The position numbers were made by a program, and so were the translations under genes. A stretch of DNA of 64,000 nucleotides, from the NCBI GenBank assembly GCA_024681475.1, contig JAILAT010000037.1, forward strand, positions 1 through 64,000. Direction: 5' to 3'. A model generated the notes under the pieces. It did no database searches and was not told the DNA's origin. It saw only the letters and a list, made by a program, of their open reading frames with translations. Of this stretch, positions 1-64,000 are shown one piece after another (the first letter of the stretch is position 1; every line of letters begins with the position of its first letter). This stretch comes from Bacteroidales bacterium. Lineage in GTDB: Bacteria > Bacteroidota > Bacteroidia > Bacteroidales > P3.

Positions 1-791
1 AGAACTTCGGCGAGACCGTGATCGTGGCCAGCAGCGAGGACAAGACCTACAGCTACATCCCCAAAGGATGGACCGTTCCTGCTGATGCCGACTATTTCCA
101 CATCACCACGAACAACACCATCTACGGTACCGAAATCCGCACGGACTTCGACGCCAGCGAGATCAACAATGTGATGCTCGTTGCCGACATGAGCTCCGAC
201 ATCATGAGCCGTCCCGTCGACGTGAAGAAATATGGTCTCATCTATGGTGGTGCCCAGAAGAACGTCGGCCCTGCCGGTGTCACCTTCTACATCGTCCGCA
301 AGGACATCCTCGGCAAAATCACCGACCGTCAGTACATGAACCCGCTGCCCACTATGGTGGACTTCCGTACCCACGCTGCCGAAGAGGCCAAGAACATCTC
401 CATGTTCAACACGCCTCCTGTGAGCGCCATCTTCGTGATGCACGAGACCCTGAAGTGGGTGAAGAACACCATCGGCGGTGTTGAGAACATGAACAAGATC
501 AACCTCAAGAAGAGCGCTATGCTCTATGAGGAGATCGACCGCAACAGCATGTTCCGCGGTACCGCCGAGAAGGAAGACCGTTCCATCATGAACCACTGCT
601 GGGTGATGGCCGAAGGCCGCGAGAACCTGCAGGACGCTTTCATGGCTTTCGCCAAGGAGCGTGGCATGGTCGGCATCAAGGGTCACCGCTCGGTGGGCGG
701 CTTCCGCGCCAGCCTCTACAACGCTTGCCCCGTCGAGGCCGTCGAGGCTCTCGTCCAGTGCATGCAGGACTTCGAGAAAGCTAACAAGTAA
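1..791 (+). CDS. serC: phosphoserine aminotransferase (5' end outside window)
   Basis: PLP-dependent enzyme converting 3-phosphohydroxypyruvate and glutamate to phosphoserine, the second step of serine synthesis. The reading frame is open from base 3, so the N-terminus lies upstream of the window; about 263 residues of a roughly 360-residue family are present. The motif [12 protein letters not shown] carries the lysine that binds PLP, and [15 protein letters not shown] near the C-terminus is the usual family ending that contacts the substrate. It is followed closely by serA on the same strand, so the two steps of the pathway are very likely co-transcribed. Confidence 0.96.
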
Positions 792-894
792 TTAAACAAT
801 GGAAATCAGAAACGACGTAAGGGAAGGATTTGAGAAGAAGCTTCGCAAGGAGCTCTCTTGCGTATTTTCTGATGAGATAAAGATTTATAACAAG

Positions 895-1815
895 ATGAAA
901 GTTTTAGTTGCAACTGAAAAACCTTTCGCAAAAGTCGCTGTTGACGGCATCCGCGAAGTGGTTGAGAAGAACGGACACACCCTGGCTCTTCTCGAGAAAT
1001 ATACCGATGTCAACCAGTTCTACGCTGCCGTCGCCGATGCTGACGCTCTTATCGTCCGCAGCGACAAGGTGACCAAAGAGGTCATCGACCACGCCAAACA
1101 GCTGAAGATCGTTGTCCGCGCTGGCGCTGGCTATGACAACCTCGATCTCGAGGCTTGCACCGCCCGTGGCATCGTGGCCATGAACACCCCCGGCCAGAAC
1201 AGCAACGCCGTCGCCGAATTGGTGATGGGTCTGCTCGTTTTCTGCGTCCGCAATTTCTACAACGGCAAGTCTGGCTCCGAGCTGATGGGCAAGAAGCTGG
1301 GTATCTTGGCTTTCGGCAACGTGGGACGCAATGTGGCCCGCATCGCCAAGGGCTTCGGCATGGAGGTCTACGCTTACGACGCTTTCCTCACCGCCGACCA
1401 GATCAACGCTTCCGGCATGGCTACCGCCGTTGCCAATCAGGAGGCTCTCTTTGAGACCTGCGACATCGTGTCGCTCCACATCCCCGCCACCGCTGAGACG
1501 AAACAGAGCATCAACTACGCTCTCGTCAACAAGATGCACAAGGGCGGCATCGTGGTCAACACCGCCCGCAAAGAGGTCATCAACGAGCCCGAGCTGCTCA
1601 AACTGATGGCTGAGCGCGCCGACATCAAATACATCACCGACATCATGCCCGATGCCGATGCTGAGTTCAAGGCTTTCGAGGGTCGCTATTTTGCTACCCC
1701 CAAGAAGATGGGTGCTCAGACCGAAGAGGCCAACATCAACGCAGGTATCGCTGCTGCCAACCAGATCAGCGATTTCTTTGCCACGGGTTGCACCAAATTC
1801 CAAGTCAATAAATAA
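895..1815 (+). CDS. serA: D-3-phosphoglycerate dehydrogenase, short form
   Basis: First step of serine synthesis: NAD-dependent oxidation of 3-phosphoglycerate. The 306-residue protein is the short form without a C-terminal ACT domain, common in Bacteroidota. It has the D-2-hydroxyacid dehydrogenase layout: a substrate-binding N-terminus (VRAGAGYDNLDLEACTARG around residue 75), an NAD-binding Rossmann segment (LGILAFGNVGRNVARIAKG) and NTARKEVINEPEL. I chose the ATG at 895 because MKVLVATEKPF is the normal start of the family; the frame is open back to an ATG at 799, which would add 32 basic and acidic residues unlike the family. A strong terminator follows the stop codon. Confidence 0.94.
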   Translation: MKVLVATEKPFAKVAVDGIREVVEKNGHTLALLEKYTDVNQFYAAVADADALIVRSDKVTKEVIDHAKQLKIVVRAGAGYDNLDLEACTARGIVAMNTPGQNSNAVAELVMGLLVFCVRNFYNGKSGSELMGKKLGILAFGNVGRNVARIAKGFGMEVYAYDAFLTADQINASGMATAVANQEALFETCDIVSLHIPATAETKQSINYALVNKMHKGGIVVNTARKEVINEPELLKLMAERADIKYITDIMPDADAEFKAFEGRYFATPKKMGAQTEEANINAGIAAANQISDFFATGCTKFQVNK

Positions 1816-1832
1816 TATTGGAATACATTAAT

Positions 1833-1861
1833 AAAAGGGGAGGCGCTGTCTCCCCTTTTTT
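1833..1861 (+). terminator. Rho-independent terminator after serCA
   Basis: A 10-bp perfect stem (1833-1842 with 1850-1859, A-rich base then GGGGAG/CTCCCC) around a 7-nt loop, running into a T tract. It closes the serC-serA unit and lies just before the start of the next gene. Confidence 0.85.
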
Positions 1862-1877
1862 CTTGGTTGCCGGTGCG

Positions 1878-2750
1878 ATGCTGAAACTGCTGATTTTTAA
1901 CCCCGAACACGACCTGTGCCTGGCCAATGGCGACGCCAACTATATGCCGCCGGCCTCGGCGCTGCGCTTTGCCAGCCAGGGCGCCGCACTGATGCGTATG
2001 CTCTATGGCGAGGATGGCATTGGGCTGGCCGACTATTGCGGCCAACCTGTCGAGGTGGTGCCGTGGGGCTGGGACAAGCGGCTGAAAAACAGCCTGCTCA
2101 AGCACGGCATCGACACGGCTTTGCTGCCTTCCGATGCCTGGCTCGACCAGTTGCGGCAGTTGCAGCACCGCAGCACGCTGCTGCCGTTGCAGCCTCATGC
2201 CGTAGCGGCCAAGACCACTGAAGAGGTGGAATCTTTTCTTCATCTTCACAACGAGGTGGTGCTCAAGGCCCCCTGGTCGGGGTCGGGGAGAGGCATCCGC
2301 TGGGTCAGCCGCCAGCTCTCGCAGCACGATATGGCCTGGATTGGCAAGACTATTGAAAACCAAGGCTGCGTGATGGTGGAGCACCGCTACAAGGTGCTTC
2401 GCGATTTCGCACTGGAGTATCGTATCGAATCATCGGAAGTGTGCCTTGTGGGGCTCTCGCTCTTCACGACGCAGAGCGGTGTCTATCGCCACAATGTCTT
2501 GTTGCCCGACAACGAGATACGCGACTTGGTTCATCTGACCGGACATCTCGAAGACACTTTCACGCAGTGGCTTGCCACCAACATCGCGCCCCGCTATCAG
2601 GGTCCCCTGGGGCTCGACTGTTTCCTCACCGAGGATGGCGAGATTGTCGTCAGCGAGCTCAATCTGCGCCACACCATGGGACTTGTGGCACATCGCTACC
2701 TGCAGCTTCACCAAGAGGCGCGTGGCACACTATGGTCGCCGCCGTTGTAA
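1878..2750 (+). CDS. ATP-grasp-like protein of unknown substrate
   Basis: A 290-residue protein with features of the ATP-grasp fold, whose members join a carboxylate to an amine or thiol using ATP. VVLKAPWSGSGRGIRWV (about residues 120-136) resembles the lysine and glycine-rich ATP-binding loop, and GLDCFLTEDGEIVVSELNLR resembles the late acidic metal-binding segment with the Glu-x-Asn pair. It starts with MLKLLIFNPEHDLCLAN, which I take as the true N-terminus; the open frame extends back to 1818 through the serCA terminator, so that start is unlikely. Genes of this kind often follow serine-synthesis genes in this phylum, but the substrate is unknown. mntP follows 17 nt later. Confidence 0.75.
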   Translation: MLKLLIFNPEHDLCLANGDANYMPPASALRFASQGAALMRMLYGEDGIGLADYCGQPVEVVPWGWDKRLKNSLLKHGIDTALLPSDAWLDQLRQLQHRSTLLPLQPHAVAAKTTEEVESFLHLHNEVVLKAPWSGSGRGIRWVSRQLSQHDMAWIGKTIENQGCVMVEHRYKVLRDFALEYRIESSEVCLVGLSLFTTQSGVYRHNVLLPDNEIRDLVHLTGHLEDTFTQWLATNIAPRYQGPLGLDCFLTEDGEIVVSELNLRHTMGLVAHRYLQLHQEARGTLWSPPL

Positions 2751-2767
2751 TGTAATAGGGATTGAAT

Positions 2768-3334
2768 ATGTCGTTTGTTGAAATCATACTCCTCTCTCTG
2801 GCGCTCTGTGTCGACTCGTTGGTGGTCTCCACGGCCAGCGCCTTCAAAAGCAAGATGTCCTATCGGCGTGGCCTGCTGATGGCGATGATTTTCGGCTTCT
2901 TTCAAGGCCTTTTCCCCTTGTTGGGAGCTCTGCTAGGCTCGGCTTTCAAGGATCTTATCGAAGCCGTTGACCACTGGATTGCTTTTGGATTGCTGCTGCT
3001 CATCGGTGGCAAGATGATTTTCGATGGGCTTCGTAACGCGCAGGAGGACAAGGGGCTGGATGTTACAAAGATTTCGGTTCTCTGTCTGCTGGGTATTGCC
3101 ACTTCCATCGATGCCTTTGTGGTGGGCATTGGCATGGGCTTGGCCAACAGCCTTCAGCAGTGCGTGCTTGCCGCAGCTGTCATCGCCGTAGTGACTGCTA
3201 TCGTCTCCTTGGTGGGACTCTTCCTGGGCAAACGTCAAGTGCCCATCCCCGAGAAGGTGGCTTCCGTTGTCGCTGGCCTGGTGCTCATCGCTTTGGGTAC
3301 CTACACCCTGATAGAGCATTTGTTGGCGCTCTGA
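2768..3334 (+). CDS. mntP: manganese exporter MntP
   Basis: A 188-residue inner-membrane protein with about six hydrophobic helices that exports Mn2+ and protects against manganese overload. The two halves each carry a conserved acidic motif in a helix, CVDSLVVS near the N-terminus and SIDAFVVG about residue 117, characteristic of the MntP (formerly YebN, DUF204) family and thought to bind the ion. The ATG at 2768 is preferred over an in-frame TTG six bases earlier. In other bacteria mntP is often under a yybP-ykoY riboswitch, but only 17 nt separate it from the preceding gene here, so it is probably read from the upstream promoter. Confidence 0.9.
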   Translation: MSFVEIILLSLALCVDSLVVSTASAFKSKMSYRRGLLMAMIFGFFQGLFPLLGALLGSAFKDLIEAVDHWIAFGLLLLIGGKMIFDGLRNAQEDKGLDVTKISVLCLLGIATSIDAFVVGIGMGLANSLQQCVLAAAVIAVVTAIVSLVGLFLGKRQVPIPEKVASVVAGLVLIALGTYTLIEHLLAL

Positions 3335-3370
3335 CATACCTTTTTTGCCTCTTTTCGCGTTATATGGCTA

Positions 3371-3378
3371 AAAGGAGG
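3371..3378 (+). promoter_or_regulatory. strong Shine-Dalgarno sequence
   Basis: AAAGGAGG lies five bases before the ATG at 3384. Such a perfect ribosome binding site is unusual in this phylum, where most starts in this window have none, and it fixes the start of the disrupted gene that follows. Confidence 0.6.
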
Positions 3379-3383
3379 TGAAT

Positions 3384-3980
3384 ATGAATCGCTGCATTTC
3401 TTTAATAGTTCTTTCATGCTGTCTCATGACTGCATTGTCGGCCCATGCACAGTGGGCAGTCGGACTCCGGCCTGAGGTCTACAGCTACAGCAGTTTCGAC
3501 GACCAGCTACGCGCCGACATCAGCATCATGACGGGCACATGGGGCGACAAGTCGCGTCTTGAGTTGGATTTCGGATGGGGACATCGCGACATCATCACGG
3601 GGGTAACACCCACGATGGTCAACGGTCAGACAGTATCGCTGGCGACTGTCGACCAATAGCAATGATACAAAATGACCGCCATTTACCAGTGGCAGCACAA
3701 AGTGCTTTGGCGGCTATACTACTATGTCGGCATGGGCGCCACGGGAGTAATCTCCGAAGAGTCGCTCGAGATGCTCTGCGCCGACGTGCAGTTGGGGTTT
3801 GAGCTGCGATTAAAAATACCGCTGCAGCTCACTGTCGACTATCGCCCCCAGCTGGATGTTCTTGATGGGCTCGTCTATCACGCCACGCTGGGTGTCGGTG
3901 TGCGTTATCAGTTCCGTCCGCCGGAGCCAGAACCGGAGCCCAAATTCTTCTCCAAACTGAAGAAGAAGTGGTTTGAATAA
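3384..3980 (+). pseudogene. exported beta-barrel-type protein, interrupted by two in-frame stops
   Basis: The first part (3384-3659) has a signal peptide ending at SAHAQ and then an alternating pattern typical of an outer-membrane strand protein. The frame then meets TAG (3657) and TGA (3663) separated by one codon, and continues in the same frame from an ATG at 3672 for 102 more residues (TAIYQWQHKVLWRLYYYVGMG onward), with further strand-like segments and a C-terminal run of Pro-Glu repeats before a lysine-rich end. The two parts read as one outer-membrane protein of about 195 residues. Either the gene is dead, or paired one-base indels (one near 3645-3652, one in the A run at 3669-3672) disrupt a short stretch. 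I do not recognise a specific family. Confidence 0.6.
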
Positions 3981-4006
3981 AGTGTGAATATTTGTTTTGG
4001 TCTCTT

Positions 4007-4855
4007 TTACAATTCAATAAGTATCCGGATAGGGTAGTGGGTGGACAGGTATTTCACCTTTCGGTTCCCCACGGTGTAGCTGTTGTTGAGTACGTTGAAT
4101 TGCACAACGTTCATGTTGCGCACGTAGAAGTGGTCGGTGAGTTTTGACGTTTGTTTGCCGTAGCCGTGGTAGGTGGTGCGGTAGCTGGTGTGTTGGGCTA
4201 CCGAGCGGGCGTTCTGCATACCCATATCCTTCAACGGTATAAAAATGGAGTCGTTGCCATCCACCATCATGTCGCCACCCAAAATGACCGCAGTGCCGTG
4301 TTCTACTTCGTTGTCTATCAGGTTGGCCAGCACTTTGATCGATTCGCGGCGTGCCACTTTTCCGAGGTTGTCGAGCTGTGTGTTATAGTAGTAGAATTCT
4401 TTCTTGCTCTTTTTGTCGCGGAACCGGGCCACTGTGACGGTGCGGTATTTGCCGGCATCCCATCCCATCGTGGCGCGCTGTGGTCGCTCACTGAGCCATA
4501 AGGTGTTGTATTTCAGAAGTTCTACCTGCCGTAAGTCGTAGTATATGGCGGTGTATTCGCCACGGCTCAGGCCATTGTCGCTGGCCACACCGACACGGCG
4601 GTAGTAGTGCAGTTTTTTATCTATGAAGTTGAGTTGGTCGAGAAGGCCTTCCTGTATGCCGAAAACAGCTGGACGCTCTTGGCGGATCATCAATATCACA
4701 GCATCACGGCGGTTGACCCAGGAGTGTATGCCTTCGCGTTCCTGTGTCTTGGCAGAGTGTATGTTGAATGAAATGACTTTAAGTGGCTCACCATGAGCAC
4801 ACAACGTCACCATTAACGATATGAGTAATATGATGATGTTACGCTTTAGTTTCAT
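4007..4855 (-). CDS. exported endonuclease/exonuclease/phosphatase-fold protein with altered active site
   Basis: A 282-residue protein with a signal peptide (cleavage near CAHGE) and the DNase I-like fold that includes nucleases and phosphodiesterases. The early acidic motif GIQEG is kept (about residue 70). Later motifs differ from the catalytic consensus: NTQLDN where active members have NTHLDH, GGDMM where they have GDFN, and STHYPI where they have SDHYP. So the first catalytic His, the metal/phosphate-contacting Asn and the last Asp are all changed, while the final His and one Asp remain. It may have lost or changed activity. It is a single gene converging on the broken barrel gene. Confidence 0.8.
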   Translation of the reverse strand: MKLKRNIIILLISLMVTLCAHGEPLKVISFNIHSAKTQEREGIHSWVNRRDAVILMIRQERPAVFGIQEGLLDQLNFIDKKLHYYRRVGVASDNGLSRGEYTAIYYDLRQVELLKYNTLWLSERPQRATMGWDAGKYRTVTVARFRDKKSKKEFYYYNTQLDNLGKVARRESIKVLANLIDNEVEHGTAVILGGDMMVDGNDSIFIPLKDMGMQNARSVAQHTSYRTTYHGYGKQTSKLTDHFYVRNMNVVQFNVLNNSYTVGNRKVKYLSTHYPIRILIEL

Positions 4856-4970
4856 TCACACTTTGAGAATCAATCCCGCACAAAAACGCATCAAATATTC
4901 TATTATTGTGTCTGAAATGTTAATTTTTTATAAATCGCGAGTAATGATGTATTATTTGAATGGTTCTCAG

Positions 4971-5684
4971 TTACATATTCAAGAAAATTCTACGTTCTTC
5001 GGGGGTGAATTTCTCAATTGCGTAGCGCAGCATGGTGCGGGGCATGGTGCTGCAGCGAGGCGTCAGCCAGGCCTTCAGCCTTTCGGGGTCGCACTTGCCG
5101 GCTTCGCGTAGCAGCCAGCCGCCGGCTTTCTGCAGCAAGTCGTGCAGAGGCTCGCTTTGTTGCAGGTATATGTCGGCGATGGCATAGGTGTCGTCCAATT
5201 CACCGTGGCGGATGAACCACATGGTTGTGACCATACCTATGCGTTTCTCCCACAGTGTCTTGCCATCCCGGGCCATGTCGTAGAGCAGTGTGTGGTCGCG
5301 CTCCAGCAGCCAGCGTCCCAGCAGTTCGTAGCACGACAGGTCGACGAGGTCCCAATTGTTCACTCTCTCCAGATGATCGAGATAGAATTCGACGCAACGC
5401 TGCTGCAAAGCGGTGTCTTTCTTGGCATGGGTGTATATCTGCACCAGCGTCAGCAGCGTGGCCAGACGAATCTCGTGGTAGGGCGAGGCGATGCCTGTCT
5501 CGAGGTCGTCGAAAGTGGTGGATTGCCAACAGTCTTTCACCACGCTGCGAGTCACGGGCACTTTGATGCCCAGAAAAATGTCGCCTTCGCCGTATTGTCC
5601 GCGACCGCATTTGAAGAAGCGCATCAGTCCCTCCACTTGGGCAGGGTCGGCGGCCTCCATCATGCGTTGGTACAGTAGATTCAT
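4971..5684 (-). CDS. DNA alkylation repair protein, AlkD-like HEAT-repeat glycosylase
   Basis: A 237-residue helical protein of the AlkC/AlkD family, which removes positively charged alkylated bases such as 3- and 7-methylpurines by HEAT-like repeats that cradle the DNA. Family landmarks are KCGRGQYGEGDIFLGI near residue 26, the Trp/Asp segment RVNNWDLVDLSCYELLG (about 108) and KAGGWLLREAGK near the C-terminus. The length matches the family. It is transcribed with the HAD hydrolase upstream on the same strand, 21 nt away. Confidence 0.9.
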   Translation of the reverse strand: MNLLYQRMMEAADPAQVEGLMRFFKCGRGQYGEGDIFLGIKVPVTRSVVKDCWQSTTFDDLETGIASPYHEIRLATLLTLVQIYTHAKKDTALQQRCVEFYLDHLERVNNWDLVDLSCYELLGRWLLERDHTLLYDMARDGKTLWEKRIGMVTTMWFIRHGELDDTYAIADIYLQQSEPLHDLLQKAGGWLLREAGKCDPERLKAWLTPRCSTMPRTMLRYAIEKFTPEERRIFLNM

Positions 5685-5705
5685 CTCTTTATGCTTTTGT
5701 TTGTG

Positions 5706-6476
5706 TTACAGTATGTTGAGCTCTTTCAGCGCGTTCCATATCCCGTCGTGGTCCGAGTCGGTGGTGACATATCCCGCATGCTGTTTTACCAGGTCGCTGG
5801 CGTTGCCCATGGCTACACCCAGGCCCACATATTCCAGCATCTCGATGTCGTTAGCTCCGTCGCCGAATGCCAGGGTCTCTTCGCGTCGTATGCCGAAGTG
5901 GCTTAGGATGCGCTCGATGCCGACGGCTTTGCTGCTGTCGTCGGGGATGAGGTCGGTGAAGACGGGGTGCCAACGCGGCATGCGGCAATGCGACAGCACC
6001 GACAGAGCCTCGGCATCCTGCTCGGCGGGCTGTATGGCAATGAATTGGAATGCCTCTTCATGCGACATCTCCTCCAAGGGCGCCAGTGGCGGCATCTCGA
6101 AGCCCAGCTGGTTGCGCAGCGCCACACAGATGGGGTCGATGCGGTTTATATACATCTTGTGCTCGGTGAAGCACATGGTTGTCAGGTCGTTGTCCTTCAC
6201 GTAGCGCAGCCAGCGCTCCGTGTCGTCGGCATGTATGGGGTTGCGCACCACCACCTCGTCGCCCACAAAGCAGTAGCCTCCGTTGACAGTGATATATCCG
6301 TCGAACTGCACAGGGAACGCCGGTATCAGTATTTTGGGTCTTCCTGAGGATATAAAAACGCGTATTCCTTTGGCTTTTAGCTGTTTAAAGGCCGTTACTG
6401 TGCTCGGCAGCATCGCATGGCTCGTGTAGCTCAGCAACGTCCCGTCTATATCGAAGAAAATTGCTTTAATATTCAT
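5706..6476 (-). CDS. Cof-type HAD phosphatase
   Basis: A 256-residue cytosolic phosphatase of the haloacid dehalogenase superfamily, Cof/YidA subgroup, acting on sugar phosphates or similar metabolites; the substrate cannot be told from sequence. The nucleophile motif FFDIDGTLLSY is at residues 8-18, the Ser motif SSGRPK about residue 43, and the last metal motif FGDGANDIEMLEYVGLG is near residue 205. A cap domain lies between the second and third motifs, as expected for class IIB. It probably shares a transcript with the AlkD-like gene downstream. Confidence 0.9.
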   Translation of the reverse strand: MNIKAIFFDIDGTLLSYTSHAMLPSTVTAFKQLKAKGIRVFISSGRPKILIPAFPVQFDGYITVNGGYCFVGDEVVVRNPIHADDTERWLRYVKDNDLTTMCFTEHKMYINRIDPICVALRNQLGFEMPPLAPLEEMSHEEAFQFIAIQPAEQDAEALSVLSHCRMPRWHPVFTDLIPDDSSKAVGIERILSHFGIRREETLAFGDGANDIEMLEYVGLGVAMGNASDLVKQHAGYVTTDSDHDGIWNALKELNIL

Positions 6477-6666
6477 GCAACCTTAACGCACCTCGCCATT
6501 TTTTATTATCATCTGGCCCAAAAAGTCTTCCGCCCTTGCCTTCGTGGTGGGTGATGCTGCTGATAATGAGCATTATTTTCCCTGTTTGACTTTTTTTTCG
6601 AGGGTGACAGACTAAAACAGGGCATGGAGCGTTATTATTGTATTCTATGTAAAATAGAGACTTGTT

Positions 6667-7368
6667 ATGAAACGTTTGCTATTCATATTGCCCGTGCTCT
6701 TTATGCTCTCGTCACGTGCTGTAGCTCAGGAGGATACTATCGTGTCGCTGACTGCCGACAGGCCTATCCATCTGCTGCAAGACCCGTCGAAACTGCTCGA
6801 CACTGTCGAACCATGGGAGTTCCACCTCTCAATGGGTGCGGCGCTGGTGGGCAGCTCCTTCTCGACGGCTTCGCTGTGGAGCGTCACGCCGACGGTCGTC
6901 TACCGTCCCAATGACAGGTTGAAAATCAAGGCATCGGCGACGGCTTTCGAGTCATGGTCGCTGTCCCCGCACGGCTATAGGCTGGGTGTCCGCGATGAGC
7001 GCGACCTGGCGCCGTGGCGTCCTGGTGTCAGCCATGTGGGCATGCAGGCGGACTTGTCGGTATCCTATCAAGTCAACGACCGTCTGTGGCTGGCAGCCAG
7101 TCTGCACCACTGGGGCGGCTCGGTGGCTTCGGCGGCAGTACTGTCGCCTTGGTATTTCAGCGATGCACCCATGGAACTCGATGCGACGGCTTTTTCGGCG
7201 CACATGCGTTACCGCATTGGCGACGACAACTACCTGAGCCTCCACATGATGTATCTCGAAGACCGCACAGGGGCCATGTTGCCCATGATGCTCGGCTATC
7301 CCTATGGCGGCTTTGGCCAGTACGGCTCCGCTACCTTCGGCAGCCATCTGTTTTACAATCCTTTTTGA
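6667..7368 (+). CDS. exported envelope protein of unknown function
   Basis: A 233-residue protein with a clear signal peptide (cleavage near AVAQ) and an alternating hydrophobic/polar pattern with many aromatic residues, ending in YNPF, which suggests a small outer-membrane barrel or strand-rich periplasmic protein. I do not recognise the family. It lies nine bases upstream of the Tat-exported reductase gene on the same strand, so it may be co-transcribed with that gene and tatAC; its own signal peptide looks Sec-type and lacks twin arginines. Confidence 0.65.
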   Translation: MKRLLFILPVLFMLSSRAVAQEDTIVSLTADRPIHLLQDPSKLLDTVEPWEFHLSMGAALVGSSFSTASLWSVTPTVVYRPNDRLKIKASATAFESWSLSPHGYRLGVRDERDLAPWRPGVSHVGMQADLSVSYQVNDRLWLAASLHHWGGSVASAAVLSPWYFSDAPMELDATAFSAHMRYRIGDDNYLSLHMMYLEDRTGAMLPMMLGYPYGGFGQYGSATFGSHLFYNPF

Positions 7369-7377
7369 TCAATCATT

Positions 7378-8805
7378 ATGGAACGACGTGACTTCTTGAA
7401 AATAATGGGTGCCGGCGCCGTGGCTACGGCTGCTGTGGCGTCGGGATGCTCTTCGCCCAACGAGGAGGTGGCCAAGGGGCTCACCGTGGGTGAGGTTCCT
7501 GTGGGCCAGATGACTATGCGGCTAAACCAGCATGGCGAACAGGTGTCGCTGCTGGGATACGGATGTATGCGATTCCCCACACTTGAAGGTACCAGCGCCC
7601 GCGAGAGCGATGATGAACTCGACCAAGAGGCTATCAATCAGCTTGTCGACTACGCTATCGAGCACGGCGTGAACCTCTTCGACACTGCGCCACCCTATTG
7701 CAAAGGGCGTTCCGAGCATGCCGTGGGCATTGCCCTCGGCCGCCACAACCGCAGCGAATACTATCTCTCCACTAAACTCTCCAACTTCAGCCCCGCCACC
7801 TGGAGCCGTGAGGAGAGCATGCGCCTGTACCACAACTCCTTGAAGGAGCTGCACACCGACTATCTGGACTACTATATGCTTCACGGTATCGGCATGACCG
7901 CTCGCGACGAGCAGGGCAACGAGATAGATGCCATGACCTGCTTCCGCCGCCGTTTCATCGACAACGGGATGCTCGATTTTCTCCTCGAAGAACGCGAAAA
8001 GGGGCATATCCACAATCTCGGGTTCTCCTATCACGGCGACGTCGCCGTGTTCGACGACCTGCTGAGCCAGCACGACAAATACCACTGGAATCATGCGCTC
8101 ATCCAACATAACTACGTGGACTGGAACCATGCCAAGCTCATCAACGAGCGCAACACCAACTCCTCGTATCTCTACGAGCAACTCGCCAGTCGTGGCATCT
8201 CCATCTTTGTCATGGAGCCGCTGCTGGGTGGCCGTCTGGTGGATCTCAACGAGCACGCGCTCACACTGTTGCGCCAACGCGACCCGCAAGCCTCCACGGC
8301 GTCGTGGGCTTTCCGCTTCGCCGGCAACCAGCCGGGCATTCTCACCGTGCTTAGCGGCATGACCTATATGGAGCACCTGCAGGACAATGTGCGCACCTAT
8401 TCGCCGCATAAGCCCCTCACCGACGACGAACTGGCTATGCTTGAGGAGATTGCCGATGTGTATGCCAACTTCAAGGTTGTGCCCTGCACAGGGTGCAAAT
8501 ATTGTATGCCTTGTCCTTGGGGCATCGACATCCCTGGCATTTTTGCCCATTACAACAAATGTCTCAACGAGGGCAAGGTGCTCAACGACAGTGGCGAGCA
8601 GGATGCCACCCATCGTGAATACCGCAAGGCGCGCCGCCAATTCTTGACCGACTACGATCGCGTCATTCCCTCGGTGCGCCAGGCCGACCATTGTATCGGC
8701 TGCGGACAGTGTGTGGCCGAATGCCCTCAGGCTATCGACATCCCCAACGAGATGGTCAGAATTAACAATTATGTCGAACAACTTAAACAGAACATAGTAT
8801 CATGA
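7378..8805 (+). CDS. Tat-exported iron-sulfur aldo/keto reductase, probable lipoprotein
   Basis: A 475-residue oxidoreductase. The N-terminus has the twin-arginine motif RRDFLK at residues 3-8, a mild hydrophobic stretch and a lipobox-like VASGC with Cys24, so export by Tat and lipid anchoring are both likely. The middle is an aldo/keto reductase barrel: [10 protein letters not shown] supplies the catalytic Asp and Tyr, LSTKLS the Lys and YMLHGIG the His. The C-terminal part carries cysteine clusters, [13 protein letters not shown] (about residue 370) and [12 protein letters not shown] (about 438), suited to 4Fe-4S centres. The gene overlaps tatA by four bases, tying it to its own exporter. 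The substrate is unknown. Confidence 0.92.
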
Positions 8806-8987
8806 ATCTACGAATTGCAGAAATTATAGCCATAGCCCTACTGGTGCTGCTCCTGTTTGGTGGCAAGAAAATTCCCGAGCTTATGAAGGGTCTCGGCAAG
8901 GGCGTGAAGAGTTTCAAAGATGGCGTAAGCGGCATTGAGGACGATCTGAAAAACGACAGCATTAAGCAGGACGAAGAGAATAAGTAA
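8802..8987 (+). CDS. tatA: Sec-independent translocase subunit TatA
   Basis: A 61-residue TatA: one N-terminal membrane helix, the hinge [16 protein letters not shown], an amphipathic helix and a charged tail. TatA oligomers form or weaken the membrane path for folded Tat substrates. The ATG overlaps the stop of the reductase gene (ATGA), indicating translational coupling with the likely substrate. No separate tatB is present in this window, as is usual for minimal TatAC systems. Confidence 0.95.
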
Positions 8988-9046
8988 CACTCTCCTGGAA
9001 AGACTGTTAGTCTGTTGATATTGTGATGGTTCAATAAGCCGATAGT

Positions 9047-9820
9047 ATGACCTTCTGGGAGCATCTCGACGAGTTGCGCGGCACGCTGATACGTGTCTTG
9101 ATAGTCGTTTTGGTGGCCTCGGTGGCCACTTTTTGCTGCAAAGACCTGCTGTTTTCGGTCATTATAGCTCCCAAATCCGACGATTTCATTACTTACCGTC
9201 TGGTCCGTCAGGTGGTGCACGAGATACCTGATTTTCAGGTTAACCTGGTGAACATCGAGCTGGAGCAACAGTTTGTCATCCATTTCAAGATGGCGCTGTG
9301 GGCGGCGGTCATGGTGGTGATGCCCTACATCATCTACGAGCTGTTCCGTTTCGTGAGCCCGGGGCTTTACCGCAACGAGAAGCGCTATTCGCTGCTGGCC
9401 GTGGTGTCGGGCTACCTGCTGTTCCTGATGGGAATGCTGCTCGGCTACTTCGTCATCTTCCCGCTGACGTTCCGCTTTTTGGGTACCTATCAGGTCTCCG
9501 AAGAGGTGACCAATGTTATCTCGCTGTCGTCCTATATCTCTGCCTTCCAGATGCTTCTGCTGGTAATGGGCGTGGTGTTCGAATTGCCGGTACTCTGCTG
9601 GCTGCTGGCTGAGCTGGGACTGCTGGAGCCCCAATTTATGCGCAAATACCGTCGCCATGCCATCGTGCTCATAGTCTTGCTGGCTGCCATCATCACACCG
9701 ACGGGTGACATTTTCACCCTCTCTGTGGTGTCACTTCCCATCCTGGGGCTCTATGAGCTCAGCATCGCTGTTGTGGCCCGCACCGCGGCACGCCGCAAAA
9801 AAACAATGGAAGAACAATGA
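9047..9820 (+). CDS. tatC: Sec-independent translocase subunit TatC
   Basis: A 257-residue inner-membrane protein with about six helices that recognises twin-arginine signal peptides. The diagnostic N-terminus TFWEHLDELRGTLIR is present, followed by the family segments FRFVSPGLYRNEKRY (about residue 100) and a later PTGDIFT motif. It starts 59 nt after tatA, and the next gene begins 14 nt after its stop, so the reductase, tatA, tatC and perhaps the following exported protein form one transcript. Confidence 0.96.
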   Translation: MTFWEHLDELRGTLIRVLIVVLVASVATFCCKDLLFSVIIAPKSDDFITYRLVRQVVHEIPDFQVNLVNIELEQQFVIHFKMALWAAVMVVMPYIIYELFRFVSPGLYRNEKRYSLLAVVSGYLLFLMGMLLGYFVIFPLTFRFLGTYQVSEEVTNVISLSSYISAFQMLLLVMGVVFELPVLCWLLAELGLLEPQFMRKYRRHAIVLIVLLAAIITPTGDIFTLSVVSLPILGLYELSIAVVARTAARRKKTMEEQ

Positions 9821-9834
9821 AAAAACAATAACCG

Positions 9835-10482
9835 ATGAGAAAAATATTGATATCTATTCTGCTTTTCAGCGCAATTGTTCTTCCGTTGCATGCCCAGACA
9901 ACTCAGGAAAAAACGAAAGATGCGCTGCAGGGTTACATGACTCGGTTCCCCCAATCGCAGCTATGTGATGTCTACAAGTTTTATTTTCAGGATATTATGG
10001 GCATAGAGCATCTGCTTACCGACTCGATGGCAGCAGTGCGCTATATCGAGAATGAGATGACCCATGCCGACAGCGCCGATTGGCAGAACCCCCTGTTCTA
10101 TTACCCTACAGGGGTAAATGGCAATTATATACGTGTGGATATCAATTATATACGCTCGGGCATCATCCCGATGGATGTTTTTGTCTCGGCGATGCTGCGC
10201 AGTGTGCGCGACAAGGAGGAGTCCGTTGGCCTACAGCGTTCTCTCCGTCTCGAATGGCAACGCACGATGAATGTGCTGAAGACTGTTGAGCCACAGCCGC
10301 TCAACTGGCGTGCCGACAGTCTGGCCATCGAAAGGCTGATGGAGTCGGGTGGCTATGCCATGCGCCACAGTGCCTTGTTCAACAAGACATATCGCCAGCA
10401 CTACCGCATCGTTCGCCGTGATATCTTTGAACAGGAACTGCTGCCTTTCATCATGAATGTAAAAGCGAAGCAGAATAAGTGA
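9835..10482 (+). CDS. exported protein of unknown function downstream of tatC
   Basis: A 215-residue protein with a Sec-type signal peptide (cleavage near LHAQ), then a soluble, mainly helical domain with the segment GNYIRVDINYIRSG in the middle and a basic C-terminus. No twin arginines are present. I do not recognise the family. Its position, 14 nt after tatC and 28 nt before the metallo-hydrolase lipoprotein, suggests it belongs to the same transcript, but nothing in the sequence gives a function. Confidence 0.7.
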   Translation: MRKILISILLFSAIVLPLHAQTTQEKTKDALQGYMTRFPQSQLCDVYKFYFQDIMGIEHLLTDSMAAVRYIENEMTHADSADWQNPLFYYPTGVNGNYIRVDINYIRSGIIPMDVFVSAMLRSVRDKEESVGLQRSLRLEWQRTMNVLKTVEPQPLNWRADSLAIERLMESGGYAMRHSALFNKTYRQHYRIVRRDIFEQELLPFIMNVKAKQNK

Positions 10483-10510
10483 AACAGAATAATAACGAAA
10501 AATGCAAGAT

Positions 10511-11425
10511 ATGAAGAAATCGTTTTTTTTTGCTGCCGCAATGCTCATGGTACTATTATTGTCAGGTTGCCACTCCAAGGCAACGAAGCCACCGCTGAAT
10601 GAGGAAGATATTAATATGGCGGGTATTACATGCTATTCTGCAGAGGGCTATACGATATTCGCCATCACCGACAAGGAGACGGAGCAATCCGTGGAACTCT
10701 TCAAGGGCTCTTATGACGATAGCCTCCTGGCAACGTTGGCTCCTGCCGAGGGTTTCAAGTCGGCCATCAATGTCTTTCTTGTCTCCGACGGCGAGCATTA
10801 TTGGCTGTTCGACACGGGCTTAGGCTCCGATGCCGGCGGTGTCCTCAGTGAGAAACTTTCGGCTCTCGGCGTGCGCCCGGAAGGGGTTGAGGCCATTTTC
10901 CTCACCCATCTGCACCCCGACCACATCGGCGGACTGCTGCGCGGCGACATCCCGCTATACCCCAATGCTACTATTTATCTCTCTGTCGATGAGTTTGATG
11001 CGTGGAGTACTGACGGCGTGATGAAGGGGATGAATGAGCAATGGCTCAAGGTGCTCTCCTATTATGCTTTGCAGGTGGCTCCTTTCAACGATGGCGACAC
11101 GTTGCTGGGCGCCGTGGTAGCTCATCTGGCGCCGGGACATACCCCCGGACATACTGTCTTTCAACTCGACAATCATTACTTTGTCGGCGACTTGTTCCAT
11201 GCCCAGGATTTACAGCTTGAACATCCTGAGTTCTGTGCCCGTTATGATGCCGATTCGCAGCAGGCTGTGGCGACACGCAAAGTTTGGCTTGGCACATTCG
11301 GAGAGGCACTTCAGCCTAAGGCTGTCTTTTCCGGGGCCCATGCCTATCAGCCTTTCTTGGAGGCGACTACGCGTCAAGTGGGCGATGACTGCACCAGGGC
11401 ATTCGTCGATGCACTTGCCAAGTGA
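10511..11425 (+). CDS. metallo-beta-lactamase-fold hydrolase, lipoprotein
   Basis: A 304-residue protein of the metallo-beta-lactamase superfamily with the zinc-binding signature THLHPDHIGG (about residue 135), a later His in APGHTPGHTVF, an Asp in FVGDLFHAQD and a final His in FSGAHAYQPF, so the two-metal site looks intact. The signal peptide ends in a lipobox (LLLSGC), so it is probably a periplasmic or surface lipoprotein. Many members hydrolyse lactones, thioesters or phosphodiesters; the substrate is not identifiable. An alternative ATG three codons upstream (10502) is possible. Confidence 0.88.
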   Translation: MKKSFFFAAAMLMVLLLSGCHSKATKPPLNEEDINMAGITCYSAEGYTIFAITDKETEQSVELFKGSYDDSLLATLAPAEGFKSAINVFLVSDGEHYWLFDTGLGSDAGGVLSEKLSALGVRPEGVEAIFLTHLHPDHIGGLLRGDIPLYPNATIYLSVDEFDAWSTDGVMKGMNEQWLKVLSYYALQVAPFNDGDTLLGAVVAHLAPGHTPGHTVFQLDNHYFVGDLFHAQDLQLEHPEFCARYDADSQQAVATRKVWLGTFGEALQPKAVFSGAHAYQPFLEATTRQVGDDCTRAFVDALAK

Positions 11426-11441
11426 GGGTGACGGCTGGCTA

Positions 11442-12257
11442 CTATTGTAACAGTTGTGTGAAGATAGCTGTCATGCTGTCGGCGGCCTTGTCGGCGGCAC
11501 GTATCACATCGTCGCCATCGTTCAGACAACTCTCGTTGAGGTCTTTGGCGCAGTTGGTGATGACGCTCATGCCAAAGATTTCCATGCTGCAATGGCGTGC
11601 CACGATAACCTCAGGCACCGTGCTCATGCCTACGGCGTCGCCGCCCAGCATGCGGAACATGCGGTATTCCGCTGGAGTCTCGTAGGTGGGACCTGTCTCG
11701 GCGACGTATACACCCTCGCGCAGCTTTATGCCCATCGCATTCGCTATTGCGTGTGCGCGCTGGCGCAGTGCGCGGCTGTATACGGTGGTCATGTCGGGGA
11801 AACGCGGCCCCATTTCTTCGATATTCTTGCCTATCAGCGGGTTGGGCATGAAACTGATGTGGTCGGTGATAATCATCAGGTCGCCCACCTCAAAGTCAGG
11901 ATTCAGCCCCCCGGCGGCGTTGGAGACCATCAGTCGCTTGATTCCCAGACGGCTGAAGACGCGCATGGGGAAGGTGACTTCCTGCATGGTGTAGCCTTCA
12001 TAGTAATGGAATCGACCTTGCATGGCCACCACCTCGGTGCTGCCCAGCTTGCCGAATATGAGATTGCCTTTGTGCCCCGTGGCGGTGCTCTGCATGAAAT
12101 GGGGAATCTCTTTGTAAGGCACGATGCAAGGGTCAGTTATTGCTTCGGCCAGCTTGCCCAGACCGCTGCCCAGCACGATGGCTGTCTGGGGGCGGCAGGT
12201 GGAGCGGCTACGCAGAAAGTCGGCAGTCTCGTCGAAAAGCGTCAGGGGATTGTTCAT
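11442..12257 (-). CDS. purine nucleoside phosphorylase, trimeric type
   Basis: A 271-residue enzyme cleaving inosine and guanosine with phosphate to the base and ribose-1-phosphate. Landmarks of the trimeric (PunA/PNP) class are VLGSGLGKL with the phosphate-binding Ser near residue 32, MQGRFHYYEGY with the phosphate-binding His, SNAAGGLNPDFEVGDLM, and PEVIVARH followed by VITNCAKDL, where the base-binding Asn lies. It is the last gene of a minus-strand group with the bifunctional nuclease and RdgB, all dealing with nucleotides. The gene converges on the metallo-hydrolase. Confidence 0.93.
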   Translation of the reverse strand: MNNPLTLFDETADFLRSRSTCRPQTAIVLGSGLGKLAEAITDPCIVPYKEIPHFMQSTATGHKGNLIFGKLGSTEVVAMQGRFHYYEGYTMQEVTFPMRVFSRLGIKRLMVSNAAGGLNPDFEVGDLMIITDHISFMPNPLIGKNIEEMGPRFPDMTTVYSRALRQRAHAIANAMGIKLREGVYVAETGPTYETPAEYRMFRMLGGDAVGMSTVPEVIVARHCSMEIFGMSVITNCAKDLNESCLNDGDDVIRAADKAADSMTAIFTQLLQ

Positions 12258-12284
12258 GATGGTCGGATATTGTGATATGTTGTG

Positions 12285-12842
12285 TTATTTGTTGTCTCGT
12301 TTGGCTTTGATGAGCTCCATCAGCTCGGCGGCACGCTCGTATTCTTCATTTTCCTCGCAGCGGTGCAGCTCTGCCTCGAGGGCCTCCAGCTCATCCTCGG
12401 GTTGGGACTCGATATCCAGGTTGAATTCCTCGGGTTGAGGCGTGAACCCCACTTCTTCGATGATGTCGGGGTTCATGGAGATGGCCACATCGTTGCGCAA
12501 CGCCAACACCACGGCGTCGCTGGCACGGGCGTCAATCTCTTTGGTGTTGAAGCCGTCGCTGATCACCAGCGTCGCATAGTAGATGCCCTCCTCGAAACGT
12601 TCGATGCGTACCTCTTTCAGTGTCAACGCAAAAGCCGACATGATGGAGCCGATGAGCTGGTGCGTCATCGGACGTCGTGCCGTCACTTGCTCCTGCTCCA
12701 ACAGTATCATCTGCGCCTCGTGCTCGCCAATCATGATGGGCACCTTCTTGTCCTTGTCGGGGTTGTACATCATCAGCACATGCATCCCGTCTTCGGTGAA
12801 GCCGCGGATGACTTCGGTAGGGTAGACGTAGTAGTATTCCAT
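12285..12842 (-). CDS. bifunctional nuclease family protein with UVR motif
   Basis: A 185-residue protein with an N-terminal bifunctional nuclease (DUF151) domain to about residue 130, recognised by VPIMIGEHEAQMI, RPMTHQLIGS and ARASDAVVLALR, and a C-terminal UVR motif (the ELEALEAELHRCEENEEYE segment followed by RAAELMELIKAKRD), the same pairing motif found in UvrB and UvrC. This DUF151-UVR arrangement is common in Bacteroidota. The plant and archaeal relatives show RNase/DNase activity, but the physiological role here is unproven. It lies between the purine phosphorylase and rdgB with short gaps. Confidence 0.88.
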   Translation of the reverse strand: MEYYYVYPTEVIRGFTEDGMHVLMMYNPDKDKKVPIMIGEHEAQMILLEQEQVTARRPMTHQLIGSIMSAFALTLKEVRIERFEEGIYYATLVISDGFNTKEIDARASDAVVLALRNDVAISMNPDIIEEVGFTPQPEEFNLDIESQPEDELEALEAELHRCEENEEYERAAELMELIKAKRDNK

Positions 12843-12856
12843 TGTGTATCAGTTGC

Positions 12857-13441
12857 TTATTGTGTCTTGTGAGTGAGATAATCCACCAGCTTGGCCACCG
12901 CCAGACCGCGATGGCTGATGCGGTTCTTCACCTCCAGGGGCATCTCGGCGTAGCTCACCGCAAAGCGGTCGGGCATGAAGATGGGGTCGTAGCCAAAGCC
13001 GCCCTGTCCGTAGCGCTCGGTGAGGATGGAGCCCTCCACACAGCCTTCGAAGTAGCGCGGCACGCCCTTCTCAAGCAGGCAGATGACAGTGCGGAAGCGC
13101 GCTTTGCGGTTCTGCTGCCCCTCCATCTCGCGGAGCATCTTGTTCACATTGTCGTCAAAGGTGCAGTGCTCGCCGGCGTAGCGTGCCGAGTAGACGCCCG
13201 GACGGCCGCCCAGGGCGTCGACCTCCAGACCCGTGTCGTCGGCAAAACAGTCGGCGCCGGTGCGCTCATACACCCATTGCGCTTTCTGCAACGCGTTGCC
13301 TTCCAGCGTATCGGCGGTCTCGGGGATGTCGCCGCTGAGACCTCGCTCTGCGAGTGAGTGGATGACTACGCAGTCGCGCAGTATTTCGCTAACTTCCTGT
13401 AGTTTATGCTTGTTGTTGGTGGCAAATATCAGTTCTTCCAT
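12857..13441 (-). CDS. rdgB: XTP/dITP diphosphatase, RdgB/HAM1 family
   Basis: A 194-residue enzyme that hydrolyses ITP, dITP and XTP to monophosphates, keeping deaminated purines out of DNA and RNA. Motifs are FATNNKHKLQEV at the N-terminus, FADDTGLEVDALGGRPGVYSA (about residue 67), GQGGFGYDPIF (about 145) and SHRGLA near the C-terminus. Length is normal. It heads the minus-strand group with the bifunctional nuclease and purine nucleoside phosphorylase. Confidence 0.96.
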   Translation of the reverse strand: MEELIFATNNKHKLQEVSEILRDCVVIHSLAERGLSGDIPETADTLEGNALQKAQWVYERTGADCFADDTGLEVDALGGRPGVYSARYAGEHCTFDDNVNKMLREMEGQQNRKARFRTVICLLEKGVPRYFEGCVEGSILTERYGQGGFGYDPIFMPDRFAVSYAEMPLEVKNRISHRGLAVAKLVDYLTHKTQ

Positions 13442-13553
13442 AACGCTGCTAAAGTTCCTCGTTCTCTTGTTCCCAATTTAACGCAGGAATGCGCTTATTA
13501 TTGTATTTTGTCTTTTTTTTAACAAAAACAGACGCCATTTGGGAAAAAAGTTG

Positions 13554-13561
13554 TATTTTTG
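13554..13561 (+). promoter_or_regulatory. candidate -7 element upstream of phosphofructokinase
   Basis: TATTTTTG matches the Bacteroidota -7 consensus TAnnTTTG and lies about 110 nt before the start codon in an AT-rich gap. No TTTG sits at the standard 19-21 nt spacing, so the -33 half is weak. Confidence 0.4.
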
Positions 13562-13671
13562 CAAAACAATAATGCCGTGAAATGATACGATTTGTCATGC
13601 AATGTCTTGATAATAAGTTGTTGACGGCATTCTGACGAATAGAACAATAACTAACACAAAACAAAGAACAC

Positions 13672-14901
13672 ATGAAATCAGTAGCAATTCTTACAGGTGG
13701 AGGTCCCGCTCCCGGAATGAACACTGTTGTGGCTTCCGTGACCAAGACTTTCGTGCGCGATGGCTTCCGCGTCATCGGTCTGCATGGCGGCTATTCGGCT
13801 CTTTTCACCACCGAACCCCGTATGCAGGATCTCGATTTCCTCACTGCCGACGAAATCTTCAACAAAGGCGGTTCAATCTTGAAGATGAGCCGTTTCAAAC
13901 CCACCGACGAGGATTTTGAGAAACGCTTCAACCTCGCTTTCTTCACCGAGAACGAGGTGAAACTGCTGGTCACTGTGGGTGGCGACGACACGGCTTCGAC
14001 GGCTAACCGTATTGCCAAGTTCTTGGAGTCCAAGCACTACCCCATAGCCAACATCCATGTGCCCAAAACTATCGACAACGACTTGCCGTTGCCCAACAGC
14101 AGCCCCACCTTCGGCTACAACAGCGCCAAGGCGCAGGGTTGTGTGCTGGCTACCGCCGTCATGGAGGATGCCCGCACCAGCGAGAACTGGTTCGTTGTCA
14201 GCGCCATGGGCCGCTCCGCTGGCCACCTGGCCCTTGGCATCGCCGGCGCTTGCCACTATCCTATGGTCATCATCCCCGAGTTCTTCAACAAGGCTGAGAT
14301 TACCGTCGACAAGATCGTCAACATGGTGATATCCTGCATGGTGAAGCGCAAACTGATGGGCATCAACTATGGCGCCGCCATGATATCCGAAGGTGTCTTC
14401 CACAGCCTCAGCGACGAGGAGATTGCCAAGTCGGGTATCCATTTCAGCTACGACGAGCATGGCCATCCCGAACTGGGTAAGGTCTCCAAGGCCCACGTGT
14501 TCAACGATATGATTGAGCGCAAGCTGAAAGAGCTCGGACTGAAGGTCAAGACCCGTCCCGTGGAGATTGGCTACGAGATCCGTTGCCATACGCCTATCGC
14601 TTTCGACCTCACCTATTGCTCGCTGATGGGTATGGGCGTCCACGCCCTCTTCAACCAGGGCTGCACAGGCTGCATGGTCTACGTCGACTACCAAGGCAAC
14701 GCGTCGCCGCTCTACCTGAAGGATTTGCAAGACCCTGTGACGGGCAAGATCCCCCCGCGTCTGGTCAATGTCAACTCCAACAAGGTGATGTCCTATGTCA
14801 ACGACATTATGGACTACATCACCCCCGCCGACTACGAGGCTGCCCGCAAGTATCTCCCCAACCCCGAGGACTACGACTTCAAGCGCCTGCTGGGATGGTA
14901 A
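13672..14901 (+). CDS. 6-phosphofructokinase, probably pyrophosphate-dependent
   Basis: A 409-residue glycolytic enzyme phosphorylating fructose-6-phosphate. The phosphoryl-donor loop reads VGGDDTAST (about residue 103), with Asp where ATP enzymes have Gly, and the catalytic motif reads PKTIDNDLP (about 130), with Lys in place of the Gly of ATP enzymes. These two residues are the known markers of pyrophosphate-dependent phosphofructokinases, so PPi rather than ATP is the likely donor and the reaction is reversible. SAMGRSAGHLALGIA is the substrate-binding MGR motif. It is a single gene with an AT-rich promoter region and its own terminator. Confidence 0.93.
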   Translation: MKSVAILTGGGPAPGMNTVVASVTKTFVRDGFRVIGLHGGYSALFTTEPRMQDLDFLTADEIFNKGGSILKMSRFKPTDEDFEKRFNLAFFTENEVKLLVTVGGDDTASTANRIAKFLESKHYPIANIHVPKTIDNDLPLPNSSPTFGYNSAKAQGCVLATAVMEDARTSENWFVVSAMGRSAGHLALGIAGACHYPMVIIPEFFNKAEITVDKIVNMVISCMVKRKLMGINYGAAMISEGVFHSLSDEEIAKSGIHFSYDEHGHPELGKVSKAHVFNDMIERKLKELGLKVKTRPVEIGYEIRCHTPIAFDLTYCSLMGMGVHALFNQGCTGCMVYVDYQGNASPLYLKDLQDPVTGKIPPRLVNVNSNKVMSYVNDIMDYITPADYEAARKYLPNPEDYDFKRLLGW

Positions 14902-14948
14902 GATATTGATTGTGGATTTTCAAAAATAGAATAATCAGTACACTTTTC

Positions 14949-14977
14949 AGCCAGGCACCGCACTGCGGTGCCTGGCT
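14949..14977 (+). terminator. perfect inverted repeat after phosphofructokinase
   Basis: A 14-bp perfect inverted repeat (14949-14962 and 14964-14977, GC-rich) with a short T run after it, ending the phosphofructokinase transcript about 50 nt after its stop codon. The real hairpin probably opens a few central pairs to form the loop. Confidence 0.75.
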
Positions 14978-15076
14978 TTGTGTTGGAGGAAGGGGCTCCA
15001 TCCTGATGCTTTTTTTTATGTGGTACACAATAATTTCATTGTTCGGGCGTTGACTAGGCAAATAAGTAGCACACAA

Positions 15077-16384
15077 ATGAATAGGCAGATATTATCCCTT
15101 CTGGTATTACTCCTGTTGGCTCTTGTGCCGTGCCAGGCGCAGAACAAGACGAAGAAGCAGCTGGAGAAAGAACGTACGCAGCTCGAGGCGGAGATTAAGA
15201 AACTCAACACCGAGCTGGCCAACGCCAAGAAGAACACCAAGCTGACGACTTCCCAGCTCAATGCGCTCAACAAGAAGATTAACGAGCGCAATAAGTTGAT
15301 TGATAATATCAATAGTCAGCTCTGTCACCTCGACTCGGAGATTTCGGCCACTGGCGACAGCATCACCACGGTGCAGCAGCAACGCAAGCGACTGCAGGAG
15401 AACTATGCCGCCGCGGTCCGTTCACTCTATCGTGAATACAACAATGTCGACAAGTGGGTGCTGCTTTTCGATACGCCTTCCTACAACAAGGCCCTGTTGC
15501 GCACCAAGTATTTCAAGAAATACAACGCCTACCGTCTCGAGCAGTCGCGTCAGATACGCGACTGTGAGAGCCGTCTGCAGGAGTATAACGACGAGCTCCA
15601 ACGCAAAAAGTCAGAGCAGAGCACCCTGCTTCAGAAAGAGCAGCAGCAACGCGAGCAGTTGACTAAGGAGCAGAAGCAGAAAGAGGCTTCGGTGCAGCAG
15701 TCCAAGAAAAACGAAAAACAACTGTCGAAGCAGCTTGGCGCCAAAGAGGCTCAGAAACGCAAGCTGCAGCAACAGATCCAGCGCATGATCGACGAAGAGG
15801 TCCGCAAGGCCGCTGAAGAGAAACGCAGGGCAGAGGAAAAACGCAAAGCCGTGGCCAAGGCTTCGACTGGCAAGGCTGGCACAGCATCCACGGGCACTGC
15901 TTCCGGGAAGAGTTCCGGTGCGGCAAGTGCTGGCGCTACGACGACTGTGACCGACAAGACCGCCACCGAAGAGTCGGCACTCTCCAACGATTTTGCCTCC
16001 AACAAGGGAAAACTGGCATGGCCGGTAGCCTACACCTCTATTACACGTAACTACGGACTCTATACGCATGAGTCGGGAGGCCAGAATATGAATAATGGCA
16101 TCGACCTGCTCACCGTTCAGGGAACCAATGTATATGCCGTTTTCAACGGCACCGTGTCGCGCACCTTCACCTGTCCCAACGGCACGTTGGGTATCATCAT
16201 CCGTCATGGCGACTATATGACTGTCTATGCAAATATGGCTACCTGCTCGGTCAAGAGCGGCCAGAAGGTGAAAACTCGCGCCGTCATCGGCACTGTAGCC
16301 TCCGACGGCGAAGGACATGGCGAATTCAGCTTCCAGCTATGGAACGGCAAAGAGAGCCAAAATCCTCGCTCCTGGCTGCGATAG
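15077..16384 (+). CDS. EnvC-type murein hydrolase activator with degenerate LytM domain
   Basis: A 435-residue exported protein: signal peptide (cleavage near PCQAQ), a long coiled coil from about residue 20 to 270 with many Lys/Glu/Gln, an Ala/Gly/Ser/Thr linker and a C-terminal LytM (peptidase M23) domain. Catalytic residues of true M23 peptidases are missing: NNGIDLL replaces the zinc-binding HxxxD start, YMTVYANM has Asn for His, and GEFSFQLW replaces the HxH motif. This pattern is that of EnvC/NlpD activators that switch on amidases at the division site rather than cutting murein. The ATG at 15077 is chosen because the signal peptide follows it directly; the frame is open further upstream into the terminator. 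Confidence 0.88.
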   Translation: MNRQILSLLVLLLLALVPCQAQNKTKKQLEKERTQLEAEIKKLNTELANAKKNTKLTTSQLNALNKKINERNKLIDNINSQLCHLDSEISATGDSITTVQQQRKRLQENYAAAVRSLYREYNNVDKWVLLFDTPSYNKALLRTKYFKKYNAYRLEQSRQIRDCESRLQEYNDELQRKKSEQSTLLQKEQQQREQLTKEQKQKEASVQQSKKNEKQLSKQLGAKEAQKRKLQQQIQRMIDEEVRKAAEEKRRAEEKRKAVAKASTGKAGTASTGTASGKSSGAASAGATTTVTDKTATEESALSNDFASNKGKLAWPVAYTSITRNYGLYTHESGGQNMNNGIDLLTVQGTNVYAVFNGTVSRTFTCPNGTLGIIIRHGDYMTVYANMATCSVKSGQKVKTRAVIGTVASDGEGHGEFSFQLWNGKESQNPRSWLR

Positions 16385-16463
16385 GATTGCTATTCATTAT
16401 TGTTCTTTCGGAGAGTTGTGTGCAGTAGGGATCTGCACCCGCTTTTATGACTGACACCACTGT

Positions 16464-17180
16464 TCAGTCCATCGGATTGGTGCTTTCCTCTTCCATGGTT
16501 ATGGCTGGCATGGGGTCGCTCTTCTGTTTCTCTTGGTACTGTTCGAATGGCGTTTTGGGGATGATGAGGGGATAGTATCTCCTTCGGAGTATCCCTTTTC
16601 TTTCGATAACCGCACCGTCTTCTCCACGAAGCAATGTAGTGTATTCTTCTTTGAGTAGAGGTGTTGACTGTCGCATATCGTTAGGGTCAATGGTAGTCCG
16701 TTCGTTCTCAATCCGATCGATGTCGGCATGCCGTTTGTGTACTGCCGAGGCCTCGCTATTTTCTTTGTTGGTTTCTGTCCGTACTTCCTCAGAATATTGG
16801 CTTGGGAAAATCTCCATCTCAGTGGCATCCTCATTGATGCCTGGTGTGATGCAGCTGTCTCTCAGTATGCTGCCGCCGAAGTTGTTGGAGGTTTCTTGGA
16901 TTGTTGGGGTGGGAGAGACGGCCTCTGCGGGAGCATTGGCGGCTCCCTGACAACTGGCCAACGTGACACCGATGCCTGCCACAGTGACAATATGGCCAAG
17001 GCGTATTCGATGGGATAAGGCCTCTTCCAGTTGTTGCAACTCCTGTTCACAGTATGGGCAGGTGCCACGGCAAGGTCCTTCGTGATAACAGGGCTCTTGG
17101 TTGAGTGCGATGCCGTTTTCCTCAGCAATGCTGTGACGTATGGCTTTCAGGTGGTTACAGGTGTCACTGCCTACGTCCAT
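16464..17180 (-). CDS. membrane protein with N-terminal cysteine motif, unknown function
   Basis: A 238-residue protein of unknown function. An N-terminal helical segment (CNHLKAIRHSIAEENGI) is followed by a Cys/His cluster, CYHEGPCRGTCPYCEQE (about residues 31-47), which looks like a metal-binding knuckle, then a coiled segment, one hydrophobic helix (HIVTVAGIGVTLASC) and a long, polar, low-complexity tail. The start at 17180 lies two bases after the lpxH stop; an upstream ATG at 17207 would overlap lpxH. The open frame continuing inside lpxH is only a shadow. I infer a cytoplasmic metal-binding domain tethered to the membrane; this is not certain. Confidence 0.68.
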   Translation of the reverse strand: MDVGSDTCNHLKAIRHSIAEENGIALNQEPCYHEGPCRGTCPYCEQELQQLEEALSHRIRLGHIVTVAGIGVTLASCQGAANAPAEAVSPTPTIQETSNNFGGSILRDSCITPGINEDATEMEIFPSQYSEEVRTETNKENSEASAVHKRHADIDRIENERTTIDPNDMRQSTPLLKEEYTTLLRGEDGAVIERKGILRRRYYPLIIPKTPFEQYQEKQKSDPMPAITMEEESTNPMD

Positions 17181-17182
17181 GA

Positions 17183-17950
17183 TTATTGTCTTTTTTGAGG
17201 ATTCCATTCGGTGAGCACGAGTGATGTGCTGTCGAACATGGCATAGTCGCGATGCTCGATCCAGTTGCCGACGTTGACATAGATGCCACCATCCAGTTCG
17301 CGCCTGACGGGTGTATGGCGATGGCCGAAAAGATAGTAATCGTAAGGGGTGAGGCCTTTTGTGCGACGTGCACGTTGCTGGGCCAGGCAGTATTGTGCAA
17401 TGCCTTCGCGGTCGTCGCCCAGATAGGTGTTGTGCAGTTTGTTGTGCGATTTGCGGCTGCTGTCCGACCAACTTTGGGCAATGGAGAACCCTATTTTGGG
17501 ATGTATGCCTGCAAAGAGCCACTGATTCAAGGGGCAACGGAAGATGCGCTTCATCAGGTTGTAGCTGTGGTCTTTCGGGTCCATCCCGTCGCCGTGGCCC
17601 AGCAGGAACAGCTTGCCGTCCCATTCCACAGTCAGGGGCTCGTTGTGCATCACCACTCCGACCTCTTTTTCCAGATAGTCGAACATCCACATGTCGTGGT
17701 TGCCGATAAAGAAATGGAACTCCACACCGTCGTCGACCATCTGCGCCATCTTGCCCAGCAGACGCACGAAGCCGCGAGGTACCACATGCTTGTAGCTGAA
17801 CCAAAAGTCGAAGATGTCGCCCAGCATCACCACACGGCATGCGTCGAGAGCGATGGCGTCGAGCCATGCCACCATGTCGCGCTCGCGTTGGCGGCTGTCG
17901 GGGCCACTGCCCAGGTGGGCGTCGGTGATGAAGTAAGTCTTGGTGCGCAT
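17183..17950 (-). CDS. lpxH: UDP-2,3-diacylglucosamine diphosphatase
   Basis: A 255-residue calcineurin-like metallophosphatase that hydrolyses UDP-2,3-diacylglucosamine to lipid X and UMP in lipid A synthesis, at the inner face of the cytoplasmic membrane. Metal-site motifs in order are DAHLGS (residue 10), LGDIFDFWFSY (44), FIGNHD (79), LGHGDGMD (117) and FGHRHTPV (about 205). The Trp-Phe motif after GDIFD is typical of LpxH. It lies between a DUF4369 lipoprotein gene (18 nt upstream) and the cysteine-motif membrane protein. Confidence 0.93.
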   Translation of the reverse strand: MRTKTYFITDAHLGSGPDSRQRERDMVAWLDAIALDACRVVMLGDIFDFWFSYKHVVPRGFVRLLGKMAQMVDDGVEFHFFIGNHDMWMFDYLEKEVGVVMHNEPLTVEWDGKLFLLGHGDGMDPKDHSYNLMKRIFRCPLNQWLFAGIHPKIGFSIAQSWSDSSRKSHNKLHNTYLGDDREGIAQYCLAQQRARRTKGLTPYDYYLFGHRHTPVRRELDGGIYVNVGNWIEHRDYAMFDSTSLVLTEWNPQKRQ

Positions 17951-17968
17951 TGTGACTGCTTTTGGTGG

Positions 17969-18745
17969 CTACATCATTTGTGCCTGCTGCATTCTTATTT
18001 CGCTCTGTGTGCGGTCGAAGCGGGCTTTGAAATATTGGGTATGAGGATTGTCGGGGTTGTTTTCCATGAGTCCGTTGAGCACCTGCTCAAAAATATCCAT
18101 ATCACGCGAGGCGTTGAACACGCGACTCGAGTGGTTGAATGGAGCATCTAGGGCATACAGGGTGCTTAGCGAGCCCTGGTTGTCCTCGATGAATTGATAG
18201 AGGGTGGTGTAGACCAGCTGGTATTCCACCATGAACAGCGAGTCCGTCTCCTTGTGCGCTTTTTCGTAGTCTTTTTTGTTCATGGAGCTTTGGTTGGCCT
18301 TGTCTGTTTCGGCCAGGTCGTGGATGAAATTGTTGGCATCGTTGATCTGCGCCTGTATTTGCCACAGCAGCTGCGACTCGGGAGAGCCGTTGACCATGTA
18401 GGTTTGGTCTAGCCGCTCGTAGTCGCCTGTCAACGTGATCTCCTCGCCATGGTTGGGTAGCAGCACGATGTAGACATATTCACTGCTGTGCAGACTGTAG
18501 AATGTCTGATAGCTCATCGTTCCTGAATAGTTGAAATGCCCCTTGGCGTCGCAACGTATCGAGTCGACGAACTGCTCGCCGTTGTCGGCTGTCATCTCGG
18601 TGATATACAGCGTCTTGTTGGAGGCGTTGTCCAACGTCCCTTCAAGGGAGAATCCATTGTCGTCGGCTCCTTTCTTGCTGCCGCAGGAGGCCAGCAGCAT
18701 GATACCGAGCGCTAGGGCTATGAGCTGGATGGTGTGTTTCTTCAT
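17969..18745 (-). CDS. DUF4369-type lipoprotein without a thioredoxin domain
   Basis: A 258-residue lipoprotein (lipobox LLASC, Cys21). The first part resembles the DUF4369 domain (strand-rich, FSLEGTLDNASNKTLYI), usually the N-terminal half of ResA/TlpA-like thiol-disulfide oxidoreductases in this phylum. The rest is helical and ends at the point where a thioredoxin domain would normally begin; no CxxC is present. So it is either a stand-alone version or a truncated relative. It is transcribed with lpxH. Confidence 0.72.
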   Translation of the reverse strand: MKKHTIQLIALALGIMLLASCGSKKGADDNGFSLEGTLDNASNKTLYITEMTADNGEQFVDSIRCDAKGHFNYSGTMSYQTFYSLHSSEYVYIVLLPNHGEEITLTGDYERLDQTYMVNGSPESQLLWQIQAQINDANNFIHDLAETDKANQSSMNKKDYEKAHKETDSLFMVEYQLVYTTLYQFIEDNQGSLSTLYALDAPFNHSSRVFNASRDMDIFEQVLNGLMENNPDNPHTQYFKARFDRTQSEIRMQQAQMM

Positions 18746-18786
18746 AAGAGGTCTTGTTTTTTGATGCTAACGAGGAATGGTTCTTT

Positions 18787-19719
18787 TTATTTTTCGCCAA
18801 GCAAAAAATCTGCCACCGTCATGGCAGCCATGGCTTCCACCACCACGGCGGTGCGGGGCACATGGCAGCGGTCGTGGCGCCCTGCCAGGGTTAAGGTCTC
18901 GATATTTCCTTTGTTGTCAATGCACTCTTTGGGCTTGGCGATGCTTGCCACGGGATGGAAGGCCACGCGGCACACCACTGGCATGCCGTTGCTGATGCCT
19001 CCCTGCACACCGCCGCAGTGGTTGCTTTGTGTGGTGTGGTCGGGATTCCAGCGGTCGATGTATTCGCTGCCCTGCATGCGTGCGGCGGCAAATCCGGCAC
19101 CCATCTCGAAGCCGATGGCCGAAGGGATGCTCATCATCGCCGCTCCTAGACGCGCGTTGAGTTTGTCGAAGACGGGGTTGCCGTAGCCGGCTTTGAGACC
19201 CGTGATGGTGCACTCCACAACGCCGCCGGCGCTGTCGCCTTCGCCAGCGGCGCCCTGCTCCACCACTTTGGAGCTGATGGCTATCTGCCTGGTGCAGAGC
19301 AGTATCTTGGCGATGGAGCCACCCACCACTCGCGCCGCTGTCTCGCGGCCCGAAGCGCGGCCGCCGCCACGCCAGTCGCGAAGGCCGTAGCGTTGCTCCC
19401 AGGTGTAGTCGGCGTGGCCCGGTCGTTGCAGCCGTTGCAAGGCGGCATAGTCCTCGCTGCGCACATCGTGGTTGCGGATGAGGAAAGCGATGGGTGTGCC
19501 CAGCGTTACGCCGTCGAGCAGTCCCGACAGCATTTCCACCTCGTCGGGCTCCCGACGCGAAGTGCCGAGGACGTTGTCGTGACGACGTTGCATCTCGCCG
19601 GCAATGAAGTCGGTGTCGATATGGATGCCTGCAGGGAATCCGTCCACCACGCCGCCGATGGCGGCGCCGTGCGACTCACCGAAGGTGGTCAGCCTGAAAT
19701 TGTTGCCGAAGGTGTTCAT
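18787..19719 (-). CDS. aroC: chorismate synthase
   Basis: A 310-residue enzyme making chorismate from EPSP with reduced FMN, the last shared step of aromatic amino-acid synthesis. Family signatures are GESHGAAIGGVVDGFPAG near residue 14, RPGHADYTWEQRYG (about 99), GGGRASGRETAARVVGG (about 116) and SNHCGGVQGGISNGMP (about 231). It is shorter than the usual 350-360 residues; the missing length appears to lie in the middle, after GGSIAK, where the insert before the EQGAAGEGDSAGG segment is short. All recognisable catalytic motifs remain. Confidence 0.93.
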   Translation of the reverse strand: MNTFGNNFRLTTFGESHGAAIGGVVDGFPAGIHIDTDFIAGEMQRRHDNVLGTSRREPDEVEMLSGLLDGVTLGTPIAFLIRNHDVRSEDYAALQRLQRPGHADYTWEQRYGLRDWRGGGRASGRETAARVVGGSIAKILLCTRQIAISSKVVEQGAAGEGDSAGGVVECTITGLKAGYGNPVFDKLNARLGAAMMSIPSAIGFEMGAGFAAARMQGSEYIDRWNPDHTTQSNHCGGVQGGISNGMPVVCRVAFHPVASIAKPKECIDNKGNIETLTLAGRHDRCHVPRTAVVVEAMAAMTVADFLLGEK

Positions 19720-19736
19720 GGTTTCTGGCGCGTATT

Positions 19737-19795
19737 GGTCTTATAGGACATACAGGTCTTATAGGTCTTAAAAGTTCCTATAGGTCTTGTATGTT
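19737..19795. repeat. cluster of GGTCTT(ATA) direct repeats
   Basis: Four copies of GGTCTT, three followed by A or ATA, begin at 19737, 19755, 19764 and 19783, with a TCCTATA between the third and fourth. The array lies between aroC and the FKBP gene. The same words, in mirrored order, build the hairpin at 51595-51638. Confidence 0.6.
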
Positions 19796-19800
19796 TAGTT

Positions 19801-19824
19801 ATGGGGAGCCCTTTGGACTCCCCA
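19801..19824 (-). terminator. hairpin after the FKBP gene
   Basis: An inverted repeat ATGGGGAG/CTCCCCAT with one unpaired base in the inner stem. It sits just after the stop of the minus-strand isomerase gene. There is no clear T tract, so termination strength is uncertain. Confidence 0.45.
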
Positions 19825-19829
19825 TAAAC

Positions 19830-20678
19830 TTATTTTACTTCAAGCAGTTGCACGTCGAAAATCAGCGTAGATCCAGGGGGGATGTCGCCGGCTATATGGT
19901 CGCCGTAGCCTAGCTCGGAGGGAATGTAAAAGATGTAATGCGAACCCTCGTTCATAAGCTGCAGACCTTCGATCCATCCGGGGATGACGCCTCCCACGGA
20001 GAACTCAGCAGGCTGTCCGCGGTCGACGCTGCTGTCGAACTTCGTGCCGTCAATAAGCGTGCCGGTGTAGTGCACTTTCACAATGCTGTTTTTGGTGGGT
20101 TTCTTGCCGGTGCCACGCTCCACGATTTTGTATTGCAGTCCGCTGGCAGTGGTATAGATACTTTTGCTCTTGGCATTCTCTTTGAGGAATGCGGCGCCAG
20201 CCTCTTTGTTTTTGCCCAGCGATGCCATCATCTCTTCCTCGTGCTGGCGTTGACGCTGCTCAAACTCGCTCTGGAAACGGCGCAGCAACGGCTGCATCAC
20301 CTCTTGACCCCAGTTGTTGCGACCTTCTGCCATGTCGACCAGCGACTGGCCGGCAGCCTTGAGGTTGATGCCGAGTTTCTGTTGTGTCCAGGCGTTGCCC
20401 ATATCTTTGCCGATGGCGTAAGAGGCCGAGTCGTTGAAGTCTTTCAGTTTGATGGGCTCGTTCTTGCTCTTCAGTTCGGCTTGTACTTGGTTCAGTTTGT
20501 TCTGTGTGGCGTTGGACTCTTTGAGCAGGGCTTCGTAGGCGTCGGCTTTCTGTTTCAGCTGGTAGTAGTAAGCCTCGTCCAAGGTGGCTTTGCCTTTCTT
20601 GATTTTTACGTCAGGGGCTTGTGCCAGCACTGCAGTGGCGCAGGTCAATGCGCATAAAATGATGGTGATTTTTTTCAT
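19830..20678 (-). CDS. FKBP-type peptidyl-prolyl isomerase, periplasmic
   Basis: A 282-residue exported isomerase, FkpA-like. The signal peptide starts at MKKITIILCALT and is cleaved near VLAQ. A helical FKBP N-terminal dimerisation region (about residues 60-180, with SASYAIGKDMGN) precedes the catalytic FKBP domain (about 185-282) containing VKVHYTGTLIDGTKFDSS, GGVIPGWIEGLQLM, IPSELGYG and the closing GSTLIFDVQLLEV. It assists folding of exported proteins. The ATG at 20678 is chosen from the signal peptide; the frame is open upstream but the added sequence is not protein-like. Confidence 0.92.
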   Translation of the reverse strand: MKKITIILCALTCATAVLAQAPDVKIKKGKATLDEAYYYQLKQKADAYEALLKESNATQNKLNQVQAELKSKNEPIKLKDFNDSASYAIGKDMGNAWTQQKLGINLKAAGQSLVDMAEGRNNWGQEVMQPLLRRFQSEFEQRQRQHEEEMMASLGKNKEAGAAFLKENAKSKSIYTTASGLQYKIVERGTGKKPTKNSIVKVHYTGTLIDGTKFDSSVDRGQPAEFSVGGVIPGWIEGLQLMNEGSHYIFYIPSELGYGDHIAGDIPPGSTLIFDVQLLEVK

Positions 20679-20775
20679 CTTTTTGTGTATTGTTTCTCTT
20701 TGTACCAAAAGCAGTTTGGAACGTTCTGTGGGTGTGCTCCAAACTGCTCTTGTGTGTTGTTGTTTTCGAATTGGA

Positions 20776-21867
20776 TTACTTGTAAATCTTGGCGGGGGTA
20801 CCGTCGAGAACCTCTTTGCCGCAGATGGCCAATGCCAGCATCTCGTTCTCGCCTTTGTAGATCTTGACGGGGGCAATCCAGCCGACGCGTTTCTCGATCT
20901 CGGCCATCCAAGGTTTGCTGTAGGCAATGCCGCCCGTCAGCAGGATGGCGTCGACCTGACCGTTGACGACGGCGGCCAGACGGCTGATTTCCAGTGATAC
21001 CTGATAACAGAATGCGTCGACCAGCAGTTGGCATTTGGGGTCGCCCTTGCCGGCGCGGATCTCCACGTCGTAGGCATCGTTGGTGCCCAGATAGGCCACA
21101 AAACCACCTTCGGCGGTGATCATCTTCTTGACGTCGGCTTCGGTGTATTTGCCGCTGAAGCAGACCTCAATCAGCTTGCTGGCGTTGATGCTGCCGGCGC
21201 GCGTGGGCGAGAAAGCGCCCAGACCGCAGAGTGCGCGGTTCACCTCTACCACCTTGCCGTGGTTGTGGATACCGACGCTGACGCCGCCACCCATATGGGC
21301 GATGATGAGGTTCAGCTCGTCGTAGCGCTTGCCTACCTCACGGGCGTACAGCTTGGCGGTCATCTTCTGGTTCAGGCAATGCCAGATGACGCCTTCGCGG
21401 TTGGGGTCCATGTCGAACACGGGATGGCCGCTGATCTTGGCGATGGCAGGACGCTCGTCGACGATGCCGGGGTCGGCAATGTAGGCGTGAGCCAGTCCAA
21501 TCTCACGGCTGATGCTGTCGGAAATCAGTGCGCCAAGGTTGCAGGCGTGCTTGCCCTGGATGCCGTCGTGGCACTCCTGCTTCATCAGGTCGTTGACCTC
21601 GTAGGTACCCGACTCGCAGGGACGTGTCAGGCCGCCGCGACCCATGACGATGGCGATTTCGTCGGTGCTCACATTATGGCGTTGCAGCATCTCCAAAATG
21701 GATTTTTTGCGATAGTCGAACTGATCGGCCACCTCTTTGAACTGCTGTATCTCGCTGATAGGGTGACTTAAATTTTCGGTAAAAATTTCAGTTTCACCTT
21801 CGTAGATGGCACATTTTGTGGATGTTGCGCCAGGGTTGATAACCAAAGTGTATTTCCGTGTATTCAT
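20776..21867 (-). CDS. buk: butyrate kinase
   Basis: A 363-residue kinase of the acetokinase family interconverting butyryl phosphate plus ADP and butyrate plus ATP; it may also act on branched short-chain acyl phosphates. Motifs are VINPGATSTKCAIYEG at the N-terminus (phosphate 1 loop), AHMGGGVSVGIHNHG (about residue 190), FSPTRAGSIN (about 218) and LTGGIAYSK (about 305). The usual partner ptb (phosphate butyryltransferase) is not adjacent: the upstream side is a 227-nt AT-rich gap and a divergent cell-wall gene. TAACTTTG on the minus strand at 21904-21911 fits a -7 element. Confidence 0.94.
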   Translation of the reverse strand: MNTRKYTLVINPGATSTKCAIYEGETEIFTENLSHPISEIQQFKEVADQFDYRKKSILEMLQRHNVSTDEIAIVMGRGGLTRPCESGTYEVNDLMKQECHDGIQGKHACNLGALISDSISREIGLAHAYIADPGIVDERPAIAKISGHPVFDMDPNREGVIWHCLNQKMTAKLYAREVGKRYDELNLIIAHMGGGVSVGIHNHGKVVEVNRALCGLGAFSPTRAGSINASKLIEVCFSGKYTEADVKKMITAEGGFVAYLGTNDAYDVEIRAGKGDPKCQLLVDAFCYQVSLEISRLAAVVNGQVDAILLTGGIAYSKPWMAEIEKRVGWIAPVKIYKGENEMLALAICGKEVLDGTPAKIYK

Positions 21868-22094
21868 ATTTTTGTTGTTTTTTTATTATTCAATTTCAAT
21901 TTGCAAAGTTAGCAATTTTTCTTCAATGGTGATTATTTTTTTTGTCCCCAATGTCTTTTTTTTACGAAAAAAATGTTGATAATTTTATTTAATACTTTGA
22001 TAATGTTAATGTTGTGATGGGGCTTTAATCTTAAAATATTTTTATGATATAATAAATGTTTCAATTTATAGTTATAATGATAAAAAATAATGTC

Positions 22095-23669
22095 ATGAAA
22101 TATCGTTTTCATCATATAGTGTTGTCGTTGCTTTTGTTGACTGTGGTGCTGTGGCCCGGCAAGGCGCAGGCCCAGCAGCCCAACAACAGTATCGACACCT
22201 CTTATTTTCAGGCTGTTGACGCCGCCAACTACGACAGCCTGCTGCTGAATTTCTATATGCGGCATTATGCCAAGACGGCCAAGAACCACATGGATCGCCG
22301 CGCCACGCAGTATTATGCTGACTTCGACAACATCCCCGACTCGGTGTTCATCAAGCGGCTGAACGATATGCACATGGTGGTGCCCATGTCGTACAACGCC
22401 GATGTGAGGGCCTACATCAAACTGTACGTCCGCATCATGAGCCGCCGTATTGAGGCCATGCTTTCACTTTCGGAGTATTATTTCCCCATGTTCGAGGAGA
22501 CTCTCGACCGCTATGGCATGCCCGAGGAGTTGAAATACCTCACCATCGTGGAGTCGGCGCTCAATCCGCAGGCCACTTCGCGCGCCGGCGCTGCCGGATT
22601 GTGGCAGTTTATGTACAAGACAGGCAAAGAATACGACCTGGAAGTCAATTCCTTGGTCGACGAGCGACGCGACCCCTACAAGTCTACCGTCGCTGCGGCA
22701 CGCTTCCTGAAACGTCTCTATGAGATCTATCACGACTGGAATCTGGCGCTGGCGGCCTACAATTGTGGCCCCGGCACCGTCAACAAGGCCATCGCCCGCT
22801 CGGGAGGGAAGACTTCGTTCTGGGAGATATACCCTTATCTGCCTCGCGAGACGCGTGGCTATGTCCCCGCCTACATCGCTGCCGTTTACTCCATGAACTA
22901 CTACCATGAGCATGGCATCACCGCGCCACACTACCAGCTCCCTGTGCACACCGATACGGTAAACATACACAATGATGTGCATTTTGCCATTGTCGAGAAG
23001 GTGACAGGCGTCCCTGTCGACCAGTTGCGCCAGCTCAATCCGCAGTATCGTGCCGACATCATCCCTGCTGCGTCGCGCCAGTATACGCTCTGCCTGCCTT
23101 CCAACAAGGTGGCTCCGTTCTTGAAAAACGAGGACTCCATCTATCGCGCCTCGAAGGACACCATCGCCAAGCGCACCACGGTGTCGCTGTCGAACACCAC
23201 GATGATATATCACACAGTGCGCAAGGGCGAGACAGTGAATTCGGTGGCTCGCAAGTATGGTGTCGCGGCTGCCAATCTTCGTCGCTGGAATGGCTTGCGC
23301 AGCAAGAGTACGCTGCGCGTGGGCCAGAAACTCAAAATCTATCTGCCCGCACCGAAGGTCGAAGCGGCCGAGGCCAGCACGGCCACTGTTGCCGACTCGA
23401 CAGCCGCTGCCACCGACTCGACGGCTCAGACCGCAGCGGCGCAGGCAGAGCAAAAGCCAGTTCAGGAGACAAAACCTGCCAACGCCACCAAGCCAGCTAA
23501 CCAGAGCAACGCAAACAAGTCGCAACAACCTGTGTATTACACCGTAAAGAAAGGCGACTCGCTCTCTTCCATTGCTGCCAAGAACCATACCACGGTGGCC
23601 AAAATCAAACAATTGAACAATCTTAAATCCGATGTCATCCAGGTGGGCAAGCGCCTGCGTGTGAAGTGA
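22095..23669 (+). CDS. MltD-like lytic transglycosylase with LysM domains
   Basis: A 524-residue exported murein lyase. The signal peptide ends near AQAQQ. A goose-lysozyme-like SLT domain follows with the catalytic Glu in LTIVESALNPQATSRAGA, then GLWQFMYKTG and ALAAYNCGPGTVNKAI. The C-terminal part has two clear LysM repeats that bind peptidoglycan (YHTVRKGETVNSVARKYG and YYTVKKGDSLSSIAAKN) separated by an Ala/Pro/Gln linker. The ATG at 22095 is chosen because MKYRFHH starts a proper signal peptide. It leads a plus-strand group with divIC and an NlpC/P60 lipoprotein. Confidence 0.94.
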   Translation: MKYRFHHIVLSLLLLTVVLWPGKAQAQQPNNSIDTSYFQAVDAANYDSLLLNFYMRHYAKTAKNHMDRRATQYYADFDNIPDSVFIKRLNDMHMVVPMSYNADVRAYIKLYVRIMSRRIEAMLSLSEYYFPMFEETLDRYGMPEELKYLTIVESALNPQATSRAGAAGLWQFMYKTGKEYDLEVNSLVDERRDPYKSTVAAARFLKRLYEIYHDWNLALAAYNCGPGTVNKAIARSGGKTSFWEIYPYLPRETRGYVPAYIAAVYSMNYYHEHGITAPHYQLPVHTDTVNIHNDVHFAIVEKVTGVPVDQLRQLNPQYRADIIPAASRQYTLCLPSNKVAPFLKNEDSIYRASKDTIAKRTTVSLSNTTMIYHTVRKGETVNSVARKYGVAAANLRRWNGLRSKSTLRVGQKLKIYLPAPKVEAAEASTATVADSTAAATDSTAQTAAAQAEQKPVQETKPANATKPANQSNANKSQQPVYYTVKKGDSLSSIAAKNHTTVAKIKQLNNLKSDVIQVGKRLRVK

Positions 23670-23711
23670 CGGGATAAGGATATGAATAACAGATAATCAA
23701 GCAAGTGTCAC

Positions 23712-24032
23712 ATGGTCAATATCAAAGATAACAAGATCTTCAAGGTGGTGACGAACAAATATTTCGTCACGCTGACAATCTTCCTGATACTCATCCTGTT
23801 TGTCGACGAAAATAATCTGCGGCTAACCCGTTCGCTCAAGCGTGATGTCGCCGAGTTGCAGCGCACCGTCGATACGTTGAAGCAAGGCATCGTGCAGGAC
23901 AGCATCCGCGCCGAGAGTCTGGTGGACGACATGGATTCCATCGAGCGCTACGGCCGAGAAAAATACTACATGAAGCGGGAAAGCGAAGATGTCTTTGTGG
24001 TGCAGCACGCCAATCAGGGCAAGAAAAAGTAA
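23712..24032 (+). CDS. septum formation initiator, DivIC/FtsB family
   Basis: A 106-residue bitopic division protein: a short cytoplasmic N-terminus, one membrane helix (YFVTLTIFLILILFV), a leucine-zipper coiled coil (LRLTRSLKRDVAELQRTV) and the family ending ERYGREKYYMKRESEDVFVV. FtsB/DivIC works with FtsL and FtsQ/DivIB in the divisome. Lying between a lytic transglycosylase and an NlpC/P60 endopeptidase gene, it fits a wall-remodelling and division cluster. Confidence 0.93.
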   Translation: MVNIKDNKIFKVVTNKYFVTLTIFLILILFVDENNLRLTRSLKRDVAELQRTVDTLKQGIVQDSIRAESLVDDMDSIERYGREKYYMKRESEDVFVVQHANQGKKK

Positions 24033-24065
24033 GGGCAATACTTATCCACTCAATATCACGTTGTT

Positions 24066-24677
24066 ATGAACAAAAAGATACTCCTTGTACTTCCGCTGGT
24101 GGCAATGCTTTTCACTTCGTGCAATGCGGTGAAGCGTTTTTTCAACACCGATCTCTCCGACGAAGATTACATTGTAGGCCAGCTCTATGCTGACGAATAT
24201 GTCAAAGAGCAGCCTGTCAAGATGAAGAAACCCTCTGCAAGTGGAGGCAATGAGGGCAACGCCGACAAGCTGGGCATCCCACTGAACGACAAGGACAATC
24301 GCAAACTCTATGCGGCCATTGAGAAATGGTTCGGCACCCCTTACCAGTATGGCGGTTGCAGCACCAGCGGTGTCGACTGCTCTTGTTTTGTGGGCAATAT
24401 TTTCAAGTCGGTCTATTCAATCAAATTGTCGCGCACCGCCAACGATATGACGGGAGATGTGAAACTGATAGGCCGTAGCCAGTTGCGTGAGGGCGACCTG
24501 GTGTTCTTCACCAACTCCAACGGTAAGGTGTCGCACGTGGGCATCTACCTCAAGGATAATATGTTCGCCCATTCTTCCACATCCAATGGCGTCTCCATCA
24601 GCACGTTGGAGAATTCTTACTGGAAAAAGCATTTCTACAAGGGTGGCCGCCACAAGGATGTGACTACCCAATATTGA
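24066..24677 (+). CDS. NlpC/P60 family lipoprotein endopeptidase
   Basis: A 203-residue lipoprotein (lipobox LFTSC, Cys19) with a C-terminal NlpC/P60 domain that cleaves murein stem peptides. The catalytic Cys is in SGVDCSCFVGNIF (about residue 102) and the His in KVSHVGIYLKDNMFAHSS (about 155); the domain begins at WFGTPYQYGGCS. It is in the same run as MltD and DivIC, with 33 nt to the gene before and 18 nt to the gene after. Confidence 0.93.
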   Translation: MNKKILLVLPLVAMLFTSCNAVKRFFNTDLSDEDYIVGQLYADEYVKEQPVKMKKPSASGGNEGNADKLGIPLNDKDNRKLYAAIEKWFGTPYQYGGCSTSGVDCSCFVGNIFKSVYSIKLSRTANDMTGDVKLIGRSQLREGDLVFFTNSNGKVSHVGIYLKDNMFAHSSTSNGVSISTLENSYWKKHFYKGGRHKDVTTQY

Positions 24678-24695
24678 TTTTTATACACTGATGTT

Positions 24696-25028
24696 ATGGC
24701 AAAGAACAAAGTAGGTGTTGTCTATTCCACCAATCCCGATTTCCAATACCAATATGAAGACGACGAGCTTCAGGTGGCCACGCTGCCGCCTCAGCAGCAG
24801 AAGCTGCGCGTAAGCCTCGACCGCAAACAGCGTGGCGGCAAGCAGGTGACGTTGGTCAGCGGTTTTGTGGGTACCGACGACGATCTTGCCGATTTGGGCA
24901 AGATGCTGAAAACCAAATGCGGTGTCGGCGGCAACGCCAAAGACGGTGAAATCCTTATTCAGGGCGACCACCGCGAGAAGGTGGTGGCGCTGCTCACCGC
25001 TTTAGGATACAAGGCCAAGCAGGTGTGA
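24696..25028 (+). CDS. SUI1/YciH-type translation initiation factor
   Basis: A 110-residue protein: a short acidic N-terminus then a SUI1 (eIF1-like) domain with LDRKQRGGKQVTLVSGF, KMLKTKCGVGG and GEILIQGDHREKVVALL. Bacterial relatives (YciH) influence start-site choice on ribosomes under stress in E. coli; the role here is inferred from the family. It is the last gene of the plus-strand run, closed by a strong bidirectional terminator. Confidence 0.93.
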   Translation: MAKNKVGVVYSTNPDFQYQYEDDELQVATLPPQQQKLRVSLDRKQRGGKQVTLVSGFVGTDDDLADLGKMLKTKCGVGGNAKDGEILIQGDHREKVVALLTALGYKAKQV

Positions 25029-25049
25029 TCGGCATACGGGGTGACAAAA

Positions 25050-25089
25050 TAACAGCAGCGGCCAGACACTTGTCTGGCCGCTGCTGTTA
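25050..25089. terminator. bidirectional terminator between SUI1 and the aminotransferase
   Basis: An 18-bp perfect GC-rich stem (25050-25067 and 25072-25089) with a 4-nt ACTT loop, between two convergent genes. It can end transcripts from both sides; the plus side is followed by a T/G-rich stretch. Confidence 0.85.
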
Positions 25090-25107
25090 TTGTTGTTGTG
25101 GTGACCA

Positions 25108-26427
25108 TCAGCCCTTGACGGGATGGTCGGCGTGGAATTGTTCGAGACGCACCTTGAGGTCGGGGAACTGGTCGCGCTGCACAAGGGCTACACAGGCGCG
25201 GATGCCCTGACGGTGGCTGCCCGTGATGTCGAGAGAAATGGCGCTGATGCCATAACGAATCAGTTCGTTGAGCAGGTCGACACCGTTGAAGCCCGGGTAG
25301 CAGAAGGTGAAGTAGAAACCGTCGCCGATGGGGTCGCCCATATCTTTGTCGTAGACGATTTCGAATCCGTTCTGCACGAAGAGGTCCTTCATGATGTGTG
25401 CTTTCTCGCCATATTCTTTGATATCCTTCACAAAGTTGAAGGTGCCGTCGTTGGCGCCTTTCAGCATGGCCGCCATGGCATACTGCACCGAGTGGGCGGT
25501 GCCGGAGCTCAGGCAGTAGAGTGTGCCGAATATGAGGGCGCGGCCCAGCTGCGTCTGGCTGTAGTAGCGTGCCAAGTCGGGGCATTCTTTGTTGAAGAGC
25601 GCGGGGCTGCAGATCATCATGGCGATGCGCTCTCCGGCATAGCTGAACGATTTGGAACCGCTGATCATCAGCACGTAGTTGTCGGTGTATTTGGCCACCG
25701 TGGGCTGGAAAGGAGCCTGGCCGGGCACGGAGTAGTCTTTGCGGAAGTCCATGAGGAAGTAGGCGTCGTCCTCAAGAACCACCACGCCGTATTTGTTGGC
25801 CATTTCGCCGATGATGCGCAGCTCGTGGTCGGTGAAGCAGAACCATGCGGGGTTGTTGGGGCTGCTGTAGATAAGGCAAGCCACGTCGCCGTCGTGCAGT
25901 TCTTCTTCCAGTTTGTCGCGCAGCTTGTCGCCACGGTATTCATAGACGTCGAAAGTCTTCATGGGGATGCCCAGCACGCGGCACTGCTGTTTCTGCACGG
26001 GGAAGCCGGGGTCGATGAAGAGCACCTTGGTCTTTTTGGCGTCGTAGCGCGTGAGGGTCAGGAAGCTGGCGAAGCCGGCCTGCATGGAGCCCACGGTGGG
26101 GACGCAGCAGTCGGGTGTGACGTCGATGTCGAGGAAGTTCTTGACGAAGCGTGCTGCCTCGTGCTTGAAGTCGGCGGTGCCGTAGATCTCAGGATAGATC
26201 GATGCCACGCCGCTGCGCAGGGCTTCAATCTGAGCCTCCACGCCCACCTTCGGCGCCGGCAGTCCGGGGATGCCCATCTCCATCTTCACGAAGCGGATGC
26301 CGGTCTCGGACTCCACGTCCTGGATCATCTTGCGCATTTCGCGGATGCTGGCGGTGCCGGGGTTCTTGATTTTGTTTTGCGACGCGATTTTGTCGATCGT
26401 CTCTTTGCTTATGGGTATTTGGTTCAT
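25108..26427 (-). CDS. class I/II PLP aminotransferase
   Basis: A 439-residue pyridoxal-phosphate enzyme of fold type I. The PLP lysine is in MISGSKSFSYAGERIAMM (about residue 250); SSPNNPAWFCFTDHEL carries the Asn that contacts PLP, VVLEDDAYF the Asp, and GSHRQGIRACVAL holds the carboxylate-binding Arg. Family length is usual. The amino donor and acceptor cannot be settled from sequence; relatives in this phylum are annotated only as aminotransferases of amino-acid metabolism. PorD follows on the same strand upstream. Confidence 0.9.
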   Translation of the reverse strand: MNQIPISKETIDKIASQNKIKNPGTASIREMRKMIQDVESETGIRFVKMEMGIPGLPAPKVGVEAQIEALRSGVASIYPEIYGTADFKHEAARFVKNFLDIDVTPDCCVPTVGSMQAGFASFLTLTRYDAKKTKVLFIDPGFPVQKQQCRVLGIPMKTFDVYEYRGDKLRDKLEEELHDGDVACLIYSSPNNPAWFCFTDHELRIIGEMANKYGVVVLEDDAYFLMDFRKDYSVPGQAPFQPTVAKYTDNYVLMISGSKSFSYAGERIAMMICSPALFNKECPDLARYYSQTQLGRALIFGTLYCLSSGTAHSVQYAMAAMLKGANDGTFNFVKDIKEYGEKAHIMKDLFVQNGFEIVYDKDMGDPIGDGFYFTFCYPGFNGVDLLNELIRYGISAISLDITGSHRQGIRACVALVQRDQFPDLKVRLEQFHADHPVKG

Positions 26428-26475
26428 AATTATTTGTTTTGTATTAATATCTGTTTGTTGTCTTGGCTATTGCGT

Positions 26476-27405
26476 TCAGCGTATGTTCCAGTCCTTCATC
26501 TTGGCCACATTGATGGGCGACACCTCCTTGATGATGTCGTACACCTCTTTCTGCTCCTGCTGGGGGGCAGGGGTGAAGATGGAGATAATTTCGGTGATGT
26601 TCACATCGATGAATTGCGTGACCGACAGCACATTGGTGCGTGTTTTGTGCACCTGCTGTATGTATCGCAGTGACTGGATGATGTTCTGACGTGCCGTGGG
26701 CTGGTCTTTGGTCATCATGTCGAGCCCCAGACGATAATAGTAGTAGTACACGCTGTGCAGCGGCTCGTATGCCGAGTTGGTGTGGTTCTCCATGAACCAG
26801 TAGCGTGCCTTGGCGCCGTCGGTCGAGGAGTTCCAACCCTTGTAACCCGACGTGCTGGCGGTCTGCGCTATGGTGCGGGCCATCTCGTAGAAGTCCTGGC
26901 CACCGTTGGGGCCGAAGGAATCGAAGTACATGCCCAGCATGATGTAACAATAGTAGGCCAGCGTGGAGCTCAGGTTGTCGTAGAACGTGTTGGGGTCGAA
27001 GTCGAGCGACTGGCTCTCGTTGAAGGAGAACATGAAATTGTTGCTTTCCATGTAGTTGAACAGGCCCGAGGTGTAGTTGGAGTTGAACACGGGGCGGCGC
27101 AGCTGCACCTGTATCTGCCCTTTGAAGTCGGTGGCTGAGGTGCGTTCCGACAGTACGATGCTGATGGAGCAGTCCAGCCGCTCGTTCTGGTCGAATTCGA
27201 GGTTCGTCCAGCGGCGGCCGTTCACAAAGTCTTCTATCGAGCGCTTCATGGTCTCGAAGATTTTTGTGTCGGCGGTCTCGTAGCTTTGGGTGGTACTTTG
27301 CAGCTTTTGGTAGTTGATGGAGACGGTACTACGAAATTCTTGCGCAGTGGACACTGCACACAATAACGTAAAAGCCAGTGCGATAATAACTTTTTTCAGC
27401 TTCAT
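26476..27405 (-). CDS. porD: DUF4835 protein, type IX secretion component PorD
   Basis: A 309-residue exported protein with signal peptide (cleavage near VSTAQE) and the DUF4835 sequence pattern: FRSTVSINYQKLQ, RWTNLEFDQNERLDCSI, a run of tyrosines around YYYYYRLGLDMM, and VAKMKDWN near the C-terminus. PorD of Porphyromonas gingivalis is a periplasmic/outer-membrane part of the type IX secretion and gliding machinery. The ATG at 27405 places the signal peptide at the N-terminus. A TAnnTTTG-type -7 element (TACCTTTG) on the minus strand lies at 27424-27431. Confidence 0.85.
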   Translation of the reverse strand: MKLKKVIIALAFTLLCAVSTAQEFRSTVSINYQKLQSTTQSYETADTKIFETMKRSIEDFVNGRRWTNLEFDQNERLDCSISIVLSERTSATDFKGQIQVQLRRPVFNSNYTSGLFNYMESNNFMFSFNESQSLDFDPNTFYDNLSSTLAYYCYIMLGMYFDSFGPNGGQDFYEMARTIAQTASTSGYKGWNSSTDGAKARYWFMENHTNSAYEPLHSVYYYYYRLGLDMMTKDQPTARQNIIQSLRYIQQVHKTRTNVLSVTQFIDVNITEIISIFTPAPQQEQKEVYDIIKEVSPINVAKMKDWNIR

Positions 27406-27423
27406 GACGTACTTTTCATTTTG

Positions 27424-27431
27424 CAAAGGTA
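27424..27431 (-). promoter_or_regulatory. candidate -7 element of porD
   Basis: TACCTTTG on the minus strand (CAAAGGTA on the plus) matches TAnnTTTG, 19 nt before the porD start codon. A matching -33 TTTG is not evident. Confidence 0.4.
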
Positions 27432-27498
27432 CGATTTTTTTTCAATATGGCGACATATTTGTTCCGCAACAATGGCAAAAAGGGTCCTGGCTCGATGC

Positions 27499-29223
27499 TC
27501 AGTAGCGAATGATAGCCTTGGTTTTGGCATAGTGTATCTGCAATTCGTTGTTTTCAAGTGTATAAATGTCGATATTGTCGAAAATCACGGTTGCCTTGTC
27601 GGTCTTGTACACCAGCAATTCTTTGGTGTGTTGCTTGCACCATGTCTCAAGGTCGGCATCGCCGATACTGCCGCATTTTTCAAACCATGTGTCAAGCAGT
27701 TCCTTGCTTGTTACAGTGATGTCGGGGGCTATATTTAGCACCTCCGGTGTATCCCAAAAAGTCAACTCTTCAAATTCTATGGATTTGGCACCACTGAGGT
27801 CTATTTTTTCATCCACAGTTGACCAGTAGAGACTAATTGGTAAGGTGACAACTTCTTCTATATCATAACCATATTCCTCTCTGAATTCCCAGTAGTATGC
27901 TTTGGCGAATTGGCAGGTGGGCTCGGAGAGCGAGACGGCGAAGTCGTCGGCACAGTTTACACCCAGCTCATAATCGAGCATGGGGGCTTTCTCTGACGAG
28001 AAATAGTCGAGAGATTGGTATATTTTGCGGAATTCGGCCTTGTGCGCCGTGTCGGCAATGTCGGCTTTCGTAATCAGTAGCGTGCCGTCGGGCTTCAGAC
28101 GGTCCACTTTGGCGGCGATGGTGCGTATGCGGTGTATCTGTGACCTGTCGGACATCCTTTCGGGCGTCAGTGGCGGAATGGCCACAATGACGAGCAGCAG
28201 TGTGGCTGCCAGCGCGGTAAGCAGGTAGTAGCCTCTGCGGTTGGGCACCAGGAACAGCAGCACGTAGAGCGTCATCAGCCCGCCGCAGAACACCAGCCAG
28301 TAGCGTGTGGGGGTGAGGCCATAGTCCGACAGGCGGCGCGCCACGCCGACCCAGAAGAGCACTATCAGCGGCAGTGCAATGAGGCTGAAAAACCTGTAGT
28401 ACCAGCCAAAAGGCCGTTTTTCCATCGTCAGCTGCGAGAGCTGCATCAGCATGGCCAACAGGCAGAAGACGGATATCATGATGGCCACCGAGCCGTTGGG
28501 CAGCGTCCTGGTGATGAGGATCTTGGCGGCGTAGATGTAGAGCACCAGGGTGTAGATAAGCAGGGCGGGGGAAACGACCCAGTTGACCAGCGCGCTACCC
28601 AGTTTGTTCATGGCAAACTTGTTGTTTCTGTCGTCGAACGTGATGAACAGGATGGGCGCTACCAGTACAAACAGCACTGTGGCCACTTGGCCGTAGTATT
28701 CGGATTTGATGTCGAACAGCAATTCGATGCTCAGTAGTATCAGAGCGAAGAGCAGGAATGCTACCCCTGAGAAAAAGAGGGCGATGGCAAGTGAGCGTGT
28801 CATGTCGATCGTGCCGGCGGAAAAGGTGTCGTTGTGGGTTGTAAACCGTCGCAGCAACATCCACAGCGGCACAATGCCCAGCATGACAATGGAATAGGAG
28901 GGATCATCGGACCATTGCTTGATGAAGGGCATGAGCAGAGCGGCAAAAAAGAACGCCAGCGGCAGCCAGTAGGCCACCCTCCAGCCCATGCCACGCTGCT
29001 GATATTGGCTCAGCGTGTAGGTTATCACGAAACATAGCGGCGTGAGGTAGAGCGGCAAAGAAAGCAGGTTGTTGAGTATTTCCGAACTGCTCTCGGTAAT
29101 TATGCCAAAAAGGATCGCTGTGGTGTAGAGCAGTATGACGATCTCGGCAGGGTGGTTTTTGATGGTCTGCCACACCCCTATGGCAAAGCGGTTTATGTTT
29201 TCCGAAATTTTGTTTTTTTTCAT
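27499..29223 (-). CDS. DUF4153 multi-pass membrane protein
   Basis: A 574-residue inner-membrane protein with about twelve hydrophobic segments in its first 400 residues, followed by a soluble acidic C-terminal domain of about 170 residues. The pattern, with ISIELLFDIKSEYYGQV and the LIYTLVLYIYAAKIL segments, fits the DUF4153 family, whose function is unknown. The ATG at 29223 (MKKNKISENINRF) is chosen; the open frame upstream has no family character. CAAAGGTA at 29323-29330, TACCTTTG on the minus strand, fits a -7 element 100 nt upstream. Confidence 0.85.
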   Translation of the reverse strand: MKKNKISENINRFAIGVWQTIKNHPAEIVILLYTTAILFGIITESSSEILNNLLSLPLYLTPLCFVITYTLSQYQQRGMGWRVAYWLPLAFFFAALLMPFIKQWSDDPSYSIVMLGIVPLWMLLRRFTTHNDTFSAGTIDMTRSLAIALFFSGVAFLLFALILLSIELLFDIKSEYYGQVATVLFVLVAPILFITFDDRNNKFAMNKLGSALVNWVVSPALLIYTLVLYIYAAKILITRTLPNGSVAIMISVFCLLAMLMQLSQLTMEKRPFGWYYRFFSLIALPLIVLFWVGVARRLSDYGLTPTRYWLVFCGGLMTLYVLLFLVPNRRGYYLLTALAATLLLVIVAIPPLTPERMSDRSQIHRIRTIAAKVDRLKPDGTLLITKADIADTAHKAEFRKIYQSLDYFSSEKAPMLDYELGVNCADDFAVSLSEPTCQFAKAYYWEFREEYGYDIEEVVTLPISLYWSTVDEKIDLSGAKSIEFEELTFWDTPEVLNIAPDITVTSKELLDTWFEKCGSIGDADLETWCKQHTKELLVYKTDKATVIFDNIDIYTLENNELQIHYAKTKAIIRY

Positions 29224-29437
29224 GGTTCGATGGTATTGGATGGTTATGTTTTTTGCATAAAATATTGTCATTCTGACTGTTGGCAGAATGGGGAAGGAGG
29301 CGTTCATTTCACATTGACACTGCAAAGGTACGACTTTTTCCGCATTCGCATGCCGTTAGCACAAAAAAAATATCAACCTACCATTCAGCACCTTAGCGAG
29401 GTGGCGATATTTTTCCACAAATTGTTGAAAAGAATAA

Positions 29438-31468
<2,031 letters not shown>

Positions 31469-31488
31469 ACCAATAAAACATAACTATT

Positions 31489-32238
31489 ATGGACAAAAGG
31501 AATCTATTGCTGATAAGCAACTCTACCATGCGCGGCGAGGCTTACCTCGGATGGTGCAAGGTTATGATTGCCGACTTCTGCCGTCGGCATGATGTGAAAA
31601 AGGTGCTCTTTGTGCCCTACGCCGGCGTGAGCCTGGCCGAAGGGGGACTCGCCAAGAGCTACGACGCATACGAAAAAAAGGTGGCGGCAGTATACGCTGA
31701 ATTTGGCGTGAAGCTCACCAGTGTGCACCACAAGGCTCTGCCCATCAACGCGCTGTATGACACCGACTGCGTGGCTGTCGGCGGCGGCAACACCTTCCAC
31801 CTTGTCCGCGAACTGCAGCGCACAGGCCTCATGCAGGCCATCCGTCAACGCGCTTTCGACGGTATGCCCTATATGGGCTGGAGCGCTGGCAGCAACGTCG
31901 CTGGCCCCACGCTCTGCACCACCAACGACATGCCCATCGTCATGCCCGCCTCGTTCGACTGCATGGGTATCGTGCCCTTCCAGATCAACCCGCACTACAC
32001 CGACTTCTTCGACCCCAAGCACGGCGGCGAAACCCGCGACGACCGTCTGAAAGAGTATATTATGGTGAATCCCAAGGCTACCGTCGCTGCCATCCGCGAA
32101 GCTACGGCACTGCTGCTCGAAGACGGCAAGCTGAAACTCATCGGCAAGCCCAACAAGATGAAGGTCTTCAAGACCAAGATGGAGAACACCAAAGAGTACG
32201 GCCTCCGAAGTAATATCGATTTCCTGCTGAAGGCATAA
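31489..32238 (+). CDS. pepE: dipeptidase E, alpha-aspartyl dipeptidase
   Basis: A 249-residue serine peptidase of family S51 that splits N-terminal Asp-X dipeptides. The nucleophile Ser lies in MGWSAGSNVAGPT (about residue 131), within the G-W-S-A-G-S motif, and FQINPHYTDF supplies the His; the early segment LLLISNSTMRGEAYLG is typical. It follows gyrB by 20 nt on the same strand and ends at a terminator, so it may be read from the gyrB promoter. Confidence 0.93.
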   Translation: MDKRNLLLISNSTMRGEAYLGWCKVMIADFCRRHDVKKVLFVPYAGVSLAEGGLAKSYDAYEKKVAAVYAEFGVKLTSVHHKALPINALYDTDCVAVGGGNTFHLVRELQRTGLMQAIRQRAFDGMPYMGWSAGSNVAGPTLCTTNDMPIVMPASFDCMGIVPFQINPHYTDFFDPKHGGETRDDRLKEYIMVNPKATVAAIREATALLLEDGKLKLIGKPNKMKVFKTKMENTKEYGLRSNIDFLLKA

Positions 32239-32247
32239 GTAACAAAT

Positions 32248-32272
32248 GGGGCACAATGGTGCCCCTTTTTTT
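32248..32272 (+). terminator. Rho-independent terminator after pepE
   Basis: A 7-bp GC stem (GGGGCAC with GTGCCCC) around a 4-nt loop followed by seven T, nine bases after the pepE stop codon. Confidence 0.9.
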
Positions 32273-32274
32273 GA

Positions 32275-32457
32275 GGTCATGGACGGGCCAACTGCTTCAC
32301 CTCCTTTACCAAGCCCGGAGGCACCTTCATAGAGGCCTGCTCCCGAGGCAAACTGCCCATCCTCTCCCCATGGTGCAATCGTACCACAACCCAGCCCATC
32401 ACCAGAGCCGAGTGCCTGGCACTCAATGCAATGACCGAAAAGATAACAAAAGCCTAG
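32275..32457 (+). pseudogene. possible 3' remnant of an unknown gene
   Basis: A 60-codon frame from just after the pepE terminator to a TAG at 32455 reads as compositionally protein-like (for example NCFTSFTKPGGTFIEAC) but has no ATG until ten codons from its end, and TGA closes it directly upstream. It could be the tail of a lost gene. I do not recognise the family, and chance cannot be excluded. Confidence 0.3.
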
Positions 32458-32481
32458 GTTGTGAAACTTGGGAGCACTCTG

Positions 32482-32940
32482 CTATTTTATGCGTTGGTTC
32501 TGCTCTATCTGGGATAGTAAGCTGATGATGGGAAGCATGAAGAAAAGCATATATCCAAATACACTACCGCTGATGATGGCGGTTGTATCGCTATTAGCCA
32601 ACAGACCCAGTAGCATCGTGAATCCTGCCAGAATTGTTACTGCGAGGGAAAATTTATACCAGGAATTTTTTCCCGAAGGCTTGTCTGTCTCGATTGTTTC
32701 CGATGAGGGGATGTGACGCTTGAGCTCTTCAAAGTCTTCATCCGAAATCTCGATGGGTATGAACCGGTAGCGTTTTTCTTCCTCGTCCTTTTCAGGATAG
32801 TCTTCCTTCTTGCCGCCTTTGGGCTGATACTCGATTTCTCCAAGCCCCAGTTGTTTCAGGACACTGTTTTTTTCTTGCTCATATCTTTCTCGCTCGTGGG
32901 CTATCTGCTCGTTGATGTAGTTCTGTGCTTTTTCGTTCAT
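32482..32940 (-). CDS. small two-helix membrane protein, unknown function
   Basis: A 152-residue protein. The first 95 residues are highly charged and partly coiled (IAHERERYEQEKNSVLKQL, then an acidic/basic stretch), followed by two membrane helices (VTILAGFTMLLGLLA and GSVFGYMLFFMLPIISLL). I do not recognise the family. The ATG at 32940 (MNEKAQ) is preferred; ten lysine-rich codons upstream are open. A predicted promoter at 33179-33210 on the minus strand would give it a leader of about 230 nt that folds into the long inverted repeat listed at 32989-33156. Confidence 0.65.
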   Translation of the reverse strand: MNEKAQNYINEQIAHERERYEQEKNSVLKQLGLGEIEYQPKGGKKEDYPEKDEEEKRYRFIPIEISDEDFEELKRHIPSSETIETDKPSGKNSWYKFSLAVTILAGFTMLLGLLANSDTTAIISGSVFGYMLFFMLPIISLLSQIEQNQRIK

Positions 32941-32988
32941 GATTGTCCTTTTTTTCTTTTTCTTCTGCACCTCGAAGAAAGCATATAA

Positions 32989-33156
32989 AAAGAAGCGTGG
33001 TGCTGATATGCCCTTCTTGATTGGAGGTTGTGAGAGGAACCTGAAGTTGAGAAGTTGTAATCAGTCCACGCCATAGAGCATGAACCGTTACACTCTTTCT
33101 GCAACTTCATTGAAACTCTCACATTTCCAATCACAGAATAAGCATAACGCTTCTTT
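32989..33156. repeat. long imperfect inverted repeat in a 360-nt intergenic gap
   Basis: The gap 32941-33300 has no convincing gene. Its centre is an imperfect palindrome: matching blocks on the two arms, outside to inside, are AAAGAAGCGT (32989-32998 with 33147-33156), GATTGGA..TGTGAGAG (33019-33036 with 33116-33132) and TGAAGTTG (33042-33049 with 33102-33109), with a central loop of about 50 nt. The arms may extend outward in weaker form to 32963 and 33180. It lies within the predicted leader of the minus-strand membrane-protein gene. It could be a folded regulatory RNA, or a decayed miniature element with terminal inverted repeats. Confidence 0.65.
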
Positions 33157-33178
33157 GATTTCCTTCTGAAATCAATTG

Positions 33179-33210
33179 CAAAAATACATACTTTTTGCAA
33201 CGTGGACAAA
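33179..33210 (-). promoter_or_regulatory. Bacteroidota-type promoter, minus strand
   Basis: On the minus strand, TTTG (33210-33207) is followed after 20 nt by TATTTTTG (33186-33179), matching TTTG-N19-21-TAnnTTTG. It points toward the gene at 32482-32940 and is back to back with the nfo promoter. Confidence 0.6.
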
Positions 33211-33215
33211 TTTTT

Positions 33216-33246
33216 TTTGCCATTCCGCCGAAAGTTCGTATTTTTG
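33216..33246 (+). promoter_or_regulatory. Bacteroidota-type promoter of nfo
   Basis: TTTG (33216-33219), 19 nt, TATTTTTG (33239-33246): an exact match to the Bacteroides housekeeping promoter, about 55 nt before the nfo start codon. It is divergent from the minus-strand promoter, with only five bases between their -33 boxes. Confidence 0.65.
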
Positions 33247-33300
33247 CATACGAATTAGTAAACAGGAATCAAGGGCCATTAACGTTATATTTAAACAACT

Positions 33301-34149
33301 ATGACAAAATACATTGGAGCTCATGTGAGCGCATCGGGTGGCGTGTGCAACGCCATTTTGAATGCCGAGGCTATCGGTGCCGACGCTTTTGCATTGTTTA
33401 CACGCAACCAGCGCAGTTGGGTGAGCAAACCGCTGGACCCCAACGATGTGGAGGCGTTCAAATTGTTGCTGCACGAGCGTGGCTTCAGTGCCGACCATGT
33501 GTTGCCGCACGACAGTTATCTTATCAATCTCGGCTCGCCCGACGAGGAGACGCTGCAGAAGAGCCGCGCCGCATTCCTCGACGAGATGCAGCGAGCGCAG
33601 CAGCTGGGGCTGAAGCTGATGAATTTTCATCCTGGTAGCCACCTCAACAAGGTTAGCGAAGAGGAGTGTCTGGACCAGATAGCTCGCGAAGTCAACTGGG
33701 CACTCAGCAGGACGGAGGGCGTGACGGCTGTCATCGAGAACACTGCAGGCCAAGGCACCAACCTGGGATGGCGTTTCGAGCACATCTCCCGCATCATCGA
33801 GGGGGTGGAGGATAAGAGTCGAGTGGGCGTCTGCATCGACACCTGCCATACGCTAGCTGCCGGCTACGACCTGACCACCGAGATGGGCTACAATTTCTGT
33901 TTCGATGACTTCGACCGCATTGTGGGATTCAAGTACTTGCGAGCCATACATCTGAACGACAGCAAGAAAGGCGCCGGCAGCCATGTCGACCGCCACGAAA
34001 GTCTTGGCATGGGCATGATGGGCAAAGAATTCTTCACCCGTTTCATGCGCGACGCGCGTTTCGACAACATGCCTATCATTCTCGAGACTCCCGACCCGAC
34101 ACGATGGGCCGAGGAGATAGCGTGGCTGCGCCAGTTGGAACGCAGCTAA
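33301..34149 (+). CDS. nfo: endonuclease IV (AP endonuclease)
   Basis: A 282-residue base-excision repair enzyme that cuts the backbone 5' of abasic sites, using three zinc ions. Signatures are [11 protein letters not shown] at the N-terminus, LMNFHPGSH (about residue 103), [13 protein letters not shown] (about 145), [16 protein letters not shown] (about 178), [21 protein letters not shown] (about 217) and PIILETPDP near the end. All metal-binding His, Glu and Asp motifs are present. It is a single gene with its own promoter and terminator. Confidence 0.97.
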
Positions 34150-34159
34150 ACAAAAACAT

Positions 34160-34195
34160 AAGGAGGCGCTTCCCACGGAAAGCGCCTCCTTTTTT
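34160..34195 (+). terminator. terminator between nfo and the lipid kinase
   Basis: A 12-bp stem AAGGAGGCGCTT/AAGCGCCTCCTT around a short loop, followed by a T tract, ten bases after the nfo stop. Convergent genes meet here, and it may serve both. Confidence 0.85.
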
Positions 34196-34210
34196 GTCTC
34201 TGTCCAAGGG

Positions 34211-35119
34211 TTAGGGAACCAGCACTTTGAGCGACTTGTTGGAATTCTTGAAGTGCAGCTCTTTGCCGATGAACTCGCCTTCGCCGTCGATGTTGACCCA
34301 CTCTTCTTCGTTGTTGTACACCGTCACCTCGCGGGCTTTGTACATCTCCACATGTTGCGACAGCTCGAAGTGGTTCAGATAGAGCAACGGCGCCGTCATG
34401 GGCAGGTGTATCAGCGGTATTTTGTCGACGATGCAGATGTCTATCAGGCCGTCGTCCAGTTTGGCCAGTGGCGCAATGGCTGTGTTGAAGCCGAACTGGT
34501 TGGAGTTAGCAAAACTGATGAACCATGCTTTGCGCTCCACCTCGCGGTCGTCGATCTTCATTTTGTAGGTCTGCTCTTTGTAGGTGGGGTAGTCGTTCAG
34601 TATTATGCGGGCATAAGCCTGAAGGCCACGCAGTTTGGCATCCTGCATACGTCGTGCCACCAGTGCGTCGAAGCCGACGCCGGCGATGCTGGCGATGATG
34701 TGGCTGTGGCTCTCTCCGTCTTTCTCGGGGTTGTTGGACACTGTGATGGTGTCGATGGTGGCGACGTTGTATTTGTTCAGTATCTCTACGGCGTGGCTGG
34801 GCGTCAGCGGGATGTGCAGATTGCGTGCCAGTCCGTTGCCGCTGCCGCAGGGTATGATGCCCATGGCGACGTCGGTGCCCGACAGGCTGGTGGCGACGTC
34901 GTTCACGCTGCCGTCGCCGCCCACAGCGACGATGGCGTCGAAGCATCCCTGCTCCACGGCTTCACGAGCCAGCTGTTTGCCGTGGTGGCTGAATTCGGTG
35001 TAGCGAACGGAATAGTCGAGTGCCCTGTGGTCCAGATATTTTTCTATGACGTTCTCGATATTCTTCTGCTTGCCGATGCCCGACACGGGGTTGACGATGA
35101 AAAGGATGCTGTGTTTCAT
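34211..35119 (-). CDS. diacylglycerol kinase-family lipid kinase
   Basis: A 302-residue kinase of the DagK/YegS family, which phosphorylates diacylglycerol or related lipids. The nucleotide loop VGGDGSVNDVATSL is at about residue 65, and ILFIVNPVSGIGKQKN begins the protein. Conserved GIIPCGSGNGLARNL and the C-terminal WVNIDGEGEFIG segment are present. It starts four bases after the stop of the alkaline-phosphatase-fold membrane enzyme, which suggests it recycles the lipid product of that enzyme. Confidence 0.9.
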   Translation of the reverse strand: MKHSILFIVNPVSGIGKQKNIENVIEKYLDHRALDYSVRYTEFSHHGKQLAREAVEQGCFDAIVAVGGDGSVNDVATSLSGTDVAMGIIPCGSGNGLARNLHIPLTPSHAVEILNKYNVATIDTITVSNNPEKDGESHSHIIASIAGVGFDALVARRMQDAKLRGLQAYARIILNDYPTYKEQTYKMKIDDREVERKAWFISFANSNQFGFNTAIAPLAKLDDGLIDICIVDKIPLIHLPMTAPLLYLNHFELSQHVEMYKAREVTVYNNEEEWVNIDGEGEFIGKELHFKNSNKSLKVLVP

Positions 35120-35123
35120 GGTG

Positions 35124-37118
35124 TTACTGTTGCTCTTGTGCTGATTGCGATTGGGCGTTTGCTTTCTGTGTCGCTTTGGGTGTAAGGCTGTTGCTTTGCA
35201 TCCGCTGCGCGTACTGTTGCAGGATGGCTTTCAGCAAGGCTATGCCGCCGTCGCTGTCTACCTCACGGCTCTTGCCGTGGCTCATCTCCATGAGCGACAC
35301 GCCCGACTGGTTGATGAGTTGATAGTATCCGCTGCCGTAGGCTACCTGGAAGCCGTCGGGGCGTTGGAACACGCTGCTGCCGAAGGCGATACAAGTCTCG
35401 TCGATGCCCAGATAGTCTATCAGCGTGGGCATCACGTCGGCCTGCTGCATCACACGGTCGCTGCGCAGACCCTCAGGATGTTGCGGGTCGAAGACCATCA
35501 TGGGGATGCGGTACATGCCGGCAGGTGTGTTGAACTCCTTGCTGATGGCAGGACCCGGATGGTCGCCCATGAAGAGGAAGATGGTGTTCTCGTACCATGC
35601 TTCTTGCGAGGCGGCCTCGAAGAACTTGCGCAGTGCGTGGTCCACATAGCCGATGGTCTCCAGAATGGGGTGTTCGCCTTGTTTGAACACGCCGATGTGT
35701 TCCTCGGGAATGGAGTAGGGGTGGTGCGACGAGATGGTGAAGATGCCCGAGAAGAAAGGCTCGGGGCAGCGGCTGAGCTGACGAGCGGTGAATTGCAGAT
35801 AGGGCTCGTCGTAGATGCCCCAACAGTCGTCCACCTTGCTCTGGTCGGGGAACTCATTCTGGCCATAGTAGGCGTCGAAGCCCACCTTGTAGCAGAAGGC
35901 GTCGAAACCCATCACACCGTTGTATGAGCCGTGGAAGAACGAGGTGTTGTAGCCGTAGTTCTTAAGTATCTTGGGCAGACCGTAGAGGTCGTTGCCGCCG
36001 AATGACGACATGGTGAAAGGCTTGTCGGTAAGCGTCGGCATCGAGGCCATGATGGCGGGGATGGACTCGATGGATTTCTTGCCGTTGGAGTAGCCCTGGA
36101 ACAGGATACTGTGGTGCGACAGTGAGTCGAGGAACGGCGCATAGCATTCCTTCAGGCTGTCGTTGTAGAAGTTGAGGTATTCCTGAGCGAAACCTTCCAA
36201 TACGAAGATGACCACGTTCTTTCGGCGGGGGTAGCTGAGGCTGTCCTGGCCGACGTAACTGGTCATGCCGCCGCCGGCAGTGAAGTAGCCGTAGCTGGTA
36301 GGCTGTGTGTTGTTGGCCTCGTTGGCAAGGGGTACGAACAGGGGGTCGAACAGCTGGCGTGCCTCGTCGTCGCCCATGAAGGTCAGCTCTTCAACATTGA
36401 GGTCGGGCTGGCCGAAGGTGCGGATAATGTTGTAAGGCGAGTTGAAGACCATCGGCGTGTTCTGCATCTGGCAGTATTTGGCCGAATCGTTGAGGCCTAT
36501 CCAGTGGCGCTGGAATCCGCCGCGCACCAGCACGAAGGCCACCAGCAGTCCCACAACCATTCCTATTATATCGTTGGTGTGGCGACGGTCGAAATCTTTT
36601 TTGGGTGGGAACGCCGTCTTGTGTGAGAGAAGGCAGAAGAAAAGGATGATGCACAGTCCGCTGACAGTGGTGGGCCAAAAGTCCACAAGGAAGCGCGGTA
36701 TCAGTGACCCCATCTGGCCGCCGACACCCATATAGGCGAACATCTCGCTGCTCATGCGACGATAGGTGAACTGGAAATAGGCGACATCCACCTGGTTGAC
36801 AACCAACACGGTGAGCATGGGGATGAGATACAGGATGTCGCTGATGCAGCGGTACAGCTTGTTCCAGCGAAAGCGGAAAGGCAGCAGGTTCAGCAGCAGC
36901 CACGGCAGCAGCACCAGCGTCAGCGTGGCCAGGCCGAAGCGTATGTTGCCCCACACGATGCCCATGGCCTCGCCGAAGCCGTCAACTTGGAAGTGCTGTG
37001 TGTTGAGCAGGTAGAAAAACAGCTGCGTGAGCAGCAAGGCTACCAGTGCCCATATCATTTTGATGGTGATGTAGTGATATACGTTACCCGTATGCCACCA
37101 ATAATTCTTTTGTCTCAT
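35124..37118 (-). CDS. LtaS-like membrane phosphotransferase (sulfatase fold)
   Basis: A 664-residue inner-membrane enzyme: about five membrane helices in the first 200 residues, then an extracytoplasmic alkaline-phosphatase/sulfatase domain. Metal-site motifs are VIFVLEGFAQEYL (about residue 302), the nucleophile region YSNGKKSIESIPAIMASMP (about 345) with Ser where relatives have Thr or Ser, YGLPKILKNYGYNTSFFHG, HHPYSIP and FLFMGDHPGPAI (about 517). Relatives move phosphoglycerol or phosphoethanolamine from lipids to glycans or lipid A; a gram-negative Bacteroidales has no teichoic acid, so the acceptor is unknown. It sits between gldB (13 nt) and the lipid kinase (4 nt). Confidence 0.88.
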   Translation of the reverse strand: MRQKNYWWHTGNVYHYITIKMIWALVALLLTQLFFYLLNTQHFQVDGFGEAMGIVWGNIRFGLATLTLVLLPWLLLNLLPFRFRWNKLYRCISDILYLIPMLTVLVVNQVDVAYFQFTYRRMSSEMFAYMGVGGQMGSLIPRFLVDFWPTTVSGLCIILFFCLLSHKTAFPPKKDFDRRHTNDIIGMVVGLLVAFVLVRGGFQRHWIGLNDSAKYCQMQNTPMVFNSPYNIIRTFGQPDLNVEELTFMGDDEARQLFDPLFVPLANEANNTQPTSYGYFTAGGGMTSYVGQDSLSYPRRKNVVIFVLEGFAQEYLNFYNDSLKECYAPFLDSLSHHSILFQGYSNGKKSIESIPAIMASMPTLTDKPFTMSSFGGNDLYGLPKILKNYGYNTSFFHGSYNGVMGFDAFCYKVGFDAYYGQNEFPDQSKVDDCWGIYDEPYLQFTARQLSRCPEPFFSGIFTISSHHPYSIPEEHIGVFKQGEHPILETIGYVDHALRKFFEAASQEAWYENTIFLFMGDHPGPAISKEFNTPAGMYRIPMMVFDPQHPEGLRSDRVMQQADVMPTLIDYLGIDETCIAFGSSVFQRPDGFQVAYGSGYYQLINQSGVSLMEMSHGKSREVDSDGGIALLKAILQQYAQRMQSNSLTPKATQKANAQSQSAQEQQ

Positions 37119-37131
37119 GTCTCAGTTTCTT

Positions 37132-38133
37132 TCAAGGTTTGTATTCTGATGCCAACAAGATGCCTTGCGAGTCTTTGTTTTCAAAAAGCTCCTTAAGGCT
37201 TACTTTGTTGTTTTTCATGTAACTCTTAACTATCTGCCAGCCGATGTAGTCTGTTGTTCGCGGTGCCGAGTCGCTGAAGGCGTTGGTCTTGGGAGCCTCG
37301 TCCACGAAATTGTGGAAGTGGTTGAAATCCTGGTCGTAGAGCAGGTTGTGTTGGATGAAGTAGCCCCACACGTTGCTCTCGTTTTTCTTCATCCACTCCA
37401 TCTGCTCAGGGGTGTAGCGCAGTTTCAGGTAGTCGGCTTTGTCGGGCATCACCTGGTCCAGGAAATACAACGCCTTGCCTTCGGCAATCATGAGGTCCAG
37501 CATGGTGAAGCCGTTCTCGTCGGGGGCAGCGATGTATTGGTGCGCTATGGCTGTCATCACGTCGCTGGCCAGATAGGCGCTGTCGCTGAGCTCGACGATA
37601 TACATGGGCAGGTTGAAGTAGGCGTAGTCTTCCATCTCGCCCAATGCATATTGGTCCAGACTGATCAGAACGCTCTTGCTTTCGCGGTCGGCGACAATGC
37701 GTTCCGGATACATGAACCAGGCCGTTACCCAAGTGGCAATGTGCTGTACCTCAATATCTTCGTCCAGTTTGTGCGCTTTGGCCAGGGCTACGCCCAGCTC
37801 TTTCTCCAGCCAACTCAGGTCGGCATATCGCTGATGGGTCCTGACATAGATGTCGTGTACCACGCTGTCGTTCAGGAATCCCTGAAGATCAGCCATATAT
37901 TGCGGGTCGTTGGGGTAGACGGGGGGCAGCAGCGGGCTCTGGAACTGCATGGAGAAGTCGTTGAGCGCCGTGCCCAGCTGGTCGGCAGGCGTTGCGAAGA
38001 GTGTCTCCTCGTAGCGCAGAATGCTCACACCCTCCTTCGAAGAGGATGTTTTGCCCTCTTTGCACGACACCAAGGTGAGTGCAGAGATAACTGACAATAA
38101 GCTGAATATTATTATATTGCGTTTCGTTATCAT
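37132..38133 (-). CDS. gldB: gliding motility lipoprotein GldB
   Basis: A 333-residue lipoprotein (lipobox LTLVSC, Cys24). It fits the GldB family: ILRYEETLF after the lipid anchor, a helical middle with AIAHQYIAAPDENGFTMLD and MIAEGKALYFLDQVMPD, and TTDYIGWQIVKSYMKNNK near the C-terminus. GldB is needed for gliding and type IX secretion in Flavobacterium, and homologues persist in non-gliding Bacteroidales, so a role with PorD and the sorted cargo in this window is likely. ATG at 38133 chosen from the signal peptide. A minus-strand -7 element (TATTTTTG, plus 38160-38167) precedes it. It leads an operon with the phosphotransferase and lipid kinase. Confidence 0.85.
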   Translation of the reverse strand: MITKRNIIIFSLLSVISALTLVSCKEGKTSSSKEGVSILRYEETLFATPADQLGTALNDFSMQFQSPLLPPVYPNDPQYMADLQGFLNDSVVHDIYVRTHQRYADLSWLEKELGVALAKAHKLDEDIEVQHIATWVTAWFMYPERIVADRESKSVLISLDQYALGEMEDYAYFNLPMYIVELSDSAYLASDVMTAIAHQYIAAPDENGFTMLDLMIAEGKALYFLDQVMPDKADYLKLRYTPEQMEWMKKNESNVWGYFIQHNLLYDQDFNHFHNFVDEAPKTNAFSDSAPRTTDYIGWQIVKSYMKNNKVSLKELFENKDSQGILLASEYKP

Positions 38134-38226
38134 GCCAAAATTTTCATTGAAAACGTTTGCAAAAATACACAAAAAAAATGATATGGCGTTTTTTATTATT
38201 ATTAGGTGCAGAATTGATTAAATGGA

Positions 38227-38257
38227 AATCCCGCAAGTCGTTGTGACTTGCGGGATT
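38227..38257 (-). terminator. inverted repeat after the DUF349 gene
   Basis: A 13-bp perfect inverted repeat (AATCCCGCAAGTC and its complement) around a 5-nt loop, 40 nt after the stop of the minus-strand DUF349 gene and before gldB. On the minus strand it is followed by a weak T-rich stretch. Confidence 0.65.
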
Positions 38258-38296
38258 CGTCGTTATAGGTCGGTCCAGCGGTGTGCTGGTCGTCGG

Positions 38297-40384
38297 CTAT
38301 TCTTTGTTTTCGCCATTGGCGGCGTCGTTTTTCTCGGCCTTGTTGCCCTCGTTGAGGATACGCAGCTTGGCCTGCAGCAGGGCTATCTCCTGTTTGGCTT
38401 TCTGCACCTTCTTCTCAAACTCTTCCTTCAGCAGGTCGGCCTGTTTCGAGCTGGCGAAGAAGCCCATGTTGTTGTCCAGCAGCTTGATTTCGTCGTGCAG
38501 ATGCTGTATCTGCTCCTGAATCTTCTCACGCTCGCTGTTCATGGCGCGGGTGTCGCCCATCACATTGCGCACGCGCTCGCGGTAGGCATCGGCCTCGGCT
38601 TCGCGGGCACTGATTTTCAGCTGCTCGAAGAGTCCGTTGATGGTGTTGCGGAAGTCGGTCTGCAGACGCTGCTTCTCGCTGATGGGCACAAATCCCACCT
38701 CCATCCAGCGGCGCTGGAAGTCTTTCAGTATGTTCAGGTTCTCCTCCTTGTCGTCGCCGAACTGGGTGGCTTTCAGTTCTGCCAGGATGGCTTCCTTCTT
38801 CTCCAGGTTCTCCTGCTCGGAGCCGCGCAAGTTGTTGTAGTATGCCGATTTGCGAGCGAAAAACTCGTCGCAGGCTTTGCGGAAACGCTGCCACACTTTG
38901 TCGCTCACCTTGCGGCTCACGGCACCGATGTTCTTCCACTCGTTCTGCAGCTGCAGCAACTCTTCGGTGGCTTTCTTCCAGTCCTCGCGGCTGGCGATGG
39001 CCTCGGCCTGGAGGCAAAGGTCTATCTTCTTGTTATAGTTCTCGGTCTGCTCGTCCTTGAGGGAGTCGAAGTACTGCTTCTTCTCGGTGTAGAAACGGTC
39101 GATGGTGCCTTTGAACTGTTCCCAGATGGTCTCGTTCTGCTCCTTGGGCACCGGGCCGATGGTCTTCCACAGTTTCAGCAGCTCGTCGAGCGATGCCGAG
39201 GTGTCGTTCCACTGCTTCATGGAGGTGGGTTTCTCGGCGGTCAGCTCGTTCACCTTCTCCACCAGCGCCTGCTTTGCCAACAGGTTCTTCTCCAACTCGC
39301 CGCGACGCTGCTCGTAGTACTGGCGGCGACGCTCGTCGATTTGGTTGGCGGCGGTGCGGAAACGGGTCCAGATCTCCTCGTTCTGCTCAGCGGGGACAGG
39401 ACCGATTTCGCGCCACTGCTCGCGTAGGCTCTGTAACTCCTTGAATGCTTTGGTGATGGAGGGCTCCACGATGAGCTCTTCGACTTTTTCGCACAGCAAG
39501 GTCTTGCTCTCCAGGTTCTTGCGCTGGTCGAGTAGCATGAGTTCTTTGTTCATGCGCACTTTGTTGAAGAACTGTTCCACCATGAAATGGTAACTCTGCC
39601 ACAGCGTGTTGAGCTCGGTGCGGGGCACTTCGCCGATGGTTTTCCACTTGTCCTGGATGGCGTTGAACTGGTCGTAGGTCTCCTTGAGGCTCTCGTTGTC
39701 GCTGTCAATCAGCGTGCGAAGCTCTTCGAGCACAGCCTTTTTCAGCTCCAGGTTCTTCTGTTTGGCTGCTTCGACCTCATTGATATGTTTCTGGCGACGT
39801 TCGCGGTAGACGTTGTAGACCTTGTGGTATGCGTCGGCCACGGGGTCGTCGGCAGGTTGATAGTCTTCTTTCAGACCGCCGCCTTCGATGAATTGCTTGA
39901 ATGCTTCTTCCTTGAAGGCCTTGTCGGCGTCGACAAAAGCAATCTTGATGCCGGCTACGCGGTTTTTGATTTTGGTGATGTCCTCTTCCTGCAGCAGCTC
40001 GCGCAGCGCTTCGGTGAGTTCTTCGCGGCTCATGCCGCTGTAGTCCACCGTGGGCTCCTGATAGGCGGCCTTCTCTTCGGCAGGAACGCTGTTGGGTTCC
40101 TCTGTCGGGGCAACCTCGGCGGCTGGCTCTTCGGCAGGTGTTTCGGACTCTTGAACCGTTTCAGCCTCAGCGGCTTGGGGTGCTGTCGGTTCGTCAGCTT
40201 GCGAGGGTTCAGCAGGGGTCTCTGCCAGTACTTCGGTAGCGGTTTCCGGAATGGTTTCCTCAGTTCCTGTAGGCTGTTGAGTCGCCTCAATGGCCTCGTT
40301 CTGCGTTTGTGGTGTCGCCTCGACAATTTCGGGGTTCATCGTGGAGGTTTCGTTGGTCACCACAGGTTCATTTGGTTGTTCCAT
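38297..40384 (-). CDS. DUF349 repeat protein
   Basis: A 695-residue cytoplasmic protein. The first 120 residues are acidic, Glu/Pro/Thr-rich and low complexity. The rest is a series of helical DUF349 repeats, each with a Trp around a W-KTIGPVPKEQNETIW-type pattern (LWKTIGPVPKEQNETIWEQF, REIGPVPAEQNEEIWTRF, MEVGFVPISEKQRLQTDF). DUF349 proteins of this phylum have no established function; Actinobacterial relatives have been linked to stress and nucleic-acid binding, which I do not assume here. A promoter with 21-nt spacing lies at 40468-40500. Confidence 0.9.
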   Translation of the reverse strand: MEQPNEPVVTNETSTMNPEIVEATPQTQNEAIEATQQPTGTEETIPETATEVLAETPAEPSQADEPTAPQAAEAETVQESETPAEEPAAEVAPTEEPNSVPAEEKAAYQEPTVDYSGMSREELTEALRELLQEEDITKIKNRVAGIKIAFVDADKAFKEEAFKQFIEGGGLKEDYQPADDPVADAYHKVYNVYRERRQKHINEVEAAKQKNLELKKAVLEELRTLIDSDNESLKETYDQFNAIQDKWKTIGEVPRTELNTLWQSYHFMVEQFFNKVRMNKELMLLDQRKNLESKTLLCEKVEELIVEPSITKAFKELQSLREQWREIGPVPAEQNEEIWTRFRTAANQIDERRRQYYEQRRGELEKNLLAKQALVEKVNELTAEKPTSMKQWNDTSASLDELLKLWKTIGPVPKEQNETIWEQFKGTIDRFYTEKKQYFDSLKDEQTENYNKKIDLCLQAEAIASREDWKKATEELLQLQNEWKNIGAVSRKVSDKVWQRFRKACDEFFARKSAYYNNLRGSEQENLEKKEAILAELKATQFGDDKEENLNILKDFQRRWMEVGFVPISEKQRLQTDFRNTINGLFEQLKISAREAEADAYRERVRNVMGDTRAMNSEREKIQEQIQHLHDEIKLLDNNMGFFASSKQADLLKEEFEKKVQKAKQEIALLQAKLRILNEGNKAEKNDAANGENKE

Positions 40385-40467
40385 CTCGTTTTAATTTAGG
40401 TTGTAACTTTTTGTTTTTTAATAGAATAAACGGTTTTATGCGTTTGGGTTTATCTTCTTTGGAGATG

Positions 40468-40500
40468 CAAAAATACACAAAAAAACGAAATGGAAGCAAA
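40468..40500 (-). promoter_or_regulatory. Bacteroidota-type promoter of the DUF349 gene
   Basis: On the minus strand, TTTG (40500-40497), 21 nt, TATTTTTG (40475-40468). It lies about 85 nt before the start codon at 40384. Confidence 0.55.
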
Positions 40501-40591
40501 AAGTTGTCCCGAAGCGTATTTTTTTTCTTCCCAAGACATGGGAAAAATGGCGGGATGTGGAGCCTGTCGTGATGGAAAGCGCTAGTTTTAG

Positions 40592-41200
40592 TTATCTTTC
40601 AGGCAGATGGCACTCTTCTTCGAGGAGTAGCGCCAGGACGTAATCGCGGTGGAGTTTGAGGAATCGCCGCTGTCTGGCTGTCGGACGCACCACGTCGCCA
40701 AAGAGGCTGCATTCGGGGTTGCGTGGCGAGCTGAAGTTGAGCGTCTGCGTGTCGAAGATGCCGGAGACAAGTGTCTGACGGTCGTGCTCCATGCGTTCGC
40801 CATGCAGGGTGTGGCGTACAGGGAAGGGGCTCTCCAAGGTGGTGATGAGGTTGGCAATGCGCTCGCCGGAGGTGATGCCGTAGACAGCCAGCATGATGTC
40901 CCAGTATCCCAGTTCGGGCACCTGCTGCGCCTCCATGCGGTTGTTGTCGGCCAGCAGCCATGTCTCCATGCGCACGGGGTCCTGATGGCAGAAGATGCGG
41001 CATTCCACCTCCTGCTTGTCGAGTTGCACGGTGATGTTGGGCAGGCGCTCGAAGTGGCAGGCAAGCAGATCGTTGAGCATCCATGCCACACGCGGCAGCG
41101 CATGCTGGGTGCTCCACATCAGTGCGGTGGTGTTCTGCAACAGCTCGTCGCAGTATTCTTCGTCGTCGAATTCCAGTGTCTGTATTCTCTGTGCCATCAT
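40592..41200 (-). CDS. unknown protein translationally coupled to a PflX-type radical SAM enzyme
   Basis: A 202-residue soluble protein with no signal peptide or membrane helix. The start ATG overlaps the radical SAM stop codon by four bases (ATGA), so the two are translated in step. It has scattered Cys residues (CRIFCHQDP about residue 67) but no clear metal-binding pair, and a run of hydrophobic positions with conserved-looking Trp and His. Several ORFs in other frames over the same bases are shadows; this frame is favoured by the coupling. No family recognised. It may act with, or be modified by, the radical SAM enzyme. Confidence 0.75.
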   Translation of the reverse strand: MMAQRIQTLEFDDEEYCDELLQNTTALMWSTQHALPRVAWMLNDLLACHFERLPNITVQLDKQEVECRIFCHQDPVRMETWLLADNNRMEAQQVPELGYWDIMLAVYGITSGERIANLITTLESPFPVRHTLHGERMEHDRQTLVSGIFDTQTLNFSSPRNPECSLFGDVVRPTARQRRFLKLHRDYVLALLLEEECHLPER

Positions 41201-42105
41201 TCAAAAGTTATCTGTTCTCCAAAATGGGGCTTGTAGTTGTCGGCCGCCGTCAGTTCCTGCACCCAACCGCGTTCGAAGCCGAGGTCGAAGAAGGCTTCCA
41301 CTACGCGCTCGTATTCGGCGGCTTCCAGCCGTCGGCCCAGCGCGTCGGGCAGGGCGGGCACGTCGGGCGGACAATACTGCGCCATGAGCGAGACGTGCAG
41401 CCGAGTCGACAGGTTCTCGGCCAGCCACTGCAGGCAGCCGATGGAGTTCTCCACTTGTCCGGGCAGCACAAGGTGGCGTACTATCATGCCGCGGAATGCC
41501 AGCCCTTCGTCGGTGGGCAGCCCCGCGCCTTTTTGCGCGAACATCTCCAGCAGCGCCTCCTGGGCTCGCCGGGGATAGTCGGCGGCGTGCGAATAGCGTG
41601 CCGCCAATGCGCTGTCGCTGTATTTGTAGTCGGGCAGCCAGATGTCCACATAGGGTGCCAGCATCTGCAAAGTCTCCACACGCTCGTAGCCACTGCTGTT
41701 GTAGACCACCGTGGGATGCAGGTCTCTGGCCCACAAGGCTTCCATCAGCGCCGGAATCTGGTCGGCATAGTGCGTGGCGGTCACCAGTCCCAGCATGTTC
41801 TCGGTCTCCGCCAGCCGCCTGGCGATGGCATCGACCACGGGCTCCATGCCACGGTGGCGCACCAGCCGCTCCTCGACACACCGCCCCGAGATGGTGTGGT
41901 TCTGGCAGTATATGCACTGCAGGTTGCAGTGGGCAAAAAAGACGTTGCATATGCCGCGCTGTCCCGACAGCACGGGCTCCTCGCCGCGATGGACCACAAT
42001 TTCGGCTACCTCCATCATGGCGCCGGCAGCCTTGCCGCAGAATCCGCGGCCTGCGGCACCTTCGGGGCATCCCCGTGGGCATACGGTGCAAAAGTCTTCT
42101 TCCAT
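41197..42105 (-). CDS. PflX-type radical SAM protein
   Basis: A 302-residue anaerobic radical SAM enzyme. The N-terminal cysteines CTVCPRGCPEG and GRGFCG are followed by HRGEEPVLSG, then the cluster-binding motif CNLQCIYCQN (about residue 59), in which the CxxxCxxC spacing binds the 4Fe-4S centre that cleaves S-adenosylmethionine. This order matches the PflX group (COG1313), relatives of pyruvate formate-lyase activating enzyme with unknown targets. The ATG at 42105 (MEEDF) is chosen; upstream codons in the open frame are not protein-like. No pyruvate formate-lyase gene is adjacent, only the coupled unknown partner. Confidence 0.88.
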   Translation of the reverse strand: MEEDFCTVCPRGCPEGAAGRGFCGKAAGAMMEVAEIVVHRGEEPVLSGQRGICNVFFAHCNLQCIYCQNHTISGRCVEERLVRHRGMEPVVDAIARRLAETENMLGLVTATHYADQIPALMEALWARDLHPTVVYNSSGYERVETLQMLAPYVDIWLPDYKYSDSALAARYSHAADYPRRAQEALLEMFAQKGAGLPTDEGLAFRGMIVRHLVLPGQVENSIGCLQWLAENLSTRLHVSLMAQYCPPDVPALPDALGRRLEAAEYERVVEAFFDLGFERGWVQELTAADNYKPHFGEQITFE

Positions 42106-42192
42106 AATTCCTGTTGTTTTTTTACGGCTGTCAAAGGAGGCCTTTCTGGCCCCCCAAGCCACTACCTTCCAACGCCAAAAAGCAAAAAAAAT

Positions 42193-42223
42193 TTTGTCAG
42201 TTCGAAAATAAAATGTATCTTTG
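42193..42223 (+). promoter_or_regulatory. Bacteroidota-type promoter of pepD
   Basis: TTTG (42193-42196), 19 nt, TATCTTTG (42216-42223): an exact match to TTTG-N19-TAnnTTTG, about 45 nt before the pepD ATG. Confidence 0.7.
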
Positions 42224-42268
42224 TAGCCTGTTACGAACAAAATATTATTAAAATAAATACCTAATATT

Positions 42269-43720
42269 ATGACAATCAAAGAACTGGAACCAAAAGAACT
42301 ATGGGGTAATTTCTACTCCCTTACCCGTCAGCCGCGCCCTTCGAAGCATGAAGAGGCCGTTCGCAAATTCCTTGTGGACTGGGCTAAGAAGAAAAAAATC
42401 GACTGCCGTGTTGACAAAGTAGGTAACATCATCATGACCAAGCCCGCTACCAAGGGCATGGAGAAACGTCGCCCCGTCGTGCTGCAGGCTCACATGGACA
42501 TGGTGCCCCAGGCCCGTGCCGGCAAAAAGCACGATTTTCTGAAAGATCCCATCGAGACCAAAATTGTTGACGATTGGGTATATGCATGCGATACCACTCT
42601 CGGTGCCGACGACGGCATGGGCGTGGCCGCCATCATGGCTGTCTTCGAGTCGAAGACCATCAAGCACGGTCCCCTCGAGGCCCTCATCACCACCGACGAA
42701 GAGACGGGCATGACCGGTGCTTTCGGTCTGAAAGCCAAAGAGCTGAAGGGCGAATTCCTGCTCAACCTCGACTCCGAGACCGAGGGCGAGCTCTATGTGG
42801 GCTGCGCTGGCGGCATCGATGCTACCATCAACATCCCCTACAAGACCGAGAAGGCTCCCAAGGACTATATGGCCTATCGTGTCACCTTCGGTGGCCTCAA
42901 GGGCGGTCACTCGGGTATGGAGATCAATTCGGGTCGTGCCAATGTCAACAAGTTGATGTTCCGCCATCTGCGCTGGGTCGCCGAGTGCGGTCTGCGCATC
43001 ATCAGCATCGATGGCGGCAATATGCGCAACGCCATCCCGCGCGATGCCGAAGCTGTCATCGCTTTCCCCAAGAAGAACGAGAAATGCATCCTCGAGGAGC
43101 TCGACAAAGTGGCCGGCTGGGTCAAGAAAGAGCTCAATAGTGTGGAGCCCGACTTCTTCATGAAATATGAGCGCGTCCGTATGCCTCAGAATGTCATTAC
43201 CAACGCCGACACGCAGAAGATTATCAACACGATGATGGTGGCTCCTAACGGCGTCATCCGCATGAGCCGCGACATGGAAGGCCTCGTGGAGACCTCCCTG
43301 AACCTCGCCATCGTCAAGACCACCGGCAAGGCTTTCACCGTTCAGGCACTGCTCCGCTCGTCGGTCGACACCGCCAAGGAGGCCCTCGCCGAGCGTCTCG
43401 TCTGCCTCGCCGAAATGGTTGGCGGCACCTGCAAACTGTCAGGAGCATATCCTGGCTGGAAGCCCAATATGCAGAGCCCGCTGCTGATGACCATGAAGCA
43501 GACCTACAAGAAACTCTACAAGAAGGAGCCCAAGGTGGTGGCTATCCACGCAGGCCTCGAGTGCGGTCTGCTCGGCGGCAAATACCCCGATATGGACATG
43601 ATCTCCTTCGGCCCCACGCTGCAGAGCCCCCACAGCCCTGACGAGCGCGCCAACATACCCAGCTGCAAGAAGTTCTACGACTATCTCGTGGCAGCTCTTG
43701 AGGCTATACCTGAGAAATAA
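42269..43720 (+). CDS. pepD: aminoacyl-histidine dipeptidase (M20C)
   Basis: A 483-residue di-zinc dipeptidase of family M20 that hydrolyses Xaa-His and other dipeptides. Zinc-site motifs are LQAHMDMVPQ (about residue 76), TLGADDGMGVAA (about 112), TTDEETGMTGAFGL (about 143, with the catalytic Glu) and NLDSETEGEL; the late GGHSGMEINSGRAN motif and the final SFGPTLQSPHSPDERANI give the rest. Length is normal. It is a single gene with the best promoter match in the window and a hairpin after it. Confidence 0.95.
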   Translation: MTIKELEPKELWGNFYSLTRQPRPSKHEEAVRKFLVDWAKKKKIDCRVDKVGNIIMTKPATKGMEKRRPVVLQAHMDMVPQARAGKKHDFLKDPIETKIVDDWVYACDTTLGADDGMGVAAIMAVFESKTIKHGPLEALITTDEETGMTGAFGLKAKELKGEFLLNLDSETEGELYVGCAGGIDATINIPYKTEKAPKDYMAYRVTFGGLKGGHSGMEINSGRANVNKLMFRHLRWVAECGLRIISIDGGNMRNAIPRDAEAVIAFPKKNEKCILEELDKVAGWVKKELNSVEPDFFMKYERVRMPQNVITNADTQKIINTMMVAPNGVIRMSRDMEGLVETSLNLAIVKTTGKAFTVQALLRSSVDTAKEALAERLVCLAEMVGGTCKLSGAYPGWKPNMQSPLLMTMKQTYKKLYKKEPKVVAIHAGLECGLLGGKYPDMDMISFGPTLQSPHSPDERANIPSCKKFYDYLVAALEAIPEK

Positions 43721-43745
43721 TAATCATTTTTCATAGCATGTATGT

Positions 43746-43778
43746 AAGGGACTGCGGCTCAACGCTGCAGCCCTTTAT
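43746..43778 (+). terminator. hairpin after pepD
   Basis: An imperfect inverted repeat, AAGGG-CTGC with GCAG-CCCTT around a small loop, 25 nt after the pepD stop, with a weak T tract. It argues against the upstream ATG (43738) of the next open frame. Confidence 0.5.
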
Positions 43779-43797
43779 TGCATTGCAGAACTGGACT

Positions 43798-44790
43798 ATG
43801 CTGCTCACTGTCGTCATTCCCATATACAACACCGCCGCTCCGCTGCGGCGCTGTCTGCTGTCGCTGCATGCCGGCGCGACTGACCACGACGTGCAGCTGC
43901 TGGTGGTCGACGATGGCAGCGCACCTCAGCAGGCAGCAGCCATACGCGAGGTGGTGAAGGACATGGGGGAGAGGTCGGTTGTGCTGATACCCACAGCGCA
44001 CCGTGGCGCTGCCGCGGCACGCAACGTCGGCATCGAGCATGCCGATGGCCGCTACCTATGGTTCGTCGATGCCGACGACACTGTCGATGCCGTCCATTTC
44101 CGTGCATTGCTTCAAGTGTTGGAATCCTTGCCGCCCGACGTGCAGATGTTCCACACTGGCAATTATCACATCCTTTCACGCCCCCACAGGATGCCATCGT
44201 TGGCAGCGCCACAGCCAGGAGCCTCGGGTTCTGCGACACTGGCCACGGTGCTGCTGCCGCAGTCGGGATGCCTGGATATGTTCACCTGGATTGTCGCCAC
44301 CGAATGGCTCCGCAACAACCCTGCTTTACGTTTCCCCGAAGAGCATGCCCTGCTGGAGGATTCCATGTTGGTGCTGAGAATGCTGGACAGCGAGGCTAGG
44401 ATGATGGAAAACAGCACACTGTCGCCCTATCTGCATCATGTCTACGGCGATTCATCCACCTCCGGCGCGTGGTCGCCCGCGCGCTGCGCCGACCGCATGA
44501 ACGACGTCACCGCTTTCTTCACAGCCTTCCGCACCTTCGTGCTGCAGCACCCGTCGGTGCCATGCATGCATTCGCTATACGATCGATATAGATATGTATA
44601 TCTGCGTGTTATGGCTGTAAAAGGCTGCCCGGCGGCACTGCTCGACAGGCTCCGGGGACAGCTGCTCGACGACGAGGCCGTTCCTTACACGCCTCATGGA
44701 TTCAGGCAGCGGATGCTCTATTGCCGAATCACTCACCATGCGCTGGCATGGCTCTGCCGCCAGCTGCGCAATACCTCCCCGTCATGCTGA
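43798..44790 (+). CDS. family 2 glycosyltransferase
   Basis: A 330-residue GT-A fold glycosyltransferase. The N-terminus LLTVVIPIYNTAAPLRRCL, the nucleotide-binding VVDDGSAPQQ and the sugar-donor motif WFVDADDTVDAVHF (the DxD, about residue 95) are all clear. It transfers a sugar from a nucleotide donor to an unknown acceptor in glycan or capsule synthesis. The ATG at 43798 is chosen because the fold begins there. Its stop overlaps the next gene by seven bases, so the pair is coupled. Confidence 0.9.
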   Translation: MLLTVVIPIYNTAAPLRRCLLSLHAGATDHDVQLLVVDDGSAPQQAAAIREVVKDMGERSVVLIPTAHRGAAAARNVGIEHADGRYLWFVDADDTVDAVHFRALLQVLESLPPDVQMFHTGNYHILSRPHRMPSLAAPQPGASGSATLATVLLPQSGCLDMFTWIVATEWLRNNPALRFPEEHALLEDSMLVLRMLDSEARMMENSTLSPYLHHVYGDSSTSGAWSPARCADRMNDVTAFFTAFRTFVLQHPSVPCMHSLYDRYRYVYLRVMAVKGCPAALLDRLRGQLLDDEAVPYTPHGFRQRMLYCRITHHALAWLCRQLRNTSPSC

Positions 44791-45860
44791 ACAGCCTGCT
44801 CTCTTTCAGCCTTTTCGGCACCACCAACCCTTTCGACTACAAGCCGCAGCTCACTGCCGCGCAATGGCTTGAACTGGTGGACGAGGCCGCCTCGCAAGGT
44901 GTCACCGCGCTTCTCTACGACGCCGTGCAGAAACTCCCCGAGGAGCAGCGCCCGCCTCGCCGCGAACTGTTCCAGCTGACATCCACCACGATGACCATAG
45001 AGCAGGACAACAGCCGCCGCCATGCGACATTGCTGCATTTTGCCACGCTGCTTCAGCAGCAGCTCGACATCACTCCCGTTGTGGTGAAAGGGAGCTCGTT
45101 GGCGCGTCTCTATCCTGTGCCATTGCACCGCGAATGCGGTGACAACGACATCTTCACCGGTGTCGACACGGCTCGCGTCAACGGCTATGCGAGGTCTCTT
45201 GGCGTCGATGTGGACGAGAGCAACTTCCGCCACTCCTATTTTTCTTTCCATGGCGTGGATTTCGAGTGCCATCATCGTTTGCTGTATCGTGAAAAAGAAC
45301 CGCAATGGCGTTCCATACCTTGGCAGACTGGAAATGAGGATTTTGGGAGCTCCGATTCCGGTTTCTCCGACAGTACTGATTTTTCCAACGTTTCTTTGCT
45401 TCGCCGGCTGGTGCCTGAGCAGGAGGCGCGTTTCTTGGCGGCGCACATGGAGTATCATGCCGTCTTTTTTCATCAGCCTATCCGGCTGCGTAGCCTGATT
45501 GACTGGACTTTGCTGCTTCTCTCTCCCGATATGGACTATGAGAAACTCTCAAAGGAGATGCAGGGCACCGAGCTGGCTTGCTTTGTGCATCTGCTGTCGC
45601 GCTATTGTCTCCACCGCTTCCATTTCGACAATGGCGACATCCCTACTTGGCAGCAGTTGGGCATGACGCCCTCCGACTTTGAGCAGCTCTATCTTCACAT
45701 CGCGCCACGCCATCCCAACCCCATTGTGCGTGTGTCGCGTCGTTCGCTGCACTATCTGCGCTACGCGCGTCTCTATCGTCGCATCTATGGCCAGTCCATG
45801 TTCCGCCGTTTCTATCTCTCCAACATTGCAACGGCAGTCCGTAACCATCTGCGCAGATAG
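44784..45860 (+). CDS. nucleotidyltransferase-fold protein (NTP_transf_5-like)
   Basis: A 358-residue protein with the features of the family of large nucleotidyltransferases found in polysaccharide gene sets: a helical N-terminus, VVVKGSSLARLYP then ECGDNDIF (about residue 122, the Asp pair expected to hold metal), and VDFECHHRLLY, followed by a helical C-terminal half. The exact reaction of this family is not established. It overlaps the glycosyltransferase by seven bases; together they look like an isolated glycan pair rather than a full capsule locus. A start at 44721 is possible but would overlap more. Confidence 0.8.
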   Translation: MLNSLLSFSLFGTTNPFDYKPQLTAAQWLELVDEAASQGVTALLYDAVQKLPEEQRPPRRELFQLTSTTMTIEQDNSRRHATLLHFATLLQQQLDITPVVVKGSSLARLYPVPLHRECGDNDIFTGVDTARVNGYARSLGVDVDESNFRHSYFSFHGVDFECHHRLLYREKEPQWRSIPWQTGNEDFGSSDSGFSDSTDFSNVSLLRRLVPEQEARFLAAHMEYHAVFFHQPIRLRSLIDWTLLLLSPDMDYEKLSKEMQGTELACFVHLLSRYCLHRFHFDNGDIPTWQQLGMTPSDFEQLYLHIAPRHPNPIVRVSRRSLHYLRYARLYRRIYGQSMFRRFYLSNIATAVRNHLRR

Positions 45861-45884
45861 ATTCCTGAGAGGATTTCATTGATA

Positions 45885-45919
45885 GTAAAAAAAGAACAGG
45901 CGCTCCTAAGAGCACCTGT
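45885..45919 (-). terminator. terminator of the type IX cargo gene
   Basis: A 10-bp stem (45896-45905 and 45910-45919, ACAGGCGCTC with GAGCACCTGT, one G-T pair) around CTAA, followed on the minus strand by a run of T (plus-strand A tract at 45887-45893). It lies between convergent genes and can act for the minus-strand gene. Confidence 0.8.
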
Positions 45920-45945
45920 CCCATGTCTTATGGTCGGAATAACGC

Positions 45946-47535
45946 TTAGCGTTTCACAACTTTCTTCAGCGAAGTACCGTTCTCGGTAACCACGCGGAAC
46001 ATGTAAACGCCGTTGTTCAGGTTGCTCATGTCAACCGTCGAAGCGTTGCTGGTCAGCACGGTGCGACCAGTCATATCCAGCACCTCAATGCGGTTCAGGC
46101 CCTCGGCATCGATGTTCACCTTGCCCGTGGTGGGGTTGGGGAACACGTTGATGTTGCTGCCGTCCACGCTGTTGATGCCCACGTTGCCGCTGTTGCCGGA
46201 GGTGAACTTGATCATCCAGGAGCCATTGCCGTCGTAAACATCATCGAGGTGATACCAGGTATTCTGCAGATTTATCCAGTTGCTGTTGTCGTCGCCGCAG
46301 TATTCGCTGTAGGTGGCGGCATAGCCGTTGGCGGTGATAATCACCCAGAGGTTCTTGGTCTGGTCCAGCGACACGCTGCCGCTCACGTTCATGGAATACC
46401 ATGCGTCGGCAGTGCTGACGTTGAAGGTGCGGTTATAAATTTGGGTCTCAGGAGCGTTCGCACCACCCTGATACAGCTTCACGTTGTAGTTGCCCGTGGC
46501 ATGGGTAAAGATGTCCACGCTCTTGGCATACTGGCGGCCTGTCATAGCGCTGGCGGGGAACTGCACACCCCAGGTGATGGCGCCACCGGCGCTCAGACCA
46601 AGGGAACCCTCGTTCGCATCGTCGCAGTAGTACATCGTTTCACCCCAGTTCCACTCGAAGACATGAACGTTCATGCTCTTCGTTGTCGTACCATTGGCAT
46701 TGGTAACTGCCAGAGTTACGGTGAAGTCGCCAGTGGTGTTAAAAGTATGGGTAGCTGTGGCGCCAGTGTAATTCTGGCCTTCAATGGTCCATGTGATATC
46801 GGTTATGGGATCCACGCTACACATGCTGGCGGAAAACTGCAGGGTGCTTCCTTTCAGTACTTGGTCATTACCATTGATATAATTGATGAGGGGCATGTCG
46901 CCAGATTGAGGACGGCCGTTTCTCAGTGTAGGCATGTTGGCAACACTTGTAGCAACGTTCAGAGGATAGGGGATACCATAGTCTTCACCATAGATGGCGC
47001 AGTAGCAACCTTCGGGAGTGATGAAAACAATGTAAGGAATATAGCCTTCATACAGCGAAGTGCAGGTGTTCAGCGGAGCCGAAGCGTCGATGGTGGGGTA
47101 CGGCACACCGGCGACCCAGTTACCGGCAGTTTGGCTATAGCCAGAGCCGCTGGTGCCTGTCAGCTGGGCTGCGGTGTTGTTGTCTTCGGTCTCAATCTGC
47201 AACACACGCATCGTGTTGTTACCTTCAGGACCATAGGTCTCCCAAATCTGGTCGAGAATGCCAGCCTGGTGTACGTTCCAGCACGGACCGCACCAGCAAG
47301 CGAAGTAGTCAATGACCACGCAGAAGCCCGAATCCAAATAGGACTGCAGCGAGATGGTGTTGCCGTTGATGTCGGTAGCTGTGAAAGGAGTGCCAATGTT
47401 TTCCCAGCAAATCGCACCGTCTTTGGTGCCATGGTTCATCTGGCTCAGGTCGCGCACGCGGGTCTCGCTTTTCAGCTGGGCCATCGACATCGAGGTCACC
47501 AGGACTGCAAGAGCTAATAATAGTGTTTTTTTCAT
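45946..47535 (-). CDS. type IX-secreted protein with thioredoxin-like and PKD domains
   Basis: A 529-residue exported protein. Signal peptide (cleavage near MSMAQ), then a thioredoxin/AhpC-like domain with the redox motif DYFACWCGPCWNVH (about residue 85), a PKD immunoglobulin-like domain (about residues 225-295), a carbohydrate-binding-like strand domain, and a C-terminal sorting domain with INVFPNPTTGKVNIDA and GVYMFRVVTENGTSLKKVVKR, the type A signal cleaved by the type IX system. The cargo is probably surface-exposed or released. The CGPC suggests disulfide chemistry outside the cell. PorD and GldB elsewhere in the window are likely parts of its exporter. Confidence 0.93.
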   Translation of the reverse strand: MKKTLLLALAVLVTSMSMAQLKSETRVRDLSQMNHGTKDGAICWENIGTPFTATDINGNTISLQSYLDSGFCVVIDYFACWCGPCWNVHQAGILDQIWETYGPEGNNTMRVLQIETEDNNTAAQLTGTSGSGYSQTAGNWVAGVPYPTIDASAPLNTCTSLYEGYIPYIVFITPEGCYCAIYGEDYGIPYPLNVATSVANMPTLRNGRPQSGDMPLINYINGNDQVLKGSTLQFSASMCSVDPITDITWTIEGQNYTGATATHTFNTTGDFTVTLAVTNANGTTTKSMNVHVFEWNWGETMYYCDDANEGSLGLSAGGAITWGVQFPASAMTGRQYAKSVDIFTHATGNYNVKLYQGGANAPETQIYNRTFNVSTADAWYSMNVSGSVSLDQTKNLWVIITANGYAATYSEYCGDDNSNWINLQNTWYHLDDVYDGNGSWMIKFTSGNSGNVGINSVDGSNINVFPNPTTGKVNIDAEGLNRIEVLDMTGRTVLTSNASTVDMSNLNNGVYMFRVVTENGTSLKKVVKR

Positions 47536-47635
47536 TATTGTTTTTGCCTTGTTATTAACCATCAGGCTCTTCGGCTTTAATTGATTGAATATGAATTACT
47601 GAGTTTGTTCCTAATGGGAAAACCGATTGTTTGGT

Positions 47636-48064
47636 TTAGGACTTCGTACTCACGACAGAGTCCACAACCTCGTCCACATCCATCTCGTCGGGGTCGACTT
47701 CCATATATTCCATATCATCCATGTCGAAATCGAAACCATAGTATTCGGCTTCAGAGATTTCTCCCTTCAGGTATTTGGCGGTTTGGGTCAGATCTTCTCT
47801 GGCCTCATCTTTAATGTCGAGTTTCAGCAGTTCGTCGATATAGAGAAGTTGGAAGCTGACGAAACCAGAGCTATCCTCGCCATATTTTTCTATCAGATCA
47901 TCGGTCATGGTGTTCATCTCCTCTTCCAATTCCATCGACTTTACGGTCAATTTGGCCAGTTTCTTGGCTTCCTTGTGCATGTCGTCTTCGCCGCAAGCGG
48001 CAATCATTCCGATAACGGCCATTGCGCAAACGAGCAGCAGGCCTTTTGTCAGTTGTCTTTTCAT
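47636..48064 (-). CDS. small acidic lipoprotein
   Basis: A 142-residue lipoprotein (lipobox IAAC, Cys24). After the anchor comes HKEAKKLAKLTVKSMELEEE, a helical region, and a strongly acidic C-terminal tail of Asp/Glu/Met residues. It resembles the adjacent gene (48126-48536) in layout: short lipobox, HK-D/E-A motif 6-8 residues after the Cys, helical middle, acidic tail, so I infer a diverged tandem pair. No family recognised. Confidence 0.72.
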   Translation of the reverse strand: MKRQLTKGLLLVCAMAVIGMIAACGEDDMHKEAKKLAKLTVKSMELEEEMNTMTDDLIEKYGEDSSGFVSFQLLYIDELLKLDIKDEAREDLTQTAKYLKGEISEAEYYGFDFDMDDMEYMEVDPDEMDVDEVVDSVVSTKS

Positions 48065-48125
48065 GTTGTTTATGATTCTTTATTTTTGGTAATTAATGAT
48101 AATTCACATTTGAGGGCGTTGTGCG

Positions 48126-48536
48126 CTAGTTTTCTTCGGTCAGCAGCTGGCTGATGTCAATCTCGATGTTGTCCAAATCGATGTCGGCCAAGTTGTTGTT
48201 GCCCAACGAGCCTCTGTTCACCGAGTCCATGAAATCGAGATACTCGCGGAAATCGTCGGAGATGTCGCACTTGCGTATCTCCTCGTAGTAGGCTGCCAGA
48301 AATTTCTGTTCCTCTTCGGGGCCTGCATACTTGTTCTGCATCTCGACCAAAAGAGGGTCCAATTCGTTCCAGCATTTGGTAGCCTCATCGCTGTTGGGGT
48401 CGGCCTCGCTCAGCGCCATGCACTGGGCATGCTTTTGGGCATAGACACGGGCATCCTTATGCAGGCTGTCGCTGCAGGCGGCCAAGAGCAGTGAGGCAGC
48501 TATCAGCGCTATAGTTGGAATTGTGTTTTTCGTCAT
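48126..48536 (-). CDS. small acidic lipoprotein, paralogue of the neighbour
   Basis: A 136-residue lipoprotein (lipobox LAAC, Cys21) with SLHKDARVYAQKHAQCMALSEA after the anchor, a helical middle (AAYYEEIRKCDISDDF) and an acidic end rich in Asp/Asn/Ile. Layout matches the following gene, 61 nt downstream. It has a near-consensus promoter on the minus strand at 48607-48637. Function unknown. Confidence 0.72.
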   Translation of the reverse strand: MTKNTIPTIALIAASLLLAACSDSLHKDARVYAQKHAQCMALSEADPNSDEATKCWNELDPLLVEMQNKYAGPEEEQKFLAAYYEEIRKCDISDDFREYLDFMDSVNRGSLGNNNLADIDLDNIEIDISQLLTEEN

Positions 48537-48606
48537 GGATGTGTTTTTATTATTATAATATGATATTCAAATATTTATGCATAAATTGCATTATGCTATT
48601 CAGATG

Positions 48607-48637
48607 CAAATATACGTCTTTTTTCTTTGTTGCCAAG
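48607..48637 (-). promoter_or_regulatory. near-consensus promoter of the lipoprotein pair
   Basis: On the minus strand, CTTG (48637-48634, one mismatch to TTTG), 19 nt, TATATTTG (48614-48607), about 70 nt before the start codon at 48536. Confidence 0.45.
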
Positions 48638-48789
48638 TGTGTTATGTTTTTTTAGCAAAAATATTTGCTAACAGTTGTGAAAAAAATCTTATTATTGCAT
48701 TTCGGAAATACATGGTATAATATGTTGCAAGCCATTGGAAATAAGTATGCTATATATCTTCAGGCTTGCGCAAAAAAAAGGTAAAGCAC

Positions 48790-49491
48790 ATGAAAAAACG
48801 CACTAAAGATATCGACGAGCAGTCGATTCCCGAAGCATTCAACGAGGTTTTTGAAGACCCCTCCACGCCCGATTTCAACAGCTATGAAATCCCTACGACA
48901 CGTACACGCACCGTCAATATGACTGCAGTGATCTGCACCGCCATAGTGGCTTTCACTGCCGCCATTATTTTACTCATCTGCCTTCCTATGCGCCACAGGC
49001 CGACAGCCCTGGTGCACGACACAGTGTGGCGCGTTGATACGGTGTTCGTTGCTCAAAATGCTATCAATCAAGACTCTTCGGCTGTGCGCCCTATCAGCCC
49101 CGAGCAGCGCCAGGCCATGAACAGCGACCCCGAAATAGTCTCTGTGCGCGACGAGGAGCAGATGCTGCCCCAGGTGAACTGCAACCCTATCGCCAAGCCC
49201 AGCCGTTTCAACGGAATACGGTTGGTCGATACGAGGAAGCGTGCCCTCACCGAGTCGGAAATCAACCAGCTTTCGGCCGATGAGCTCTATCTGGCTCGCA
49301 ATGCCAACTACGCCATCCACGGCTATCGCTTCAACAACTCGGAGCTAAGGGATTTCTTTGACCCTCAGCCCTGGTTCAAGGCTGTCAACACCACCCCTGC
49401 CGATATCGAGGCCAAATGGACGACCATCGAAAAGGACAACATCAACCTCATCCGCGAGCGTGAGCGCCAACTGAGCCAGAAGAAGAAATGA
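48790..49491 (+). CDS. single-helix membrane protein with YARHG domain
   Basis: A 233-residue protein: a basic, polar cytoplasmic N-terminus of about 50 residues, one membrane helix (VICTAIVAFTAAIILLICL), a linker and a C-terminal YARHG domain (LARNANYAIHGYRFNNSEL, DFFDPQPWFKAV), a module found outside the cell on many bacterial membrane proteins, with unknown role. The ATG at 48790 (MKKRTK) is chosen; eight upstream codons are open without a good start. It overlaps the next gene by four bases. Confidence 0.82.
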   Translation: MKKRTKDIDEQSIPEAFNEVFEDPSTPDFNSYEIPTTRTRTVNMTAVICTAIVAFTAAIILLICLPMRHRPTALVHDTVWRVDTVFVAQNAINQDSSAVRPISPEQRQAMNSDPEIVSVRDEEQMLPQVNCNPIAKPSRFNGIRLVDTRKRALTESEINQLSADELYLARNANYAIHGYRFNNSELRDFFDPQPWFKAVNTTPADIEAKWTTIEKDNINLIRERERQLSQKKK

Positions 49492-50198
49492 CAGGCAAGC
49501 TGATACTTTTCCCTGTGCCGATAGGCGCCGACGATTTGTCGGTGTCGTTGCCGGCGTATAACCTCCAGCTGCTCAACAGTTGCCACACTTTTATCGTCGA
49601 GGAGCTGCGCACAGCGCGCCGTTTCCTGAAACATGCGGACTATGCACATGCCATCGACGACACTGTTTTTTTGCTTCTCAACGAGCACACTGAGCCCTCG
49701 GAGCTGTCCGGCTATCTCGACGCTACGCTGCATGGCGAGAATGTGGGTCTGCTCAGCGAGGCTGGGCTGCCCTGCGTGGCCGACCCGGGCGCACTGGTCA
49801 CCGCCATGGCGCAACGTCGCGGTGTCGAGGTGGTGCCTTTGGTGGGGCCCTCGTCGCTCATGCTGGCACTGATGGCGTCGGGACTCAACGGCCAGAGCTT
49901 CGCCTTTGTGGGCTATCTGCCTGTGGAGCGCCATCAGCGCGCTGCTGCCATCCGCAGTCTGGAGAATCGTGCCCTCAAAGAGCATCAGACTCAGTTGTTT
50001 ATCGAGGCACCCTATCGCAACAACCAGATGCTTGAGACGCTTGCCGAATGTTGCCGACCCGACACGCTGGTCACTGTGGCCGTCGATCTCACCCTGCCGA
50101 CACAGCAGGTGCTCACCCGCTCTGCCTCGCAGTGGCGTTCCCTGCGCCAGCAACTCAACCTCCATAAACGCAATACGGTTTTTCTTATTGGTTTCTAG
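49488..50198 (+). CDS. RsmI-like SAM-dependent methyltransferase
   Basis: A 236-residue tetrapyrrole-methylase-fold enzyme related to RsmI, which methylates the 2'-O of C1402 in 16S rRNA. The motif VGLLSEAGLPCVADPGALV (about residue 86) is the RsmI type; VVPLVGPSSLMLALMASGLNG and FIEAPYRNNQML are also typical. This group in Bacteroidota is the shorter, about 235-residue variant, so the rRNA target is likely but not certain. It is translated in step with the YARHG protein (4-base overlap). Confidence 0.88.
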   Translation: MTGKLILFPVPIGADDLSVSLPAYNLQLLNSCHTFIVEELRTARRFLKHADYAHAIDDTVFLLLNEHTEPSELSGYLDATLHGENVGLLSEAGLPCVADPGALVTAMAQRRGVEVVPLVGPSSLMLALMASGLNGQSFAFVGYLPVERHQRAAAIRSLENRALKEHQTQLFIEAPYRNNQMLETLAECCRPDTLVTVAVDLTLPTQQVLTRSASQWRSLRQQLNLHKRNTVFLIGF

Positions 50199-50283
50199 AC
50201 GAATACGCACCTTTGCCCAGTGTGCGGCTTCCTCTGTGTCTGCCTTGGGGAAAAGTTTTTTTCGCCATGTGATTTTTTATTCG

Positions 50284-50291
50284 TATATTTG
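50284..50291 (+). promoter_or_regulatory. candidate -7 element of the Cys/Met PLP enzyme
   Basis: TATATTTG matches TAnnTTTG about 77 nt before the ATG; a TTCG at 19 nt upstream (one mismatch from TTTG) is a possible -33. Confidence 0.45.
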
Positions 50292-50367
50292 CAATCGCAT
50301 TAGTGGCTTGCAGAACAGCCCGAATTGACTATAAACTAAAGTAAAACAATAACTAAAATATTAAAAA

Positions 50368-51573
50368 ATGACAAAATTTGATCCCGCAACAGCAATCCAG
50401 CGCATCGATGGACGCGATGCCAACCGTGGTGTGAACCCCGCAATATGCGACAGCGCCACCTTTACCTTTCCCGAGGCTCATCTGATGACCGAAACTTTCC
50501 ATGGCGAAACGGAAGGCTACTTCCTCTACAGCCGCCACTGGAACCCCTCCAACCTCGCCCTTTGCCAGCGCCTGGCCGCTATGGAAGGCACCGAGATGGC
50601 TTGGGTCACGGGCTCCGGCCTCGCTGCCATCACCAGCGCTCTGCTGCATGAGGTCTGCTCCGGCGACCATATTGTGGCCAGCATGACAACCTACGGCGGC
50701 ACTTTCGCTTTCATGGCCAACTACTTGAAAAAGTTCAACGTCAGCTGCTCTTTCGTGAATATGCAGAATCTCGACGCTGTGAAGAAAGCCCTCGCTGAGC
50801 ATCCCAACACCAAGGTCGTCTACACCGAGACCATGAACAACCCCCTGCTCCGTATCGCCAACGTCCCCGAGCTGAGCAAGATGGCTCATGCCGCCGGCGC
50901 CAAGCTCATCGTCGACAATACCTTTACCCCGATGATTTTCAGCCCCTGCCGTCTGGGTGCCGATGTCACCGTCTATTCTATGACCAAATATATCAACGGT
51001 ACCAACGACTGCGTCGCCGGTGCCATCTGCGGTAGTGCCGACTATATCAACAGCCTGATCGATGTGAACGACGGTACCTGCATGCTCCTCGGCCCCGTGC
51101 TGGATCCTATGCGCAGCGCCTCCATCAACAAGAATTTGCACACCCTCCATATCCGTATGAAGAAACACGGCGAGAACGCCATGTATCTGGCAAAACGTTT
51201 CAAAGAGGTGGGATTCAAATACAACTACCCGGGTCTGCCCGAGCATCCCGACTATGAGCTGTTCTGCAGCATGATGAACGAAGGCTACGGCTTCGGAGGC
51301 ATGATCAGCATCGATATGGGCACTGCCGAGAGCGCCAGCAAGATTATGGAAATCATGCAGCGTAAGGGCGTAGGCTACCTCGCCGTGTCGCTGGGCTACT
51401 TCAAGACCCTCTTCTCCAACTCCGGCAAGTCGACCTCCAGCGAGGTTCCTGAGGAAATCCAGAAGGAGATGGGCATGAGCGAAGGCCTCATCCGCTTCTC
51501 CATGGGTCTCGACAACGACATTGAGGCTACCTTCCAGCTCATCAAGGAGAGCGTCGAAGAGAGCCGCAAATAA
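50368..51573 (+). CDS. Cys/Met metabolism PLP enzyme, possible methionine gamma-lyase
   Basis: A 401-residue PLP enzyme of the cystathionine synthase/lyase family. The PLP lysine is in VYSMTKYINGTND (about residue 208); the phosphate-binding GSGLAAITSALL and the FLYSRHWNPSNLAL segments are present, as is LIVDNTFTPMIFSPCRLGAD. The family includes cystathionine gamma-synthase, beta- and gamma-lyase and methionine gamma-lyase; the precise reaction cannot be told apart, though methionine gamma-lyase is a common annotation for this subtype. A repeat-built hairpin ends the gene. Confidence 0.88.
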   Translation: MTKFDPATAIQRIDGRDANRGVNPAICDSATFTFPEAHLMTETFHGETEGYFLYSRHWNPSNLALCQRLAAMEGTEMAWVTGSGLAAITSALLHEVCSGDHIVASMTTYGGTFAFMANYLKKFNVSCSFVNMQNLDAVKKALAEHPNTKVVYTETMNNPLLRIANVPELSKMAHAAGAKLIVDNTFTPMIFSPCRLGADVTVYSMTKYINGTNDCVAGAICGSADYINSLIDVNDGTCMLLGPVLDPMRSASINKNLHTLHIRMKKHGENAMYLAKRFKEVGFKYNYPGLPEHPDYELFCSMMNEGYGFGGMISIDMGTAESASKIMEIMQRKGVGYLAVSLGYFKTLFSNSGKSTSSEVPEEIQKEMGMSEGLIRFSMGLDNDIEATFQLIKESVEESRK

Positions 51574-51594
51574 GAGTATCCAATTCTAAGTCAT

Positions 51595-51638
51595 GTAGGG
51601 CTTATAAGACTCTGGTCCTATAAGCCCTATATTTTTTT
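51595..51638 (+). terminator. repeat-derived hairpin terminator
   Basis: An 11-bp stem (51596-51606 and 51619-51629, TAGGGCTTATA and its complement) with a partly paired 12-nt interior, then A followed by seven T. The words GGGCTTATA and GGTCCTATA echo the direct repeats at 19737-19795. Confidence 0.8.
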
Positions 51639-51651
51639 ATCATACTTGATC

Positions 51652-52332
51652 ATGAAAAAAATAGCAGTTATTCTAAGTGGCTGTGGCAACCGCGATGGTT
51701 CGGAGCTTCAGGAAAGTTTGTCGTTGATGCTTGCCATCGACCGTCGCGGCTGGCAGTACCAGTGCTTCGCTCCCGAGGGCTTTTTCGAGGTCGTGCCCCA
51801 CATCGATGTCAAAGACGAAGAAGAGGAAGGAACGGTGCTTGACATGGAGCAGCGTGACATTTTTGTCGAGAGCGCCCGCATCGCCCGTGGCAACCTTTTC
51901 TCGCTCGAGCAGTACCGTCCTGCCGATTACGATGCCCTTGCCCTTCCGGGTGGTATGGGCGCTGCCCGTAATCTCTCCACCTTCGCTTTCGACGGTCCCC
52001 GTATGGAGGTCATCGATTCGGTGGCTGATGCCATTCTCGACACGTATCGCGCCAAGAAGCCTGTCTTGGCCATGTGTATTGCCCCCATGGTGCTGGCCAA
52101 GGTGCTGGGTCGCTATGGTGTGGAACTCACCCTGGGACCTGACGACAATGCTGCCTCACAGGTGGCCAAGGGTTTCGGATGCAGAGTGCAGGCCTGCGGC
52201 CCTACCGATGTGTGCGTCGACTCCGAGCATAAGGTCTTCACCACACCGGCATACATGGCCGCCACGCACATCAGCGAGATTTTCGACGGTGCCGCGCACC
52301 TCGTCGATGAACTGGCAAAATGGATTGACTGA
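51652..52332 (+). CDS. elbB: ElbB-type glyoxalase, DJ-1/PfpI superfamily
   Basis: A 226-residue protein of the ElbB branch of the class I glutamine amidotransferase-like/DJ-1 superfamily. KIAVILSGCGNRDGSELQES at the N-terminus (a hallmark of ElbB), YDALALPGGMGAARNLS (about residue 95) and the nucleophile Cys in VLAMCIAPMVLAKVLG (about residue 140). E. coli ElbB has glyoxalase activity and was linked to isoprenoid genes; the physiological role is unclear. It is read after the PLP enzyme, with the terminator between them. Confidence 0.92.
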   Translation: MKKIAVILSGCGNRDGSELQESLSLMLAIDRRGWQYQCFAPEGFFEVVPHIDVKDEEEEGTVLDMEQRDIFVESARIARGNLFSLEQYRPADYDALALPGGMGAARNLSTFAFDGPRMEVIDSVADAILDTYRAKKPVLAMCIAPMVLAKVLGRYGVELTLGPDDNAASQVAKGFGCRVQACGPTDVCVDSEHKVFTTPAYMAATHISEIFDGAAHLVDELAKWID

Positions 52333-52358
52333 AGGTCTCCTGGCTGAAAGGGCAACAG

Positions 52359-52392
52359 CAAGCTTATCTAGTTGACATGCATGATAAGCTTG
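52359..52392. terminator. inverted repeat between convergent genes
   Basis: CAAGCTTATC at 52359-52368 and its complement at 52383-52392 form a 10-bp stem around a 14-nt loop, overlapping the stop codon of the minus-strand coiled-coil gene. No T tract, so termination is possible but not proven. Confidence 0.4.
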
Positions 52393-54215
52393 ATGTTTGC
52401 TACATCTTTTTCTTTCTTTAGACGCTCGTTGTAGCGCGACTTTTCGTTGCCGCTCAGCACCTCGTCGAATTGTGCCTGCATGTCCAGCACCTGTTGCTGA
52501 TGACGGATGTAGGTGTTGATGTCCACCATCGACAGGATGTTCAGGTCGTAGTCGTAAGTCTTCAGCACGCGCTCGTAGGCTTTGCCGATGTTGGGATATT
52601 CACGGAAGGCCGTCTTGAAGCGCCGTGAGGTCGACTCGATTTTGTCGTTGGTGACGATGATGGTGATGAACTTGTCCTGGATGTTAAGAAATTCGCGCAG
52701 CTGGCTGAGATACTGCTCGCCGCCGCTGGTGGTGCTGAAAGTGGGCGTGAATACTGTGTAGGAGCTCATCTGCTTGTATCCCGAGCTGAGCCCTTTGGGT
52801 GCTGTGCGGCTGCCGTTGATGGTGTCGGCTTTGGAGGCGATGGCATTGCGCAGCGAGATGCCTTCGGCGTAGATGGTCTGCATCACCTCGAAATCGTCGA
52901 GATGCTTGTTGTAGCTTGCCGCACCGCTCAAGTTCCGGAACGAGGGGACAAAGTCGTACTTCGCGGCCATCTGTTTGTAGGCGGTCGACATGTCGGCAAT
53001 CTTGCGTGGACAGTTGTTCACAATGCTGTCGCCACGGCGTTCGATGATGTCGAGGCGGCCAAAGGCGGCAATGTATTCTTCTTGCACCAGCGTAAGCTCT
53101 TGCAGCAGGGCGAGGTATTGCTCGCCCTCTTTCTGGTTGGTGAATTCTGGAAGCAGGTTGTAGTCGCTGAGCATCTGCTGATACGAGGTGTATATCTCTT
53201 TATGCCTGCGGCTGGAGAGGTTCTGTAGCTTGTTGGTGTTGCTGGCCAGCGTGTCGCGGTAGTCGATGGCCGCCAGGTAGTATTCCTGTACAATGAGTAT
53301 CTCGCGCAACCCGTTGACATACCGGCGATACTCCGCCAAGGTCTTGAAATTCACAGGCACCTGCATGCGTTTGACGGCTTTGGCATACGACTTGTTGATG
53401 TCGGCGTGTGTCTTGCCGCAGCGCGCCTTCAGCGTGGTGCTGAATTCGTTGATACGGGTGGCATACGAGTTGTTGCCAAGGATGCTGTCAAGCATCTCTG
53501 TCTGGAACTGGTGCAACTCTTTCAGCTGTTCGAAGCGGTGCTCTTCGGTGCTGCGGCTGCTCAGGTCGTAGCGGTTGTAGATGGACAGGTAAGCGTAGTA
53601 TAGATCCTTCAGCTGTTTCAGCCGTTCCTTGTCGGTCAGCGTCTTGCCATCGCAAACGGTGGATATCTCCTGATGCAGCGCTTTGATGGTGTCTTGGTAC
53701 CAGGCCAGCAGGTCTTCTTTTTCCTGCTGGATGCGGATCGACTCCATAATGGCGTGAGCCTCGGCTGCTTTGCGCTCTTCTTCAATACGCTTTTTCTCCT
53801 CGCTTTCGTAGAACTCGGAGAGCTCTTCAAGCAGTTCGATGCGTTTCTGTGCTGTGTTGACGAAGGGACCGGCATCGATGATGCAATGCGTCGAGTCCAT
53901 CCACACCAGGTTGCGATCCCATTTGTAGTCGTCCAGCAGACTGTTGCGGAAACGGGTGATGCGGCGCCGCTGGCTGTTGCACCATTGGCTGATGAGCGGA
54001 TAGGCATTGGGCTGGACACCTTTCAGGCTATCCACGATGTGGTTCAGAATAGTGCCGTCGTCGATAAGGCGCACATCGATGTTGTGGCCGGGACAGAGGT
54101 CGCGAGCTGAGAGATAGACGACACGCGGCGTCTGCCCAGCGGTGCTGTCCGACTGGGCAAACGCTTGTGTTGCGGCGATAATCAATAATATGATAATCAG
54201 CAGTCTTCTCCTCAT
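52368..54215 (-). CDS. long exported coiled-coil protein, unknown function
   Basis: A 615-residue protein with a signal peptide (cleavage near AFAQS) and an extended helical body: an N-terminal strand-containing part with VVYLSARDLCPGHNIDVRLI, a strong coiled coil at about residues 125-180 (ELLEELSEFYESEEKKRIEE), and then several repeats of about 80-100 residues each, with a recurring pattern of IV-EYYLAAIDYRDTLAS, LVQEEYIAAFGRLDIIERR and IQDKFITIIVTNDKIE at similar spacing. This looks like an array of helical repeats that could form a rod in the periplasm. No family recognised. It is downstream of the PurF-like gene by 27 nt. Confidence 0.75.
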   Translation of the reverse strand: MRRRLLIIILLIIAATQAFAQSDSTAGQTPRVVYLSARDLCPGHNIDVRLIDDGTILNHIVDSLKGVQPNAYPLISQWCNSQRRRITRFRNSLLDDYKWDRNLVWMDSTHCIIDAGPFVNTAQKRIELLEELSEFYESEEKKRIEEERKAAEAHAIMESIRIQQEKEDLLAWYQDTIKALHQEISTVCDGKTLTDKERLKQLKDLYYAYLSIYNRYDLSSRSTEEHRFEQLKELHQFQTEMLDSILGNNSYATRINEFSTTLKARCGKTHADINKSYAKAVKRMQVPVNFKTLAEYRRYVNGLREILIVQEYYLAAIDYRDTLASNTNKLQNLSSRRHKEIYTSYQQMLSDYNLLPEFTNQKEGEQYLALLQELTLVQEEYIAAFGRLDIIERRGDSIVNNCPRKIADMSTAYKQMAAKYDFVPSFRNLSGAASYNKHLDDFEVMQTIYAEGISLRNAIASKADTINGSRTAPKGLSSGYKQMSSYTVFTPTFSTTSGGEQYLSQLREFLNIQDKFITIIVTNDKIESTSRRFKTAFREYPNIGKAYERVLKTYDYDLNILSMVDINTYIRHQQQVLDMQAQFDEVLSGNEKSRYNERLKKEKDVANIKLIMHVN

Positions 54216-54242
54216 CTCGCCTTGACTATAGTGATGTGGGTT

Positions 54243-55685
54243 TTAGAGATCCATCTTGAGTTGGTTCTCAGCCAGTGTGCCTACGTCGTAGCTCGAGCCG
54301 TCGAAGCAGTGGGTGCACACCTGCTCCTTGGGAAGCCCGATGGCGTCGCAGACATCTTCCAAGCTGTTGAATTTCAAAGTGTCTACACCGACATGCTGAC
54401 GTATCTTCTCCACCATGGTGGCATACTGTTTGCTGGTGTGGTCGCGATAGGCCTCCAGATTGCGGATCTGACCGCCTTCCAGCTCCTCGATGCAGCGCCG
54501 TGCGATGAGTTCCATATCAGTCTTCGAGGCCGAGAAGTTCAGATAGGTGCATCCGTGTATAAGCGGTGGGCAGCTGATGCGGATGTGTACTTTCTTGGCG
54601 CCAGCCTCGTAGAGCATCTTCACTTGGTCGCGAAGCTGCGTGCCGCGCACGATTGAGTCGTCGCAGAACACGGCCTCTTTGCCTTTCAGGATGCTGCTGC
54701 AGGGTATGAGTTTCATCTTGGCGACAAGACTTCTGCTCTCCTGGTTCACTGGCATGAAGCTGCGCGACCAGGTGGGTGTGTATTTCATGATGCCTCGCTT
54801 GTAGGGGATGCCTTTGCCGATGGCGTAGCCTAGTGCCATGCCGACGCCCGAGTCGGGGATGCCCGATACAAAGTCGGCATCCACATCGTCGTGTTTGCCC
54901 ATGGCGCTACCCAGTTTGTAGCGCACCTCTTCGGCGCTGATGCCTTCGTATTGGGTCACGGGGTAGCCGTAGTAGATCCACAGGAACGAGCAGATCTGCA
55001 TCTTGTTGGAGGGCTCCACCAGCTGTTCGATGCCGTTGGGGGTGATCATGACGGCTTCGCCGGCAGAGATATAGCGTATGGTCTGATAGCCAAGATTGAT
55101 GTAGGAGTGGTTTTCCGAAGCGACGGCGTAGTCGGTGCCGCGACGGCCAATCACCAGGGGCGTGCGGCCCAGAAAGTCGCGTGCGGCGATGATGCCATGC
55201 TCCGTCAGCACGAGGAACGACACGCTGCCTTTGATGCTGCGGTACACGTTGCGGATACCGTCGGCAAAGTCGCGACCCTGTGTTATCAGCAAGGCTATCA
55301 GCTCGGTAGGGTTGGTGCCACCCATACTCAGCTCCGTAAACTGCTGGCGCTGACTGAGGCATTTCTCCTCGAGCTCTGCCATGTTGTTGATTTTGCTTAC
55401 CGTGCACACTGCAAAGCGCCCCAAATGCGAATTCACCACGATGGGCTGCGGGTCGGTGTCGCTAATGACGCCGATGCCCATGTTGCCGGCCATCTCATGC
55501 AGGTCGTCGCTGAACTTGGTCCGGAAATAGGAATTCTGGATGTTGTGGATGTTGAGGTGCATCACACCGTTGTCGATGGTGCTCAGTCCAGCACGACGTG
55601 TGCCCAGATGTGAATGATAATCGGTCCCGTAAAACAAGTCCGTAGCACAGGAATTCTTGGATACAATGCCAAATAATCCGCTCAT
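54243..55685 (-). CDS. PurF paralogue with Cys-to-Ser change at the Ntn nucleophile
   Basis: A 480-residue protein of the amidophosphoribosyltransferase family. True PurF uses Cys2 (CGIFGI) to release ammonia from glutamine; here residues 2-7 are SGLFGI, so the nucleophile is Ser. The rest of the glutaminase domain is well kept (HLGTRRAGLSTID, GNMGIGVISDTD), and the phosphoribosyltransferase half has the PRPP loop FCDDSIVRGTQLRDQV (about residue 348) and GIPDSGVGMALGYA. It may use free ammonia, or have another role. Whether a normal purF exists elsewhere is outside the window. A -7 element (TAACTTTG) is on the minus strand at 55739-55746. Confidence 0.88.
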   Translation of the reverse strand: MSGLFGIVSKNSCATDLFYGTDYHSHLGTRRAGLSTIDNGVMHLNIHNIQNSYFRTKFSDDLHEMAGNMGIGVISDTDPQPIVVNSHLGRFAVCTVSKINNMAELEEKCLSQRQQFTELSMGGTNPTELIALLITQGRDFADGIRNVYRSIKGSVSFLVLTEHGIIAARDFLGRTPLVIGRRGTDYAVASENHSYINLGYQTIRYISAGEAVMITPNGIEQLVEPSNKMQICSFLWIYYGYPVTQYEGISAEEVRYKLGSAMGKHDDVDADFVSGIPDSGVGMALGYAIGKGIPYKRGIMKYTPTWSRSFMPVNQESRSLVAKMKLIPCSSILKGKEAVFCDDSIVRGTQLRDQVKMLYEAGAKKVHIRISCPPLIHGCTYLNFSASKTDMELIARRCIEELEGGQIRNLEAYRDHTSKQYATMVEKIRQHVGVDTLKFNSLEDVCDAIGLPKEQVCTHCFDGSSYDVGTLAENQLKMDL

Positions 55686-55837
55686 AAGTTTCTGTTTTTT
55701 AAAATGATAATTATTATATATTGTTTTTATTAAAATTGCAAAGTTATGGAATAATTATTGTCCACACAACATAATGATTGTTAAATTGCTAACAAACAGT
55801 TAACACCTATGGGTATGATCTGTTTGCTCAAGGATGC

Positions 55838-57154
55838 TCATTTTCCGTCAAAGACTTCTTCCTTCTGGTTCAGTTTTTCCAGCACAAAAGGGGTGATATG
55901 GTTCACCAGTGCTGCATTGTAGGGTCGGCGAACGCGAATGTAGTTGTCCGTAAATCCGTACATCATATCGTCTTTGCAGTCGCTCTCCCAGAGCACAGGA
56001 CGTGTGCGCCCGGTCTGCTCGCTGTAGAACTGCATCTTCTTGCGTTCCGAGATTTCGTGCAGCACACGGCTGTGTTCGCGCCTTTGGTGTATCTCGATGC
56101 GTCCGTCCATCTTCAGCGCTGCGGTGTTGGGCCGCTCGCTGAAGGTGAAAACATGAAGGTAGGAAATGGGGAGCGATTCGATGTATCGTATTGTTTCTTT
56201 GAATGTTGCCTCGTCTTCGCCGTTGAATCCGGCCATGATGTCGGCGGCCAGGCAGGCGTCGGGCATCACCGCCTTGATGTGCTCCAGAAGATGGGCGTAG
56301 AAAGCTGTGTCATAGCGTCTGTGCATCAGCTTCAGCACCTTGTCGCTGCCGGCCTGAAGGGGTATGTGGAAGTGTGGTAGGAATGCCCTCGAATGAGCTA
56401 CAAAATCAACGACTTCGTTGGTCAGCAGATTGGGCTCGATACTCGAGATTCGGTAGCGTTCGATGCTTTCTATCTTGTCCAGCTCTTGCAGCAGCTGCAG
56501 CAGGTTCTCGCCATGATCCTGACCAAAAGTGCCGGTGTTGATACCCGTCAGCACTACCTCTTTGGCGCCGCCGGCGGCTATCTCTTTGGCAATGTTTATG
56601 GTCTCTTCCACCGTGGCGCTGCGCGAACGGCCGCGGGCAAAGGGTATGGCACAATAGCTGCAGAAGTAGTCGCATCCGTCTTGTATCTTGAAGAAGGTTC
56701 GTGTTCTGTCTTCTTGAGAGTAGGATATTTGAAATTCGGTAGGCTGCCCAGGGCGCTCAAAGGCATGACGCTCAGGAGTGATGGCCGATGTGGCGTCAAA
56801 CCATTCGGGCCGTTCGTGCCCGACCACCTCGAGCAATCGGTGCTTCCTGTCGTTGCCGAGGATGATGTCCACACCTTCTATTTTGGCTATGGCTGCCGAT
56901 GCGTTCTGCGCAAAGCAGCCAATCACTGCCACCAGCGCCTCTGGATTGGCTGACACTGCCTGCCTGATGGCATTGCGGCATTTTTTCTCTGCCACGGCCG
57001 TCACGGTGCAGGTGTTGACAACGTATAGGTCGGCTTCGTCGTTGAAGTCCACCACTTTCCAGCCAGCCATACGAAACTGGTTTAGAAGATGCGATGTCTC
57101 GGCGAAATTGAGCTTGCAGCCCAGCGTGTGGGTGGCTATGCGTCTGGATGTCAT
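55838..57154 (-). CDS. mtaB: tRNA t6A37 methylthiotransferase MtaB
   Basis: A 438-residue radical SAM enzyme converting t6A at tRNA position 37 to ms2t6A. The N-terminal UPF0004 domain has three Cys for the auxiliary cluster (HTLGCKLNFAE, NTCTVTAVAEKKC, VAVIGCFAQ); the radical SAM motif CDYFCSYCAIPFARGRSRS is about residue 159. HIPLQAGSDKVLKLMHRRY and PDACLAADIMAGF are MtaB-type. The ATG at 57154 overlaps the nitroreductase stop by four bases; the longer open frame upstream overlaps that gene and is not real. Confidence 0.94.
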   Translation of the reverse strand: MTSRRIATHTLGCKLNFAETSHLLNQFRMAGWKVVDFNDEADLYVVNTCTVTAVAEKKCRNAIRQAVSANPEALVAVIGCFAQNASAAIAKIEGVDIILGNDRKHRLLEVVGHERPEWFDATSAITPERHAFERPGQPTEFQISYSQEDRTRTFFKIQDGCDYFCSYCAIPFARGRSRSATVEETINIAKEIAAGGAKEVVLTGINTGTFGQDHGENLLQLLQELDKIESIERYRISSIEPNLLTNEVVDFVAHSRAFLPHFHIPLQAGSDKVLKLMHRRYDTAFYAHLLEHIKAVMPDACLAADIMAGFNGEDEATFKETIRYIESLPISYLHVFTFSERPNTAALKMDGRIEIHQRREHSRVLHEISERKKMQFYSEQTGRTRPVLWESDCKDDMMYGFTDNYIRVRRPYNAALVNHITPFVLEKLNQKEEVFDGK

Positions 57155-57672
57155 CCTCTGATGATGTAGTTTTCTTTGCGAGGTGTGCGTGGCTTGGGTT
57201 CGCCTGCAGGATAGCCCAATACGCAGTTGCCGATGCCGACATGCTGCTCCGTGAGTCCCCAGCGTTTCATCAGTTCGCGGCCTTCTGGCGTCTCGAAGGT
57301 CTGGCGTGCTCTGTGTATCCAGCATCCTCCGAGGCCTGCCGCAGGTGCTGCGTTCAGCAGGTTGCCCATCACGAGGCATCCGTCTTCAAACCAGGTCATG
57401 TGCTGGGTGTCGCCGAATACTACCACCACTGTGGGGGCGCCGTAAAAAGGGTCGCCCTCCATGCCCATCACCGCGGCATTGAGACGCGACATGAGGGCGA
57501 TGGTTTCGGCGTCCTGCACCACCACCATGGTGGGCGACTGGCTGTTGCGGCCTGTGGGAGCCATGGTGCCGGCTTTCAGCACGGCATTCAGCTCCTCGTC
57601 TTTTATCTGCTCGGGGCGGAAGCTCTTGCAGCTCCTCCGGCTATTCAGTGCGTTGAGTACTGTCTCGTTCAT
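57151..57672 (-). CDS. nitroreductase-family FMN protein
   Basis: A 173-residue flavoprotein of the nitroreductase family (NADH- or NADPH-dependent reduction of quinones or nitro compounds). Landmarks are NSRRSCKSFRPEQIKDEEL (residues 9-27), the FMN-contacting MAPTGRNSQSPTMVVV, and GLGGCWIHRARQTFE; the C-terminal NCVLGYPAGEPKPRTPRKE closes the fold. Length is normal for the small type. Overlap with mtaB suggests a shared transcript, with no functional link known. Confidence 0.9.
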   Translation of the reverse strand: MNETVLNALNSRRSCKSFRPEQIKDEELNAVLKAGTMAPTGRNSQSPTMVVVQDAETIALMSRLNAAVMGMEGDPFYGAPTVVVVFGDTQHMTWFEDGCLVMGNLLNAAPAAGLGGCWIHRARQTFETPEGRELMKRWGLTEQHVGIGNCVLGYPAGEPKPRTPRKENYIIRG

Positions 57673-57696
57673 AATGCTTGGTCGTTATGGGGTTGG

Positions 57697-58713
57697 TTAT
57701 TGGTCCAGTTCGTCGATGCGTTTAAGCGACTTGATGAGTTTCACGCAGTCGTCGTCGGGGAAGATGACGAAAGGCGGCTCCGGTGAGAGGTCGAGTATCA
57801 TGCGGCCGTCGCCAGAAGCTTTCAGCCCGTTGATGGCCGACAGGTTGGCGGTCACGCGGTTGCGCTTGTCGACGGTGACAAATTGTTCTTGTCCCACACG
57901 ACCGTTGAGCTCCTCGATACTCTCTCGGCAGCTGTATTTCTTGCCGTCGTTGGTATACAGCATGGTGCCCATGCTCCCTTTGGGCATGAAATAGGAGATG
58001 GCATAAATCGACACCCACTGGTCTTGCGGCACATGTATCAGTATCTTGCGGTCGCCCAGCACTCCTTTTTTCCAGGCTTCATCCACCGTTTTGCTGCCGT
58101 TTTCATAGTAGCGGTAGCTGCCGTCTTTCTGGCCGTCCTTGTACCAGCCTTCGCGGCATAGGCGTCCGTTGTCGTCGTATTCCGCAAGGCGGCCTTGCAT
58201 CATGCCGCCGGCATAGTTGGCGGTGATCCATCCTTTTTCGCCTACACGCTTCCACCAGCGTCCTTCACGATGGTTGTCTTTCCAGGTCGTCACTTCGGCG
58301 GTGTCGCCTTTGGAGGTGAACACAATGTGGACGCCCTCTTTCACACCCATGCGGTAGCTTGCCTGTTTCACCACTTTGCCATCTTCGTTGTAGAAGGTCC
58401 ATTGACCGTCACGATTGTGCTGACTATAATAACCTTTGGCCAGCAGATGCCCTTTCTCGTCGTAGGCTTCGTGGCTGCAATATTTGCCAGGCGTGGTGAA
58501 TATGTTGCGGATTTTCAGCGTTCCGTCGGGGTAGTAATAGGTGAAGGTGCCTGTCTCCAGGCCGTCCACGAAGTCGCCCTCGAAAATCTTGCTGCCGTCC
58601 TTGTCGGTCTTGATCCAGTGACCCTGACGGCGACCCTGTTTGTCCACTCTGTTCTGTGCCTGACAGGCGAGGCCTAAGCACACCAATGCCAAAAGGATGA
58701 TTCTGTATTTCAT
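57697..58713 (-). CDS. exported MORN-repeat (YwqK-like) protein
   Basis: A 338-residue protein with a signal peptide (cleavage near CQAQ; a lipobox-like LGLAC lies just before it), followed by repeated MORN-type motifs of about 20-25 residues: GRRQGHWIKTDKDGSKIFEG, GLETGTFTYYYPDGTLKI, HNRDGQWTFYNEDGKVV, GVKEGVHIVF, GMMQGRLAEYDDNGRL, GQKDGSYRYYENGSK. The last third is a separate non-repeated domain. YwqK-like naming as an antitoxin in databases is not supported by any toxin here. Function unknown. Confidence 0.85.
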   Translation of the reverse strand: MKYRIILLALVCLGLACQAQNRVDKQGRRQGHWIKTDKDGSKIFEGDFVDGLETGTFTYYYPDGTLKIRNIFTTPGKYCSHEAYDEKGHLLAKGYYSQHNRDGQWTFYNEDGKVVKQASYRMGVKEGVHIVFTSKGDTAEVTTWKDNHREGRWWKRVGEKGWITANYAGGMMQGRLAEYDDNGRLCREGWYKDGQKDGSYRYYENGSKTVDEAWKKGVLGDRKILIHVPQDQWVSIYAISYFMPKGSMGTMLYTNDGKKYSCRESIEELNGRVGQEQFVTVDKRNRVTANLSAINGLKASGDGRMILDLSPEPPFVIFPDDDCVKLIKSLKRIDELDQ

Positions 58714-58784
58714 GATGCTTACTGTTTGTTTTTGGATGGATTTGTTATGTTTTGCGTTTTATTTCTGTTCGGTAATCAGGAGTG

Positions 58785-59288
58785 TCATTTGTCTTCCATG
58801 ACGGTCTTGGTCTTCAGCTGGTTGATGTTCTGCCCGCCGTTGCTGCCTGCCAGTTTGGTGGTGTTGGTTTGGGTCCTTGAAGCTTTCGATGAGACAGGGG
58901 ACCCCTTGTCTTTTCCGTCATCGCGCACGCGGCTTCTACCCTCGTTGTCATCGTTGGCCTCCTCTTTTTCTGCCTTGGCCTCACGCAGATACACCCGTTC
59001 TTTTACGGCGTTGAACTCCACAGTCCACTCGCGGTGTTTGGCATCGGGACGTATCGTCTTGGTCACCGCAATGGTGAAAGGGTCGTCTATTACGATGCGG
59101 ATATGGTACTCCTTGTCTTCCAGCCCGTTGACGGTATACATCCCCGCGGCACGCTCATTTTGCAGTTTGCCATTGACATACACAAAAAAGCGTGCATCGT
59201 TCATCGAAATGAAATGCAGGCTCTGGTTTTGCCCCACCGTGCTAACCGCGGCCAGCAAAAGGATGAGAACGGTCAGTAATTGTCGCAT
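58785..59288 (-). CDS. exported protein with basic-acidic low-complexity tail
   Basis: A 167-residue protein: signal peptide (cleavage near TVGQ), a compact strand domain (SLHFISMNDARFFVYVNGKL, AAGMYTVNGLEDKEYHIRI), then a polar low-complexity tail with many Lys/Glu/Asp/Ser. No family recognised; the strand domain pattern (NDARFFVYVNGKLQN) resembles the start of DUF4476-type exported proteins, but this is a guess. It lies 71 nt upstream of the MORN protein on the same strand. Confidence 0.68.
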   Translation of the reverse strand: MRQLLTVLILLLAAVSTVGQNQSLHFISMNDARFFVYVNGKLQNERAAGMYTVNGLEDKEYHIRIVIDDPFTIAVTKTIRPDAKHREWTVEFNAVKERVYLREAKAEKEEANDDNEGRSRVRDDGKDKGSPVSSKASRTQTNTTKLAGSNGGQNINQLKTKTVMEDK

Positions 59289-59411
59289 TATTATATTTTT
59301 CCATTATTAACGGCACAATCCCACTTTTATTATATAGTGTAAGAAGTTTTTTTCCGATAGGCAATGGATTGCGTGTTTGAGCGTCATAAGATTACTATTT
59401 GTCATCACTAC

Positions 59412-59452
59412 ATCTCAAAAAACAAAAAGGGACGCTCCATCGAGCGTCCCTT
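59412..59452 (-). terminator. terminator of the gene at 59472
   Basis: An 11-bp stem AAGGGACGCTC/GAGCGTCCCTT (59427-59437 and 59442-59452) with a 4-nt loop; on the minus strand it is followed by a T-rich tract (plus-strand A runs at 59417-59428). Confidence 0.85.
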
Positions 59453-59471
59453 CTATGCCATTTGTGATTAA

Positions 59472-59972
59472 TCAATAATAGTATTCAAGGAAATAAGCAA
59501 ACAGGGCGTAGGCGCCTTTTTCACCGCGTGACAAGTTTGCAAAATCAACGTCGCCATAGAGTCTGCTGAATGGTATTCCGTTGTATACAAGGGCATAACC
59601 TAAGCCGAAGCGATCTATGCCCATGAAGGCGCCAGTGACAGGATCCCAAATCTCGTCTATTAAGATGCGGCGAAAATAGGGCTTCCCGTTGTATGTCCCT
59701 TTTTTAATGGTATAGGTATCGGTGTAAGAGGAAAACCATCCTTCATACGTGATTTTGATAACCACTTCTTCAGAATTGGACCTTACAAATTTGTATTCCA
59801 CATTGCTTTTTTGGCCGTCAGACGGATGAGCCAACATGGCCAAGGTGCTCATGCCGTTACTTGATTGTAACCAGTTGACCATTTCGTTCCAAGTTTGCGC
59901 ATGGCCCAATTGACAGCACATCAGGAATAAGGCAACCATGCCAATTTTGAGAAAAGAGTAGTTTTTTTTCAT
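59472..59972 (-). CDS. exported protein of unknown function
   Basis: A 166-residue protein with a signal peptide (cleavage near GHAQT) and a strand-rich domain (VEYKFVRSNSEEVVIKITYEG, YTDTYTIKKGTYNG) followed by a short helix ending in tyrosines. I do not recognise the family. It stands alone between two intergenic regions; its 5' side has a TATCTTTG -7 element on the minus strand at 60085-60092. Confidence 0.62.
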   Translation of the reverse strand: MKKNYSFLKIGMVALFLMCCQLGHAQTWNEMVNWLQSSNGMSTLAMLAHPSDGQKSNVEYKFVRSNSEEVVIKITYEGWFSSYTDTYTIKKGTYNGKPYFRRILIDEIWDPVTGAFMGIDRFGLGYALVYNGIPFSRLYGDVDFANLSRGEKGAYALFAYFLEYYY

Positions 59973-60395
59973 GTTTTGATCGTTTTGTTACTACTAGTGG
60001 ACTCTCTTTGTTTTCCGTATTAACCTCCCGGGCATTAGGCTGAGTCCTTATTCCTAATTGTTGGTTGGTTTGTAAATCACACTGCAAAGATAACAATTTT
60101 ATAATAATACAGTTGTTTTTTCTATGCTTTTTTTTATGTTTGTTATTATATTCTGTTGATAGTTAATTTGTTAGAGTGTTGTTGGATTGTCTCCAATATC
60201 TTCCAATACGCTCCAAAGTAGCAACAATCCGTCAGCCCAGCGTAACATGCCGGGAAAAATGCGAGAGAGTCCACGCTCAGAAGGAGCAGAATATTCAGCC
60301 AACCCAATGGCATTGTGCAGTATCTCTATTCCTTTGATTGTTGAGTTTTTCGCAATGCTGGGACAATAAACCTGTGGGCTCGTCGTTATGATGTT
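59973..60395. other. 423-nt gap with no convincing gene
   Basis: The gap upstream of the TonB-dependent receptor is AT-rich to about 60170. It holds TATCTTTG on the minus strand (60085-60092) for the gene at 59472. From 60180 to 60370 the composition becomes more balanced and both strands are open: a plus-strand frame of 60 codons (60187-60369) and a minus-strand frame of 83 codons (60171-60422) that would overlap the receptor start. The minus frame contains a protein-like stretch (YSAPSERGLSRIFPG), so a decayed gene is possible, but I see no family or start signal. Confidence 0.35.
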
Positions 60396-62918
60396 ATGTT
60401 TGTTCTCCGTAAGGTTATACAATTTGTTGTGGCTCTGTGTTTTGTGGCTACTTCGTTGACATCATGGGCCCAGGGCAAGGGAACTTTGTCGGGACGCATA
60501 ATGCGTGCCGACGGCCAGCCCGCTGCTTATGCTATGGTGGCAGCGGTGAACATGACGCCGCCGCTGGGCATACAGTGTGACGAGAAAGGCTACTATTCCA
60601 TTGACATCCCCGTCGATTCCAACATCCATATCCGCATCCAGCAGCAGGGCTTCACCTCGGTGGATACCCTTGTTTCACTGTCCGTTGGACAACGTAAGGT
60701 TTTGAATGTCACTCTACAGCCGCTGTCGACTTTGGGCAAGGTGACGGTGAGCGAAGAACGTTCGCGTCCTACGACGTTCACCAACATCGATGTGGAACGT
60801 ATCGAGCATGCTGTGGGTCCGCAAGCCGGTGTCGAGGCGCTGCTGAAGACGCTGCCCGACGTGGCATCGAACAACGAACTGTCTACTCAGTATTCTGTCC
60901 GTGGCGGCTCGTTCGACGAGAACCTCGTCTATATCAATAATGTAGAGGTCTATCGCCCCATGCTCATCCGCACGGGTCAACAGGAGGGCGCCTCCATCAT
61001 CAACCCTGATATGGTGGACCATATCCTCTTCTCACCAGGAGGTTTCGATGCTGTCTATGGCGACCGCATGGCGTCGGTGCTCGATATCACCTACGCCCGT
61101 CCAACGCACTTCCGTGCCAAGGCTTCGGCATCGTTTCTGGGTGCGTCACTGTTTGCCGAAGATGCTGTCGGTGAGCGTTTTACCTATTCAGTCGGATTCC
61201 GCCACCAAGCCAACCGCTATCTGCTGCGCTCGCTGGACACCAAAGGCAACTACACTACGCGCTACACCGATTTGCAGGCGTTACTCACCTACCGTCTCAG
61301 CGACCATCTGAATGTCAATGCGTTGCTCATCGCCTCGCGCAACATCTATGGCCTCATCCCCGAAGAGCAGACGACGACTTTCGGAGGTTTCGACCAAACG
61401 ATGCAATTCTCCGTCTATTACGAGGGTGAGGAGCAGGACCGCTACCGCACGTTGCTGGGTGCGCTGACTTTGAATTGGACCCCCAACGACGAGACTGATA
61501 TCAAGTGGATTACCTCTTTCCAGACCAACAGCGAGCAGGAACTCTACGACATCCTCAGCCAGTATCGTCTCGACGAGCTCAATGTGGGCGTCGTTACCCC
61601 CGACGGCGAGCAGGAACGTTTTGAGCGCGGTGTGGGTTCCTATCTGGAACATGCGCGCAACTATCTGTACACGAATATTGTTTCTACCGAGGTGCGTGGC
61701 AAGCACTATGCCCTCCTGGGCAATTGGAGTTGGAGCCTCAAATTGCAGCATGAGCAGGTCAACGACCGTATGCGTGAATGGAAGTGGGTCGACTCTGCTG
61801 GCTTCGCCATGCCGGTGCAGTGGACACAATACCTGCTCGACACGGTTCCTCAAACGCCGCTGCTGCAGCTCTATTGCCGTGCCCGTCACGAAGTCTCTAC
61901 CTCACGTCTCTCTGCCTCTTTGCAGCGCAACTTCGATTTCTACAACCGTCGTGAGGACCTGTTCTCGCTGGTGGTGGGCGGCCGTCTGCAATACTATGAC
62001 ATCAACTTCAGCGACGACGATGATGCCTTTTCCAACTATTCCGTAGAACATATTGCTGCAGGCAATGCCGACCACAACCATCAGCTGCTCTTTTCGCCCC
62101 GCGTGAGTTTCAACTACAAACCCAACTGGAAGCGGGATATGCTGTTCCGCCTGGCTACAGGCGTATACAGCCAGCCGCCGTTCTATCGCGAGTACCGTTA
62201 CGACGATGGCGCTCTCAACCATGCTGTCAAGGCGCAGAATTCTTATCAGGTGATGGGCACTGTCGACTGGAACTTCAAGATAGGCGAGAGCCCCTTCAAA
62301 TTTACCACGGATGTCTATTATAAGTATATCACCAATCTGATACCCTATCGTGTCGACAATCTCCGCATCCGCTATGATGCACACAATGAGGCAGTAGGCT
62401 ATGCTACGGGAATCTCGCTGCGTCTCAGCGGCGAGGTGGTTGAAGGCCTCGAGTCGTGGGCGTCACTGTCGCTCATGAAGACGCAACAGGACATTCTGGG
62501 CGACGCCTATGGATGGATGGCCCGTCCCACCGACCAGCGTATCAGCCTGAAAATCTTTTTCCAGGACTATCTGCCCGACATCCCTTTCTGGCGTATGTCG
62601 CTCAACTTTATCGTGGCGAGCGGCTTGCCGTTCACGTTGCCCGACCAGGCCGACTACACCATTCCCCATTACTATCCTACCTACTATCGCATCGACTGGG
62701 GCAACACGATTCAGCTGTCCCGCTTTGAGCGCATCAAGAAATCACGACTGATGAACCATGTGGATGACATCCTGGTCTCTTTCGAGGTGTTCAACCTCTT
62801 CGACTACCACAATGTTGTCTCGTTCATCTGGATTTCCGACTATGCCAACGAACATTATGCTGTGCCTAACTACTTGACACGTCGTCAATTGAATCTAAAA
62901 CTGACAGTGACCTTTTAA
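60396..62918 (+). CDS. TonB-dependent receptor with carboxypeptidase-like N-terminal domain
   Basis: An 840-residue outer-membrane receptor. Signal peptide (cleavage near SWAQ), a carboxypeptidase regulatory-like domain at about residues 30-110 (GTLSGRIMRADGQPAAYAMV), a plug domain (VEALLKTLPDVASNNELSTQ, YSVRGGSFDENLVYINNVEV, DAVYGDRMASVLDI) and a 22-strand-type barrel ending in LKLTVTF. It imports a ligand using the energy of TonB. It is not SusC-like: the SusC plug signature and a SusD partner are absent. Substrate unknown. The next gene, an M16-like peptidase homologue, starts 21 nt later. Confidence 0.93.
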   Translation: MFVLRKVIQFVVALCFVATSLTSWAQGKGTLSGRIMRADGQPAAYAMVAAVNMTPPLGIQCDEKGYYSIDIPVDSNIHIRIQQQGFTSVDTLVSLSVGQRKVLNVTLQPLSTLGKVTVSEERSRPTTFTNIDVERIEHAVGPQAGVEALLKTLPDVASNNELSTQYSVRGGSFDENLVYINNVEVYRPMLIRTGQQEGASIINPDMVDHILFSPGGFDAVYGDRMASVLDITYARPTHFRAKASASFLGASLFAEDAVGERFTYSVGFRHQANRYLLRSLDTKGNYTTRYTDLQALLTYRLSDHLNVNALLIASRNIYGLIPEEQTTTFGGFDQTMQFSVYYEGEEQDRYRTLLGALTLNWTPNDETDIKWITSFQTNSEQELYDILSQYRLDELNVGVVTPDGEQERFERGVGSYLEHARNYLYTNIVSTEVRGKHYALLGNWSWSLKLQHEQVNDRMREWKWVDSAGFAMPVQWTQYLLDTVPQTPLLQLYCRARHEVSTSRLSASLQRNFDFYNRREDLFSLVVGGRLQYYDINFSDDDDAFSNYSVEHIAAGNADHNHQLLFSPRVSFNYKPNWKRDMLFRLATGVYSQPPFYREYRYDDGALNHAVKAQNSYQVMGTVDWNFKIGESPFKFTTDVYYKYITNLIPYRVDNLRIRYDAHNEAVGYATGISLRLSGEVVEGLESWASLSLMKTQQDILGDAYGWMARPTDQRISLKIFFQDYLPDIPFWRMSLNFIVASGLPFTLPDQADYTIPHYYPTYYRIDWGNTIQLSRFERIKKSRLMNHVDDILVSFEVFNLFDYHNVVSFIWISDYANEHYAVPNYLTRRQLNLKLTVTF

Positions 62919-62939
62919 TTCTTTACACCACCAAACACC

Positions 62940-64000
62940 ATGATCTCCACCACCAATCCAATCGCTGGCTCGCTCAATCCTGCTACCATCAACCGCGAAG
63001 CGCTGACACCGCAATGTTATTCGATGTCCAACGGTCAGCCGTTGTATTATTTCGTCGACAACCACATCGATCTGCTGAAGATTGACGTCACTTTTGAGGC
63101 GGGAACGGCGATGCAGCCCAAGCTTTTGGTGGCCAACTCAACGTTGCAGCTCCTCACCGAAGGCACAATGCAGCATACTGCTAACGAGATTGCCCATTTC
63201 TTCGATTTTCGTGGCATCATCGTTGAGAAACAGGTGGATACGGTATCGGCCTCGTTGTCGTTCTACTGCCTTTCGCGTCATCTCGACGACCTGCTGCCCA
63301 TGATGGTTGAAATCCTGACCCATCCAGCCTTCCATCAGCATGAGTTTGAACTCTTTATTGCCAAACAGCGGCAGCGCTATCTGACCAATGTCAAGAAGAC
63401 CTCTTTTGTGGCGATGACCAACTACGAGGCACATCTTTTTGGGCCACAGCACCCCATAGGACGCTGTGCCCATGAGGAAGACTACGATGCCATCACCGTG
63501 GAGGATGTCCGTCAGTATTACCGGCAACATTACCATTTGAACCAGGCACAGCTGCTGGTGTCGGGAAATGTGACTGGCGATGTGCTGCATCGCATTGAGC
63601 GCGCCTTGGCCATTGAGCCCGCTGCTGCAGCCGACCTTTTTTCGCTGCCCCAGCCCAATCCATGGGACGACCGTGGTTTTCAGCATATTGTGATGCCCGA
63701 CGCGGTGCAGAACACACTGCGCATAGGCCGGATCCTTCCTTTTGCCTGGGATTCTCCCGATTATGCCGATTTCATGGTGCTCTCCACACTGTTGGGCGGC
63801 TATTTCGGTTCCCGTCTCATGTCCAACATCCGTGAGGATAAAGGCTACACTTATGGTGTCAATGCTGTGACGCGCCTGTATCGTGGCTTTCTGGTCTTCA
63901 GCATCATCACCGATGTGGCTGCCGACAAGGAGGCATTGGCTCGCCAGGAGATTGTGAAAGAGATAGAACGTCTTCGCAACGAGCCCGTTGTGTCCGAAGA
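62940..64000 (+). CDS. M16 peptidase-family protein without the zinc motif (3' end outside window)
   Basis: The frame from ATG 62940 runs to the end of the window without a stop: 353 codons so far. The fold is that of the M16 (pitrilysin/insulinase) family: LLTEGTMQHTANEIAHFFDFRG (split here as two parts, LLTEGTMQ and TANEIAHFFDFRG) early on, and the second-domain hallmark GGYFGSRLMSN followed by REDKGYTYGVNA. The zinc-binding HxxEH expected before the TEGT segment is absent, so this is the non-catalytic type that pairs with an active M16 subunit, possibly encoded just downstream. No signal peptide is evident at this start. Confidence 0.85.
   Translation, partial: MISTTNPIAGSLNPATINREALTPQCYSMSNGQPLYYFVDNHIDLLKIDVTFEAGTAMQPKLLVANSTLQLLTEGTMQHTANEIAHFFDFRGIIVEKQVDTVSASLSFYCLSRHLDDLLPMMVEILTHPAFHQHEFELFIAKQRQRYLTNVKKTSFVAMTNYEAHLFGPQHPIGRCAHEEDYDAITVEDVRQYYRQHYHLNQAQLLVSGNVTGDVLHRIERALAIEPAAAADLFSLPQPNPWDDRGFQHIVMPDAVQNTLRIGRILPFAWDSPDYADFMVLSTLLGGYFGSRLMSNIREDKGYTYGVNAVTRLYRGFLVFSIITDVAADKEALARQEIVKEIERLRNEPVVSE

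Follow-up and report, generated by a model that had tools for sequence, protein, structure and literature searches.

A folded RNA leader in a Bacteroidales genome, one copy of a large and apparently uncatalogued family in gut Bacteroidales

The window, which is the whole stretch of 64,000 nucleotides analysed from a contig of a Bacteroidales bacterium, contains a gene slot that lies between a peptidase S51 gene and an nfo-like endonuclease IV gene (Table 1). The slot is occupied by a gene for a 152-aa protein. No Pfam family was found over the cut-off for this protein, and a protein scan of a collection of genome contigs returned no relatives of it. The gap upstream of its start codon had been singled out by a sequence-only reading, which proposed a Bacteroidota-type TTTG-N20 promoter on the minus strand and a leader of about 230 nt. 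The promoter is present at the proposed place, in the form TTTG-N20-TATTTTTG. The leader measures about 232 nt, since the gene starts at the ATG at 32940; the transcript start would lie at the 5′ hairpin H0. Judged from its sequence, the leader is likely to regulate the 152-aa gene. Two candidate leader peptides were rejected: a 90-aa frame opening with TTG across the leader showed no family above the cut-off, and a short ATG frame in the apical part was not conserved among the copies (by eye).

Table 1. Features of the window locus, in order of position.
Feature	Position	Strand	Basis or detail
Peptidase S51 gene, opposite slot flank	31489..32238	+	domain scan
Downstream gene, 152 aa	32482..32940	-	ATG at 32940; C-terminal end with two hydrophobic stretches (by eye)
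Structured RNA core	32957..33153	-	covariance model R1, 171.5 bits, E 2e-41; the window copy is one of the 10 sequences building R1
Hairpin P6	32959..32980	-	loop GGTGC 32971-32967 pairs with GCACC 33003-32999 (pseudoknot)
T tract, 5 T	32987..32991	-	immediately 3′ of P1; read in sequence
Strand d	32992..33005	-	pseudoknot strand GCACC 33003-32999 and P1 3′ strand ACGCTTC 32998-32992
Hairpin HB (AGGT/ACCT)	33025..33042	-	loop contains P3 3′ strand CTCTCACA (33036-33029)
Apical region	33066..33095	-	strand b 33095-33086, strand c 33072-33066
Hairpin HA (GAAA/TTTC)	33112..33127	-	loop within P3 5′ strand TGTGAGAG (33123-33116)
P2b 5′ strand TGATTGG	33127..33133	-	partner 33018-33024
P1 5′ strand GAAGCGT	33147..33153	-	rod fold partner 32992-32998
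H0, small 5′ hairpin	33157..33173	-	GATTTC 33173-33168 / GAAATC 33162-33157; at inferred transcript start
Promoter, Bacteroidota-type	33179..33210	-	read in sequence; TATTTTTG 33179-33186, 20-nt spacer, TTTG 33207-33210
nfo-like endonuclease IV gene, one slot flank	33301..34149	+	AP_endonuc_2

A repeat search recovered all of the mirrored complementary blocks that had been claimed for the gap, one with a match of 84% (32989-33007/33138-33156) and three with 100% (33018-33025/33126-33133, 33029-33036/33116-33123 and 33042-33049/33102-33109). The region between the blocks, previously read as a loop of about 50 nt, is present but mostly paired itself. For the minus strand of 32941-33172 the minimum free energy is -83 kcal/mol, and its shuffles average -51.3 (z = -7.58); the plus strand reaches -73 kcal/mol (z = -5.23). 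For either strand, none of 200 shuffles was as low. This difference between the strands fits an imperfect hairpin with G-U pairs that favour the minus one. Directly before the T tract, P1 forms a short stem with a long loop, and a terminator scan of 32900-33320 called no intrinsic terminator. The earlier statement that no known riboswitch motif is recognised agrees with Rfam 15, which gave no hits in the window at the gathering threshold. A permissive Rfam scan of 32900-33320 returned 13 matches, all far below gathering, and over the element in 20 + 20 loci holding relatives, Rfam 15 gave none at gathering level.

The covariance model R1 was built from ten leaders upstream of relatives of the 152-aa gene. 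The 152-aa protein was matched in 13 of 120 genomes of the genus, at 14 loci with the window's own counted, and the full RNA stands upstream in 10 of these. Another (L012) has a shortened RNA in which H0, P1 and the pseudoknot are kept by eye, and the other three (L014, L016 and L020) showed no RNA within 420 nt upstream of the gene. The shortened copy, L012:1360-1497, is a natural variant without the inner hairpin. At E ≤ 1e-3, R1 matches were found in 112 of the 120 genus genomes (58 of the 62 of good quality) and in 164 of 190 genomes of the family, including 53 of the 70 outside the genus; all counts at this threshold may include a few chance or antisense matches. The best match lies below 1e-20 in 87 of the 120. 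A sample of the order gave matches at E ≤ 1e-6 in 89 of 295 genomes and 59 of 184 genera. These genome counts are lower bounds, because only 8 to 20 candidates were scored per genome; with 55 candidates each in 45 genomes picked for having matches, up to 36 matches were found in one genome. Hits below about 30 bits were not taken as single evidence, because the antisense of the family's own copies scores 19-25 bits; the antisense strand of the window copy scores 25.1 bits.

The window genome itself holds only one strong R1 copy, and four others are weak (53.6 to 31.9 bits). The nucleotide search for other copies in this genome that had been suggested with the sequence-only reading returned no near-identical second copy by blastn; the other hits reached at most 40 bits and nearly all covered only a short part of the promoter and 5′ hairpin. 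When named genomes were scanned for the pattern, at least 117 stretches matched, and 15 of the 17 loci inspected resemble the RNA. By eye, RNA-like loci occur in Bacteroides rodentium, B. gallinarum, B. congonensis, Phocaeicola coprophilus and P. faecicola, and further in a Dysgonomonas, Leyella lascolaii, an Alistipes, an Odoribacter and a Rikenellaceae; the hits in Methylobacterium (L234) and UASB270 (L220) look like chance. Viral contigs gave four pattern hits, two of which are RNA-like by eye (L306 and L309) and two of which look like chance (L307 and L308). A blastn search of phage records gave no match for the window copy, and one of plasmid records gave none for the L023 copy. At L063, two copies stand in tandem (2077-2280 and 3001-3201, minus strand), each with its own gene behind it. 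The hairpin is one copy of a large and apparently uncatalogued family of folded RNAs in many gut Bacteroidales.

Class I was defined as the 73 copies that score above 100 bits, two of which come from other genera of the family. The TANNTTTG promoter box is found 15-60 nt upstream in 69 of them (2.4% at random positions), and the ATG of an ORF of at least 60 aa lies at +5 to +60 in 71 (21% at random). Of 70 class I copies, 44 have at least four T in a row within 12 nt after P1, as have 21 of 29 copies from other genera; among random 12-mers the share is 4.8%. The H0 hairpin is visible by eye in most class I copies. Across the sequences compared, the parts keep a fixed order, in which the promoter box is followed by the folded RNA of about 200 nt, in many copies by a T tract, and then by P6 with the pseudoknot and the start codon. 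In the final 40 nt before the ATG, several class I leaders carry alternative small hairpins by eye, either GCCG-ACAGTAAA-CGGC or CCC-GACACGTATTA-GGG, the stems of which change; both are missing from the window and from other copies.

That the leader folds, as had been proposed, is indicated both by its energy below shuffles and by covariation among relatives. In a plain MAFFT alignment of 10 relatives, RNAalifold predicted 62 pairs, 24 of which carry compensatory changes. Among 87 rows fitted to the model, 94.5% of cells are paired (81.0% shuffled), 723 cells are two-sided (210 shuffled) and two-sided changes occur in 42 of 57 pairs (31.4 shuffled), each at 0 of 500 shuffles, in an alignment that leans to the model and includes 14 rows that are weak, class II, antisense or downstream-hairpin matches. 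Partner swaps among the 73 class I copies gave none as good in 2000 for each of P1b, P2b, P3 and P6, and one in 2000 for the pseudoknot of GGYRC with GYRCC; P2b alone comprises 33 unique pairs and is 97.7% paired. The same swap test gave no support for P1 (402 of 2000) and P2a (667 of 2000); in the 87 model-fitted rows, all 4 pairs of P2a show two-sided changes. The aligned leaders show compensatory changes that preserve base pairs, and the predicted rod fold with its pseudoknot near the start codon is well supported by covariation.

The same strands can pair in a second way. The rod (a:d, P2b, P3, P4 and b:c) competes with two local hairpins (a:b with HA, and c:d with HB), in which CGTTATGCTT (33149-33140) pairs with 33086-33095, and the apical loops of the two local hairpins are complementary to each other. 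Taken alone, the halves of the window copy fold with -27.3 and -25.2 kcal/mol, and the whole core with -71.5. In 71 class I copies, the mean z is -2.34 for the first half and -3.83 for the second, with 55 and 71 copies below -1.5; in 25 copies from other genera, the means are -2.08 and -3.63, with 17 and 25 copies below -1.5. Each z rests on 30 approximate shuffles; these z-scores and the half alignments leave out two of 73 class I rows and three of 28 others in which the apical or 3′ strand is unrecognisable. When the class I halves were aligned separately, two-sided cells exceeded shuffles (54 vs 22 and 39 vs 19, 0 of 300), and the number of two-sided pairs exceeded them weakly (12 of 300) or not at all (219 of 300). 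Half 2 pooled with other genera gave no signal.

For the small hairpins, all rows were scored with P3 placed by the model, except two of 30 other-genus rows that duplicate class I rows. HA stems are fully paired in 65 of 77 rows against a swapped mean of 54.5; the mean score was reached in 0 of 2000 swaps and the fully paired count in 1 of 2000, and class I by itself gives a weak signal (97 of 2000). HB varies too little for swaps to be telling (74 of 2000), but it is paired in 69 of 78 rows, far above the 13.2 obtained with shuffled letters. In a free duplex search, a swap test of strands a-d that leaves out L056 gave 0 of 300 for each of a:b, c:d and a:d among 28 other-genera rows; the same three were indistinguishable from swaps within class I (28, 112 and 285 of 300) and within class II (115, 38 and 209 of 300). 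Co-variation was seen between the base that follows GCGTGG and the pyrimidine in the pseudoknot strand (Fisher p 7e-4); 67 of the 73 rows entered this comparison, and they are not independent of one another. Since each half folds alone and the loops are complementary, the RNA may be bistable; the local two-hairpin fold is moderately supported by these comparisons, and a switch between the rod and the local fold is a proposal built on the two together. A simple terminator/antiterminator exchange does not fit, because strand d is paired in both folds.

The genes behind class I copies are mostly small lipoproteins, membrane proteins and zinc-ribbon proteins by eye. Among 68 of them scanned, no single Pfam family occurs in more than three, and the 23 downstream genes scanned from other genera were likewise varied. 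A sister class (class II) was found by blastn with the L054 copy in 92 of 119 genomes at E ≤ 1e-3. Its promoter box lies 76-133 nt upstream in 16 of 18 copies, and its comparison leaves out five of 19 loci that lack the anchor string. Class II often precedes restriction-modification or helicase genes: in 17 first genes, N6_Mtase occurs in five, PLD, SNF2 and ResIII in four each and HSDR_N_2 in two, and PADLOC models agree with the restriction-modification domains. In at least one copy, L111, a secreted-type protein stands behind the class II RNA instead. No theme was found that is common to all downstream genes. The earlier claim of a leader of one gene stands as regards the leader, but the RNA belongs to a multi-copy family that precedes many unrelated genes. 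From its place behind a promoter and before very different accessory genes, the RNA probably controls genes in a way not yet described.

Some observations made at these loci are recorded here. Class II loci among L102-L120 share by eye a stretch of about 75 nt, A-rich and of similar composition, that runs from the promoter box to the RNA. Short family members precede a RibD/dihydrofolate-reductase-like gene by eye in Bacteroides congonensis (L229), Phocaeicola coprophilus (L226) and a Dysgonomonas (L198). Two Acido-Lenti-1 (RF01687) matches on opposite strands at L069 (2188-2233 and 2334-2379) lie outside the leader.

Comparison of flanks revealed that copies with a common upstream flank mostly have different genes behind the RNA. 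Of class I pairs, 43 have at least 400 nt of common upstream sequence that reaches the RNA. The first genes are unrelated in 37 of the 40 same-flank pairs in which both genes were called, and in 11 of 12 pairs with at least 90% upstream identity. In a second count, which leaves out one pair with both copies in the same sequence, homology breaks at +166 to +295 in 52 pairs. Where a pair had 2.5 kb or more of downstream sequence, homology returned past the gene in 11 of 13 cases. With promoter and RNA common to all copies, a break at the RNA end is in part to be expected on that account alone. The slot of the window is represented by three copies with three genes (L046, L049 and L075), or four with L048. 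Conversely, six near-identical gene pairs fall in different upstream clusters; in five of the six it is the upstream side that differs, because the downstream flank is shared. In 14 mosaic trios, the change lies at the RNA 3′ end in some and at the 5′ end in others. The slot beside nfo varies also without the RNA, as differing divergent genes are seen by eye among the 28 of 30 nfo loci that lack it (e.g. L156, L158, L165 and L174). RNA-driven exchange of genes is a possibility only.

Upstream of nfo on the opposite strand, L165, L166 and L169 carry by eye a different, mutually similar leader beginning with CCGTCATTG; it precedes lipoprotein-like genes in a slot equivalent to that of the window and may be another leader family. 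At the downstream slot edge of L084, tandem repeats of about 41 nt lie past the variable gene (about +1170 to +1416 from the RNA start), and repeat-like matches to them were seen in L074, L060 and L069.

Taken together, the window RNA is probably a member of a large Bacteroidales family of structured 5′ leaders that would act in cis on whatever gene follows. During transcription, the two local hairpins would form first and their loops would then kiss. From this kissing state the RNA could refold into the rod, in which the P1-P6 pseudoknot sits near the start codon. Some ligand, protein or condition would shift the balance between rod and local folds, and this balance might then decide read-through past the T tract, translation, or both. 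A simpler role would be that of a constitutive stabiliser, in which a non-switching rod guards the 5′ end of the mRNA or offers a fixed site for RNase III or another protein. The rod is indeed the best-supported fold; the local pairing of the halves, for which the evidence is moderate, the conserved pseudoknot and the internal loops exceed what a stabiliser needs, and this role is regarded as a minor possibility. Somewhat less probable still is a leader that serves chiefly as a small RNA: transcription would usually end at the T tract after P1 and release a folded RNA of about 190 nt that acts in trans, the genes being reached via read-through. The frequent T runs after P1 in class I and in other genera would suit such an RNA, and small RNAs derived from 5′ UTRs are reported in B. 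thetaiotaomicron (PMC7366714). However, the start codon lies within 60 nt downstream in 71 of 73 copies, the conserved P6 and pseudoknot lie past the T tract, and 32900-33320 is without a called terminator.

The different genes behind common flanks raise two further readings. The leader might be the fixed, bistable head of gene slots, in which promoter and RNA switch stay or travel while accessory genes are exchanged behind them, the restriction systems behind class II included; this reading has a low probability. If true, any captured gene would come under the same RNA control on arrival. That the RNA's folded single-stranded DNA also serves as an integron-like recombination site for gene cassettes is quite unlikely. 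The unrelated genes behind the same flank, the return of homology past the gene and the mosaics that switch at either RNA end would all be expected from such a site, but breaks at the RNA end are in part expected from the shared promoter and RNA, the nfo-side slot varies in its genes where the RNA is missing, and the G-U pairs favour the transcribed strand. Least probable by far is the suggestion, made together with that of a leader, of a mobile or decayed miniature inverted-repeat element captured upstream of the gene. Several copies in many genomes and the inverted-repeat look of the hairpin speak for it. Against it, the window genome has one strong copy and four weak ones. The suggestion is unsupported because the pairing is kept by compensatory changes and the RNA keeps one place and orientation, behind the promoter and ahead of the start codon.

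If the cis-acting leader is the right reading, gut Bacteroidales contain an abundant structured RNA that has been overlooked so far, together with a sister class that precedes restriction-modification genes. Its presence in named species of Bacteroides and Phocaeicola would make the RNA a regulatory element open to direct testing, and the control of newly acquired accessory genes might find an RNA answer in it.

No description of the RNA was found in the literature covered; the motif may already be printed under a number, because supplementary lists, subscription papers and preprints lie outside that coverage. A survey of human-microbiome candidate structured RNAs in gut bacteria lists 508 directly upstream of genes (PMC8040213); none like the window RNA was noticed in it, and an overlap with its supplementary list is possible. 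The FopS/GibS small RNAs are, like the window RNA, a multi-copy conserved family, with 12-15 copies per genome in Bacteroidaceae (PMC11697453). As described there, they consist of a single-stranded 5′ stretch and one terminator hairpin and act in trans, whereas the window RNA is a rod or twin hairpin of 200 nt in 5′ leaders; on the basis of that description only, the seed and single-terminator plan does not match, and identity with FopS was rejected. Bacteroidales-1 (RF01693) and Bacteroid-trp (RF01692), as far as they are presented in PMC2864571, resemble the window RNA as conserved folds tied to genes of Bacteroidetes. The window RNA differs from known structured leaders and riboswitches in having no Rfam 15 gathering match and many unrelated downstream genes. 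Integron cassettes with attC sites combine a fixed promoter, a long imperfect hairpin and exchangeable genes. The window RNA shares all three of these; in contrast to attC, its hairpin precedes the gene and its conservation fits RNA pairing.
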